Shown here: positions 1-44,186 of the stretch, in pieces
How the letters are laid out: the number at the start of each line of letters is the position of its first letter
Position numbering within the stretch: the first letter of the stretch is position 1
Source: Gallionella sp.
Lineage (GTDB): Bacteria > Pseudomonadota > Gammaproteobacteria > Burkholderiales > Gallionellaceae
Direction: 5' to 3'
NCBI GenBank assembly: GCA_022340615.1
Contig: JAJDNO010000018.1
Location: 1 to 44,186 of the forward strand
Length of the DNA: 44,186 bases
Notes under the pieces: model-generated
Databases searched by the model: none
The model's input: the letters and a program-made list of their open reading frames with translations, nothing else
Told to the model about the DNA's origin: nothing
Made by a program: the position numbers and the translations under genes

Positions 1-1
1 G

Positions 2-448
2 GTCAAAGCTAATGATGCAACCACGGTAGCCTTCGATGCGGTGCAGATACAGTATTCCGGCGTCCCTTCAGTTGGCGATAGTTCCAGTGTACCGCAACAG
101 TTTGGCTCGACCGGTGGACCGGGTTTTGGCTGGCAGGACATGACGGTGCTGAAGCTCGGCGTGAAATATGACCTCAAGCCAGACCTCACCCTGCGCGCCG
201 GTGTAAACCACAATACCCAGCAAATCGGAACGAATGATGCGTTCTTCAACTTCCTTGCACCGGGCGTAGTTCAGAACCACCTGACGTTGGGTGCGACCTG
301 GAAGCTGGCCAACCAGTCCGAATTGACCGTGGGTTACGTGCATGCCTTCGAACAGACCGTGACTGGCCCAATTGCAGGTGGATTTGGCGGCGGTTCAGCC
401 AGCATCAAGATGCATGAAGATTCGATCGGCGTGACCTACGGCTGGTAA
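2..448 (+). CDS. FadL/OmpP1-type outer membrane transporter, C-terminal part (5' end outside the window)
   Basis: The frame is open to the left edge, so only about the last 148 residues of a larger protein are seen. They show alternating hydrophobic and polar residues typical of outer-membrane beta strands, and the chain ends in the aromatic residue Trp after a Tyr-Gly pair, the usual C-terminal signature of an outer-membrane barrel. The pattern of a strand with LKLGVKYDL followed by DLTLRAGVNHN and a late LGATWKL strand fits the FadL/OmpP1/TodX family of hydrophobic-substrate channels (normally 400-450 residues). The substrate cannot be told from this fragment. A terminator follows directly, so it is the last gene of its unit and is convergent with the dioxygenase gene downstream. 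Confidence 0.75.
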   Translation, partial: VKANDATTVAFDAVQIQYSGVPSVGDSSSVPQQFGSTGGPGFGWQDMTVLKLGVKYDLKPDLTLRAGVNHNTQQIGTNDAFFNFLAPGVVQNHLTLGATWKLANQSELTVGYVHAFEQTVTGPIAGGFGGGSASIKMHEDSIGVTYGW

Positions 449-483
449 TAAATATTAAATTTGGAAGTTGTAGTAGCCTCAAG

Positions 484-514
484 CCCGCCTTCGCAATGAT
501 GGCGGGTTTTTTTT
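484..514 (+). terminator. Rho-independent terminator after the FadL-like gene
   Basis: A 6-bp GC stem (CCCGCC at 484-489 with GGCGGG at 501-506) is followed at once by eight T residues (507-514). It lies 36 bases after the stop codon of the FadL-like gene. The T tract is on the plus strand only. Confidence 0.9.
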
Positions 515-540
515 CGGCTGGAGATTACAGAAAGGGGTAA

Positions 541-1419
541 TCAGGTTCCTGAAATCCGCTCGTGATAGCGGGCGCGATACAGCAGGCGTGGTGCAGTCGC
601 GTCATCCTCAAAGGCAGTGCGATCATGCAGCACGTTGTTGCACAGCAGACCCATGCCGGGTTCCAGACGCAAGCGATGGATGTGCGTCAAGTCGGAAGCA
701 AGCAGCTTTTCCAGCGCGGCAACAGCTGCCAGAGTGGTTGCGTCCTGCTTCCATTCTATGCTGCGGGTGCGGGCGGTATAGCGCATGTGCAGCGCGCCGG
801 TCGTGGGATGGACCGAAAACACCGGGCCGCTTTGAGCGGGGCGAGCCACACCCTGTTCGTCAGTGCGTTCAGGTATCGTCATCGCATCGGTTGCGGACAG
901 AGCCCGGATGAAGTCGGGGTTTTCATCGCGCAGCATCAGGTAGACGATTTCATGATCCAGCAGCCGGTTTTCGCCGCCTTTTCCTGCGCTGTGCACGCAA
1001 TGAAGTACGAAGCTGCGCACTTGGCGGTCAGGCGAATTGTAATAGCCGTCGGTATGCCACCTGATCGCGCGGTCGGTGTAGGGAATATAAGCCTGCCGCA
1101 TTCCATCCTCGGCGCAAACGGTGACACGCGTGATCCCCTTTTCTCCCGCCAGCCAGTTTGCATCCAGGTTGGCCAGTCCGAACTGCAGCCCAAATTGCTG
1201 TACGGCTTGTTCATCAACTGGAACGTCGTGGCAGACGTAAATGACCATGTTGCTACGTTGGCAGCGTTCCAGCAACGCGGCGTGTTCGGCTTTGATCAAT
1301 GCATGCGGATCTCCGATCTCGACAATCAGTTCGCCGGAGTCGGTGATCGCGCGCGCTAGCTTGTGATCGCGCCAGCGCAGATAGGCATCGGTGTTATCGA
1401 GATCAAAAGGGGTTTGCAT
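541..1419 (-). CDS. TauD/TfdA-family Fe(II)/2-oxoglutarate-dependent dioxygenase
   Basis: This 292-residue protein has the marks of the TauD/TfdA family, non-haem iron oxygenases that couple 2-oxoglutarate decarboxylation to substrate hydroxylation. The iron triad is visible as WHTDG (His122, Asp124) and a distal His265 in LLCNNVLHDR. Arginines at about 278 and 282 (RLLYRARY) are placed to bind 2-oxoglutarate. It resembles the catalytic half of gamma-butyrobetaine/trimethyllysine hydroxylases but lacks their N-terminal DUF971 domain. It is the last gene of the minus-strand set that diverges from the dsr operon, 60 bases after the 198-residue gene, so a link to sulfur metabolism is possible, for example on a sulfonate or an amine. 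The substrate is unknown and the family is broad. Confidence 0.8.
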   Translation of the reverse strand: MQTPFDLDNTDAYLRWRDHKLARAITDSGELIVEIGDPHALIKAEHAALLERCQRSNMVIYVCHDVPVDEQAVQQFGLQFGLANLDANWLAGEKGITRVTVCAEDGMRQAYIPYTDRAIRWHTDGYYNSPDRQVRSFVLHCVHSAGKGGENRLLDHEIVYLMLRDENPDFIRALSATDAMTIPERTDEQGVARPAQSGPVFSVHPTTGALHMRYTARTRSIEWKQDATTLAAVAALEKLLASDLTHIHRLRLEPGMGLLCNNVLHDRTAFEDDATAPRLLYRARYHERISGT

Positions 1420-1479
1420 ATACGTGATGGTGCAATGTGGGTAAGGGTGACTCGAAAAAATCGAGCTTTCGAAACCCCT

Positions 1480-2076
1480 TCAATCGCCGCTGGTGACCTT
1501 GCGGATTCGGGTCTGTGACGGTTCCTTTGCGAACAGGTTCTTCATGGTTTTTTCCACCATGTCCACAGCATTGGGTGCTTCGATGCTCATCATCTGGTCG
1601 ACTACCCATTCCACATCCTTTTCGTCCATCACTTCGCGCATGCAGAATGCGAGGTATCGGGTGAAAGCAAATTCGGGACCGTCGTCTCCATAGCGGAATT
1701 CGGCATATTCTCCCGCGCGCTGGTTGAGTTTGTCGATGAACAGCTGCTTGAAATTGGTGGTGCTGTCATCCATCAGGCGGCTCTGGTTTTCTGTCAGGGT
1801 TTCTGCGACGCGGTTTGCCAGGGTGCTGGTGAACGCGTAGCGGTCTTCAGCGGACAATTGACGATGGGCGATGCGGTCCGCTACCTGTATCAGGAATATC
1901 AGGAATTCGGTGATGAATGAAAAATATTGCGGGCCTATCGCGATTTCAAAATTTGCACTGCGGGTATTCTTCAGTGCGTTATCGGCGATGCGCCAGATGG
2001 TAAACGCCATTGCGCCTGCGATTTCTTGCGGCGTTTTCTCTCGTTCACTCTTGAACCATTGGCTTTTGATGCGCAT
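1480..2076 (-). CDS. Conserved-looking hypothetical protein, 198 residues, in the dsr-divergent cluster
   Basis: I do not recognise this family. The protein is soluble, rich in charged residues and likely mostly helical, with a hydrophobic stretch near residues 50-65 (FSFITEFLIFLIQVADRI) that looks like a buried helix rather than a secure membrane span. It has a single Cys in YLAFCMRE, so no metal-cluster motif is evident. The ATG at 2076 is the first in frame. The Shine-Dalgarno signal in front of it is weak, and it follows the tandem-TusA gene by 23 bases, so it is probably translated from the same message. Its role may be tied to sulfur trafficking because of the neighbours, but that is inference only. 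Confidence 0.7.
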   Translation of the reverse strand: MRIKSQWFKSEREKTPQEIAGAMAFTIWRIADNALKNTRSANFEIAIGPQYFSFITEFLIFLIQVADRIAHRQLSAEDRYAFTSTLANRVAETLTENQSRLMDDSTTNFKQLFIDKLNQRAGEYAEFRYGDDGPEFAFTRYLAFCMREVMDEKDVEWVVDQMMSIEAPNAVDMVEKTMKNLFAKEPSQTRIRKVTSGD

Positions 2077-2099
2077 GTCAGGTGGGCCGGCAGTTCCGG

Positions 2100-2585
2100 T
2101 CAGCCCTTTTTCAGGAAAAATTCATACTCGCCGGCAGCGGCCTCGATCGTGCTGACGATCGTGATTCCGGTCGATTCCGCCCAGCCGACGATGTCGGAAC
2201 GGATGCCCGGGCAATTGCTGATCAGTCTCAGGATTTCCCCGGTTTTCATGCCGTTCAACAGTTTTTTGGCTTCCACGATGGGACCAGGGCAATGCACGCC
2301 GCGAATATCTAGTACAACATTCGCCTGTTGAGAAGCTCCCTTGCCTTTCATCAGGTAATAACCCGTGCCACCATCCGGCATCGGTTCTGTTCTCAATACC
2401 TTGTTGTTGGTCTGTTCAGCCCACGCAAAGAGATCATCCTTGGTACCCGGACAATCTGAAATCAACAGCAGGATCTGGTCCATTTTCAGATCGTCAACCA
2501 CGCGTTTGGCTCCAAGCAGGGGAGCCGGGCAGGTCAGGCCGCGCATATCGAGTTTGACATTTGCGTGCATATCTTTAGCGCTCAT
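2100..2585 (-). CDS. Protein with two tandem TusA/SirA-like sulfur-carrier domains
   Basis: TusA proteins are about 80 residues and carry sulfane sulfur as a persulfide on the Cys of a CPxP motif. This 161-residue protein holds two complete copies: RGLTCPAPLL (Cys19) and RGVHCPGPIV (Cys99), exactly 80 residues apart. Each copy has a second conserved Cys in S-D/N-CPG (Cys45 and Cys125, again 80 apart). The two halves diverge in the residue after the CP dipeptide (APL against GPI), which suggests an old duplication. The ATG at 2585 is chosen over an in-frame TTG at 2606 because the TusA fold begins directly after it. It probably passes persulfide sulfur towards DsrEFH and DsrC. Fused tandem TusA proteins are not the standard Dsr partner, which is a single-domain TusA. 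Confidence 0.88.
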   Translation of the reverse strand: MSAKDMHANVKLDMRGLTCPAPLLGAKRVVDDLKMDQILLLISDCPGTKDDLFAWAEQTNNKVLRTEPMPDGGTGYYLMKGKGASQQANVVLDIRGVHCPGPIVEAKKLLNGMKTGEILRLISNCPGIRSDIVGWAESTGITIVSTIEAAAGEYEFFLKKG

Positions 2586-2620
2586 TTTAGATGTCCCGTA
2601 AATCAAGAAATATTGCCGTT

Positions 2621-2950
2621 CTAGTATCCACCCTTGCCATAAGGCTGAGGCAGGCCGGCTACTTTTGCGCCTTGTTTGGCCGGGCCTGTTGGGAACAGAT
2701 CATACAGGGCCTTGCTGTCCGCTTCGGGCCAGAATTCATTGACGCCCTTCAGCATATTGCGGAAATTGGGGGTGTGTCCATTTTCGCGGTATTCGTTGCG
2801 CATGTAATTGATGACTTCCCAGTGCTTGGGCGTGAGTTCGATGCCTTCAGCCGCCGCTATAACACTTACAATTTCCTCGCTGTAATCCGGTTCCAGCAAG
2901 TAGCCGTCATCATCAGTCTCGAGTTCTTTTCCTGCTACGGTATAGCTCAT
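2621..2950 (-). CDS. DsrC/TusE-family paralogue lacking both C-terminal cysteines (RspA type)
   Basis: The 109-residue chain aligns along its whole length with the true DsrC at 7644-7979 (for example HWEVINYMRNEY against HWEVINFLREYF, and the same YDLFPTGP/YGLFPYGP region). In the C-terminal arm the two redox cysteines of DsrC are replaced: the equivalent of Cys99 is Ala95 and the equivalent of Cys110 is Lys106. There is no cysteine anywhere in the protein. DsrC-family members of this kind have been set apart as RspA, proposed to be regulatory, in contrast to TusE, which keeps only the last Cys. It cannot carry sulfur. A good GGAG sits ahead of the ATG at 2950. It may bind DsrAB, DsrEFH or DNA as a decoy or sensor. 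Confidence 0.9.
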   Translation of the reverse strand: MSYTVAGKELETDDDGYLLEPDYSEEIVSVIAAAEGIELTPKHWEVINYMRNEYRENGHTPNFRNMLKGVNEFWPEADSKALYDLFPTGPAKQGAKVAGLPQPYGKGGY

Positions 2951-2982
2951 TTCTGGTCTCCATCAAAAAATTAAACGAATAC

Positions 2983-3597
2983 TTAATCTTCACTCAGTCC
3001 GGTAATGACTTTATAAGGTATAAAAATACCACAACCAAATTGACGGTCAACGCCGAGACCGGCGTATTGCAAAACAAGCGACGCTTCGGGTTTCAGGTCA
3101 TGCAAAACCAGGCTGTAACCTTGAATGGTTCGCTGACCGTTGTCGACTGTAACGCGCTTGCCGCAAATCAATTTTCCTGTGACGCCTAATTTCCCCATCT
3201 GTTCAGTTATTTCATCGACAAAATGAATTTCATCGCTTGAACCGGTGACCAGGTGGGCGTGAATGGTGGGGTAGGGCTGAATCTGGCGCGTCTTCGCTTT
3301 CCCCAGGCGCAAGGCGCTTCCGGCAACATCGAGTTGTTTTCCCGTCAAGCCTGTCGTAACCGTTTCGGCCATCTTTACCGGTATGCGAATTATCAGCCTG
3401 GAACGTTTGGCAAGCAGGATACCCTGGCTGTTGATTGTCGACTGTAATGGCAGAATTCCGACGAACTTTTCTTCAGCGAGCCAGGGCAGCTGATTCAACA
3501 GCGCATCCCAGAGCGCGGAACGGTAAGCGACGGGCAGCGTTCCACCCTGAAGCTCGAACATCAGGTCGACCATGTCGGGAATGATCTTGTCTGTCAT
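2983..3597 (-). CDS. Cas6/Cmx6-like RAMP-fold protein with no CRISPR locus nearby
   Basis: This 204-residue protein matches my knowledge of the Cas6 variant called Cmx6 (type I-MYXAN). It has an N-terminal DLMFEL strand and the ALWDALLNQLPWL helix (residues 29-40), then RSRLIIRIPV, then GKQLDVAGSALRLG (86-99). The C-terminal glycine-rich element is YAGLGVDRQFGCGIFIP (178-194), the hallmark of RAMP/Cas6 RNA-binding folds. No His occurs before residue 113, so the N-terminal catalytic His of many Cas6 nucleases seems to be absent. The ATG at 3597 overlaps the stop of the 73-residue gene as ATGA, so the two are translationally coupled. No repeats or other cas genes are in the window. It may have been adopted as an RNA-binding factor of the sulfur module. 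Confidence 0.75.
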   Translation of the reverse strand: MTDKIIPDMVDLMFELQGGTLPVAYRSALWDALLNQLPWLAEEKFVGILPLQSTINSQGILLAKRSRLIIRIPVKMAETVTTGLTGKQLDVAGSALRLGKAKTRQIQPYPTIHAHLVTGSSDEIHFVDEITEQMGKLGVTGKLICGKRVTVDNGQRTIQGYSLVLHDLKPEASLVLQYAGLGVDRQFGCGIFIPYKVITGLSED

Positions 3598-3815
3598 TTG
3601 GCCTGCTGTTTCTGTGTATTCGCCCAGTCTTGCATAACGCCTGCCCATTGCTCGGCAGTGGCGGGGTCGATGTCAAAAATGGTGAAGCGCTTGCCTTCCC
3701 GGATACGCAGGCGCAACAGGCTCATTCCGCCCTCTGCGTGATCGATCTGCTGAAGTTCGATCTCCTGACCACCCAGAGGGACCCTGAGTTTTGCCAATTC
3801 ACTGATTATCGCCAT
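3594..3815 (-). CDS. Small hypothetical protein, 73 residues, first gene of the dsr-divergent cluster
   Basis: I cannot name the family. The chain is soluble and has a plausible small alpha/beta layout: MAIISELAKL, then strands around GQEIELQQID and MSLLRLRIREGKRFTIFDID, then a helix ATAEQWAGVMQDWA near the C-terminus. The start at 3815 is chosen over upstream options because it has an AGGAAAA Shine-Dalgarno at a good distance and the fold begins there. The stop overlaps the start of the Cas6-like gene (ATGA), which suggests equal synthesis and possibly a complex. It is the first gene after the shared divergent control region of the dsr operon. There is no cysteine after the chosen start. Confidence 0.75.
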   Translation of the reverse strand: MAIISELAKLRVPLGGQEIELQQIDHAEGGMSLLRLRIREGKRFTIFDIDPATAEQWAGVMQDWANTQKQQAK

Positions 3816-4149
3816 ATTATTTTCCTGTCGTCGGGCTTGTTTGCAATGCTTGCGAACCAATTCTGAATTGATCTTGTCAGAGTTATTAGTCTATCGCTAA
3901 TGTACTTGATTTTGAAATACTACTCAGGGAAGTCAAGCACTACCCATAAGGGTTATTATTGATAACCGCTAAGGGTGATGGATTGTGACAGGTGATATAT
4001 CGTAGTATTCTAATACACGGTAAGACATGGACAGAACAGCATCAGGTTAAGTCCAGACAAATAATATAATACGTTCCCGCCTCTGCCGGGTCATTAAATC
4101 GTTTGCCAGCAGTAAGCCCCAGGCAACGCGACAAAACAGGAGAATTGTT
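3816..4149. promoter_or_regulatory. Divergent control region between the accessory cluster and dsrA
   Basis: This 334-base gene-free stretch must hold promoters for both directions. It contains an inverted repeat GGTTAT-TATTG-ATAACC (3951-3967) and two direct copies of TAAGGGT (3947-3953 and 3970-3976), 23 bases apart. This is a plausible operator for a regulator acting on one or both units. On the minus strand a TTGACT lies at 3936-3931 with no convincing -10 partner. A Shine-Dalgarno AGGAG at 4138-4142 serves dsrA. Confidence 0.55.
3983..4011 (+). promoter_or_regulatory. Possible sigma-70 promoter for the dsr operon
   Basis: TTGTGA (3983-3988) and TATTCT (4006-4011) are separated by 17 bases, each matching four of six consensus positions. 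The inverted repeat at 3951-3967 lies just upstream, in an activator-like position. A second perfect TATAAT at 4065-4070 has no recognisable -35 box. Confidence 0.4.
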
Positions 4150-5445
4150 ATGGCTAAGAAGATGCATGATACCCCAAACCTCGATCAGCTTGAGTCTGGT
4201 CAATGGCCCAGTTTTGTGACCGGCTTGAAAGAGTTGGCCAAGGATAAAGACTATGTAGTGGATTTGCTGGGACAACTCGAAACTTCTTACCAGACCAAAA
4301 AAGGTTACTGGAAAGGCGGCACAGTAGGTGTGTTTGGTTATGGCGGCGGCATCATCCCCCGCTTTACCGAGCTCAAGGATGAAGCCGGCAAGCCGATTTA
4401 CGAAGACTGCACCGAATTCCACACCCTGCGCGTAATGCCGCCTCCCGGCATGCACTATGATACCGATACGCTGCGCAAATTCTGCGATATCTGGGAAAAG
4501 CACGGTTCCGGTCTGATTGCGTTCCATGGCCAGTCCGGCGACATCATGTTCCAGGGCGCGACCACCGAGAATGTGCAGCATGCCTTTGACGAAATCAACG
4601 AGATGGGCTTTGACCTCGGCGGCGCCGGCCCGGCAGTGCGCACCTCGATGTCCTGCGTGGGCGCGGCAAGATGCGAGCAGTCCTGCTACGATGAAGCCAA
4701 TGCCCAGCGCAACGTTCTCAACACCTTCCTCGATGACATCCATCGTCCTTCCTTGCCGTACAAATTCAAGTTCAAGTTCTCCGGTTGCCCGAATGACTGC
4801 ATGAATTCGGTGCAGCGCTCTGATATGGCGGTGATCGGAACATGGCGCGACAACATTCGCACCGATGAAGCGATGGCCAAGCAGTGGTTCGCCAAGCATG
4901 GCATGGACGAGTTGGTCAACGACGTTGTTGCCCGCTGCCCGACCAAGACCCTGCAGCTCAAGCAGATCAAGGATGTCAGGAAGGGATCGAGCATCTCCAG
5001 TGTCGCAGTTAACGACACCCATGCGATCGAGATCGACAATCATGATTGCGTGCGTTGCATGCACTGCATCAATGTGATGACCGGCGCGCTGGCGACCGGT
5101 GTAGACAAGGGCGCAACCGTGCTGATCGGCGGCAAGAGCACCTTGAAAATCGGCGGCTTGATGGGGACGGTGATCGTTCCGTTCATGAAGCTTGAGACTG
5201 AGGATGAAGTGCAGGAACTGGTCGAGCTGGCGCAGCGCACCATTGACTTCTTTGCGGAAAATGCTCTGGAGCACGAGCGCACCGGGGAGATGATCGAGCG
5301 TATCGGCCTGATCAATTTCCTGGAAGGAGTGGAAGTCGATGTTGATCCGAACATGGTTGCGACCCCTCGCACCAATCCGTATGTTCGCACCGACGGCTGG
5401 GATGAGGAAGTTGCCAAGATCAACGCCAAAAAGCAAGCCGCCTGA
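4150..5445 (+). CDS. dsrA: Dissimilatory sulfite reductase alpha subunit, reverse (oxidative) type
   Basis: DsrA forms the alpha2beta2 core with DsrB. Here the enzyme is expected to oxidise sulfur bound to DsrC to sulfite in the cytoplasm, using a sirohaem-[4Fe-4S] centre. The 431-residue length is typical. The sirohaem-cluster ligands are seen as CVGAARC (Cys169, Cys175) and SGCPNDC (Cys213, Cys217). The inserted ferredoxin domain carries CVRCMHC (Cys300, 303, 306) with a further CP at 263. An AGGAG Shine-Dalgarno stands before the ATG. dsrB follows 17 bases later. The direction of catalysis cannot be read from this protein alone; it is inferred from dsrEFH and dsrL in the same operon. Confidence 0.98.
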   Translation: MAKKMHDTPNLDQLESGQWPSFVTGLKELAKDKDYVVDLLGQLETSYQTKKGYWKGGTVGVFGYGGGIIPRFTELKDEAGKPIYEDCTEFHTLRVMPPPGMHYDTDTLRKFCDIWEKHGSGLIAFHGQSGDIMFQGATTENVQHAFDEINEMGFDLGGAGPAVRTSMSCVGAARCEQSCYDEANAQRNVLNTFLDDIHRPSLPYKFKFKFSGCPNDCMNSVQRSDMAVIGTWRDNIRTDEAMAKQWFAKHGMDELVNDVVARCPTKTLQLKQIKDVRKGSSISSVAVNDTHAIEIDNHDCVRCMHCINVMTGALATGVDKGATVLIGGKSTLKIGGLMGTVIVPFMKLETEDEVQELVELAQRTIDFFAENALEHERTGEMIERIGLINFLEGVEVDVDPNMVATPRTNPYVRTDGWDEEVAKINAKKQAA

Positions 5446-5462
5446 GCTGAGGAGATAAAAAA

Positions 5463-6557
5463 ATGAATCAAGCTGTCCAAGAAAAGCCGGCCCAGAAGCG
5501 CAAGCCGAAGGAAACCGGGGTTCCAGACAACAAGAAGTACCTGCATCCGCTGATGGTCAAGAACTATGGCAAGTGGAAATATCATGACCGTCCCCGTCCC
5601 GGCGTGCTGCATCATGTCGCGCATAGCGGCGACGAGATATGGACTGTGCGTGCCGGCACGCAGCGCCAGATGGATGTGGGAACGATCCGCCTGCTTTGCG
5701 ATATTGCAGACAAGTACGCTGAAGGACATGTGCGTTTCACGATTCGCTCCAACATCGAGTACATGGTGTCCAAGGCTGATATGGTCGATCCGCTGATTGC
5801 CGAACTGGAGAAGCATGGCTTTCCGGTTGGTGGCACCGGCAACTCGATATCGATGATCGCGCATACGCAGGGCTGGCTGCACTGCGACATCCCGGGTACC
5901 GATGCATCCGGCGTGGTGAAAGCTCTGATGGATGAGCTGATCACGGAATTCAAACGCGAGGAAATGCCCAATCGCGTGCACTTGTCCACGTCCTGCTGCG
6001 AGATCAATTGCGGCGGCCAGGCTGATCTGGCGATCATCGTTCAGCATACCAAGCCGCCCGTGATCAATCACGACCTGGTTGCCAACGTATGCGAGCGGCC
6101 GACAGTGGTAGCGCGTTGCCCCGTTGCAGCGATACGCCCGGCCATGGTGAACGGCAAGCCTTCACTGGAGATCGACGAGACCAAATGCATGTGCTGCGGT
6201 GCCTGCTATCCTCCCTGCCCACCGATGCAGATCAATGATCCTGAGTATTCCAAGCTGGCGATCTGGGTCGGCGGCAAGAATTCCAATGCGCGCGGCAAGC
6301 CGACATTCATGAAAATGGTTGCGTCCGGTTTGCCCAACAACCCGCCAAGATGGCCTGAAGTCGGTGAGGTCGTGAAGCGGATATTGAACGTGTACAAGGA
6401 TGATGCGCGTCCATGGGAGCGCATGGCAGACTGGATAGATCGTATCGGCTGGCCTCGCTTCTTCGAGAAAACCGAGTTGCCGTTCACCAAGTATCTGATT
6501 GACGATTGGCGCGGTTCACGTTCCACGTTCAATGCTTCCACGCATATTCGCTTTTAA
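5463..6557 (+). CDS. dsrB: Dissimilatory sulfite reductase beta subunit
   Basis: DsrB pairs with DsrA. In the known structures the DsrC C-terminal arm enters a channel at the subunit interface. The 364-residue chain has the cluster motif SCCEINC (Cys178, 179, 183) with Cys141 upstream, and a ferredoxin domain with CMCCGACYPPC (Cys242-252). The N-terminal DRPRPGVLHHVAHSGDEIWTVRAG block is typical of the family. It begins 17 bases after dsrA with a GGAG-like Shine-Dalgarno and is followed by dsrE 14 bases after its stop, which fits one polycistronic message. Confidence 0.98.
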   Translation: MNQAVQEKPAQKRKPKETGVPDNKKYLHPLMVKNYGKWKYHDRPRPGVLHHVAHSGDEIWTVRAGTQRQMDVGTIRLLCDIADKYAEGHVRFTIRSNIEYMVSKADMVDPLIAELEKHGFPVGGTGNSISMIAHTQGWLHCDIPGTDASGVVKALMDELITEFKREEMPNRVHLSTSCCEINCGGQADLAIIVQHTKPPVINHDLVANVCERPTVVARCPVAAIRPAMVNGKPSLEIDETKCMCCGACYPPCPPMQINDPEYSKLAIWVGGKNSNARGKPTFMKMVASGLPNNPPRWPEVGEVVKRILNVYKDDARPWERMADWIDRIGWPRFFEKTELPFTKYLIDDWRGSRSTFNASTHIRF

Positions 6558-6571
6558 TCGGGAGTGGCTGC

Positions 6572-6931
6572 ATGAAATATGGAATTGTCGTTAATGAGGG
6601 GCCTTACCAGCACCAGTCCAGCGATTCCGCCTACCTGTTCTGCAAGGCGGCGATAGAAAAGGGCCATGAAGTCTGGCGTGTGTTTTTCTATCACGATGGG
6701 GTGAACAACGCATCGAAGCTGACCGAGCCGCCCCAGGATGACCGTCATATCGTGAATCGCTGGGGCAAGCTCAACGAAGAGCATGGTGTGGATCTGGTCG
6801 TATGTGTGGCAGCGGCTTTGCGCCGCGGCATCAAGGAGGAAAACCTGGCGAAAGGGTTCAGGATTTCCGGCCTGGGACAGATGGTTGAAGCTGGCGTCAA
6901 GACAGATCGTCTGATCGTGTTTGGTGATTAG
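6572..6931 (+). CDS. dsrE: Sulfurtransferase DsrE subunit of the DsrEFH complex
   Basis: DsrE, DsrF and DsrH form a soluble hexamer that moves sulfane sulfur from TusA-type carriers to DsrC. It is found in sulfur oxidisers and not in sulfate reducers. The 119-residue chain contains DLVVCVAAALRRG with Cys78, the position of the persulfide-carrying cysteine in Allochromatium DsrE. The ATG at 6572 has a GGGAG just upstream (6560-6564); the longer upstream reading overlaps dsrB and is not needed. The dsrF start is 10 bases after its stop. Confidence 0.96.
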   Translation: MKYGIVVNEGPYQHQSSDSAYLFCKAAIEKGHEVWRVFFYHDGVNNASKLTEPPQDDRHIVNRWGKLNEEHGVDLVVCVAAALRRGIKEENLAKGFRISGLGQMVEAGVKTDRLIVFGD

Positions 6932-6941
6932 GGGGAGCGGG

Positions 6942-7307
6942 ATGAGTGATGTAAAGAAATTCATGTTTGTAAACCGCAAAGCCCCGTACGGCACGATTTA
7001 CGCGCTGGAATCGCTCGAGGTGGTGCTGATTACCGCCGCTTTCGATCAGGATGTTTCCCTGGTATTCCTCGATGACGGTGTGTACCAGCTGAAAAAGGGC
7101 CAGCAGACCAAGGGCATTGAGACCAAGAATTTTTCGCCTGCCTATCGTGCGCTGGAAGGTTATGACATCGAGAAGCTCTATGTCGAAAAAGAGTCCATGG
7201 AAGCGCGCGGTCTCAGCGAGGAAGATCTGCTGGTGGATGTGACCGTGCTGGGTCGTGCAGAAATGGGCGAGTTGATGGACCAGCAAGACGTCGTCTTGAG
7301 TTTTTAG
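6942..7307 (+). CDS. dsrF: Sulfurtransferase DsrF subunit of the DsrEFH complex
   Basis: This 121-residue member of the DsrE/F-like fold has the expected N-terminal strand KKFMFVNRKAPYG, the loop SLEVVLITAAFDQDVSLVFLDDGVYQL and a C-terminal strand ending VVLSF. It has no cysteine at all, in keeping with the structural rather than sulfur-binding role seen for DsrF. The ATG at 6942 follows a GGGGGAG Shine-Dalgarno. The gene sits in the conserved order dsrE-dsrF-dsrH. Confidence 0.95.
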   Translation: MSDVKKFMFVNRKAPYGTIYALESLEVVLITAAFDQDVSLVFLDDGVYQLKKGQQTKGIETKNFSPAYRALEGYDIEKLYVEKESMEARGLSEEDLLVDVTVLGRAEMGELMDQQDVVLSF

Positions 7308-7318
7308 GAGGAACGCGA

Positions 7319-7615
7319 ATGCTACATATCATCAACAAATCGCCACTGATGAACAGCGCACTGGACAGCTGTTTGCGTGTTGCGCCGTCCGGGGACATCT
7401 TGCTTATCGAAGATGCGGTCTACGCTGCCACAACCGGCAACGCATTCGAGAGTAAAATGCAGGAAGCGATGAAGCGGTTCAAGATCCACGTATTGCAGCC
7501 CGATCTCGAGGCGCGCGGACTAGGGGATCGCATCATCGCCGGAATCATGCCGGTGGATTACGGCGGCTTTGTCGAACTCACCACGACCAATAACAACTGC
7601 CAATCCTGGCTTTAA
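7319..7615 (+). CDS. dsrH: Sulfurtransferase DsrH subunit of the DsrEFH complex
   Basis: The 98-residue chain has the DsrH/TusB pattern: a first strand MLHIINKSP, Cys18 in ALDSCLRVAP near the site of the conserved DsrH cysteine, the strand DILLIEDAVYAA and a C-terminal CQSW motif. It completes the DsrEFH ring. AGGAGG precedes the start at an ideal distance, the strongest Shine-Dalgarno in this part of the operon. The dsrC gene follows after 28 bases. Confidence 0.95.
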   Translation: MLHIINKSPLMNSALDSCLRVAPSGDILLIEDAVYAATTGNAFESKMQEAMKRFKIHVLQPDLEARGLGDRIIAGIMPVDYGGFVELTTTNNNCQSWL

Positions 7616-7643
7616 TTTTCATTGATATTTAAGGAGAACTAAC

Positions 7644-7979
7644 ATGTCCACCATCGAAGTCGCAGGCAAAACATACGAAACGGACGAAGAGGGCTATCTG
7701 GTCAATCTGTCGGACTGGAACAAGGATGTCGCCGAGTACATCGCTAAAACCGAAAACGTCGAAATGACCGAGCAGCATTGGGAAGTCATCAATTTCCTGC
7801 GCGAGTATTTCGAGGAATACCAGATCGCTCCGGCAGTTCGTGTGCTGACCAAGGCAATCGGCAAGAAGTTGGGGGCCGACAAGGGCAACAGCGAATATCT
7901 GTACGGTCTGTTTCCGTATGGTCCAGGCAAGCAGGCGTGCAAAATTGCCGGGCTGCCCAAGCCGACAGGTTGCGTCTGA
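7644..7979 (+). CDS. dsrC: Sulfur-carrier protein DsrC with both redox cysteines
   Basis: DsrC is the substrate-bearing protein of the pathway. It receives sulfur from DsrEFH, presents it to DsrAB and is thought to return electrons through DsrMKJOP. The 111-residue protein keeps both C-terminal cysteines, Cys99 in QACKIAG and the penultimate Cys110 in TGCV, which is diagnostic of true DsrC rather than TusE. It has a strong AAGGAG Shine-Dalgarno. A Cys-less paralogue lies in the divergent cluster at 2621-2950, so the genome segment encodes an active and an inactive version of the same fold. Confidence 0.98.
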   Translation: MSTIEVAGKTYETDEEGYLVNLSDWNKDVAEYIAKTENVEMTEQHWEVINFLREYFEEYQIAPAVRVLTKAIGKKLGADKGNSEYLYGLFPYGPGKQACKIAGLPKPTGCV

Positions 7980-7997
7980 TCCGGTTGCTTAACGGAT
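7979..7997 (+). repeat. Small inverted repeat between dsrC and dsrM
   Basis: ATCCG (7979-7983) and CGGAT (7993-7997) can form a 5-bp stem with a 9-base loop directly after the dsrC stop. There is no T tract, so it is not a terminator. It could mark an RNA processing or stability point, because DsrC is usually needed in excess of the membrane proteins downstream, but this is inference. Confidence 0.3.
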
Positions 7998-8013
7998 AGA
8001 TTACAGCTGACCC

Positions 8014-8742
8014 ATGATGAGCACCTTTTTCGCAATCCTGTTCTACTTTGCCACTTTGGTATTTGTTGTGGGTTTGTTGCAGCGCATCAGCACATATACC
8101 CGTACTCCCGCTCCACTGAAGATACCCACCACGCCGGCTCCGACCTCGACCGGCGGAGTGGTGTTGCGGATGACGCGCGAAGTATTCCTGTTTGAAAGCC
8201 TGTTCAAGGCAAATCTGTGGACGTGGATTCTGGGATGGATGTTTCATGCCAGTCTTGCCCTGGTCCTGATGCGCCACCTGCGCTATTTCACCGATCCTGT
8301 CTGGTCCTGGGTCGTGTCAATACAGCCGTTCGGCATGTATGCAGGCATCCCAATGGTGCTGGGAGTTGCGGGACTATGGGCGCGACGCATCTTCGTCGAG
8401 CGTATCCGCTACATTTCCACCCCCTCTGATCACCTGATGCTATTGCTGATCCTGACGATCGGTTTGTCCGGCCTGATGATGAGATTTGTGGTTCATGGCG
8501 ATGTGATTGCGGTGAAGGGGTTCATGCTGGGACTGATGCATTTCGATTTGCAACCACTGCCTTCGAATATTCTGCTTTACCTGCATCTGTCACTGGTCGC
8601 ATTGCTTATGATGATTTTCCCGATCAGCAAGCTGTTGCATGCACCCGGATTGTTCTTCTCACCCAGCCGAAATCAGGCCGACGATTCGCGCGAGAAACGC
8701 CATATCGCTGCCTGGGCCAAAAAACTGGAATCGGAGGGTTAG
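8014..8742 (+). CDS. dsrM: DsrM, cytochrome b subunit of the DsrMKJOP membrane complex
   Basis: DsrM is a NarI-like dihaem cytochrome b that links quinones to the DsrK Fe-S subunit. Five hydrophobic spans are seen at about residues 3-22, 68-88, 104-122, 139-160 and 185-207. Candidate haem histidines are His78, His88, His191 and His209. The length (242) is in the usual range. Two ATG codons stand in tandem at 8014 and 8017 with only a weak Shine-Dalgarno, so translation may depend on the upstream genes. dsrK begins one base after the dsrM stop. Confidence 0.95.
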   Translation: MMSTFFAILFYFATLVFVVGLLQRISTYTRTPAPLKIPTTPAPTSTGGVVLRMTREVFLFESLFKANLWTWILGWMFHASLALVLMRHLRYFTDPVWSWVVSIQPFGMYAGIPMVLGVAGLWARRIFVERIRYISTPSDHLMLLLILTIGLSGLMMRFVVHGDVIAVKGFMLGLMHFDLQPLPSNILLYLHLSLVALLMMIFPISKLLHAPGLFFSPSRNQADDSREKRHIAAWAKKLESEG

Positions 8743-8743
8743 C

Positions 8744-10273
8744 ATGGCGGAACTTACCGCACCAGCCTACCGTGTCATTCCCATCGTTCCCGCCTTGAAG
8801 CCGGGGGCAATGGAGGGAAGCGGTCCTTTTGTTTCCAACGAAAAGATGAACGAGGCGCTGGGATTTCCCGGCAAGCTGGTCGACGACTGGCATGACAAAG
8901 CAATAGCCAAGATGGGCGACTTGCTGGGCAAGTACCGTTCGCTCAAGGTCTATATGGACGCCTGCGTGCACTGCGGGGCGTGTTCCGACAAATGCCATTA
9001 CTTCATCGGCACCCAGGATCCGAAGAACATGCCGGTAGCGCGCCAGGATCTGATGCGCAGTGTGTACCGGCGCTACTTCACCTGGCCCGGGAAATTGTTT
9101 CCAAAGCTGGTCGGCGCGCGCGACCTGACGCGCGAAGTGCTGGATGAATGGCACAATTATTATCACCAGTGTTCCGAATGCCGGCGCTGTTCGGTATTCT
9201 GCCCTTACGGTATCGATACTGCAGAAGTGACGATGGCGGCACGCGATATCCTCGATTCCGTCGGCTATGGCCAGAAGTACGATATCGAAATCATCGGCAA
9301 GGTGCACAAGATCGGCAACAACCTCGGCCTGCCTGGTCCTGCGCTGATCGATACCATGGAAGGGCTGGAAGAGGATGTGAAGGAGGCCACCGGTATCGAC
9401 GTGCGTTTCCCGATTGATGTCAAGGGTGCGGAAGTATTGCTGATCACTCCTTCGGCAGATTTCTTCGCCGAGCCGCATATCGACAGCCTGATCGGTTATG
9501 CCAAGGTATTCCACGCGACCGGAACCAGCTGGACGCTGTCCTCTATGTCATCCGAAGCCGCGAATTTTGGCCTGTTCATCGGCAACTACGAGCAGTTGCG
9601 CAAGGTCGCGCTGCGCATCCGTCAGGCTGCACTTGATTTGGGCGTAAAGCGCATCATTGTCGGTGAGTGCGGTCATGCATGGCGCGTCGCTTACAGTTTC
9701 TGGAATACCCTGAGCGGTGTGGGCGAGGGCGCCGACCCGGACGACAAGTTTGCCCAGATGCTGCAAAAGCAGCTCGATCACCGCTACAGGCAGCCAACCC
9801 ATATATGCGAATTTACCTGGGACCTGATAGAACGTGGCGCGCTGACTTTCGACAAGGAAGCCAACGACAAGCACATCATCACTTTCCATGATTCGTGCAA
9901 CGTGGCGCGCGGCTCCAGCATGGGAGGTTATCCGGGCGGACAGTTCGATATCCCGCGCAACATCATCAAAGCGGTGGCCAATCATTTTGTCGAGATGGAT
10001 CCGGACACCACACACGAAAAGACATTCTGTTGCGGTGGCGGTGGCGGTCTGCTGACGGATGATCTGATGGATCTGCGCGTGAAGGGTGCTTTGCCGCGCA
10101 TGGAAGTATTGCAGCAAGCAGCAGATCAGCAAGGAGTAAACTTTCTGGCAGTCATATGCGCCATTTGCAAGACACAGTTCAGCAAAGTCATGCCGATTTA
10201 CGGGTTCGACAGGAAAATGGTTGGCGGTGTTCACCAGTTGGTCAGCAACGCGATCAAGCTGGGCGAGAAATAA
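8744..10273 (+). CDS. dsrK: DsrK, HdrD-like Fe-S subunit of DsrMKJOP
   Basis: DsrK resembles the catalytic HdrD subunit of heterodisulfide reductase and is the likely site where DsrC (thiol or trisulfide form) exchanges electrons with the membrane. The 509-residue chain has two ferredoxin-type motifs, CVHCGACSDKC (Cys74-84) and CSECRRCSVFC (Cys143-153). It also has CCG-domain elements in the C-terminal half: ECGHAWR, HDSCNVAR and FCCGGGGG. The ATG at 8744 is preceded by GGAGG at 8733-8737; the longer reading overlaps dsrM and is rejected. It is followed closely by dsrL. Confidence 0.97.
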   Translation: MAELTAPAYRVIPIVPALKPGAMEGSGPFVSNEKMNEALGFPGKLVDDWHDKAIAKMGDLLGKYRSLKVYMDACVHCGACSDKCHYFIGTQDPKNMPVARQDLMRSVYRRYFTWPGKLFPKLVGARDLTREVLDEWHNYYHQCSECRRCSVFCPYGIDTAEVTMAARDILDSVGYGQKYDIEIIGKVHKIGNNLGLPGPALIDTMEGLEEDVKEATGIDVRFPIDVKGAEVLLITPSADFFAEPHIDSLIGYAKVFHATGTSWTLSSMSSEAANFGLFIGNYEQLRKVALRIRQAALDLGVKRIIVGECGHAWRVAYSFWNTLSGVGEGADPDDKFAQMLQKQLDHRYRQPTHICEFTWDLIERGALTFDKEANDKHIITFHDSCNVARGSSMGGYPGGQFDIPRNIIKAVANHFVEMDPDTTHEKTFCCGGGGGLLTDDLMDLRVKGALPRMEVLQQAADQQGVNFLAVICAICKTQFSKVMPIYGFDRKMVGGVHQLVSNAIKLGEK

Positions 10274-10293
10274 CAATTAATTGGAGGCTGGTA

Positions 10294-12261
10294 ATGTCAA
10301 CAACAACTGAAACTACTCAACCAAAAACGTTTCGCCGCTATAAAGACGGCGACAACAAAGTCCGCCGCCTGAACGAAAAGATCCTGCAGGCGAGTTTTTC
10401 TCACAAGTGCCCGACTTATATCCAGTCCACTCCCCCTTGCCAGGGAAGCTGCCCGGCAGGTGAGGATATCCGCGGTTATCTGGCCATCGCTCGCGGCACC
10501 GAAAAGCCGCCGGTCGGCGCCGACGGCAAGCCGGCCGTGCCCTGGCAGGAATATGCATTTCGTCGTTTGACCGAAGCCAACCCATTCCCGTCTGTAATGG
10601 GCCGGGTTTGCCCTGCGCCTTGCGAGACGGGTTGCAACCGTAATGCACTGGAAGACCACGTCGGCATCAATTCGGTCGAACATTTCCTGGGTGAATATGC
10701 GATTTCCAATAATCTTGCCTACCACACCGACGCAAAGCCTACCGGCAAGAAGGTTGCTGTCATCGGCGGCGGCCCTGCCAGTCTGTCCTGTGCCTATCAG
10801 CTTGCATTGAAGGGGCATGAGGTCACCGTGTTCGACGACCACGAACATCTGGGCGGCATGATGCGCTACGGGATTCCGGGTTTTCGGACACCCCGCGAAG
10901 TGCTGGATGCGGAGATCAAACGCATCATCGATCTGGGTGTGAAGACCAGGATGAATTGCCGCGTCGGTAGCGATATCACCATGGAACAGATACGCAAGGA
11001 TTTCGATGCTGTTTTTCTCGGCATGGGCGCACAGGCCGGACGCGCGTTGCCGCTCGAAGACAGTGCCGCTCCCAATGTGGTAACCGCGACAGCCTTCCTT
11101 AAGGCCTTCAACGACGGTCGTCTCCAGCATGTCGGCAAGCGCGTCGTGGTAGTCGGCGGCGGCGATACTTCGATCGACGTTGCAACGGTTGCCCGCCGTC
11201 TCGGTCATCTGGAGGAGTCCAAGCCGACCGATTTCGAGCAGGCAATTGCAGGGCAGATGGCCCATGATGTGGCCGAAATTTCGGTGAAGCAGGGTGCAGA
11301 AGTGACGCTGACCTCGATTTTCGCCATCGACAAGATGCAGGCCAACAAGCACGAGATCGAACAGGCGCTCGCAGAGGGTATCGCGATACGCGGTGGTCTT
11401 GCGCCGATCGGCATCGTGCGCGGCGCAGACGGGCGCGCAACAGCGTTGCGCGTCATGGAGTGCGAGGCCAAGATGGCCGGCGGCAAGCTGGAAATAAATA
11501 ATATCGAGGGAACCGAAGAGGATATACATGCAGACCTGATCGTGTCCGCGATCGGCCAAGCTGTGGACTTTACCGGGCTGGAGGAGTTCAACAACGGCAA
11601 AGGCGCGATTTCCACGGATCGCAATTATTTAGTGTCGGGACAGCAGGGTGTGTTTGCCGGTGGGGATATCATACGCCCGCACCTGTTGACCACTGCGATC
11701 GGCCACGGCTCGATCGCTGCAGATGGCATACACAATTACCTGCTTGGCAAGGATCTGGAAAAGCGCCCCAAGATTGATGCGCACCAGTTCGACCTGATGC
11801 GCAAGATGATGGAGAAAGGGCTGGAGGTCAAAGAGATACACGAACCGTTGCGCGGGACATACGCTTCCAATGTTGCGGTGCACAATTTCGACGACCGTTC
11901 GGACCGCTATGTGATACCGCACGAGAAGCTGTTCCTTGGCCACTTCGCCATGGTCGCACGCAACAAGCGCAATATCATCACGCTGGACAAGGAAACCGCG
12001 CTGGGGAACTTCGAGGAGCGCCTTGGCGTTCTGAATGAACAGGAGACGGTTGCCGAAGCCAAGCGCTGCATGAGCTGCGGCATGTGTTTCGAGTGCGACA
12101 ACTGCGTGGTGTACTGCCCGCAGACTGCCGTGTTCCGCGTGAAGAAAAACCAGTCGACCCTGGGTCGTTATGTGGATACCGATTACAACAAGTGCATCGG
12201 TTGCCATATTTGCGCGGACGTGTGCCCGACCGGGTATATCCAGATGGGCTTGGGCGAGTAA
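10294..12261 (+). CDS. dsrL: DsrL, NAD(P)H-linked iron-sulfur flavoprotein
   Basis: DsrL is a GltD-like flavoprotein essential for sulfur oxidation in Allochromatium and is proposed to transfer electrons from DsrAB to NAD(P)+. The 655-residue protein starts with an Fe-S binding domain (PPCQGSCPAG, and CPAPCETGCNR near residue 110). It then has an FAD Rossmann motif VAVIGGGPASLSCAY and a second nucleotide site VVVVGGGDTSIDVA. It ends with a ferredoxin region (CMSCGMCFECDNCVVYCP and CIGCHICADVCP). Its place between dsrK and dsrJ is typical of sulfur oxidisers and, with dsrEFH, marks the operon as oxidative. GGAGG precedes the ATG at 10294. Confidence 0.97.
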   Translation: MSTTTETTQPKTFRRYKDGDNKVRRLNEKILQASFSHKCPTYIQSTPPCQGSCPAGEDIRGYLAIARGTEKPPVGADGKPAVPWQEYAFRRLTEANPFPSVMGRVCPAPCETGCNRNALEDHVGINSVEHFLGEYAISNNLAYHTDAKPTGKKVAVIGGGPASLSCAYQLALKGHEVTVFDDHEHLGGMMRYGIPGFRTPREVLDAEIKRIIDLGVKTRMNCRVGSDITMEQIRKDFDAVFLGMGAQAGRALPLEDSAAPNVVTATAFLKAFNDGRLQHVGKRVVVVGGGDTSIDVATVARRLGHLEESKPTDFEQAIAGQMAHDVAEISVKQGAEVTLTSIFAIDKMQANKHEIEQALAEGIAIRGGLAPIGIVRGADGRATALRVMECEAKMAGGKLEINNIEGTEEDIHADLIVSAIGQAVDFTGLEEFNNGKGAISTDRNYLVSGQQGVFAGGDIIRPHLLTTAIGHGSIAADGIHNYLLGKDLEKRPKIDAHQFDLMRKMMEKGLEVKEIHEPLRGTYASNVAVHNFDDRSDRYVIPHEKLFLGHFAMVARNKRNIITLDKETALGNFEERLGVLNEQETVAEAKRCMSCGMCFECDNCVVYCPQTAVFRVKKNQSTLGRYVDTDYNKCIGCHICADVCPTGYIQMGLGE

Positions 12262-12266
12262 TTAAA

Positions 12267-12641
12267 ATGCTGAAGCTGTTTGCTCTGCTGGCTACTTTCC
12301 TGATCTGTGCCCCTGCCGGCGCAACAGAAAGCTACGGCATGCCCAAGCTTGATATCGGCAAGGGCGGACACTGTGTTGCACCAACCGAGTGGATGCGCGT
12401 GAATCACATGAAAGTGCTTTTCAAACAGCGTCATGAAACAGTCCATCAGGGCATACGCGGGAGCAAGTACAGCCTCAAGAACTGCGTTGAATGCCATGCC
12501 AGCCTGCGCGACAACAGTGTGATCGGGCGTCCCGACAGTTTCTGTGAAGGCTGCCACCGCTACGAGGCTGTCAAGATCGATTGTTTCGAATGCCACTCCA
12601 GCAAGCGAAGCACCGCTTTGGCCCAGGAGGATACTAAATGA
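12267..12641 (+). CDS. dsrJ: DsrJ, periplasmic trihaem cytochrome c
   Basis: The 124-residue protein has an uncleaved or cleavable N-terminal hydrophobic segment (LKLFALLATFLICAPAGA) followed by three CxxCH haem sites: CVECH (73-77), CEGCH (93-97) and CFECH (106-110). Cys36 in GGHCVAP is at about the place of the unusual Cys axial haem ligand described for DsrJ. It is the periplasmic electron-handling subunit of DsrMKJOP. The start at 12267 lies 5 bases after the dsrL stop without a clear Shine-Dalgarno, suggesting coupling to dsrL. Its stop overlaps dsrO by ATGA. Confidence 0.96.
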   Translation: MLKLFALLATFLICAPAGATESYGMPKLDIGKGGHCVAPTEWMRVNHMKVLFKQRHETVHQGIRGSKYSLKNCVECHASLRDNSVIGRPDSFCEGCHRYEAVKIDCFECHSSKRSTALAQEDTK

Positions 12642-13351
12642 GCGACACGGATGAGCAGCGCAGGCAATTCCTGAAAACCTCGGTCGGGGCGGCGGCAGTT
12701 GCGATCGCTCCGGGAATGTTGATGTTCGACATGGCGCACGGGGATACCGAGCCGGTTTCAAGCAAAGTGCGCTGGGGCATGCTGATCGACACTGCGAATT
12801 GTGCAGATTGCGACAAATGCGTGAAAGCCTGCAACAAGGAAAATGGTTTGTCCGGCGGCTTGAGCCCGACCGACTCTCAATGGATGCGCAAGGTTGAACT
12901 GAAGGACATGCGTACCGGTCGGCAACTCGCGCTGCCGATGATGTGCCAGCATTGCGCAGAGCCGCCCTGTGTCGACGTTTGTCCGACCGGTGCTTCTTTC
13001 AAACGTGCCGACGGCATTGTGCTGGTGGACAAGCATCTATGCATCGGTTGCCGCTACTGCATGATGGCCTGCCCCTACAAGGCGCGGTCCTTCGTGCACG
13101 AACCGCTGCATGACCAGAAACCCGATGTGCCGCGCGGCAAAGGTACCGTCGAAAGCTGCACGATGTGCGTCCAACGGGTCGACAAGGGCAAGATTCCCGC
13201 CTGTGCCGAAGCCTGCCCGAACAAGTCGATCCTGTTTGGTAATCTCAATGATCCCGATAGCGAAGTTTCCAGAAAAATACGCACGGTGGCCTCCACCCAG
13301 GTGCGTGCTGATCTGGGACTGGATACCGGCATACGATATCAGGGTCTGTAA
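12638..13351 (+). CDS. dsrO: DsrO, periplasmic ferredoxin-like Fe-S protein
   Basis: DsrO belongs to the HybA/NrfC family and passes electrons between DsrJ and DsrP. The 237-residue protein begins with a twin-arginine signal (RRQFLKT at 8-14, then an alanine-rich hydrophobic run), so it is exported folded with its clusters. Four cysteine clusters are seen: CADCDKCVKAC (55-65), CQHCAEPPCVDVC, CIGCRYCMMAC and CTMCV with CAEAC, enough for four [4Fe-4S] centres. The start overlaps the dsrJ stop (ATGA). Confidence 0.96.
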   Translation: MSDTDEQRRQFLKTSVGAAAVAIAPGMLMFDMAHGDTEPVSSKVRWGMLIDTANCADCDKCVKACNKENGLSGGLSPTDSQWMRKVELKDMRTGRQLALPMMCQHCAEPPCVDVCPTGASFKRADGIVLVDKHLCIGCRYCMMACPYKARSFVHEPLHDQKPDVPRGKGTVESCTMCVQRVDKGKIPACAEACPNKSILFGNLNDPDSEVSRKIRTVASTQVRADLGLDTGIRYQGL

Positions 13352-13360
13352 ATATCTATC

Positions 13361-14542
13361 ATGGCCAACCATTCACCACAACGATTCAAGACCAGACTGT
13401 ATTACGCATTGCTAGCTGCGGGCGGGCTGGTTGCGATGATGGGCCTGTATGCCGCTCACATGATGGAAAAATACGGCCATATCATCACCGGGATGAACAA
13501 CCAGATCGTCTGGGGCATGCCGCATGTGTTTGCGATATTCATGATTGTCACGGCTTCCGGCGTTCTCAACATCGCCTCCATCGGTTCTGTATTCGGTAAA
13601 GCCGTATACAAGGGCCGTGCGCCCCTGGCCGGTATGCTTTCCATTGCACTGCTGGCGGGAGGACTGGCCGTGCTGATGCTGGATCTTGGCCGCCCGGATC
13701 GTATTATCGTTGCAGCAACCCATTTCAACCTGACCTCGGTATTTGCGTGGAATATCGTGCTGTACAGCGGGCTGTTCACATTCGTCGCCATCTATACCTG
13801 GACCTTGCTGGAGCGACGCATGAATCGCTGGATCAAGCCAGCCGGTCTCGTCGTGTTTGCCTGGCGCATCATCCTGACCACCGGCACCGGCCTGATTTTC
13901 GCCTTTCTTGTCGCACGGCAGGCTTATGCTTCGGCGATATTGCCGCCAATGTTCCTTATCATGTCCTTCACCTGGGGGCTGGCAGTGTTCCATGTAGTGC
14001 AGTCGGCGATGTATACCTGGAATAACAGGATACAAGATCCGGTAATACTGAAACGCATGAAGAATCTTCTCGGCATCTTCGTGCTCGGTACGCTTTATAT
14101 GGTTGCGGTTTATCATCTGAGCAATCTCTATTTCGCGAAACAGACTGCTTTCGAGCATTTCATCCTGCTGAGTGGCGGTATCTACCCCTGGTTGTTTTGG
14201 TCCGGTTATGTGGTATTGGGAAGCTTGCTGCCATTGTTGCTGATATATCATCCGAGTTTGGGTAAACCAAAATTTGTCGTACTCGCTTCACTGATGGTCA
14301 TTGTGGGCAGTTTCTCGCTGCTCTATGTGTTCATCATCGGCGGGCAGGCCTTTCCGCTGGACATCTTCCCGGGTTACGAAGTGACCAGCACTTTCTGGGA
14401 CGGACAGATCGGGCAGTACCAGCCTTCGCTGTATGAATTCCTGCTGGGTTTTGGCGGCTTGGCCATTGCTTTCCTGATTACCACTATCGGCGTTCACGCA
14501 TTGAATTTCATGCCGCCGGAGCAAACTCCACAACGAGTATAA
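13361..14542 (+). CDS. dsrP: DsrP, NrfD-like integral membrane subunit
   Basis: DsrP is a polytopic quinone-interacting protein of the NrfD/PsrC family that anchors DsrO and DsrJ. The 393-residue chain is very hydrophobic, with around ten candidate spans starting at about residue 17 (YYALLAAGGLVAMMGLYAAH) and ending in LLGFGGLAIAFLITTIGVHAL. The motif LMLDLGRPDR in the first half is typical of NrfD proteins. It starts 9 bases after dsrO. With DsrM it gives the complex two separate quinone-interacting modules. Confidence 0.95.
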   Translation: MANHSPQRFKTRLYYALLAAGGLVAMMGLYAAHMMEKYGHIITGMNNQIVWGMPHVFAIFMIVTASGVLNIASIGSVFGKAVYKGRAPLAGMLSIALLAGGLAVLMLDLGRPDRIIVAATHFNLTSVFAWNIVLYSGLFTFVAIYTWTLLERRMNRWIKPAGLVVFAWRIILTTGTGLIFAFLVARQAYASAILPPMFLIMSFTWGLAVFHVVQSAMYTWNNRIQDPVILKRMKNLLGIFVLGTLYMVAVYHLSNLYFAKQTAFEHFILLSGGIYPWLFWSGYVVLGSLLPLLLIYHPSLGKPKFVVLASLMVIVGSFSLLYVFIIGGQAFPLDIFPGYEVTSTFWDGQIGQYQPSLYEFLLGFGGLAIAFLITTIGVHALNFMPPEQTPQRV

Positions 14543-14565
14543 GAGGCCAACCGATTAAATTTGCC

Positions 14566-15975
14566 ATGAATCGGATGTTGATCTCAGCAGCGCACAAGTC
14601 TTCCGGAAAAACGATGGTCAGTATAGGTTTGTGTGCCGCATTGAAAAACCGCGGGCACATAGTCCAGTCCTTCAAAAAGGGCCCCGATTACATCGACCCG
14701 ATGTGGCTTGGGCAGGCTTCAGGGCGCGCCTGCAGGAATCTTGATCCGTATCTGATGGAGCGCGACGACATCGTCGCCACCTTTTCCCGCCACAACAAGG
14801 AAGTCAATCTCGTAGAAGGTAACAAGGGACTGTATGACGGCCTCGCGCTGGATGGCAGCAACAGCAACGCCGCATTGGCCAAATTGCTCGACCTGCCTGT
14901 GTTCCTGGTGATTGATGCGCGCGGCATGACGCGCGGGATCGCCCCGCTGATACTCGGCTATCAGGCATTCGACCGGGACGTCAACATAGCCGGCGTGATA
15001 CTCAACAATCTTGGCGGCAGCCGGCACGAATCCAAACTGCGCAGCGTGATCGAGCACTACACCGATGTGCCGGTTGTCGGCGCGGTCCATCACGATGAGC
15101 GGCTCAGCATCGAGGAGCGCCATCTCGGCCTGATGCCTAGCAACGAATCGCATTTGGCAACGGCAAAGATCAGTCAGATAGGCGAAGCCATCTCTCGACA
15201 GGTCGATCTGGACAAACTGCTCGAATTTTCGAATAAGAAACCACTCGCTGTTCCGCACAAGGCAGAGGTGAGTCCGCTTGTCTCTGGTGAGAAGGTTCGC
15301 ATCGGTATCGCGCGCGACCGCGCCTTCGGTTTTTACTATGCCGATGACCTGGATACGCTGGAAGCGGCGGGTGCCGAACTGGTGCCGTTCGATACCTTGC
15401 GCGATGCGCGGCTACCGACCGTTGATGCACTGTATATCGGCGGCGGTTTCCCCGAGACCTGTGCTGCCGAACTGGAGGCGAACGCCTCATTGCGCGAAGA
15501 GATCAGGCTGGCCATCGAAAAAGGCATGCCGGCGTATGCCGAATGCGGCGGTTTGATGTATCTGTCGCGCGGGATCGAATATCAGGGGCGCACCTACCGG
15601 ATGGTCGGCGCGATTCCCGGGGATGTGAAGATGCATGACAAACCCATCGGACGCGGCTATGTGCATCTAAAGGAAGACGAAGCACATCCGTGGCCGCGTC
15701 CCAATACAATAGCCAGGCAGATCAAGGCGCACGAATTCCATTATTCCAGCCTTGTAAATCTTCCTCAGGACAGCCGGTTCGCTTACCGCGTCGAACGTGG
15801 TTACGGCATAGATGGAAGCAGGGATGGCCTGATTTTGCACAATCTGGTCGCATCCTATACCCACCTGCGAAGCATCGGCAGTTGCTATTGGGCGACCCGC
15901 TTTGTCTCCTTCGTCCGGAGACAACGGGAACAGCAGCATTCCGGAACGACTTCAGAAAATGAGAAAGCGCAATGA
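14566..15975 (+). CDS. dsrN: DsrN, CobB/CbiA-like sirohaem amidase
   Basis: DsrN resembles cobyrinic acid a,c-diamide synthase and amidates sirohaem to give the sirohaem-amide found in DsrAB. The 469-residue protein has an N-terminal ATP-binding domain with SAAHKSSGKTMVSIGL (residues 7-22) and the switch-like EGNKGLYDG. The C-terminal class I glutamine amidotransferase domain has the nucleophile Cys in PAYAECGGLMYL and the histidine pair region AHEFHYS. The C-terminus is extended by a charged tail. Its stop overlaps the following gene as ATGA. Confidence 0.93.
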   Translation: MNRMLISAAHKSSGKTMVSIGLCAALKNRGHIVQSFKKGPDYIDPMWLGQASGRACRNLDPYLMERDDIVATFSRHNKEVNLVEGNKGLYDGLALDGSNSNAALAKLLDLPVFLVIDARGMTRGIAPLILGYQAFDRDVNIAGVILNNLGGSRHESKLRSVIEHYTDVPVVGAVHHDERLSIEERHLGLMPSNESHLATAKISQIGEAISRQVDLDKLLEFSNKKPLAVPHKAEVSPLVSGEKVRIGIARDRAFGFYYADDLDTLEAAGAELVPFDTLRDARLPTVDALYIGGGFPETCAAELEANASLREEIRLAIEKGMPAYAECGGLMYLSRGIEYQGRTYRMVGAIPGDVKMHDKPIGRGYVHLKEDEAHPWPRPNTIARQIKAHEFHYSSLVNLPQDSRFAYRVERGYGIDGSRDGLILHNLVASYTHLRSIGSCYWATRFVSFVRRQREQQHSGTTSENEKAQ

Positions 15976-16571
15976 CACAACAATGCTATCAGGCTGCCGT
16001 TGCAGCGATAGACCAGGCCAATGCGGAAGATCCGAACAGGGAAGTTGCCGACGGCAAGGAGTATCCGAAGGAATTGCTTTATTCGCAGCGCATGACCGAG
16101 ATGCAGGAGCGCTATATTCCCGACGCATCTGAAGCGGTGAAACTCGCCGTGCGCGCCCAGCATATCCAGCGCTGGAAGATTCCGCGCAGCAGCTACCCCA
16201 TGGACAAACAGGGTTATCTGCAATGGCGCACCGGGCTGTACAAGTTTCACGCCGATACTACCGGGGAAATCATGAAACAGGCAGGCTATGACGACGAGAT
16301 GATAGAGCGCGTCAGGAAGATTGTGGGCAAGAAGGGGTTGAAAGTAAATCCCGAGACACAGCTGATGGAAGATGTGGTTGACCTGGTGTTCATCGAGCAT
16401 TACCTGACCGGATTTGTCGCGCAGCACCCGGAGTACGACGAAGCGAAGTGGATACCGATCATACGCAAGACCTGGCAGAAAATGTCATCGCGAGCCCATG
16501 AATTCGCGCTTTCCGGCAATATCAGAATGCCGGAGGCGCTGGTGCCGCTGATTCTGAAAGCGGTGAAGTGA
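15972..16571 (+). CDS. DUF4202-type protein between dsrN and cysG
   Basis: This 199-residue soluble protein matches the DUF4202 family as I know it: [39 protein letters not shown] region (residues 35-75), then [16 protein letters not shown], then [13 protein letters not shown]. Conserved histidines and acidic residues, such as QHIQRW and KFHAD, hint at a helical HD-like metal site, but the function is not known. It is tied to both neighbours by overlaps (ATGA with dsrN, TGATG with cysG), so it is likely made together with the sirohaem enzymes. A role in sirohaem supply or sulfite handling is a guess. dsrR and dsrS, found after dsrN in Allochromatium, are absent here. Confidence 0.8.
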
Positions 16572-17953
16572 TGGATTATTTGCCCATTTTTGCGGATGTA
16601 CGCAACAAGCTTTGCCTGGTAGTGGGCGGCGGCGAAGTCGGCAAGCGCAAGGCGGGTGTGCTGATCGAGGCCGGCGCACGGGTGCGTGTGGTAGCGCCAC
16701 AGATCGACCCTGCGCTTGTCGAGCAGCCGGGCGTCGAGGCAATCGTTTCCGGTTTCGAAGCGCGCCATCTCGACGGCGTGATGCTGGTCATTGCGGCGAC
16801 CAATCAGCGCAGCGTAAACCGGCAAGCTTCCGAGCTGGCGCGCGCGCGCAACATCCCGGTGAACGTGGTGGACGATCCCGAGTTGTGCAGCTTCATCATG
16901 CCTGCCATCCTCGACCGTTCTCCGCTGATGGTGGCCTTCTCCAGCGGCGGCGCGTCGCCGGTGCTGACACGCCTGATGCGCGGCAAACTCGAAACCATGA
17001 TCCCGCAGAATTACAGCCGGCTGGCCGGATTCGCTGAACACTACCGTGAACGGGTCAAACAGCACGTCACCAATCCGGCAAAGCGCCGCATCTTCTGGGA
17101 GAATGTGCTGGAAGGCGTGATCGCCGAAAAAGTGCTGAGCGGCGATGAACGCAGTGCGGAGACGATGCTGCTGCAGATGCTGGAAAACGAAGACAATATC
17201 CAGCGCGGCGAAGTGTATCTGGTTGGTGCCGGTCCCGGTGATCCGGATCTGCTGACGTTCCGCGCATTGCGTCTGATGCAGAAGGCAGATGTGGTGGTTT
17301 ATGACAATCTGGTGACCAAGCCGATCGTCGACATGACGCGGCGCGATGCAGAGCGCATTTATGTCGGCAAGAAGCGCAACGACCATACTTTGCGGCAGGA
17401 AGAAATCAACGAGCTGCTGGTCAGGCTTGCCAAGCAAGGAAAGCGCGTATTGCGCCTGAAGGGCGGCGACCCGTTCATTTTCGGGCGGGGCGGTGAGGAA
17501 ATCGAGACGCTGGCTGCGGAAGGCATTCCATTCCAGGTCGTTCCGGGCATCACTGCTGCGTCCGGCGTTTCTTCCTATGCCGGGATTCCATTGACGCACC
17601 GTGATCATGCCCAGTCCTGCATATTCGTTACCGGCCACCTGAAAGATGGCAGCATGGATCTCGATTGGGATGCGCTGGCACGCCCGAAACAGACCATCGT
17701 GGTTTACATGGGATTGCAGGGACTGGCAACGCTGTGTGCCGAACTCGTTGCGCACGGTTTGCCGGGCGATACGCCCGCCGCGATCGTGCAGCAGGGCACC
17801 ACGAAGAATCAGCGTGTCATTACTGGAACACTTGCCACATTGCCTGAAAAAGCTGAGGTTGAGCAGTTGCATGCGCCGACGCTGATCATCGTTGGCGGTG
17901 TCGTGACATTGCGGCGTAAACTCGCCTGGTTCAATCCGGAAAATCCCGAATAA
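16571..17953 (+). CDS. cysG: Sirohaem synthase CysG (dehydrogenase/ferrochelatase plus methyltransferase)
   Basis: CysG makes sirohaem from uroporphyrinogen III, the cofactor of DsrAB. The 460-residue protein has the N-terminal NAD-dependent dehydrogenase/ferrochelatase domain ([15 protein letters not shown] at about 16-30). The C-terminal SAM methyltransferase shows [32 protein letters not shown] and the VTGHLKDG loop. The length equals that of the full fused enzyme. A GTG at 16568 is also in frame, but the ATG at 16571 overlapping the preceding stop is preferred. Placement at the end of the dsr operon implies a dedicated cofactor supply. Confidence 0.97.
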
Positions 17954-17997
17954 ACGAAAATTGAAAACCGCATTTTAACGAGCAGCGAAGGGTGAAC

Positions 17998-18909
17998 ATG
18001 ATGAATAAACTGGTGCTGAAAAATTTGCTTCTGTCTGCATTGCTGTTGCTGGGCATCAGCAATGCAATGGCCGATGATGTAAAATTGAAACCGTTCGTGC
18101 TTGCCTCGCAGGGTGCAGGGACGATAGCTGAAAAAACCGATCAGGCAAAAGCGGCACTGACTGCCGGCGGCTTTACCGTGGTGGGCGATTATTCCCCATA
18201 TGCCGATGCCGAGATACTGATCGTCACGAATGACGAGCTGAAAAAAAATGCCGCCGGATCGGAACATGGCGGTTTCGGCGCGATCCAACGAGTGGCGATC
18301 ACCAAGGTTAACAACGAAATTCAGGTGAGTTACACCAACCCTGTCTACATGGCGAATGCTTACCGCATGAAAGGTGACCTGAGCGGTGTTTACGCCAAAC
18401 TGGCCAGCGCGCTGGGCAAGGTCAAAGAATTCGGTTCTGCGAAGGGCATGACGGCCAGCCAGACGCGCAAATATCATTACATGTTCGGCATGGAGTATTT
18501 CAATGAACCGAGTGTGCTGGCCGAATATCCGAGTTATGAAGATGCTGTCAAATCGGTGGATGCGAAGCTTGGCGACAACAAGAACGGGGTCAGCAAAGTC
18601 TATCGCGTGGATATCCCGGGAAAGCAGGAGACGGTATTTGGTGTCGCGATGAAAGCGCCGAGCGAAGCCGATAAATACATGGATGACAAATACATCATGA
18701 GTGAAATCGACTTTCATGATCTCAGATCGACCGCGCATCTGCCCTACGAGGTGCTGGTTTCAGGCAACAAGGTGTACGCGCTTTATGCCCGTTTTCGCAT
18801 AGCAATCAACTTTCCCGATCTGAGCATGATGGGAAAGCACAGTTTCATGAACATCATGAAAACGCCCAACGCGATACGTGATGTTCTGCAAAAGACAGTT
18901 GAAAAATAA
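17998..18909 (+). CDS. Secreted protein of unknown function, 303 residues, possibly DUF302-related N-terminal part
   Basis: A clear signal peptide (LLLSALLLLGISNAMA, likely cut before DDVKLK) sends this protein to the periplasm. The first half (VLASQGAGTIAEKTDQAKAAL, GFTVVGDYSPY, EILIVTND, GGFGAIQRVAI) vaguely recalls DUF302 folds, but the match is weak. There is no cysteine and no haem motif. It contains several Met- and Tyr-rich stretches, such as YHYMFGMEYF. It lies 44 bases after cysG and 38 bases before petA, so it could belong to either unit. AAGGG precedes the tandem ATG codons at 17998 and 18001. A link to periplasmic electron transfer is inference from context. Confidence 0.8.
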   Translation: MMNKLVLKNLLLSALLLLGISNAMADDVKLKPFVLASQGAGTIAEKTDQAKAALTAGGFTVVGDYSPYADAEILIVTNDELKKNAAGSEHGGFGAIQRVAITKVNNEIQVSYTNPVYMANAYRMKGDLSGVYAKLASALGKVKEFGSAKGMTASQTRKYHYMFGMEYFNEPSVLAEYPSYEDAVKSVDAKLGDNKNGVSKVYRVDIPGKQETVFGVAMKAPSEADKYMDDKYIMSEIDFHDLRSTAHLPYEVLVSGNKVYALYARFRIAINFPDLSMMGKHSFMNIMKTPNAIRDVLQKTVEK

Positions 18910-18947
18910 CTGCAAATCAGTTTTTGAATATTATTCAGGAGACGGTA

Positions 18948-19466
18948 ATGTCTGAGAGCGATACATTGGGTGATTCTAAACGTCGAAATTTCCTAATCAA
19001 GGTAACCTCTGTCGTTGGTGGAGCGGGAGCGGCTGCGGCCTGCATCCCTTTTGTGGCAAGCATGAATCCGAGTGCGGATGTGCTTGCCAAAGCCACCACT
19101 GAAGTAGACCTGTCCGGAGTTCCGGTCGGAGGCGTGCATACCGTTGCATGGCAGGGCAAGCCGGTTTTCATTTTTCATCGCACCCCCGAAGAAATCAAGG
19201 ATATGGAAGCTTCCGACGGCGGGTTTGATCCAGAACCGGATGACAAGCGGGTGATCAAGCCGGAATGGCTGGTCGTGATCGGTATCTGCACGCATCTCGG
19301 CTGCGTCCCTAACAAGGAAGGGCCTGGATGGACATGTCACTGTCATGGCAGCCAGTATGACGATAGCGGCCGGGTAGTGCGTGGCCCGGCGCCGCGTAAT
19401 CTGGCGGTGCCTCCATACTACTTCGTGTCGGATAACAAGATTCTTATCGGAAAATCAAAAGCATAA
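18948..19466 (+). CDS. petA: Rieske iron-sulfur subunit of cytochrome bc1
   Basis: This is the high-potential [2Fe-2S] subunit of the quinol-cytochrome c oxidoreductase. The 172-residue protein has a twin-arginine-like start (KRRNFLIK) with a hydrophobic anchor at about 18-38. The two Rieske boxes are CTHLGC (114-119) and CHCHGS (130-135): Cys114, His116, Cys130 and His133 as ligands, with a Cys119-Cys132 disulfide. The ATG at 18948 follows AGGAG. It is followed by petB after 9 bases. Confidence 0.97.
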   Translation: MSESDTLGDSKRRNFLIKVTSVVGGAGAAAACIPFVASMNPSADVLAKATTEVDLSGVPVGGVHTVAWQGKPVFIFHRTPEEIKDMEASDGGFDPEPDDKRVIKPEWLVVIGICTHLGCVPNKEGPGWTCHCHGSQYDDSGRVVRGPAPRNLAVPPYYFVSDNKILIGKSKA

Positions 19467-19475
19467 GAGGCGACC

Positions 19476-20729
19476 ATGACAAACAAAATCATTCATTGGA
19501 TAGACCAGCGGTTTCCGCTCAGCAGTTTCGTCAAACATGATCTGACCGAATATCCCACGCCGCGAAATCTTAGCTACTGGTGGAATTTCGGTTTTCTGGC
19601 CGGCTTCGTGCTGGTGCTGCAGGTTGCCACCGGCGTGTTCCTGGCCATGCATTACAAGGCGGATGTCTCGTTGTCGTTTGATTCGATACAGCACATCATG
19701 CGCGACGTGAATTACGGATGGCTATTGCGCTTCATGCATGCCACCGGTGCATCGGCATTCTTCCTGGTGATCTACATACATATGGCGCGCACGCTTTATT
19801 ACGGGTCGTACCGTGCGCCGCGCGAGTTGATGTGGTGGACCGGGCAGGGATTGCTGCTGATGCTGATGGCAACCGCCTTCATGGGCTATTTGTTGCCGTG
19901 GGGCCAAATGTCGTTCTGGGGAGCGACCGTTATCACCAATTTGTTCAAGGCCACGCCATTTTACGGTGAGGAAGTGGTGTCCTGGCTGCGCGGCGGTTTT
20001 GCCGTCGGGGACCCGACGCTGACACGATTTTTCTCGCTGCACTATCTGTTGCCGTTCCTGATCCTCGGCGGCGTGGTGGTGCACCTGATCGCACTGCATA
20101 CTGTCAAAAGCAGCAATCCTAGCGGCATTGACCTGGCAGCCAAGGACAACATCCCGTTCCATCCTTATTTCACCAGCAAGGACTTCTACGGTCTTGGTAT
20201 ATTTCTGATTGTATATTGCCTGTTTGTATTCTTTTTCCCGAATAGCCTGATGGAGCCTGCCAACAATATTCCGGCCAATCCTTTGCAAACACCGTTGGAC
20301 ATTGTTCCCGAATGGTATTTCCTGCCGTTCTATGCGATCTTGCGCTCGGTGCCGGATCTGGTTGGCGGCGTGGTTGCGATGGGGCTGTCTGTGATGGTGT
20401 TTTCCTTCATGCCCTACCTTGATCGATCCCGGATTCCTGGCGGAGCCCATTACCGCCCCTGGTACCGCATGATGTTCTACCTGTTCATGGCGGATATGCT
20501 GGTGCTGGGATATGTCGGTCACAACCCGCCCGGCGGCAATATGCTCCTGATAGGCAGAATCGCGACGTTTTTTTATTTTGCGCTGTTCGTGTTGCTTCCT
20601 TTTCTTTCCAAAAAGGAAGAACGTTGGCTGATACAGAAAGGTCTTCCGCCCGAACTCAAGGAATTGATGGCAAGCGATGCCAAGGAAAAAAGCGAAATGC
20701 ATCACCGTCGCAATGGAGATAACAAATGA
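19476..20729 (+). CDS. petB: Cytochrome b subunit of the bc1 complex
   Basis: The 417-residue integral membrane protein carries two b haems and the quinol sites. The motifs include His88 and His102 in helix B and a second His pair in the HYLLPFLILGGVVVHLIALH region. The Qo-site motif is PEWY in IVPEWYFLPFYAILRS. Eight or so membrane spans are evident. Its stop overlaps the petC start as ATGA. The C-terminal tail is charged (KEKSEMHHRRNGDNK). Confidence 0.97.
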   Translation: MTNKIIHWIDQRFPLSSFVKHDLTEYPTPRNLSYWWNFGFLAGFVLVLQVATGVFLAMHYKADVSLSFDSIQHIMRDVNYGWLLRFMHATGASAFFLVIYIHMARTLYYGSYRAPRELMWWTGQGLLLMLMATAFMGYLLPWGQMSFWGATVITNLFKATPFYGEEVVSWLRGGFAVGDPTLTRFFSLHYLLPFLILGGVVVHLIALHTVKSSNPSGIDLAAKDNIPFHPYFTSKDFYGLGIFLIVYCLFVFFFPNSLMEPANNIPANPLQTPLDIVPEWYFLPFYAILRSVPDLVGGVVAMGLSVMVFSFMPYLDRSRIPGGAHYRPWYRMMFYLFMADMLVLGYVGHNPPGGNMLLIGRIATFFYFALFVLLPFLSKKEERWLIQKGLPPELKELMASDAKEKSEMHHRRNGDNK

Positions 20730-21367
20730 AAAATCTGATCATTACGTTGGTGTTGTGCTTTACTGCTGCTCAGGCATGGGCTGAAGAAGCGACGCTCGAG
20801 CATATCAAGGTTGATACCGATCTGCCCGCAATTGCGCGCGGTGTCGATGACCTGATGGGCAACTGCCACAGTTGCCACAACCTGAAATACGTGACCTATC
20901 TGGATCTTGAAAAACTGGGGATCGACAGGCAAAAGATCGACGGATGGCGTGGCGACCAGCCAATCAATTCGCCGCTTACCAGCCTGATGTCGGACGAGGC
21001 AGCCATGCAATCCTTCAACCTGGTGCCACCGGATCTGAGCCTGATGACCAAGGCGCGCGAGGGTGGCGCAGACTATGTGTATTCCTACCTGTTGGGCTAT
21101 TACAGCACACCCGACGGAGTGGTTAAGAATCATATTTTCCCGGGAACCAAGATGCCCGACCCGCTTGGAATGAGCACCACGACCGATCATGCTCAAAGGG
21201 AACAGATCAGGGCAACGGCCCATGACATCGTGTCGTTTCTTTACTGGGCTGCTGATCCGCATGAGCAGGAGCGCTACAGGCTGGGATACTATGTAATCGG
21301 ATATCTGCTCATACTGACGCTGTTGCTTTACTTTGTGAAAAAGCAGATCTGGTCGCGTCTGAAATAG
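20726..21367 (+). CDS. petC: Cytochrome c1 subunit of the bc1 complex
   Basis: The 213-residue protein has a signal peptide (ITLVLCFTAAQAWAEE), one haem site CHSCH (47-51) followed by NLKYVTYLDL, a Met ligand region GTKMPDPLGM, and a C-terminal membrane anchor (about residues 186-206, YYVIGYLLILTLLLYFV). It is of the short bacterial c1 type. Together with petA and petB it gives a complete bc1 complex directly downstream of the dsr operon. This would let electrons reach cytochrome c, or run in reverse to the quinone pool. Confidence 0.96.
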   Translation: MKNLIITLVLCFTAAQAWAEEATLEHIKVDTDLPAIARGVDDLMGNCHSCHNLKYVTYLDLEKLGIDRQKIDGWRGDQPINSPLTSLMSDEAAMQSFNLVPPDLSLMTKAREGGADYVYSYLLGYYSTPDGVVKNHIFPGTKMPDPLGMSTTTDHAQREQIRATAHDIVSFLYWAADPHEQERYRLGYYVIGYLLILTLLLYFVKKQIWSRLK

Positions 21368-21376
21368 CCGATGCCG

Positions 21377-21409
21377 CCGGATGATGCCAAGCTACGGCAT
21401 CCGATCCGC
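21377..21409 (+). repeat. Inverted repeat after petC
   Basis: GATGCC (21383-21388) and GGCATC (21396-21401) can pair, with further GGAT/ATCC pairing outside a 2-base bulge. No T tract follows, so it may attenuate or stabilise rather than terminate the petABC message before the cytochrome gene. Confidence 0.3.
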
Positions 21410-21470
21410 AAAGTATGAAATGGAAATGTTTGAGGCAGCGAAAACGATTTATATCTTCTTTAAGGAGCAA

Positions 21471-21863
21471 ATGATGAAAAGCTTAACTTTACTTGGCGGT
21501 GTCATTATTGCGCTGCTATCAGTTCCTGCTCTGGCGTCAACTATCCAGGTGAAGGGTGACATCAGCTACAAGGATGATGTCTTTCCTATCCTGCATGACT
21601 ATTGTCTGAGCTGCCACCAGCCGGGAGGCAAGGGCTTCGAGAAAAGCGGCCTTGACATGAGTACCTACCAGAGTCTGATGAAGGGAACCAAGTTCGGGTC
21701 CGTGATCAAGCCCGGTGACAGCTTTACCAGCATCATCATCCAGGTCATCGAGGGTCGTGTGCATGAGTCCATCAAGATGCCCTTTGGTATGAGCGGCGGT
21801 CTGGCCCGGGACAAGATAGAGATACTGAAGAAGTGGGTTAACCAGGGAGCCAAGAATAATTGA
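21471..21863 (+). CDS. Small periplasmic c-type cytochrome (one haem)
   Basis: The 130-residue protein has a signal peptide (LTLLGGVIIALLSVPALAS) and one haem motif, CLSCH (45-49). A Met in the late SIKMPFGMSGG segment is the likely sixth ligand, and the IEILKKWVNQGAKNN ending is typical of small cytochromes of the planctomycete-type or class I kind. Two ATGs (21471 and 21474) follow AAGGAG; the second has better spacing. Lying downstream of petABC, it is a candidate electron acceptor for the bc1 complex. An identical fold is common in iron and sulfur oxidisers, but its partner is not proven. Confidence 0.88.
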   Translation: MMKSLTLLGGVIIALLSVPALASTIQVKGDISYKDDVFPILHDYCLSCHQPGGKGFEKSGLDMSTYQSLMKGTKFGSVIKPGDSFTSIIIQVIEGRVHESIKMPFGMSGGLARDKIEILKKWVNQGAKNN

Positions 21864-21900
21864 GACGCGAAAATTCGTAAATATCGCGAAAGGAAACTAA

Positions 21901-22476
21901 ATGACTGCAGAGTTACTTGAAGCGGTAAAAACCGGTGACATCGATGCCGTCCACAAATTGCTGGCAGCCGGCGCCGATGTGAATTCACGCGACAGCGAGG
22001 GTAGCACGCTGCTGATGCTGGCTGCCCATGCCGGTAATCAGGCTATGGTATCGGCGTTGCTTGACGCCGGCGCAGAGGTCAATGCAAGCGATGAACGCGG
22101 CTGGACGGCGTTGATGAAAGCGGCATATAACGCGGATCTCGACCAGGGATTTGCCGATGTGGTGCAGGTGCTGATCGATGCGGGGGCAGATGTGGAAATG
22201 CCGATTGGCTACGGTATCCGTCCGCTGATGCTGGCGGCAGGCTACGGTGAAACCGCGGTGGTCGAAACGCTGCTGAAAGCGGGTGCCGATGTCACCGCGC
22301 GCAACGAGGGCGGGTTGACTGCGCTGATGATGGTGAAGCAGAAACACTATGTTGATGTGATCAACATGCTGCATGAAGCCGAACGCGAAGCCGGGGTCGG
22401 CGAGGGTAGTTGCTCAAGCAAGAATGCGCCCGGTTCAAACGTGATAACGTTCCTGAAACCGCTCAGTAAATCCTGA
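21901..22476 (+). CDS. Ankyrin-repeat protein
   Basis: The 191-residue soluble protein consists of about five ankyrin repeats over residues 1-155, seen in the repeated pattern LL-x-AGADV-N-x-RD-x-G-x-T-x-LMLAA. The C-terminal 35 residues are unrelated and rich in Ser and Gly with one Cys. There is no signal peptide. Ankyrin repeats bind other proteins, and the partner here is unknown. The gene starts 37 bases after the cytochrome gene with GGAAA upstream, so it is probably cotranscribed. A hairpin follows its stop. Confidence 0.9.
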   Translation: MTAELLEAVKTGDIDAVHKLLAAGADVNSRDSEGSTLLMLAAHAGNQAMVSALLDAGAEVNASDERGWTALMKAAYNADLDQGFADVVQVLIDAGADVEMPIGYGIRPLMLAAGYGETAVVETLLKAGADVTARNEGGLTALMMVKQKHYVDVINMLHEAEREAGVGEGSCSSKNAPGSNVITFLKPLSKS

Positions 22477-22500
22477 CAGGCCCAATTCCATTGAGCCTGT
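22476..22500 (+). terminator. Hairpin after the ankyrin gene, weak terminator candidate
   Basis: ACAGGC (22476-22481) pairs with GCCTGT (22495-22500), with inner CAAT/ATTG pairing. It begins on the last base of the ankyrin stop codon. The following sequence TTCTGT is only partly T-rich, so termination may be incomplete. Confidence 0.45.
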
Positions 22501-22526
22501 TCTGTACCAATTAATGAAAGATATGA

Positions 22527-22754
22527 ATGCCCTATTTCGTGTACAAGATTGTTGAAAAGCCGATTCGGCAACTGGAAAAGCTTGAGCAGCATGATGCGTT
22601 CCGCGATGCGTCGAATCGTGCCAAACAGCTGCGAAGCGAACTTTCCGAAAATGAGGTCTGCACGATCAAGGTGATCTTTGCCGAAACGGAACTGCACGCC
22701 GAAGATCTGCTTAACCAGATACGCGAAGCTGTTCCAAATCCTCAGGATGACTAG
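22527..22754 (+). CDS. Small hypothetical protein, 75 residues
   Basis: I do not recognise a named family. The protein begins with a strand (PYFVYKIV) and continues as a likely helix with KPIRQLEKLEQHDAFRDASNRAKQLRSEL, then a strand CTIKVIFAET and a short helix. This is a small alpha/beta layout with charged surface and one Cys. The next gene starts 9 bases after its stop, so both are probably read from one message. The Shine-Dalgarno is weak. Confidence 0.65.
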   Translation: MPYFVYKIVEKPIRQLEKLEQHDAFRDASNRAKQLRSELSENEVCTIKVIFAETELHAEDLLNQIREAVPNPQDD

Positions 22755-22763
22755 ACAGAAGCC

Positions 22764-23192
22764 ATGGATGAGGCAGCCTATCGCCAGGCTCTGACATCGG
22801 CATTTCCGCGTAATTGCCCGTTTGAAAAATCCATTCTGACCCATTGCGCGGCTTGTTCGATGGCCGTAAAGCATAATATCGCCGAACGCGAACTGGTGGC
22901 CTGCAACGATGCCGTCGCGCATCAACGCTGTAACGAATTGCTTGGGCTGTTTCGTCACAACTTCGCGTTTGCACTGGGTAAGCCGCATATCGAAGGGCCG
23001 TTGCCGCATGCACAGGAAATGCGGATACAGTGCGGCGGTTTAAAAGGTCTGCAATTCGTGCTGGATGAAAATGCCGAAGTGAGCGATGTTGCCGCGCTGC
23101 TGGACAGGGCGCAGCAGCGCTTCGGCAATCTGGACGATTTGCCGTTTTCGCTGATTATTCAACGGGCGAATGAGTTATACAAACGCAGATAA
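22764..23192 (+). CDS. Cysteine-rich hypothetical protein, possible metal or Fe-S binder
   Basis: The 142-residue protein has an N-terminal cysteine pattern C-x9-C-x2-C-x15-C (Cys18, 28, 31, 47) in NCPFEKSILTHCAACSMAV, with Cys56 and Cys90 further on. Such a pattern could hold an Fe-S cluster or zinc. The C-terminal half (SDVAALLDRAQQRFGNLDDLPFSLIIQRAN) is helical and without cysteine. It lies two genes upstream of apbC, an Fe-S carrier ATPase, which makes an Fe-S role reasonable but unproven. I cannot name the family. Confidence 0.75.
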   Translation: MDEAAYRQALTSAFPRNCPFEKSILTHCAACSMAVKHNIAERELVACNDAVAHQRCNELLGLFRHNFAFALGKPHIEGPLPHAQEMRIQCGGLKGLQFVLDENAEVSDVAALLDRAQQRFGNLDDLPFSLIIQRANELYKRR

Positions 23193-23202
23193 TTTTTAAT
23201 GC

Positions 23203-23223
23203 GGGCAAGCGAAATGCTTGCCC
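23203..23223 (+). repeat. Perfect inverted repeat between the Cys-rich gene and the DUF971 gene
   Basis: GGGCAAGC (23203-23210) and GCTTGCCC (23216-23223) form an 8-bp stem with a GAAAT loop. No T tract follows. It could be a Rho-dependent end, a stabilising hairpin or part of the leader of the next gene. Confidence 0.45.
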
Positions 23224-23245
23224 AGTACCGGAGCAAACCAGAATC

Positions 23246-23635
23246 ATGTCGACACAACCCACCGAAATCAAGTTACACCAGCAGTCACGGATGCTGGAAA
23301 TCACTTTCAGCGACGGGATCTGTTATCAGCTGCCCAGTGAATTCCTGAGGGTATATTCGCCCTCCGCAGAGGTCTGTGGTCACGGTCCCGGGCAGGAGGT
23401 GCTCCAGGTGGGCAAGAAGGAAGTCGGCATTACCAGAATCGTTCCGGTTGGCAGTTATGCAGTTCAAATCGATTTCGATGACGGTCATGACTCCGGTCTT
23501 TACAGCTGGGATTACCTTTACAAGCTGGCAAAATATCAGCCCGCATTGTGGCGAGATTATCTGGAACGCGTGGCCGCTGCCGGTGCGAGTCGTGAGCCGC
23601 TTCCCGGATCGAAAAAAACCGCAAATAATACCTGA
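23246..23635 (+). CDS. DUF971-domain protein
   Basis: This 129-residue protein has the DUF971 pattern: IKLHQQSRMLEITFSDG, YQLPSEFLRVYSPSAEV, GITRIVPVGSYAVQIDFDDGHDSGLYSWDYLYKLA. DUF971 also forms the N-terminal domain of gamma-butyrobetaine hydroxylases, where it binds zinc. Stand-alone forms are often next to apbC/mrp genes, as here, and a role in Fe-S assembly has been proposed. It has two Cys (in DGICYQL and AEVCGHGPG). It ends about 60 bases before apbC. Confidence 0.88.
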   Translation: MSTQPTEIKLHQQSRMLEITFSDGICYQLPSEFLRVYSPSAEVCGHGPGQEVLQVGKKEVGITRIVPVGSYAVQIDFDDGHDSGLYSWDYLYKLAKYQPALWRDYLERVAAAGASREPLPGSKKTANNT

Positions 23636-23698
23636 TAAAATTAGTCAACATAGTTTAAAATAATGGCTTGTGCCCATAATCTGAACCAGGAGTGAGTG

Positions 23699-24793
23699 AT
23701 GAGTTTTAATGAAACAGATGTGCAAAATGCGTTGAAGAATTTGATCGATCCAAACACAAAGAAGGATTTTGTCAGCGGAAAGTCTGTGAAGAACATCAAG
23801 ATCAGCGGCACTGACGTGTCGCTCGACATTTTGCTCGGTTACCCCGCCAAAAGCGTGTGGGACGAAATTCGTGCAATGGTTGAATCGCATCTCAAAACGG
23901 CGTTGCCGGGCGCAGGCAAGATCAGCGCCAACGTGGCCAGCAAGGTAGTGTCCCACGCAGTTCAGCGAGGCGTGCAACTGGTAGAAGGCGTAAAGAACAT
24001 CATCGCGGTGGCAAGCGGCAAGGGTGGAGTCGGAAAGTCGACAACAGCGGTAAATCTGGCGTTGGCACTGGCTGCCGAAGGCGCTCGTGTCGGAGTACTG
24101 GATGCAGATATCTACGGTCCTTCGCAACCTACAATGCTTGGCATTTCCGGCCAACCGAAATCGGTCGATGGAAAGTCCCTGGAGCCGATGATGAATCACG
24201 GCCTGCAGGCGATGTCGATCGGTTTCATGATCGATGGCGAAGATACGCCGATGGTCTGGCGTGGTCCGATGGTGACGCAGGCGCTTGATCAATTGCTCCA
24301 CCAGACGCACTGGGATAATCTGGATTATCTGGTGGTGGATCTGCCGCCTGGTACCGGAGACATTCAGCTGACACTGGCGCAGAAGGTGCCGGTCACCGGC
24401 GCCGTTATTGTCACGACACCCCAGGATATCGCGCTGATGGATGCGCGCAAGGGACTCAAGATGTTCGAGAAGGTCGGTATCAAGATCGTCGGCATCGTCG
24501 AAAACATGAGCACGCATATCTGCTCGAAATGCGGCCACGAGGAACATATCTTCGGTGCTGGCGGCGGCGAAAAAATGTGTTCGGATTACAACGTGGAATT
24601 TCTGGGTAGTCTGCCGCTGGATATCCGTATACGTGAGCAGGCTGATTCCGGCAACCCGACGGTCGCGGCAGATCCAGAGGGAAACATCGCGAAGGTGTAC
24701 AAACAGATTGCACGCCGTATTGCGGTAAGGGTCGCGGACATGGCGCAGGATCACAGTGCGGCATTCCCGAAAATTGTGGTGCAGAATACCTGA
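23699..24793 (+). CDS. apbC: ApbC/Mrp-family Fe-S cluster carrier ATPase
   Basis: ApbC/Mrp proteins bind and transfer [4Fe-4S] clusters in the cytoplasm. The 364-residue chain has an N-terminal MIP18-like domain (about 1-85), then a deviant Walker A motif SGKGGVGKSTTAVNLA (about 105-120), the DADIYGPSQP signature and the Fe-S binding CxxC in HICSKCGHEEHIFG. The ATG at 23699 with AGGAG at 23688-23692 is chosen over a GTG three bases earlier. Many Fe-S proteins of the dsr and bc1 units in this window could be its clients. Confidence 0.95.
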   Translation: MSFNETDVQNALKNLIDPNTKKDFVSGKSVKNIKISGTDVSLDILLGYPAKSVWDEIRAMVESHLKTALPGAGKISANVASKVVSHAVQRGVQLVEGVKNIIAVASGKGGVGKSTTAVNLALALAAEGARVGVLDADIYGPSQPTMLGISGQPKSVDGKSLEPMMNHGLQAMSIGFMIDGEDTPMVWRGPMVTQALDQLLHQTHWDNLDYLVVDLPPGTGDIQLTLAQKVPVTGAVIVTTPQDIALMDARKGLKMFEKVGIKIVGIVENMSTHICSKCGHEEHIFGAGGGEKMCSDYNVEFLGSLPLDIRIREQADSGNPTVAADPEGNIAKVYKQIARRIAVRVADMAQDHSAAFPKIVVQNT

Positions 24794-24838
24794 GGAAAGT
24801 ACGACACTGCAGTATCATGGAATTTTCCCGGTACCATG

Positions 24839-24870
24839 AAAAAAGCGCGGCAAATCCGCGCTTTTTTTTT
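24839..24870. terminator. Rho-independent terminator between convergent genes
   Basis: AGCGCGG (24844-24850) pairs with CCGCGCT (24856-24862) around a 5-base loop. It is flanked by an A run on the left and a run of T on the right, so it can work for apbC on the plus strand and for the VOC gene on the minus strand. Confidence 0.9.
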
Positions 24871-25289
24871 CATCCCCGGAGTTCAGAGTAGCGCGGGCCT
24901 TTCAGTTCTATGACATTGCCTTCCGGATCCTTGATGTATATGGAAGGACCGTACCCTTCGGCTCCGTATCTTGACATGACTGGTCCCGCTTCAATTCCAT
25001 GCCCCGCCAGCTCTGAACGGATGGCCGGTTCGTCGAAAGGCTCTACACGCAAGCAGAAATGGTCGAGGTTTAGTCCTCTTGCTTCGGGGGGAATTCCGCC
25101 AGCGCGGCCGAGTTCTCCGTCTACAGGAATCAGATCTATGATGGATCGGCCGGCCCGCAATTGCACCAGGCCGATATCGTCCTGCACCTTTTCCACGGTG
25201 CAGCCAAGCGTGCCGCAGTAAAACTGCAGCATTCGGTCCAGATCGAACACACGCAGAACAAGATGGTCGATTTCTTGAATGTGGATCAT
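24870..25289 (-). CDS. VOC-superfamily (glyoxalase I-like) protein
   Basis: The 139-residue protein has the vicinal oxygen chelate pattern of two beta-alpha-beta-beta-beta units: IQEIDHLVLRVFDLDRMLQFYCGTLG with a metal-binding His near residue 9, LNLDHFCLRVEPFD with a second His near the middle, and SIYIKDPEGNVIELKGP with a Glu close to the C-terminus. These bind a divalent metal in glyoxalase I, dioxygenases and resistance proteins. The substrate is not known. It lies downstream of gspC on the same strand but is unlikely to be part of the secretion machine. Confidence 0.87.
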   Translation of the reverse strand: MIHIQEIDHLVLRVFDLDRMLQFYCGTLGCTVEKVQDDIGLVQLRAGRSIIDLIPVDGELGRAGGIPPEARGLNLDHFCLRVEPFDEPAIRSELAGHGIEAGPVMSRYGAEGYGPSIYIKDPEGNVIELKGPRYSELRG

Positions 25290-25321
25290 GCTTACAGGTA
25301 CCTAAGTCCAAGTCGACTGCA

Positions 25322-25726
25322 TCATTTGCGTTTCTTCATGGGCAAATCCACCCGCTTGATTACCCCGTGTTCGGACAGCAGCACATGGTCGCGCTGCACT
25401 TCCTTGACCGTGACGCCGGGCTCCACTTCCGCGTTGGTTCTGACTGTTTGTGGCTTTTTGCCGTTTGAGACAAGTATTGCAACGCTTTCTGCCGGATTGT
25501 TTGACATCACCACGCCCTTCAATTGAAAATTGCTTGCAACGACCGCATTGGTATATCCGCCAAGCAGTGCAGCTGCTGCATCCAGATTCGGACGAGCCTG
25601 GAGATTTTGCGGTGGTGCCGCAATCGCCCGCAGCGGCGAGCTGAATAATTGCATCGCCCAATAGGCAGCCGACACGCACAGCGCGATGAACAGCACAAAA
25701 CTTGTTACAAGCGGCCAGCGTTTCAT
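25322..25726 (-). CDS. gspC: Short GspC-like type II secretion protein without a PDZ domain
   Basis: GspC links the inner-membrane platform to the secretin. This 134-residue protein has a cytoplasmic KRW start, one membrane span (about residues 7-26) and a periplasmic homology region (NFQLKGVVMSNNPAESVAILVSNGK through VLLSEHGVIKRVDL, about 66-130). The usual C-terminal PDZ or coiled-coil domain is missing; full-length GspC is 270-300 residues. AGGGA precedes the ATG. It is the last gsp gene, whereas gspC is the first gene in many operons, and this position matches several betaproteobacteria. Confidence 0.82.
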   Translation of the reverse strand: MKRWPLVTSFVLFIALCVSAAYWAMQLFSSPLRAIAAPPQNLQARPNLDAAAALLGGYTNAVVASNFQLKGVVMSNNPAESVAILVSNGKKPQTVRTNAEVEPGVTVKEVQRDHVLLSEHGVIKRVDLPMKKRK

Positions 25727-25756
25727 ATCATTCCCTGTTCCATTTTCTGCATGCCG

Positions 25757-26977
25757 TCAACGAACCAATTGGTTGATCTCGATAATCGGCATCAGCACAG
25801 CCAGCACGATCATCAGCACCACCACGCCCATTGCCAGTATCAATGCCGGTTCCAGCAGGCTGGCCATGGTCATTGCACGGCGCTCCAGATCTTGCTCCTG
25901 TGCGTTGGCGGCGCGCTCCAGCATCGCCGGCAATTCCCCGGTCACTTCGCCGGCGCGGATCATGTGTATCAGCATGGCCGGGAAATGCTTGTGCGCCGAC
26001 AGCGCGCGGGCCAGGCCGACCCCTTCGCGCACATTGTTGGTGGCTTCCTCGACCTGTGCGCGCATTGCGACATTGGTCAGCGTGTCGCGGCTGGTCTGCA
26101 ACGCGCGCAATATTGGCACGCCGGAACCGGTGGTAATCGCCAGTGTACTGGCAAATCGCGATGTGTTTAGGCTGCGCTCGAATCTTCCGTACATGGGCAG
26201 ATCCAGCAGCCAGCGATGCCAGCGCATCCTGATTGCAGGATTTTTCAACGCCTGGCGCCAGGCTAAACCAAGCACAAACACTGCCAGCAATACGATCCAC
26301 CCGTAATGCCGCACGAAATCCGAAACGTCCAGCATCACAATGGTCAGGAACGGCAATTTCTGTTTTGTATTGGCGAACACCGACACGATCTGCGGCACCA
26401 CATAGGTCAGCAGGAAAATCACGATCAGAAACGCCACCACGGTGACGATTGCCGGATAGGTGAAGGCGAGCTTGACCTTTTGCACCAGTGCATTGCGCCG
26501 TTCAACATAGTCGGAAAGCCGCGACAGTACCCGCGCCAGCTGTCCGATCTGTTCTCCGGATGTGACCAGTGCGCGATAGATGTCGGCGAAGTCGCGCGGG
26601 TGGCGCGCCAGGGCATCGGACAGCGATGCGCCGCCGATCACCTCGGCACGTATCGACGCGATCAGGTCGCGCGTGTAGGTCCGTTCTGCCTGCTCCAGTA
26701 ACGCGGACAGCGCCTGTTCCAGAGGCAGGCTGGCTTCGAGCAGACTGGCCAGCTGACGGGTGAACAGAGCGAGCTCAACCGTGGAAAGATGGTCGCCGAA
26801 TGCACTGTGTTTTGTCGCTCCCGCTGCGTCCAGCTGTGTCTCGATGGCGGCGACCGTGAGCGGAACCAGACCCTGCGCGCGCAGATCGGAGCGCGCGGCA
26901 CGGGCGCTGTCGGCATTGACTACGCCAGTTTTGCTGGTGCCTGTCGCATCGACTGCTTCATAACTGAATGCCGGCAT
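25757..26977 (-). CDS. gspF: Type II secretion inner-membrane platform protein GspF
   Basis: The 406-residue protein starts with the typical PAFSYEAVDATG strand and contains two repeats of the T2SSF domain (about 72-195 and 275-397). Three membrane spans are seen at about 170-190, 220-240 and 375-397, in the order expected for GspF/PilC. It is the platform on which GspE acts. The stop of gspE lies 16 bases upstream of its start, so the two are closely linked. Confidence 0.96.
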   Translation of the reverse strand: MPAFSYEAVDATGTSKTGVVNADSARAARSDLRAQGLVPLTVAAIETQLDAAGATKHSAFGDHLSTVELALFTRQLASLLEASLPLEQALSALLEQAERTYTRDLIASIRAEVIGGASLSDALARHPRDFADIYRALVTSGEQIGQLARVLSRLSDYVERRNALVQKVKLAFTYPAIVTVVAFLIVIFLLTYVVPQIVSVFANTKQKLPFLTIVMLDVSDFVRHYGWIVLLAVFVLGLAWRQALKNPAIRMRWHRWLLDLPMYGRFERSLNTSRFASTLAITTGSGVPILRALQTSRDTLTNVAMRAQVEEATNNVREGVGLARALSAHKHFPAMLIHMIRAGEVTGELPAMLERAANAQEQDLERRAMTMASLLEPALILAMGVVVLMIVLAVLMPIIEINQLVR

Positions 26978-26993
26978 GCGGTATCCTTAACCG

Positions 26994-28433
26994 TTAGTCC
27001 TTGGTGACACGCAGCAGCTCCGCCTGCGTCGTCGTTCCATCTGCCAGCCAGCGCTCGCCGTCTTCGCGCATCGTGCGCATACCGTTTTGCTGTGCGGTTG
27101 CGCGTATCTCGGCTTCCGACGCAAGGTTATGGATCTGCGCGCGTATCTGTTCGGTGGTCAGCAACAATTCGTAAACGCCGACCCGGCCCTGATAGCCGGT
27201 ATGGCCGCACTGATCGCATCCGACTTCGTGCCAGTATTCGCCGTCTTTCCTTTTGCAGTGCTCGCACAGTTTGCGTACCAAGCGTTGTGCGACCACGCCG
27301 AGCAGTGACGATGACAGCAGGAAAGGTTCGATACCCATGTCGAGCAGGCGAGTGACCGCCGCAGCGGAATCATTGGTGTGCAGGGTCGCCAGTACCAGAT
27401 GTCCGGTCAGCGAAGCCTGTACCGCTATCTGCGCGGTCTCCAGGTCGCGGATCTCGCCGATCATGATTATGTCCGGATCCTGCCTCAGGATCGCGCGCAG
27501 CGCTTTTGCGAACGTCATTTCGATGCGCGGGTTGACCTGGGTCTGGCCGATGCCGTTCAGTTCGTATTCGATCGGGTCTTCGACCGTCAGTATATTGGTG
27601 CTTGTCGAGTTCAGCCTCGACAGGGCGGCATACAGCGTGGTGGTTTTGCCGGAACCGGTCGGGCCGGTGACCAGCACGATGCCGTGCGGCTGAGAGATCA
27701 GCCTGTCGAATTGTGCCAGCACCTCCGGACTCATGCCCAGATTGTGCAAGTCCAGCCGCCCAGCCTCCTTGTCGAGCAGCCGCAGTACCGCACGCTCGCC
27801 GTGCCCGGTCGGCAAGGTCGAGACCCGCACGTCGACCGGTTTTCCGCCGACGCGCAGCGTGATGCGGCCGTCCTGCGGCAGGCGTTTCTCGGCGATGTCG
27901 AGCTGCGCCATGATCTTGATGCGCGAAATCAGCGAGGCATGGATCGCCTTCTTTGGCCTGACCACGTCGCGCAGGCTGCCGTCGATGCGGAAGCGCACCA
28001 CCGAAACCTGTTCGAACGGCTCGATGTGGATATCCGATGCACCTTCACGCAATGCCTGGGTCAGCAGCGCGTTGATCATGCGGATCACCGGCGCATCATC
28101 GGCCGATTCCAGCAGGTCTTCGACCGCCGGCATGTCCTGCATCAGCTTGTTCAGATCGAGATCGGATTCGTATTCGTCGATGACCTGTGCGGCATCGCCT
28201 CCCGAACCGGCATAGGCTTTGGCGATGGCCGCGTCGAGCTCGGTGCGCGGCAGGGTTTTCAGTCTGACTTTTCCGAAACAGCGACTCACTTCCGCGATTG
28301 CGGTCGGCGCGGTTGCGTCCGATATCCAGACTTCGACAGCGTCGTCCGCTGCGCCGCTGCGCTGAGCCAGCAGCGCGAAGTCGCGGGCGTATGCGTAGGG
28401 GAGCAAGCGAGCATCCGTCACGTAGTTACTCAT
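26994..28433 (-). CDS. gspE: Type II secretion ATPase GspE
   Basis: GspE is the cytoplasmic hexameric ATPase that drives pseudopilus assembly. The 479-residue protein has an N-terminal domain, the Walker A motif GPTGSGKTTTLYAAL, an Asp-box and the IMIGEIRDLETAQIA Walker B region, and the His-box LATLHTNDSAAAVTRL. A tetracysteine zinc module, CEHC with CDQC near residues 395-420, is characteristic of GspE rather than PilT. The gene follows gspD by 9 bases. Confidence 0.97.
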   Translation of the reverse strand: MSNYVTDARLLPYAYARDFALLAQRSGAADDAVEVWISDATAPTAIAEVSRCFGKVRLKTLPRTELDAAIAKAYAGSGGDAAQVIDEYESDLDLNKLMQDMPAVEDLLESADDAPVIRMINALLTQALREGASDIHIEPFEQVSVVRFRIDGSLRDVVRPKKAIHASLISRIKIMAQLDIAEKRLPQDGRITLRVGGKPVDVRVSTLPTGHGERAVLRLLDKEAGRLDLHNLGMSPEVLAQFDRLISQPHGIVLVTGPTGSGKTTTLYAALSRLNSTSTNILTVEDPIEYELNGIGQTQVNPRIEMTFAKALRAILRQDPDIIMIGEIRDLETAQIAVQASLTGHLVLATLHTNDSAAAVTRLLDMGIEPFLLSSSLLGVVAQRLVRKLCEHCKRKDGEYWHEVGCDQCGHTGYQGRVGVYELLLTTEQIRAQIHNLASEAEIRATAQQNGMRTMREDGERWLADGTTTQAELLRVTKD

Positions 28434-28442
28434 CGCTATTCG

Positions 28443-30710
28443 CTACTGCGGCGCAGCCGCGGGAGACTGTTGAGCGTCGGGTTTCTGTGATGGAGTCTGG
28501 GGCGTGTTGGCCGGCGCCACGGGTTCAGCCTGTTTGTAAAGGGGGCCGCCAACCATTCTACCGTCCTGAAGCGGTGGCAGCTGCGGCCCTTCGCCGGAGA
28601 ACTGGGGCGACCCTTTTCCAGCGATTTCAGAACTGCGGATGTAATCGTAGCGATCCGCAGCCAGGTCCACGCTCTGTTCGTTGGTGCGTATGATGGTCGG
28701 CCGCAGGAACACCATCAGGTTGGTTTTGACGTGCTTTTTCGTCTTGTAGCGGAACAGGCCGCCGATGATCGGAATGCTGCCCAGCAGCGGCACCTTCTCG
28801 ACGCTCTCCTGCATGTTGTCGTCGATCAGGCCGCCGAGCACGATGATCTGGCCGTCGTCCACCAGCACGTTGGTATCGAGCGAGCGCTTGGTGGTGGCGA
28901 GTCCGGCGCCGGCGGTGTTAACGGAAGTATCGATACCCGACGTTTCCTGGTAGATCGCCATCTTTACCGTGCCGCCTTCCGATATCTGAGGTTTCACTCG
29001 CAGCGTCAAACCGATATCCTGGCGCTCGACCGTCTGGAACGGGTTGACGGTCGAACTGCCTGCCGACGCTGCGGTGGTGTACTGGCCGGTAATGAACGGT
29101 ACATTCTGGCCAACGATGATCTTCGCTTCTTCATTGTCCAGCGTGATCAGGTTGGGCATCGACAGGATGTTTGCGCTGCTGTCCGACTCGAGTGCATGAG
29201 CCAGCGCGCCCAGACCGGTCTTGTTGAACACGCCGAGAGTCAGGCCGTTTCCGGGCGGAAGTATGGAACCGGCGGCATTTGCCGCGGCCTGGCTGATCAG
29301 GTTGTTGCCGCCGCTGCTGAAACCGGTCAGTGCGCCGACACGGGTAGTCGTGTTGGCATCTCCGGACAGGCCGGCCCATTGCACACCCAGTTCGGCTGCC
29401 TTGGTCGCCGATACTTCGACGATCAGCGATTCGATATAGACCTGGGCGCGGCGCGCATCGAGCTTGTCGATCACGTTGCGCAAGTCGCGGTAAACCGGTT
29501 CGCTGGCGGTGATGATCAGCGTATTGGTAGTCGGGTCGGCCTGGATGAATCCGGCCGAGCCACCGCTGGACAGCACTGCCTTGGCGAGGGTGTGGGATGG
29601 CGGCACCGATGGAGGTGCAGATCCCGCATTGGTCACCGAAGTGTCCGACGACACCACCGCGCGCAGGGTTTGCGCAAGCTTGGTCGCTTCGGCATTTTTC
29701 AGGTAGACCACATGCACATTCCCCGGTTGTGCAGTCGGCTGGTCAAGCTTTTTGATCAGCGCTTTTGCGAGGTCTGCGCGGGCCGCCGAAGGTGCGCGCA
29801 CGACGACCGAGTTGGTGCGCGGATAAGCCAGCACGCTGATCGCATTTGCTGCGGGCGTACCGCTGGTCTCGAGCAGCCGGTTGACCATCACCGCGATATC
29901 GGTGGCGACTGCGTATCGAATGGGTACCACCTCCAGTTCCCTGTTCTCGGGGCCATCAAGCGCTGCGATGATCCTGCCCAGCCGTACCAGGTTGTCAGCG
30001 TAATCGGTGATGACCAGTGTGTTGCTGGCCGGGTTGGCATTGATGGTGTTGTTGGGCGAGATCAGCGGACGCAATACCGACACAAGGTTGGCCGCGGATT
30101 CGAAATTCAGCCGGAACACCTCGGTTGCGATCTGGTCGCCGCGCACTCTGCGGCCGGCTTTGGCCTGAATCGGGCCCGCCTGCAGCTTGGCTTCCGCTTC
30201 TGGTACCACTTTGCTGTAGCCGCTGCCGCTGACGATGGTGTAGCCGCGCAGGCGCAATACCGATCCCAGCAGCTGGAGTGCCTGAGACTTGGTGAGCGGT
30301 TTCTCGGATACCAGGGTGAGTGTGCCCTTGACGCGCGGGTCGATGATGAATGTGGTTCCGGTGTAATCGCCGACCGCGGCGATCACCGATTCGATGTCGG
30401 CATCGACGAAATTGAGCGTACCCTTGTTTGCACCGGCATCCCTGTTCGCAGCCATATTCCTGTTCGACACATTAATGCTGTTTGAAATGGCTGTCTGACC
30501 CGTGGCAGGGGTTGGGGCGGTACCGGAAGCACCGTTCACGGCGGACTGGCCGGCTGTGGAAATTTCCTCAGTGCCGGAGTTTTGCGCCAGCGCCTGCTGC
30601 AGGGTCGCTGATGCGAACAGCAGGATGATTGCGGCACTGCAGCTGCGCCATGCTGATGATAGGAATGATCCTGACAATGTTCCGCTGTAGTGCAATTTGT
30701 ATTTTTTCAT
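28443..30710 (-). CDS. gspD: Type II secretion secretin GspD
   Basis: GspD forms the outer-membrane channel. The 755-residue protein begins with a signal peptide (about 1-42, ending in LQQALAQ), an N0 domain (LNFVDADIESVIAAVGDYTG), three N1-N3 repeats and the C-terminal secretin domain with the PLLGSIPIIGGLFRYK motif. A proline- and glutamine-rich tail closes the protein. The ATG at 30710 overlaps the gspN stop as ATGA; the longer reading in the same frame has no support. Confidence 0.96.
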   Translation of the reverse strand: MKKYKLHYSGTLSGSFLSSAWRSCSAAIILLFASATLQQALAQNSGTEEISTAGQSAVNGASGTAPTPATGQTAISNSINVSNRNMAANRDAGANKGTLNFVDADIESVIAAVGDYTGTTFIIDPRVKGTLTLVSEKPLTKSQALQLLGSVLRLRGYTIVSGSGYSKVVPEAEAKLQAGPIQAKAGRRVRGDQIATEVFRLNFESAANLVSVLRPLISPNNTINANPASNTLVITDYADNLVRLGRIIAALDGPENRELEVVPIRYAVATDIAVMVNRLLETSGTPAANAISVLAYPRTNSVVVRAPSAARADLAKALIKKLDQPTAQPGNVHVVYLKNAEATKLAQTLRAVVSSDTSVTNAGSAPPSVPPSHTLAKAVLSSGGSAGFIQADPTTNTLIITASEPVYRDLRNVIDKLDARRAQVYIESLIVEVSATKAAELGVQWAGLSGDANTTTRVGALTGFSSGGNNLISQAAANAAGSILPPGNGLTLGVFNKTGLGALAHALESDSSANILSMPNLITLDNEEAKIIVGQNVPFITGQYTTAASAGSSTVNPFQTVERQDIGLTLRVKPQISEGGTVKMAIYQETSGIDTSVNTAGAGLATTKRSLDTNVLVDDGQIIVLGGLIDDNMQESVEKVPLLGSIPIIGGLFRYKTKKHVKTNLMVFLRPTIIRTNEQSVDLAADRYDYIRSSEIAGKGSPQFSGEGPQLPPLQDGRMVGGPLYKQAEPVAPANTPQTPSQKPDAQQSPAAAPQ

Positions 30711-31480
30711 TTGAACTCTAGCGCAATTACGTCTTTGCCGCCGGTCTGGCGGCGCTGTCCCAGCAAATTCAGAAAATTCGCCAGCCTCTGTTCCTGACCC
30801 GTTTCTGCCTGCGCCGTTCCGGAGAACTGCAGGCGCCCATCGCCAAAGCTGCCAGAACCGCTCAACAGCATCGGCCCGCTGATGGTTCTTAGTTTCACCT
30901 CGGCCTGTGTTTCGTGCCAATCCAGCTCCAGATCATAACTGCCCAGCGGCTTGACAGCGGACATCCGTGAACCGATATCCTTCATTTCGAGGTGCATCGT
31001 CCCGGCAATCCCGAGTGTACCGTGCTGCCGCGTCAATTGCAGCGTTTCCCATGAAAGACGCATCTGGCCGGACGGCTGTATCGTGTTCAGCGGCGCACCA
31101 AGTGCAGCCAATCGTTCTGCGGGCAACAGCATTGCCCCGGGGCTCACCGTCCATTGCCGCCAGTTGCCTGTCACGGTAACCGGCTGTGACAGTACTGCAT
31201 CATTATCCAGTTCTACATGGACCTGAGCCAGCAATATCGAAGGTGATATTCGCCACGAGAAGCGTCCCGGCAGCAGCGGCGTCAGAGGATCGTCGCCGCT
31301 GGGCGCGCCTCCGATGAAGGCCGAACCGCGCCACAATGTGCCATGCGCATCACCCAGCGTCAAGCGGCCCGCGGTTTGCTTTTCCACGATTGCGGCTATC
31401 CATTCCGCAGGAAAGAACACCACCATGGTGAGCGCGATGCTGATAGCCCCTGCCAGCGACCATATTGCGAAGCGGCGCAT
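30707..31480 (-). CDS. gspN: Type II secretion protein GspN
   Basis: GspN is a membrane-anchored periplasmic protein present in a subset of type II systems. The 257-residue chain has a single N-terminal span (about 3-25, FAIWSLAGAISIALTMVVFF) and a beta-rich periplasmic part with GRLTLGDAHGTLWRGSA, typical of GspN. The ATG at 31480 is chosen because the span and family similarity begin there. Its stop overlaps gspD (ATGA). Confidence 0.9.
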   Translation of the reverse strand: MRRFAIWSLAGAISIALTMVVFFPAEWIAAIVEKQTAGRLTLGDAHGTLWRGSAFIGGAPSGDDPLTPLLPGRFSWRISPSILLAQVHVELDNDAVLSQPVTVTGNWRQWTVSPGAMLLPAERLAALGAPLNTIQPSGQMRLSWETLQLTRQHGTLGIAGTMHLEMKDIGSRMSAVKPLGSYDLELDWHETQAEVKLRTISGPMLLSGSGSFGDGRLQFSGTAQAETGQEQRLANFLNLLGQRRQTGGKDVIALEFK

Positions 31481-31508
31481 GTTTAATCCGCAATTTGCGA
31501 TGATTGCA

Positions 31509-32021
31509 TCAATCAGTCCCGGCCCGGCGCAACGTAATCGTCGCGTTGACATTGTCGGGTTTCGGCAGCGCAACGATATCAGCATCGGTTACCGTAAGCA
31601 TTGTGGTCCTTTGCATGTCGTCCAGCCAGAACAGCATGCTGGCGAAAGAAGCCGAGTTGAGCTGGACCTTGGCAAAATCGCCGTTCAGCAGCACGTCCTG
31701 CGCCTTCAGACCGTTGCGAGCAAGCGCTGTTTCGATGCCTTCCCGGGTCATCGCTGCGGGCGGCACAACGGGCGTTGCCGATAGCTGCTCAGCCTGTTTT
31801 GCCATTGCGCGCAGCTGCGCCACCTGCTGGCGCAACACGGGCAGATCCCTGTTCAATTGTTCGCGTCCTGTCAGGGCAGGATCGATCAGCACTGAGTAAA
31901 CCAGGCCAAATGCAACCACAAGTGCAGCCAGCGCAAGCAGGCTCCGCTCGCGCTCGTTGCGCGCTGCCCAGAATTCTGTGAAGGCCTGGCGGGACCGATT
32001 GATCAGGTCGGCAAGATTCAT
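31509..32021 (-). CDS. gspM: Type II secretion protein GspM
   Basis: GspM stabilises GspL in the inner-membrane platform. The 170-residue protein has a short cytoplasmic start (FTEFWAARNERERS), one membrane span at about 26-46 and a small periplasmic ferredoxin-like domain. The ARNERER motif before the span is seen in many GspM proteins. Its start overlaps the gspL stop as ATGA. Confidence 0.92.
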   Translation of the reverse strand: MNLADLINRSRQAFTEFWAARNERERSLLALAALVVAFGLVYSVLIDPALTGREQLNRDLPVLRQQVAQLRAMAKQAEQLSATPVVPPAAMTREGIETALARNGLKAQDVLLNGDFAKVQLNSASFASMLFWLDDMQRTTMLTVTDADIVALPKPDNVNATITLRRAGTD

Positions 32022-33343
32022 TTCATGCTCCTGATTTGCCAGACGACTGCGCCAGGTTGTCCAGACACCGCGCCGGGAGTTGCCAGCGTAAGAATGAGAT
32101 TGCGCTTCGCCAGTGCTTCGCGCATCTGTTGTGTCGGTGCATTGCTGCCCGCTTTCAGGCTAACCGACAGGCTGCGGTCGTGATATTTGATCGCGGTGAT
32201 AGCGCCCGGTTTTCCTGCCACAGCGGTCCAGGCCTGGCCCAGGGTAGCGGTGATCGCGGTAAAATCGTCCGGTGCGGTCTGTCCCGAATTGTGTTTTGCA
32301 ATCGCGATTTTCTGCTGCATTTGTGCGATCGGATCGATGATCACGGACTCCTTCGGGTACGCCGACTTGTAGATCTGGATCATCGCTGCGCGCAATGTGC
32401 GGGATTCGCTTTTCATTTTCCACCAGCTGACATTCAATGCGGCTGCATTGACGAGCAGAACTGCGGCGGCCAGCGCCAGCGGCCAGCGCCATGGCTGCCA
32501 GTCGATTTTCCGTACTGTTGCCTTGTCCAGTCCCTGCATCAGATCCAGCGTCGCTGTGCCTGCACCGGCAATCCAGTGCGACCAGCTGTCGGCAGAAACG
32601 CTGATGTGCTTGCCCGATTCGACCGATTCGTTGACGATTTCCTGATAAGCGCGCACCCAGGGTTGTGGCACATACAGCGTGACCGTCGTCTGTGGAACCA
32701 CGGTGGATAAAGTCTGGATGGCCTCCTGCACCGCAGACCGATTCTGTTCCGCTTCTCCGCCCTGGTTAGTCGCAGGCGTGATCGCCAAGCCGATACCTTC
32801 CTGTTCAGAAAGGCGCAATGTCATGTCGATCACGATATTCTGGTCTGCCTCCTTCCGGTCAAGGATTGCGGCGGTCACGCTGCCCGGCTGCTCGCCGGGA
32901 TAGGGCAGGCACAGTTGCGCCGGTACAGCCGAGATATGGCGGGCGCCGAGCGATATCAAAACATTTGTCAGCTTGTCCAGCCACACGCGCTGCATTACCG
33001 CGATGGTTCGCATACCATCATGTGTTCCCCCTGCGACAACAACGCAGTCGGACGTATCGCTGATCAGCCGGTCTTCGACCAGATTGGGCAAGGCCGCTTT
33101 CAGCCTGGCGGGCGAAAGTGGCGGTACCTGCATACGCAATATCGTTACATCGCTTGCGGCCAGCAGCAGCACCACACGTTGCGATCCGGCCACGATATCG
33201 GCCAGGTCGGCAAGGGCCGTTGTTCCCTCGCGTTCGATTGCGCTGTCATGCGAAACCAGCGCGAACGGACAGGACAGCGCAGGCCAATGCGGCGCGGCGT
33301 CGGCAGCAGCCCTGGAAGGCAATCGAATATAGAATGTGCTCAA
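32018..33343 (-). CDS. gspL: Type II secretion protein GspL
   Basis: GspL recruits the GspE ATPase to the membrane. The 441-residue protein has an actin-like cytoplasmic domain (about 1-280), one membrane span (about 287-308, WPLALAAAVLLVNAAALNVSWW) and a periplasmic domain of about 130 residues. The early motif ILRMQVPPLSPARLKAALPNLVEDRL is typical. It is coupled to gspM by a four-base overlap and follows gspK by 18 bases. Confidence 0.94.
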   Translation of the reverse strand: MSTFYIRLPSRAAADAAPHWPALSCPFALVSHDSAIEREGTTALADLADIVAGSQRVVLLLAASDVTILRMQVPPLSPARLKAALPNLVEDRLISDTSDCVVVAGGTHDGMRTIAVMQRVWLDKLTNVLISLGARHISAVPAQLCLPYPGEQPGSVTAAILDRKEADQNIVIDMTLRLSEQEGIGLAITPATNQGGEAEQNRSAVQEAIQTLSTVVPQTTVTLYVPQPWVRAYQEIVNESVESGKHISVSADSWSHWIAGAGTATLDLMQGLDKATVRKIDWQPWRWPLALAAAVLLVNAAALNVSWWKMKSESRTLRAAMIQIYKSAYPKESVIIDPIAQMQQKIAIAKHNSGQTAPDDFTAITATLGQAWTAVAGKPGAITAIKYHDRSLSVSLKAGSNAPTQQMREALAKRNLILTLATPGAVSGQPGAVVWQIRSMK

Positions 33344-33361
33344 GGTTTCTCGCTAATCGGC

Positions 33362-34297
33362 TCAGTATTCCCGAATCCAGATCAAATTGGTGTTAATGCC
33401 ATTGCGTTCGATCAACGCCTGAATATCGGATTCGGCGCGGTTGATGCGTACTTTACCATTGACCAGAAAATAATTGGTCGAAACCGAAACGTTTGCCACG
33501 ATCAGACGATTTGCATGCAGCAGCAGCATGAAATCCCCGGGATTCCGAAAGGTTGCGGTGTTGCGGCTGGCAACCAGCGCTGCAGCGTCGGAAAGCGAAA
33601 GCGTGCTGATCGCGGCCAGTACTTCGGCAGGGGCGGTATTCACGTTGACCGGGGTGGCATGTGGCAGGAAGATTACATCGTCCCTTATCCTGTCCAGCAT
33701 TTTTGCAGTGAAGCCCGGTACCGCGAGCAAATCGTCCACCTGGGTAAGATTCATCGGCAGCGGAGCGGACTGATCAGCGGCATTTGCATCGGGTTTTTGC
33801 TGGGCATCCGCCATCAGGTCTGCCGTTGCCTGCGCGAACGACGGATCGATGCCTGCATTCTTCAGCAGATTTGCGAAAGCGGAGACCTCGGCAGGATTGA
33901 TTGTCCCGCTGGGGCACAGGTTGGTCAGGTTATAGCGTGACTGGGCATCGCTGATGCTGCCTGACAGGGTTGCATTGGTGGCATCGGAGTCGGCCAGGCC
34001 ATCATCGACGTATTGACCGAGTCGTGTTTCGGCGAGCGGGGTGGCCCAGGGTTCGTCCAGCGTATCGACGCTAGAGTACTTCGCGTCCTCGCGCAGAATC
34101 AGGCTGGCCCAGTCGAGCGCACCGCGCAGTATCCATTTCTTCTGCAACTGCAGGCGCTGATTTTCGATCGAACGCACCTGTACTTGCTGCTGCCAGAACA
34201 GACTCGCGACGATGGTGATCGCCAGCGTTGTCAGCAACAGCGCAATAATTACCGCGACACCGCGTTGCCGCTTCATCAGGACCGGGCGAACGTTCAT
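33362..34297 (-). CDS. gspK: Minor pseudopilin GspK
   Basis: GspK caps the pseudopilus tip with GspI and GspJ. The 311-residue protein starts with a basic leader and the prepilin site QRGVAVIIALLLTTLAI (residue 13 onwards), where the usual Glu at position +5 of the mature chain is absent, as expected for GspK. It has a large globular domain containing LTNLCPSGTINPAEVSAF and a late helix-hairpin-helix-like region. The ATG at 34297 overlaps the gspJ stop as ATGA. Confidence 0.94.
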   Translation of the reverse strand: MNVRPVLMKRQRGVAVIIALLLTTLAITIVASLFWQQQVQVRSIENQRLQLQKKWILRGALDWASLILREDAKYSSVDTLDEPWATPLAETRLGQYVDDGLADSDATNATLSGSISDAQSRYNLTNLCPSGTINPAEVSAFANLLKNAGIDPSFAQATADLMADAQQKPDANAADQSAPLPMNLTQVDDLLAVPGFTAKMLDRIRDDVIFLPHATPVNVNTAPAEVLAAISTLSLSDAAALVASRNTATFRNPGDFMLLLHANRLIVANVSVSTNYFLVNGKVRINRAESDIQALIERNGINTNLIWIREY

Positions 34298-34926
34298 ACT
34301 GCCCCCAGCAGGAATATCTTCTGCATGCTGCCATCGCGTCCGCGCAACTGCAGCGTGACCTCCAGTCCCGTGGCTGTTGACTGGACCGCAACCGTGCTCC
34401 CGATCGTTATTGCTGCATCGGCTTTGGTGCGCCAGCCGCCGTTGATCCACAGGCGCATCGTCATATCGGCCACGCCCGATTGCAGCACGACCGGCGGATT
34501 AGTCTGGGTGTCGTTGACGGCGTTCTGCCAGTAGAAATCCAGTTGTCGTAAATCGCGTGTCGCAGGCGATTCGCGGCGTGTCAGCAAACCGTCATTAACC
34601 CGGTAACTGATCACCTCAAGGCGTGACGGCTGATTGTCGGCATAAACCGTGCGCACCATCGTGAGTTGCCCCTGGCCGAGCACGAGCGGAATCCTGCCTG
34701 ACAGTACCGAGGCAGTAGCCAGATGCGCGCAATCGCTTTGCAACTGCGCGAAGGAGAGCTGCATTCCGCGAGTCTGCTCCAGTTCGCCGGTGAGCGCGAT
34801 GCGTGCCCGCACAATGCTGTCCAGCCCGCGCCAGCCGAGCACCGCAACGAATCCGAGCACACTGATGGCGACCAGCAGCTCGACCAGTGTCAGACCCGAT
34901 TGCGCCCTGTTTTGCCGCTCACGCAT
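34294..34926 (-). CDS. gspJ: Minor pseudopilin GspJ
   Basis: The 210-residue protein has the prepilin peptidase site SGLTLVELLVAISVLGFVAVL near residues 10-30 with the conserved Glu at +5. The globular part then carries the RISY-like segment LEVISYRVNDGLLTRRE typical of GspJ. The ATG at 34926 overlaps gspI by 8 bases, so the two are translated in series. The longer in-frame extension upstream overlaps gspI heavily and is rejected. Confidence 0.94.
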   Translation of the reverse strand: MRERQNRAQSGLTLVELLVAISVLGFVAVLGWRGLDSIVRARIALTGELEQTRGMQLSFAQLQSDCAHLATASVLSGRIPLVLGQGQLTMVRTVYADNQPSRLEVISYRVNDGLLTRRESPATRDLRQLDFYWQNAVNDTQTNPPVVLQSGVADMTMRLWINGGWRTKADAAITIGSTVAVQSTATGLEVTLQLRGRDGSMQKIFLLGAV

Positions 34927-35320
34927 TGGGCACCACCTGGTCGAGCTTGATGATGCGCCGATCGGGATTGTCCGCATCGAATACGCTGACTTCAACACGG
35001 CGGAAGTACGGATTGGGTGTGGTGTAGACATTTTCTTCGCAGACCAGATGCAATTCGCCCTGGTTGCAATTGAATCGGCTTTGGCCAAGCGCCGGCCATT
35101 CATGGGCAAGACGAATCCGGGTAAGCTGGTTCTCGGCTGACCAGGTCGCCATCATCGCTGAGCGCAAGTCGGCGCTGTTCTGCGTCAGGCTGCCGACCGC
35201 ACGCAGGCTGGCTCCGAGCGCGGTTCCGATAATCACCAGCGCGACCAGCACCTCGAGCAGCGTGAAACCAGCGTTGCAACGATGCGGGGAATGCAAGGAC
35301 AGGCGATGTTGATGGCTCAT
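34919..35320 (-). CDS. gspI: Minor pseudopilin GspI
   Basis: The 133-residue protein has the cleavage motif NAGFTLLEVLVALVIIGTALGASLRAV with Glu at +5, and the WSAENQLTRIRL segment that is highly typical of GspI. It starts one base after the gspH stop (gap of 1). The charged leader before the Gly is 17 residues long, slightly longer than usual. Confidence 0.95.
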   Translation of the reverse strand: MSHQHRLSLHSPHRCNAGFTLLEVLVALVIIGTALGASLRAVGSLTQNSADLRSAMMATWSAENQLTRIRLAHEWPALGQSRFNCNQGELHLVCEENVYTTPNPYFRRVEVSVFDADNPDRRIIKLDQVVPNA

Positions 35321-35321
35321 C

Positions 35322-35846
35322 TTATTCGACGACGAAATGCCCGATCCCGTCCGCATGGATTTCGACCTGGTTGTCCCCGGCGGCAAGCGTCATCACGAAA
35401 GGGATGCCGACCGGTTCGCGGCCAAAGATGATGCGCAATGGAGTGGATTGTTTCGCAGAGGGAGGGCTGATCGTCAATATGACCGGTGCGCGTTTGAATT
35501 TGCGTTCGCGCAGCAAGTCATCGTGCTTGAGCGGCTGCCATTCATTGTTTTCGAATATCAGGAAGCGGTACCGGTCGGTATCGGCTTCGAATGCAATCGG
35601 CCGGTCGCGCAGGATCGCCTCGTCGCGTGCCGATTGCAGCAACAGCGCGATTCGCTGCGCATCGTCCTGCAAAACCTGGTGCTCGCTCGGCATTGCATTT
35701 AATGAGACAGCGCCGAGCGTGATGCCGACGATTACCATCACCACCAGCAATTCAAGCAGCGTGAATCCCTGCGGCCGTTGCCGGAACTTTGCGCTCCGAT
35801 GGGCGCACTTCAGCCCCTGTAAACGGCGGGAGATTACAAGTCCCAC
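35322..35846 (-). CDS. gspH: Minor pseudopilin GspH
   Basis: The 174-residue protein has the prepilin site PQGFTLLELLVVMVIVGITLGAVSLN (residue 25 onwards) and the QDDAQRIALLLQSARDEAILRDRPIAF segment of GspH. No ATG is available before the cleavage site, so a GTG at 35846 is taken as the start. This overlaps the gspG stop by 13 bases and gives a long leader of about 26 residues. A start further inside, at a CTG, cannot be ruled out. Confidence 0.9.
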   Translation of the reverse strand: MGLVISRRLQGLKCAHRSAKFRQRPQGFTLLELLVVMVIVGITLGAVSLNAMPSEHQVLQDDAQRIALLLQSARDEAILRDRPIAFEADTDRYRFLIFENNEWQPLKHDDLLRERKFKRAPVILTISPPSAKQSTPLRIIFGREPVGIPFVMTLAAGDNQVEIHADGIGHFVVE

Positions 35847-36295
35847 GAGCCGATATCGGCATCGTTGCCGACACCTCCCGGCTGGCCATCTGCACCCAGC
35901 GAGAACACGTCGACTTCACCGTGAATACCGGGAGACAGGTACTGGTAAGGGTAGCCCCACGGATCCTTGGGAAGTTTCTCGATATAGCCGCCGGTTTTCC
36001 AGCCGTCTGCTGCAGGGCCTGTGGTCGGCTTGGTGATCAGCGCCTGCAGCCCCTGCTCGGTGGTCGGGTAGCGTTGATTATCCAGCTTGTAGAGTTTGAG
36101 CGCCTGCATGATCGTCGCAATATCCTGCTTGGCCGCGATGATGCGAGCATCGTCGGTGCGCCCCATCAATTTGGGTACGATCAAAGCAGCCATGATGCCC
36201 ATGATGACGACTACCACCATGATTTCGATCAGGGTAAAGCCGCGCGCACGTGCTGAAGCAGGATTACGATAAGGAACAATATAATCGTTTGGCAT
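35834..36295 (-). CDS. gspG: Major pseudopilin GspG
   Basis: GspG is the main subunit of the pseudopilus. The 153-residue protein has the site ARGFTLIEIMVVVVIMGIMA (about 18-37), the motif DDARIIAAKQDIATIMQALKLYKLDNQRYPTTEQGL and the calcium-binding C-terminal loop region DPWGYPYQYLSPG, DVFSLGADGQPGG. It is the first gene of the operon, which runs G-H-I-J-K-L-M-N-D-E-F-C on the minus strand. A prepilin peptidase gene (gspO) is not in this window. Confidence 0.97.
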   Translation of the reverse strand: MPNDYIVPYRNPASARARGFTLIEIMVVVVIMGIMAALIVPKLMGRTDDARIIAAKQDIATIMQALKLYKLDNQRYPTTEQGLQALITKPTTGPAADGWKTGGYIEKLPKDPWGYPYQYLSPGIHGEVDVFSLGADGQPGGVGNDADIGSWDL

Positions 36296-36329
36296 GAGTC
36301 TCGAATTTCAGGAAAAGTGGAATGGCGCT

Positions 36330-36335
36330 AGTATA
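36330..36335 (-). promoter_or_regulatory. Possible -10 box of the gsp operon
   Basis: Read on the minus strand, TATACT lies 35 bases before the gspG start codon. A TTGGCA is 20 bases further upstream, which is too far for a good -35 box, so the promoter is weak or needs an activator. Confidence 0.3.
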
Positions 36336-36439
36336 AATCCGAAGACGGTTCTGTGTGCCAACATTGAGCGGCACGGAATTTGGATCGTCCGGAGTCCTGC
36401 TCTTTCATTGATTGATGCGCTTCCGTGACGGACTATTCA

Positions 36440-36467
36440 TTGTAAAACCTGCCAACGGTATTATAAT
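36440..36467 (+). promoter_or_regulatory. Probable promoter of thrS
   Basis: TTGTAA (36440-36445) and a perfect TATAAT (36462-36467) are 16 bases apart. The message would start near 36474 and carry a leader of almost 90 bases ahead of thrS. Confidence 0.6.
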
Positions 36468-36477
36468 GCCGGTCCTT

Positions 36478-36541
36478 GGACTGCGTCCTGCGGAAACGCC
36501 GGGCGATGTCTTGTTATTTCAAGTGCGGCATCGCCGCACTT
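36478..36541 (+). promoter_or_regulatory. Structured 5' leader of thrS with two hairpins
   Basis: A small stem GGAC-TGC-GTCC (36478-36488) is followed by a perfect 9-bp stem, AAGTGCGGC (36521-36529) with GCCGCACTT (36533-36541) around a 3-base loop. The second hairpin ends 20 bases before the thrS ATG. Escherichia coli thrS is repressed by its own product through tRNA-like leader hairpins; a similar control here is inferred only. Confidence 0.45.
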
Positions 36542-36561
36542 TGTATTTCAGAAAAGAAAAT

Positions 36562-38466
36562 ATGCCAGTTATTACCTTGCCGGATGGTTCGCAGCGCAGC
36601 TTTGCGCAGCCAGTGACAGTCGCTGAAGTCGCGCTCAGTATCGGTGCCGGTCTGGCGCGTGCCGCGCTGGCCGGGAAAGTGGACGGCCGGCTGGTGGATA
36701 CCTCGTATCTGATCGGGCAGGATGCCTCGCTGGCCATCGTGACCGACAAGGATGCGGATGGTCTTGAGATCATCCGCCATTCCACTGCGCATTTGCTGGC
36801 CTATGCGGTGAAGGAGCTGTTCCCCGATGCGCAGGTCACCATCGGCCCGGTGATCGAAAACGGTTTCTACTACGATTTTTCCTACCATCGCCCGTTCACC
36901 CCGGAAGACCTGGTCGCAATCGAAAAGCGCATGGCCGAGCTTGCCAGAAAAGACATCCCGGTCACGCGCAAGGTGTTGCCGCGCGACGAAGCGGTAAGCT
37001 ATTTCAAGGGGATCAACGAACATTACAAGGCGGAGATCATCGCTTCGATTCCGGCGAATGAAGATGTATCTCTGTACACCGAGGGCGACTTCACCGATCT
37101 TTGCCGCGGACCGCACGTGCCGTCGACCGGCAAGCTGAAAGTTTTCAAACTGATGAAGCTGGCCGGGGCGTACTGGCGCGGCGATTCGAAGAACGAGATG
37201 CTGCAGCGCATCTACGGCACAGCCTGGGTGAAGAAGGAAGAACTCGATGCCTATCTGCACCAGATCGAGGAGGCCGAGAAGCGCGACCACCGCAAGCTCG
37301 GCAAGCAGCTGGAATTGTTCCATATGCAGGACTCTTCGCCCGGCATGGTGTTCTGGCATCCCAAAGGCTGGACGCTATGGCAGGAAGTCGAACAGTACAT
37401 GCGCCGCAAGTTCATCGAACACGGCTACCAGGAAGTGCGTACCCCGACCATCATGGACCGGACTCTGTGGGAGAAATCCGGACACTGGGAAAACTATCAC
37501 GAAAATATGTTTACCACCGCGTCGGAAAACCGCGATTACGCGGTGAAGCCGATGAACTGCCCCGGCCATGTGCAGATTTTCAACCACGGTCTGCACAGCT
37601 ATCGCGACCTTCCGCTGCGGTTGGCGGAGTTCGGCTCCTGCCACCGCAACGAGACATCCGGTTCGCTGCACGGCTTGATGCGGGTGCGTGGCTTCACCCA
37701 GGATGATGCGCATATTTTCTGTACAGAAGAGCAGGTGCAGTCCGAGGTGTCGCAGTTCATCGTGATGCTGAATGAGGTATATCGGGATTTCGGCTTTAAC
37801 GAAGTGCTGGTCAAGCTGTCCACACGTCCGGAAAAACGGGTCGGATCGGATGAGACCTGGGACAAGGCAGAAGCCGGCCTGGCCTCAGCACTGAAGCAAA
37901 ACACCTTGGACTACGATGTGCTGCCGGGCGAGGGCGCGTTCTATGGTCCCAAGGTCGAATTCACGCTTAAGGACAGCCTGGGCCGCCTGTGGCAGTGCGG
38001 CACGATACAGCTGGATTTCAACCTTCCGGTGCGCCTCGGCGCCGAGTTCGTGGACGAAGACAACAGCCGCAAACCGCCTGTGATGCTGCATCGCGCTATT
38101 CTCGGGTCAATGGAACGCTTCATCGGCATCCTGATCGAGCACCATGCCGGCGCTTTCCCGCTCTGGCTGGCGCCGGTCCAGCTGGTGCTGATGAATATTT
38201 CCCAGGCGCAGGAGGAATATACTACCCGGATTGCGCATGAATTGCGTGCCTCCGGGCTGCGCATCAAACTGGATTTGCGTAATGAGAAGATTACCTATAA
38301 AATACGCGAACATAGCTTGCAGAAATTACCTTATCAGCTGATCGTCGGCGACAAGGAGGTGGAAGCAGGTTTGGTGGCCGTGCGAACCCGCAGTGGTGAG
38401 GATCTCGGGAAAATGACGCTGGAAGCTTTGCTGCAGCGCCTGCAAACCGAAATTAAAACCGGGTAG
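36562..38466 (+). CDS. thrS: Threonyl-tRNA synthetase
   Basis: ThrRS charges tRNA-Thr. The 634-residue protein has a TGS domain (1-61), the editing/SAD domain ([16 protein letters not shown] with the second HxxxH-type site), the class II catalytic core ([46 protein letters not shown]) and an anticodon-binding domain starting near [10 protein letters not shown]. Length and order are standard. The ATG at 36562 is chosen because the TGS domain begins there; the Shine-Dalgarno is weak, which suits control by the leader hairpins. Confidence 0.98.
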
Positions 38467-38500
38467 CGCGGCTTAGTATTGTCCAAATGGAGATATTGCA

Positions 38501-39061
38501 ATAGCACAAGATAAATCGCAGCGCATGAATGAGATGATTACCGCACCACAGGTGCGGCTCATTGGTGTGGAAAAGGAGCCCCTCGGGATCGTGACCATCG
38601 CGGAAGCATTGCGTATGGCCGATGAAGCAGAACTGGATTTGGTGGAGATTTCGCCATTAGCGGAGCCGCCGGTATGCCGTATCATGGACATCGGCAAATT
38701 CAAGTATGCCGAAAGCAAGAAGCTGCATGAAGCCAAGCTGAAGCAGAAGCAGATCCAGATCAAGGAAATCAAGTTCCGGCCGAATACCGACGAAGGCGAT
38801 TACAATATAAAGCTGCGCAACCTGATCAAGTTTCTGGAGGATGGCGACAAAACCAAAGTCACGCTGCGTTTTCGCGGTCGTGAAATGGCCCATCAGGAAA
38901 TCGGCATGCGCCTGATCGAGCGCGTAAGAGCTGACCTGGAGGACTACGGTGTAGTCGAACAGTTTCCAATGATGCAAGGCCGGCAGATGGTGATGGTGCT
39001 GTCGCCTAAGCCGGCTGCCAAAAAGAAGGCTGAACCAGCCAAGGCCGGCCACAGTGAATGA
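38501..39061 (+). CDS. infC: Translation initiation factor IF-3, with a non-AUG start
   Basis: IF-3 checks the start codon on the 30S subunit. From the ATA codon at 38501 the protein has 186 residues and begins with the [21 protein letters not shown] segment found in relatives; starting at the first ATG (38525) would cut off this conserved end. GGAG at 38489-38492 is 8 bases from ATA, the ideal distance; an ATT at 38495 is also in frame but only 2 bases from it. infC genes are known to use AUU, AUC or AUA, so that excess IF-3 represses its own translation. Confidence 0.92.
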
Positions 39062-39185
39062 TTTTTGACTCGACAGTAAAGGGACGGTCGGGTTGATGCA
39101 GTAAACAGTCCCAATAAAAAGTGGCGTACGGGTTAAAAAGTTTTTTCATCGGAAAACACCTCGCGCCATAACTTAAGGAGCAATC

Positions 39186-39383
39186 ATGCCCAAGATGAAA
39201 ACCAAAAGCGGAGCAAAAAAGCGCTTCGTCGTTCGCGCTGGCGGCAGCATCAAGCGCGCAAGTGCATTCAAGCGTCATATCCTGACCAAGAAGACCACCA
39301 AGACCAAACGCCAATTGCGCGGCATTACAGAGGTCCACTCAACCAACACGGCATCGGTTCGCGCCATGATGCCTTACGCGTAA
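39186..39383 (+). CDS. rpmI: Ribosomal protein L35
   Basis: The 65-residue basic protein [14 protein letters not shown]...  with the [19 protein letters not shown] core is a standard bL35 of the large subunit. It is preceded by AAGGAG. The 124 bases between infC and rpmI include a GGGAC/GTCCC inverted repeat (39081-39112) that could take part in L20-type feedback, though I cannot show this. Confidence 0.98.
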
Positions 39384-39393
39384 GGAGTAGACC

Positions 39394-39753
39394 ATGCCAA
39401 GAGTTAAACGTGGCGTCATAGCACGCGCAAGTCACAAGAAGATTCTGGACCTGGCCAAGGGTTATCGCGGCCGCCGCAAAAACGTCTACCGAATCGCCAA
39501 GCAGGCGGTGATGAAGGCCGGACAATATGCCTATCGCGACCGTCGCCAGAGGAAGCGCCAGTTCCGCACCCTGTGGATCGCCCGTATCAATGCGGCTGCA
39601 CGCGAGCAGGGCATGACATACAGCGTATTCATGAACGGGCTGAAGAAAGCCGAGATCCAGGTTGACCGCAAGGTATTGTCGGACATCGCGGTGTTCGACA
39701 AGGCTGCGTTTGCACAGCTGGTGGTGCAGGCTAAAGCCGGCCTCGGCGCTTAA
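39394..39753 (+). CDS. rplT: Ribosomal protein L20
   Basis: The 119-residue protein has the usual bL20 start [32 protein letters not shown] and the conserved [21 protein letters not shown] segment. In other bacteria L20 represses translation of its own operon. It follows rpmI by 10 bases with an AGGAG signal and is followed by a terminator. Confidence 0.98.
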
Positions 39754-39769
39754 CCACGATCGCTGAAAT

Positions 39770-39798
39770 AAAAAGGAGGCTTATTGCCTCCTTTTTTT
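39770..39798 (+). terminator. Rho-independent terminator after rplT
   Basis: GGAGGC (39775-39780) pairs with GCCTCC (39786-39791), extended by five A-T pairs, with a run of seven T (39792-39798). It separates the ribosomal genes from pheST and could also act as an attenuator for read-through into pheS. Confidence 0.9.
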
Positions 39799-39820
39799 GT
39801 TTCCGGTGTCCATATTGGGA

Positions 39821-40837
<1,017 letters not shown>

Positions 40838-40846
40838 ACTTAGAAC

Positions 40847-43204
40847 ATGAAATTTTCCGAAAACTGGTTGAGAACCTGGGTCAATCCGGACCTGTCCAGC
40901 GAGGCGCTGGGACATGTACTTACCATGGCAGGCCTTGAAGTCGAGGCGCTCGAGCCTGTCGCACCCGCATTCAGCAATGTGGTGGTGGGCGAAGTGCTGG
41001 AAGTGGTCAAGCATCCCAATGCGGATCGCCTGAACGTTTGCCAGGTGAATGTCGGCGAAGCGGCGCCGCTGAATATCGTGTGCGGTGCGGCGAATGTCGC
41101 GGTCGGCGTGAAAGTGCCCTGCGCGCGGATCGGCGCGGTACTGCCCGGCGATTTTGTGATCAAGCAGGCCAAGGTGCGCAATGTCGAATCCTTCGGCATG
41201 CTGTGTTCCGAAAAGGAACTCGGCCTGGCCGATGAAAGCGAAGGACTGTGGCTGCTGCCGGACGATGCACCGGTCGGGAAAACGTTGCGCGAGTATCTGG
41301 AGCTGGATGACAAGCTGTTCACGCTGAAGCTGACGCCGAACCGCAGCGACTGTTCCGGCATGGTCGGCATCGCGCGTGAGGTTGCCGCATTGACGGGCAG
41401 CGAACTCAAGCCGCTGGATATCCGGACACAGCCGGTCACCTTGTCCGAGCAATTGCCGGTCAGCATCGCGGATGCGTTCGGCTGTCCGTTATATTGCGGG
41501 CGCCTGGTGCGCGGCGTAAACGCTGCAGCTGTCACGCCGGACTGGATGTTGCGCCGCCTCGAGCGCAGCGGCTTGCGCGGCATCAGCGCGGTGGTGGACA
41601 TCACCAACTACGTGATGCTGGAGATGGGGCAGCCGATGCATGCCTTTGATGTGGCAAAACTGTCCGGCGGAATTACGGTACGCAGTGCGAGCAAAGGCGA
41701 AGAGTTGACCTTGCTCAACGAGCAGAACGTCAAGCTGGACGAAGAAGTGATGGTCATCGCCGATGATGCGCGCGTGCTGGCACTTGCCGGCATCATGGGC
41801 GGACAGGGCAGCGGTGTGGATACGGCCACGCGGGACGTGTTCCTGGAAAGCGCATTTTTCCATCCCGATGCGATCGCCGGCAGGGCGCGCCGTTTCGGTC
41901 TGGCTACCGATTCCTCATTCCGCTTCGAGCGCGGGGTGGACTTTGCCGCGACCCGCCAGGCCATGGAGCGTGCCACCCAATTGCTGGTGGAAATCTGCGG
42001 CGGCAGCGCCGGCCCGATAAGCGAGGTGTGCGGCCAGCTCCCGTCGCGTACTCCGATTGCATTGCGCCGTTCGCGCGTCGCCAGGGTGCTCGGCATCGCG
42101 CTGGATAACCAACAGATCGCAGCCCTGTTCAAGCGCCTGCAGTTCGACTTCACCGCCAATGGCGACGATTTTAGGGTGACGCCTCCGAGCTTCCGTTTCG
42201 ATCTGTCCATCGAGGCCGATCTGATCGAGGAACTGGCCAGGCTGCACGGCTATGACCATATTCCGGCACAGGCGCCCGAGGCTGCCTTTACCGTATTGCC
42301 CTACAGCGAATTGCAGCGCCCGTTGTCCCAAATCCGGAATTTGCTGGTGGCGCGCGATTACCAGGAGATCGTCAGCTACGCATTTCTCGATGCTCAGGTC
42401 GAGCGTGAACTTTGCGGTAACGAGCATCCTGTCACGCTGCAGAATCCGATCGCCAGCAATCTGGCGGTGATGCGCAGCAGCCTGATCGGCGGTCTGGTCG
42501 GGGCGCTGCGTTTTAACCTGAACCGCAAACAGTCCCGCGTGCGACTGTTCGAGGTCGGTGCATGTTTTGCGAAGGTGGATGATGAATATGTCCAGACCCA
42601 GCGCCTGTCCGGCTTGAGCTATGGTGATGCCCAGTCCGAGCAATGGGGCGTGTCCGCCAGACCGGTGGATTTCTTCGATGCGAAAGCGGACGTGCAAGCC
42701 CTGTTCCCGCCACAGGTATTGCGCTTTGTTGCCGCAACCCACCCGGCGCTGCATCCGGGGCGTTCCGCGCAGATTTATTGCGGTGACCAGGTGATCGGAT
42801 GGCTGGGCGAATTGCATCCGCACTGGCAGCAGCAATACGACATTCCCCGGGCCTGTCTTTGGTTCGAGCTTGATCTCGATGCGCTGACCCGGAGCCGGGT
42901 TCCGATGATGAGCGAGATCGCCAAGTTTCTGCCGGTGCGCCGCGATCTGGCTGTTGTGGTCGACGAGGCCGTGACGGCACAGACCTTGCTTGATGCAATG
43001 CAGCAATGCTCTGCGCCCTATGTGACCGAGCTTGCATTGTTCGATGTGTACCGCGGAAAAGGCGTCGAGCAAGGCAAAAAAAGCCTTGCATTCCGAGTGT
43101 TATTGCAAGATACTCACAAGACACTCTCGGAGTCGGAAATTGAACCTAGCATCGCGCAGCTGGTAGAAGCCCTGCAAAAAAGCGGTGCGCAGTTACGTAT
43201 GTGA
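40847..43204 (+). CDS. pheT: Phenylalanyl-tRNA synthetase beta subunit
   Basis: The 785-residue protein has the N-terminal EMAP-like tRNA-binding domain (about 40-150, [23 protein letters not shown]), the B3/B4 editing domain, the B5 domain, a catalytic-like core ([22 protein letters not shown]) and the C-terminal ferredoxin-fold anticodon-binding domain (about 690-785, [15 protein letters not shown]). The domain set is complete. The ihfA gene follows after 34 bases. Confidence 0.98.
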
Positions 43205-43222
43205 TCCCGTAATTAAGGGATC
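43203..43222 (+). repeat. Inverted repeat between pheT and ihfA
   Basis: GATCCC (43203-43208) and GGGATC (43217-43222) are exact inverted copies with an 8-base loop, overlapping the pheT stop and just upstream of the ihfA Shine-Dalgarno. There is no T tract. Confidence 0.45.
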
Positions 43223-43238
43223 TGGAAAAGGGAGCAAC

Positions 43239-43550
43239 ATGACAACAACATTAACCAAGGCCGAATTGGCCGATCAGCTGTTCGAAAAAGTGGGCCTCAA
43301 CAAGCGCGAAGCCAAAGACATGGTTGAAGCCTTTTTCGAGGAAATCCGTTTGCAACTGGAGCAGGGCAACAGCGTAAAACTTTCCGGTTTCGGAAATTTC
43401 CAGCTGCGTGACAAGCCGCAGCGCCCCGGGCGCAATCCCAAAACAGGTGAGGAAATCCCGATTACTGCACGCCGTGTCGTGACCTTTCATCCCAGCCAGA
43501 AACTGAAGACCATGGTGGAAAAGTCCTATCATGGAAAACCACAAGCCTAA
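43239..43550 (+). CDS. ihfA: Integration host factor alpha subunit
   Basis: IHF is a DNA-bending histone-like heterodimer. The 103-residue protein shows [33 protein letters not shown], the beta-arm motif [32 protein letters not shown] and the C-terminal SQKLKTMV. The pheT-ihfA order is typical, and the following merR-type gene overlaps its end by 20 bases. GGAG at 43231-43234 sets the ATG at 43239. Confidence 0.98.
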
Positions 43551-43896
43551 CTCCGAATTACCCCCGATACCTGCAAAGCGCTACTTCACCATCGGTGAGG
43601 TCAGCGAATTGTGCGGGGTCAAGGCGCACGTGCTGCGCTACTGGGAGCAGGAGTTCACCCAGCTCAAGCCGGTCAAGCGCAGCGGCAACCGCCGCTACTA
43701 TCAGCACCATGAAGTAATGCTGATACGCCACATCCGCGATCTGTTGTACGGGCAGGGCTTCACCATCAGCGGCGCGCGCAATCTTCTCGACCACGAGAAC
43801 CAGGCTGAACATAACCAAAAATCGAAGGACAGCGGATTTAATATCGACGCGCTACGTCACGAAATCAGGGAAGTCATTTCACTGCTTGGGGCATAA
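43531..43896 (+). CDS. MerR-family transcriptional regulator
   Basis: The 121-residue protein has the MerR winged helix-turn-helix in [39 protein letters not shown] (about 19-57), followed by a short dimerisation helix. It has no metal-binding cysteine pair in the C-terminal part, so it is not a classical mercury or copper sensor. It belongs to the MerR proteins regularly found directly after ihfA in proteobacteria. Its effector is unknown. Confidence 0.93.
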
Positions 43897-43898
43897 AG

Positions 43899-43926
43899 AA
43901 GCAAGCTATCCGGCTGACTTGCTTTT
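43899..43926 (+). terminator. Rho-independent terminator after the merR-type gene
   Basis: AAGCAAG (43899-43905) pairs with CTTGCTT (43918-43924) and is followed by further T residues to 43926. It closes the pheST-ihfA-merR unit. Confidence 0.8.
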
Positions 43927-44186
43927 TCACTGGCCTATCTAATTTGTTTTCATTTTAAGTTCAGCAGAACGTCAAAATTTGTGCGCCCAAAGGGATAAAA
44001 GTGGGCGCCGGCAAATAGAATTCACTTACCTACCGACCGCTTTCGACCCATACCGGTCATAGCTCTTAACGAATTCGTTGCCGCAAAGCGGACATTGGCG
44101 AACTCACACAATCGACACAAAGCAGTCCTTTGAATCAGCCAAAAACAGCACACCCGCACTTGAGCAAGGCTAGAAAAATCAGATTG
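43927..44186. other. Gene-free end of the window
   Basis: No convincing open frame or tRNA is seen in these 260 bases. There is a GCGCCC/GGGCGC inverted repeat (43983-44008) without a T tract, and a short GACCG/CGGTC pair (44035-44058). The segments CGACCGCTTTCGACCC and AAAGCGGACATTGG look like pieces of a dispersed repeat, but only one copy of each is present here. Confidence 0.35.

Follow-up and report, generated by a model that had tools for sequence, protein, structure and literature searches.

Cas6 proteins are commonly read as marks of CRISPR systems. The closest described relatives of the protein reported here are the Cas6 proteins of type I-MYXAN and type I-B systems (Cmx6 and the CAST protein of PDB entry 8fcj), which belong to the same family over the full length and have the same glycine-rich loop and, judging from a predicted model, probably the same fold. 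Most relatives of our protein outside its own bacterial family also keep the D-H pair that follows the first strand. The group differs from these CRISPR proteins in that it was seen without cas neighbours or arrays, follows dsrA, and forms a separate clade, and the protein under study is 26-30% identical to the eight CRISPR-type proteins compared, which are a small set. Cas6e, Cas6f and P. furiosus Cas6 share the RAMP fold with it, whereas it has a tyrosine at position 25 and no known crRNA substrate. The catalytic histidine of Cas6 endoribonucleases lies directly after the first strand, according to the accessible portion of PMC3150331.

On the sulfur side, the nearest described neighbour is DsrC. 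As far as the available sections of the source go, the penultimate cysteine of Allochromatium vinosum DsrC carries sulfur and is required for contact with DsrEFH (PMC3397948). Four further DsrC-type genes are recorded for A. vinosum in the text at hand (PMC3368242), and one of them, Alvin_1508, decreased together with the dsr genes on pyrite in the accessible part of another report (PMC11267869). Literature searches, which left subscription journals mostly out of reach, returned no report of a link between Cas6 and dsr. Cas6 appears nowhere in the available main text of two broad studies of Dsr evolution (PMC11406059, PMC10504309), and the four papers in which Cas6, dsrAB and sulfur oxidation all occur treat Cas6 within CRISPR systems in their accessible parts.

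The Cas6 gene and its divergent gene row

The window, which is the whole 44,186-nucleotide stretch of Gallionella sp. DNA that was analysed, belongs to a draft genome of 78 contigs that is 99.47% complete and holds a single PF09559 (Cas6) gene. A first-pass annotation had called this gene Cas6/Cmx6-like and had named an absence of Cas6 profile matches as an argument against its reading. The product instead matches Cas6 profiles above their cut-offs over its full length. A Pfam profile search aligns nearly all of it to PF09559 (E = 3.5e-55; 187.4 bits, the cut-off being 26.7), the NCBI equivalog profile TIGR02807 (cas6_cmx6) gives 152.6 bits against a cut-off of 98.85, and the PADLOC Cas6 models give E = 1.3e-54. 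The type I-B CAST Cas6 chain 8fcj_B is the sole solved chain matched by sequence (E = 1.1e-15). The structure prediction that had been proposed as a check yielded an AlphaFold2 model of moderate confidence (three sequences, pLDDT 62, pTM 0.56) whose best PDB matches are Cas6 structures, with 8fcu_B (2.4e-14), 8fcj_B, 5yi6, 3ufc, 3qjj and 4z7k at the top of the list; the predicted fold is thus that of Cas6.

The Cas6 gene is under purifying selection. In comparisons with five distinct relatives, drawn from six loci of which one genome supplies two, its dN/dS is 0.15-0.23. These values are approximate because dS exceeds 1 in all comparisons; seven other Cas6 pairs give 0.08-0.26.

Table 1. Features of the window around the Cas6 gene and dsrA
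Feature	Positions	Strand	Evidence and remarks
TauD/TfdA-type dioxygenase	541..1419	minus	PF02668, E 6.5e-25
Conserved helical protein	1480..2076	minus	no Pfam/NCBIfam family; recurs in same gene row
Protein with two TusA domains	2100..2585	minus	PF01206, E 1.1e-35
DsrC/TusE paralogue	2621..2950	minus	PF04358, E 3.7e-34; no cysteine; C-terminus GKGGY; adjoins Cas6
dsr-linked Cas6 family protein	2983..3597	minus	204 aa, from ATG at 3597 to stop at 2983; glycine-rich loop GLGVDRQFGCGIF; residue 25 is Tyr, against His in most relatives
DUF6967 (PF22295) small protein	3594..3815	minus	E 2.3e-31; first gene of divergent row
Divergent intergenic region, Cas6 gene row / dsrA	3816..4149	none	
Leader block before dsrA	4074..4149	plus	conserved in one subclade of family
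dsrA	4150..5445	plus	TIGR02064, 499.5 bits

From DUF6967 the row runs through Cas6, the DsrC paralogue, the double TusA protein, the helical protein (predicted model of low confidence, 49.8) and the TauD-type dioxygenase, all divergent from dsrA (Table 1). The translational coupling to a small gene that had been claimed for Cas6 is borne out by an ATGA in which the Cas6 start overlaps the stop codon of the gene upstream, and the small gene can now be named as DUF6967. The control region that had been described as divergent is likewise present, since the Cas6 row and dsrA share one intergenic region. A search for phages gave no match. DUF6967 adjoins Cas6 in most loci of the order (which we take to be Burkholderiales, the class being presumably Gammaproteobacteria, both in GTDB). 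It also remains by dsrA in order genomes that lack Cas6 (L090, L091, L093, L094), and it is therefore linked to dsr in its own right.

The divergent arrangement recurs widely. Within the family, 83 of 87 places have Cas6 and dsrA on one contig in divergent orientation, separated by a median of 575 bases and in one case by 5 kb; the contigs of the other four places carry no dsrA. Elsewhere in the order the arrangement holds at all 51 of 51 loci (median 617 bases, largest 2.1 kb). Class genomes outside the order show it in 52 of 70 cases at distances of 0.7-4.5 kb (median about 1.8 kb), and a TauD-type gene often lies between dsrA and Cas6 in these members. Another 17 of the 70, all drafts, have Cas6 and dsrA on separate contigs, and in one genome (G912) 41 kb separate the two genes.

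Distribution with dsrA and with cas genes

A genome survey like the one proposed by the first-pass annotation for dsrEFH/dsrC was carried out for dsrA on 150 genomes of the family Gallionellaceae, 300 of the order, class genomes outside the order, and 398 of the phylum. Both genes are present in 80 family genomes and neither in 65; four have Cas6 without a dsrA above the cut-off, and one has dsrA only. Pieces of dsrA are present in three of these four (G093, G097, G103), and in the single dsrA-only genome the contig stops inside DUF6967. All 58 of the 58 Cas6-bearing genomes in the order sample carry dsrA (seven of them shared with the family sample), six others have dsrA without Cas6, and 236 have neither. 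Outside the order, Cas6 occurs in 70 of 76 class genomes with dsrA and in 3 of the 80 searched among 139 taken as dsrA-negative (G811-G1025 outside the dsrA list). In these three the locus is of the dsr type but truncated: all have the TauD neighbour, two have the DsrC paralogue with the KGGY tail, and the contig stops on the dsrA side.

Cas6 was not found in 12 of the 140 dsrA-bearing genomes of the order and class samples. In seven of them (G268, G291, G876, G884, G913, G926, G1006) the contig stops short of its expected site, and in five (G230, G278, G361, G419, G1010) the site is visible; Cas6 is therefore not needed by every Dsr system. It is retained in two genomes of about 1.1 Mb that are 98 and 99% complete. 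The phylum sample, scored for Cas6 only, gave 5 of 398 genomes, all within the order, which suggested a gene special to the order; the 70 of 76 class genomes exclude this. As a separate observation, extra dsrA copies occur at L092, L101, L102 and L103 (in G291, G210, G386 and G235), and the stretches fetched around them hold no match to dsrB, E, F or H.

The absence of a CRISPR array and of other cas genes that had been reported for the window is borne out for direct repeats and for the cas families looked for. There are no direct repeats of at least 20 bases within 150 bases across the window, and among the families looked for, neither cas1 nor PF01905 (Cas7/DevR, the type I-B Cas7) was found in its draft genome. 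The Cas6 gene lies neither in a cas gene row nor beside a CRISPR array. As a control, six of seven related genes on plasmids do sit within annotated cas gene rows. PF01905 is absent from 117 of the 117 family genomes searched, and cas1 was found in 33 of 84 family genomes with Cas6 and in 33 of 66 without it, so its presence is independent of Cas6. Relatives found mainly next to CRISPR arrays had been named in advance as evidence against a sulfur role, and the outcome in the genomes examined is the opposite. Cas6 tracks dsrA in three samples, with cas1 unrelated, and its presence and place, which follow dsrA and not cas1, lend strong support to the proposed adoption by the Dsr system. We consider an accessory role in Dsr very probable.

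In a rapidly built tree of 92 proteins, which samples 20 of the 40 family sequences and adds 34 from elsewhere in the order, 30 from the class and eight of CRISPR type, one branch splits the 84 dsr-linked proteins from the eight CRISPR-type proteins with an SH-aLRT of 99; the tree contains these two groups only. The CRISPR-type set is small: besides one PDB chain it comprises seven proteins from cyanobacterial plasmids, and the gene of one of these (L065) has no annotated cas neighbours. The dsr-linked Cas6 proteins are a subfamily apart from the eight CRISPR-type proteins compared. Tree distances of DsrA and Cas6 are correlated across 54 shared loci (Mantel r = 0.57), and none of 2000 permutations gave a value as high. 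Two order genomes (G384, G413) combine a dsrA that scores like class dsrA, a Cas6 that falls inside the class group, and a TauD gene between them, which is the class arrangement. The pieces therefore appear to have moved together.

Conserved residues and the KGGY-tailed DsrC paralogue

The first histidine of the window protein is residue 113, as had been observed correctly from its sequence. In the predicted model, the place of the catalytic histidine appears to correspond to position 25, where the window protein has tyrosine. Histidine occupies this position in 1 of 40 family sequences, 28 of 34 from elsewhere in the order, 29 of 30 from the class and 7 of 8 CRISPR-type sequences. It has thus been lost in 39 of 40 family sequences and kept in 57 of 64 dsr-linked sequences outside the family, so the loss is local and dsr-linked Cas6 is not in general a dead nuclease. 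The earlier claim that the catalytic histidine is lost holds for the window protein, but it fails as an argument for adoption, since those 57 of 64 keep the residue; the same count rules out the loss as a general property of dsr-linked Cas6. The CAST Cas6 of solved structure has asparagine at this site, and the residue at position 25 therefore need not be decisive alone.

Other positions separate the groups more sharply or unite them. A second histidine, at position 41, occurs in six of the eight CRISPR-type sequences and in none of the 104 dsr-linked ones. E123 (103 of 104 dsr-linked against 0 of 8 CRISPR-type) and K196 (102 of 104 against 0 of 8, one of the eight ending short there) mark the dsr group; R65 is a less clean mark (103 of 104 against 1 of 8). 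G146 was rejected as a mark, because the CRISPR-type sequences have glycine there in 7 of 8 cases in one alignment and in 0 of 8 in the other. The C-terminal glycine-rich element that had been described is indeed present before the last strand, and it is kept in the dsr-linked relatives, with G180 and G182 each in 103 of 104 sequences, G188 in 102 and G190 in all 104. As read from the sequences, this residue pattern favours a protein that still handles RNA but has a new partner or a new substrate.

The protein encoded next to Cas6 matches PF04358 over nearly its whole length, as DsrC and TusE do, but a KGGY tail replaces the penultimate cysteine and the window copy is cysteine-free. Among 52 KGGY proteins picked by their tail, the penultimate cysteine is gone in 52 of 52; four still have a cysteine among the 20 C-terminal residues, and 43 are entirely cysteine-free. 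A cysteine-free DsrC group is called RspA, and a literature search found no paper that joins this name with DsrC.

The KGGY-tailed DsrC accompanies Cas6 in every one of 91 order loci (some genomes being counted twice) and adjoins Cas6 in 20 of 30 class loci, selected from the 70 class genomes with Cas6; at one locus (L123) it lies beside Cas6 on the opposite strand. In the ten other class genomes it lies elsewhere in seven, was not found in G867 and G1013, and is a broken piece in G996. This piece (C90:56964-57098, profile positions 68-112) contains an in-frame TGA and lies about 10 kb from Cas6. A search of 22 dsrA-negative control genomes yielded no KGGY-tailed copy in any of them; five have only a TusE, which ends differently. 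It does occur in dsrA genomes in which Cas6 was not found (G1006, G1010, G361, G419); among further Cas6-less dsrA genomes, the DsrC copy of G884 ends in KAGY and that of G913 is partial. A contig end truncates the expected Cas6 site in G1006, G884 and G913 but not in the other three. These copies exclude a strict joint gain and loss with Cas6, and the KGGY-tailed DsrC is therefore part of the Dsr set and not of Cas6 alone. This KGGY-tailed paralogue, which lacks the penultimate cysteine, is widespread in dsr loci.

Possible roles of the dsr-linked Cas6

We propose that Cas6 is a dedicated accessory protein of the reverse dissimilatory sulfite reductase (rDsr) system that uses the Cas6 fold outside CRISPR and has a role on RNA, a composite reading whose chances we put at about even. 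RNA binding itself is probable from the conserved residues: Cas6 may bind a hairpin in RNA by way of its conserved glycine-rich loop together with basic residues. It would then act post-transcriptionally on some Dsr-related RNA, the likeliest being the dsr message or the message of its own gene row, and the adjoining KGGY-tailed DsrC might be a protein partner through which the state of the sulfur relay is signalled. In the lineages that keep the histidine, which are the majority, Cas6 may cut or process that RNA, whereas in the window's family, with tyrosine in its place, it may bind only or cleave with other residues. In its most specific form, a CRISPR-free Cas6 endonuclease or hairpin binder would work with the KGGY-tailed DsrC to process or lock a Dsr-related transcript and so couple expression to relay load, a scheme that we hold only tentatively.

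The dsr message is a possible but somewhat doubtful target on present sequence evidence. The dsrA leader folds with ordinary energy when compared with shuffled sequences (z = -0.11, -1.30 and +1.36 for three sequences), and covariation within it is slight, with a compensatory change in one cell. The consensus fold predicted from the same leader alignment differs from the other reading of its structure. No Rfam family matches across the window at gathering thresholds.

Cas6 may instead be a protein scaffold that holds the KGGY-tailed DsrC and helps in the assembly or gating of DsrAB/DsrEFH with no RNA involved. Such a role would suit the adjacency of its gene to a DsrC paralogue without the penultimate cysteine, the absence of E123 and K196 from the CRISPR-type proteins compared, and the loss of the histidine in the window's family. 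We nevertheless think it unlikely, as a scaffold would need neither a near-universal glycine loop nor a histidine kept by most sequences outside that family, and Cas6 and the KGGY-tailed DsrC are not always adjacent and are each found without the other.

If Cas6 does handle RNA, its substrate could also be tRNA or another stable RNA, and Cas6 would then join the Dsr sulfur relay to RNA thiolation. The TusBCD-TusE-MnmA relay resembles DsrEFH-DsrC. In the part of the source available, DsrEFH and DsrC are similar to TusBCD and TusE (PMC3397948). The double TusA gene in the same row and the RNA-binding fold fit this reading as well, but the adjoining DsrC paralogue lacks the penultimate cysteine that would carry the sulfur, and a connection to thiolation is quite improbable. 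That Cas6 is an ordinary CRISPR protein which processes arrays in trans and stands near dsrA by accident is ruled out for practical purposes, despite the score above the Cas6/Cmx6 equivalog cut-off and the cas1 genes of some Cas6-bearing family genomes, by a cas1 that is no commoner with Cas6 than without and is missing from the window's genome, by the absence of PF01905 from every family genome searched, and by the adherence of Cas6 to dsrA in three samples.

All three of three dsr-linked proteins tested score above the TIGR02807 cut-off. The equivalog calls them type I-MYXAN Cas6, and a likely component of a widespread sulfur-oxidation pathway is therefore easily classed as a defence protein. 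Should the proposed Dsr role be correct, the rDsr gene set of this class misses a component in the descriptions found, and a CRISPR RNA-handling protein has settled in energy metabolism; to our knowledge there is no other such case. The tie with Cas6 hints at an RNA-linked layer in a central energy pathway, the oxidation of stored sulfur.

A minor observation concerns the plasmid relative L065 on the Gloeobacter plasmid pGMOR1. This gene is annotated as Cas6/Cmx6 and has no annotated cas neighbours within 7 kb, and it lies near genes of the phosphoadenosine phosphosulfate reductase family.
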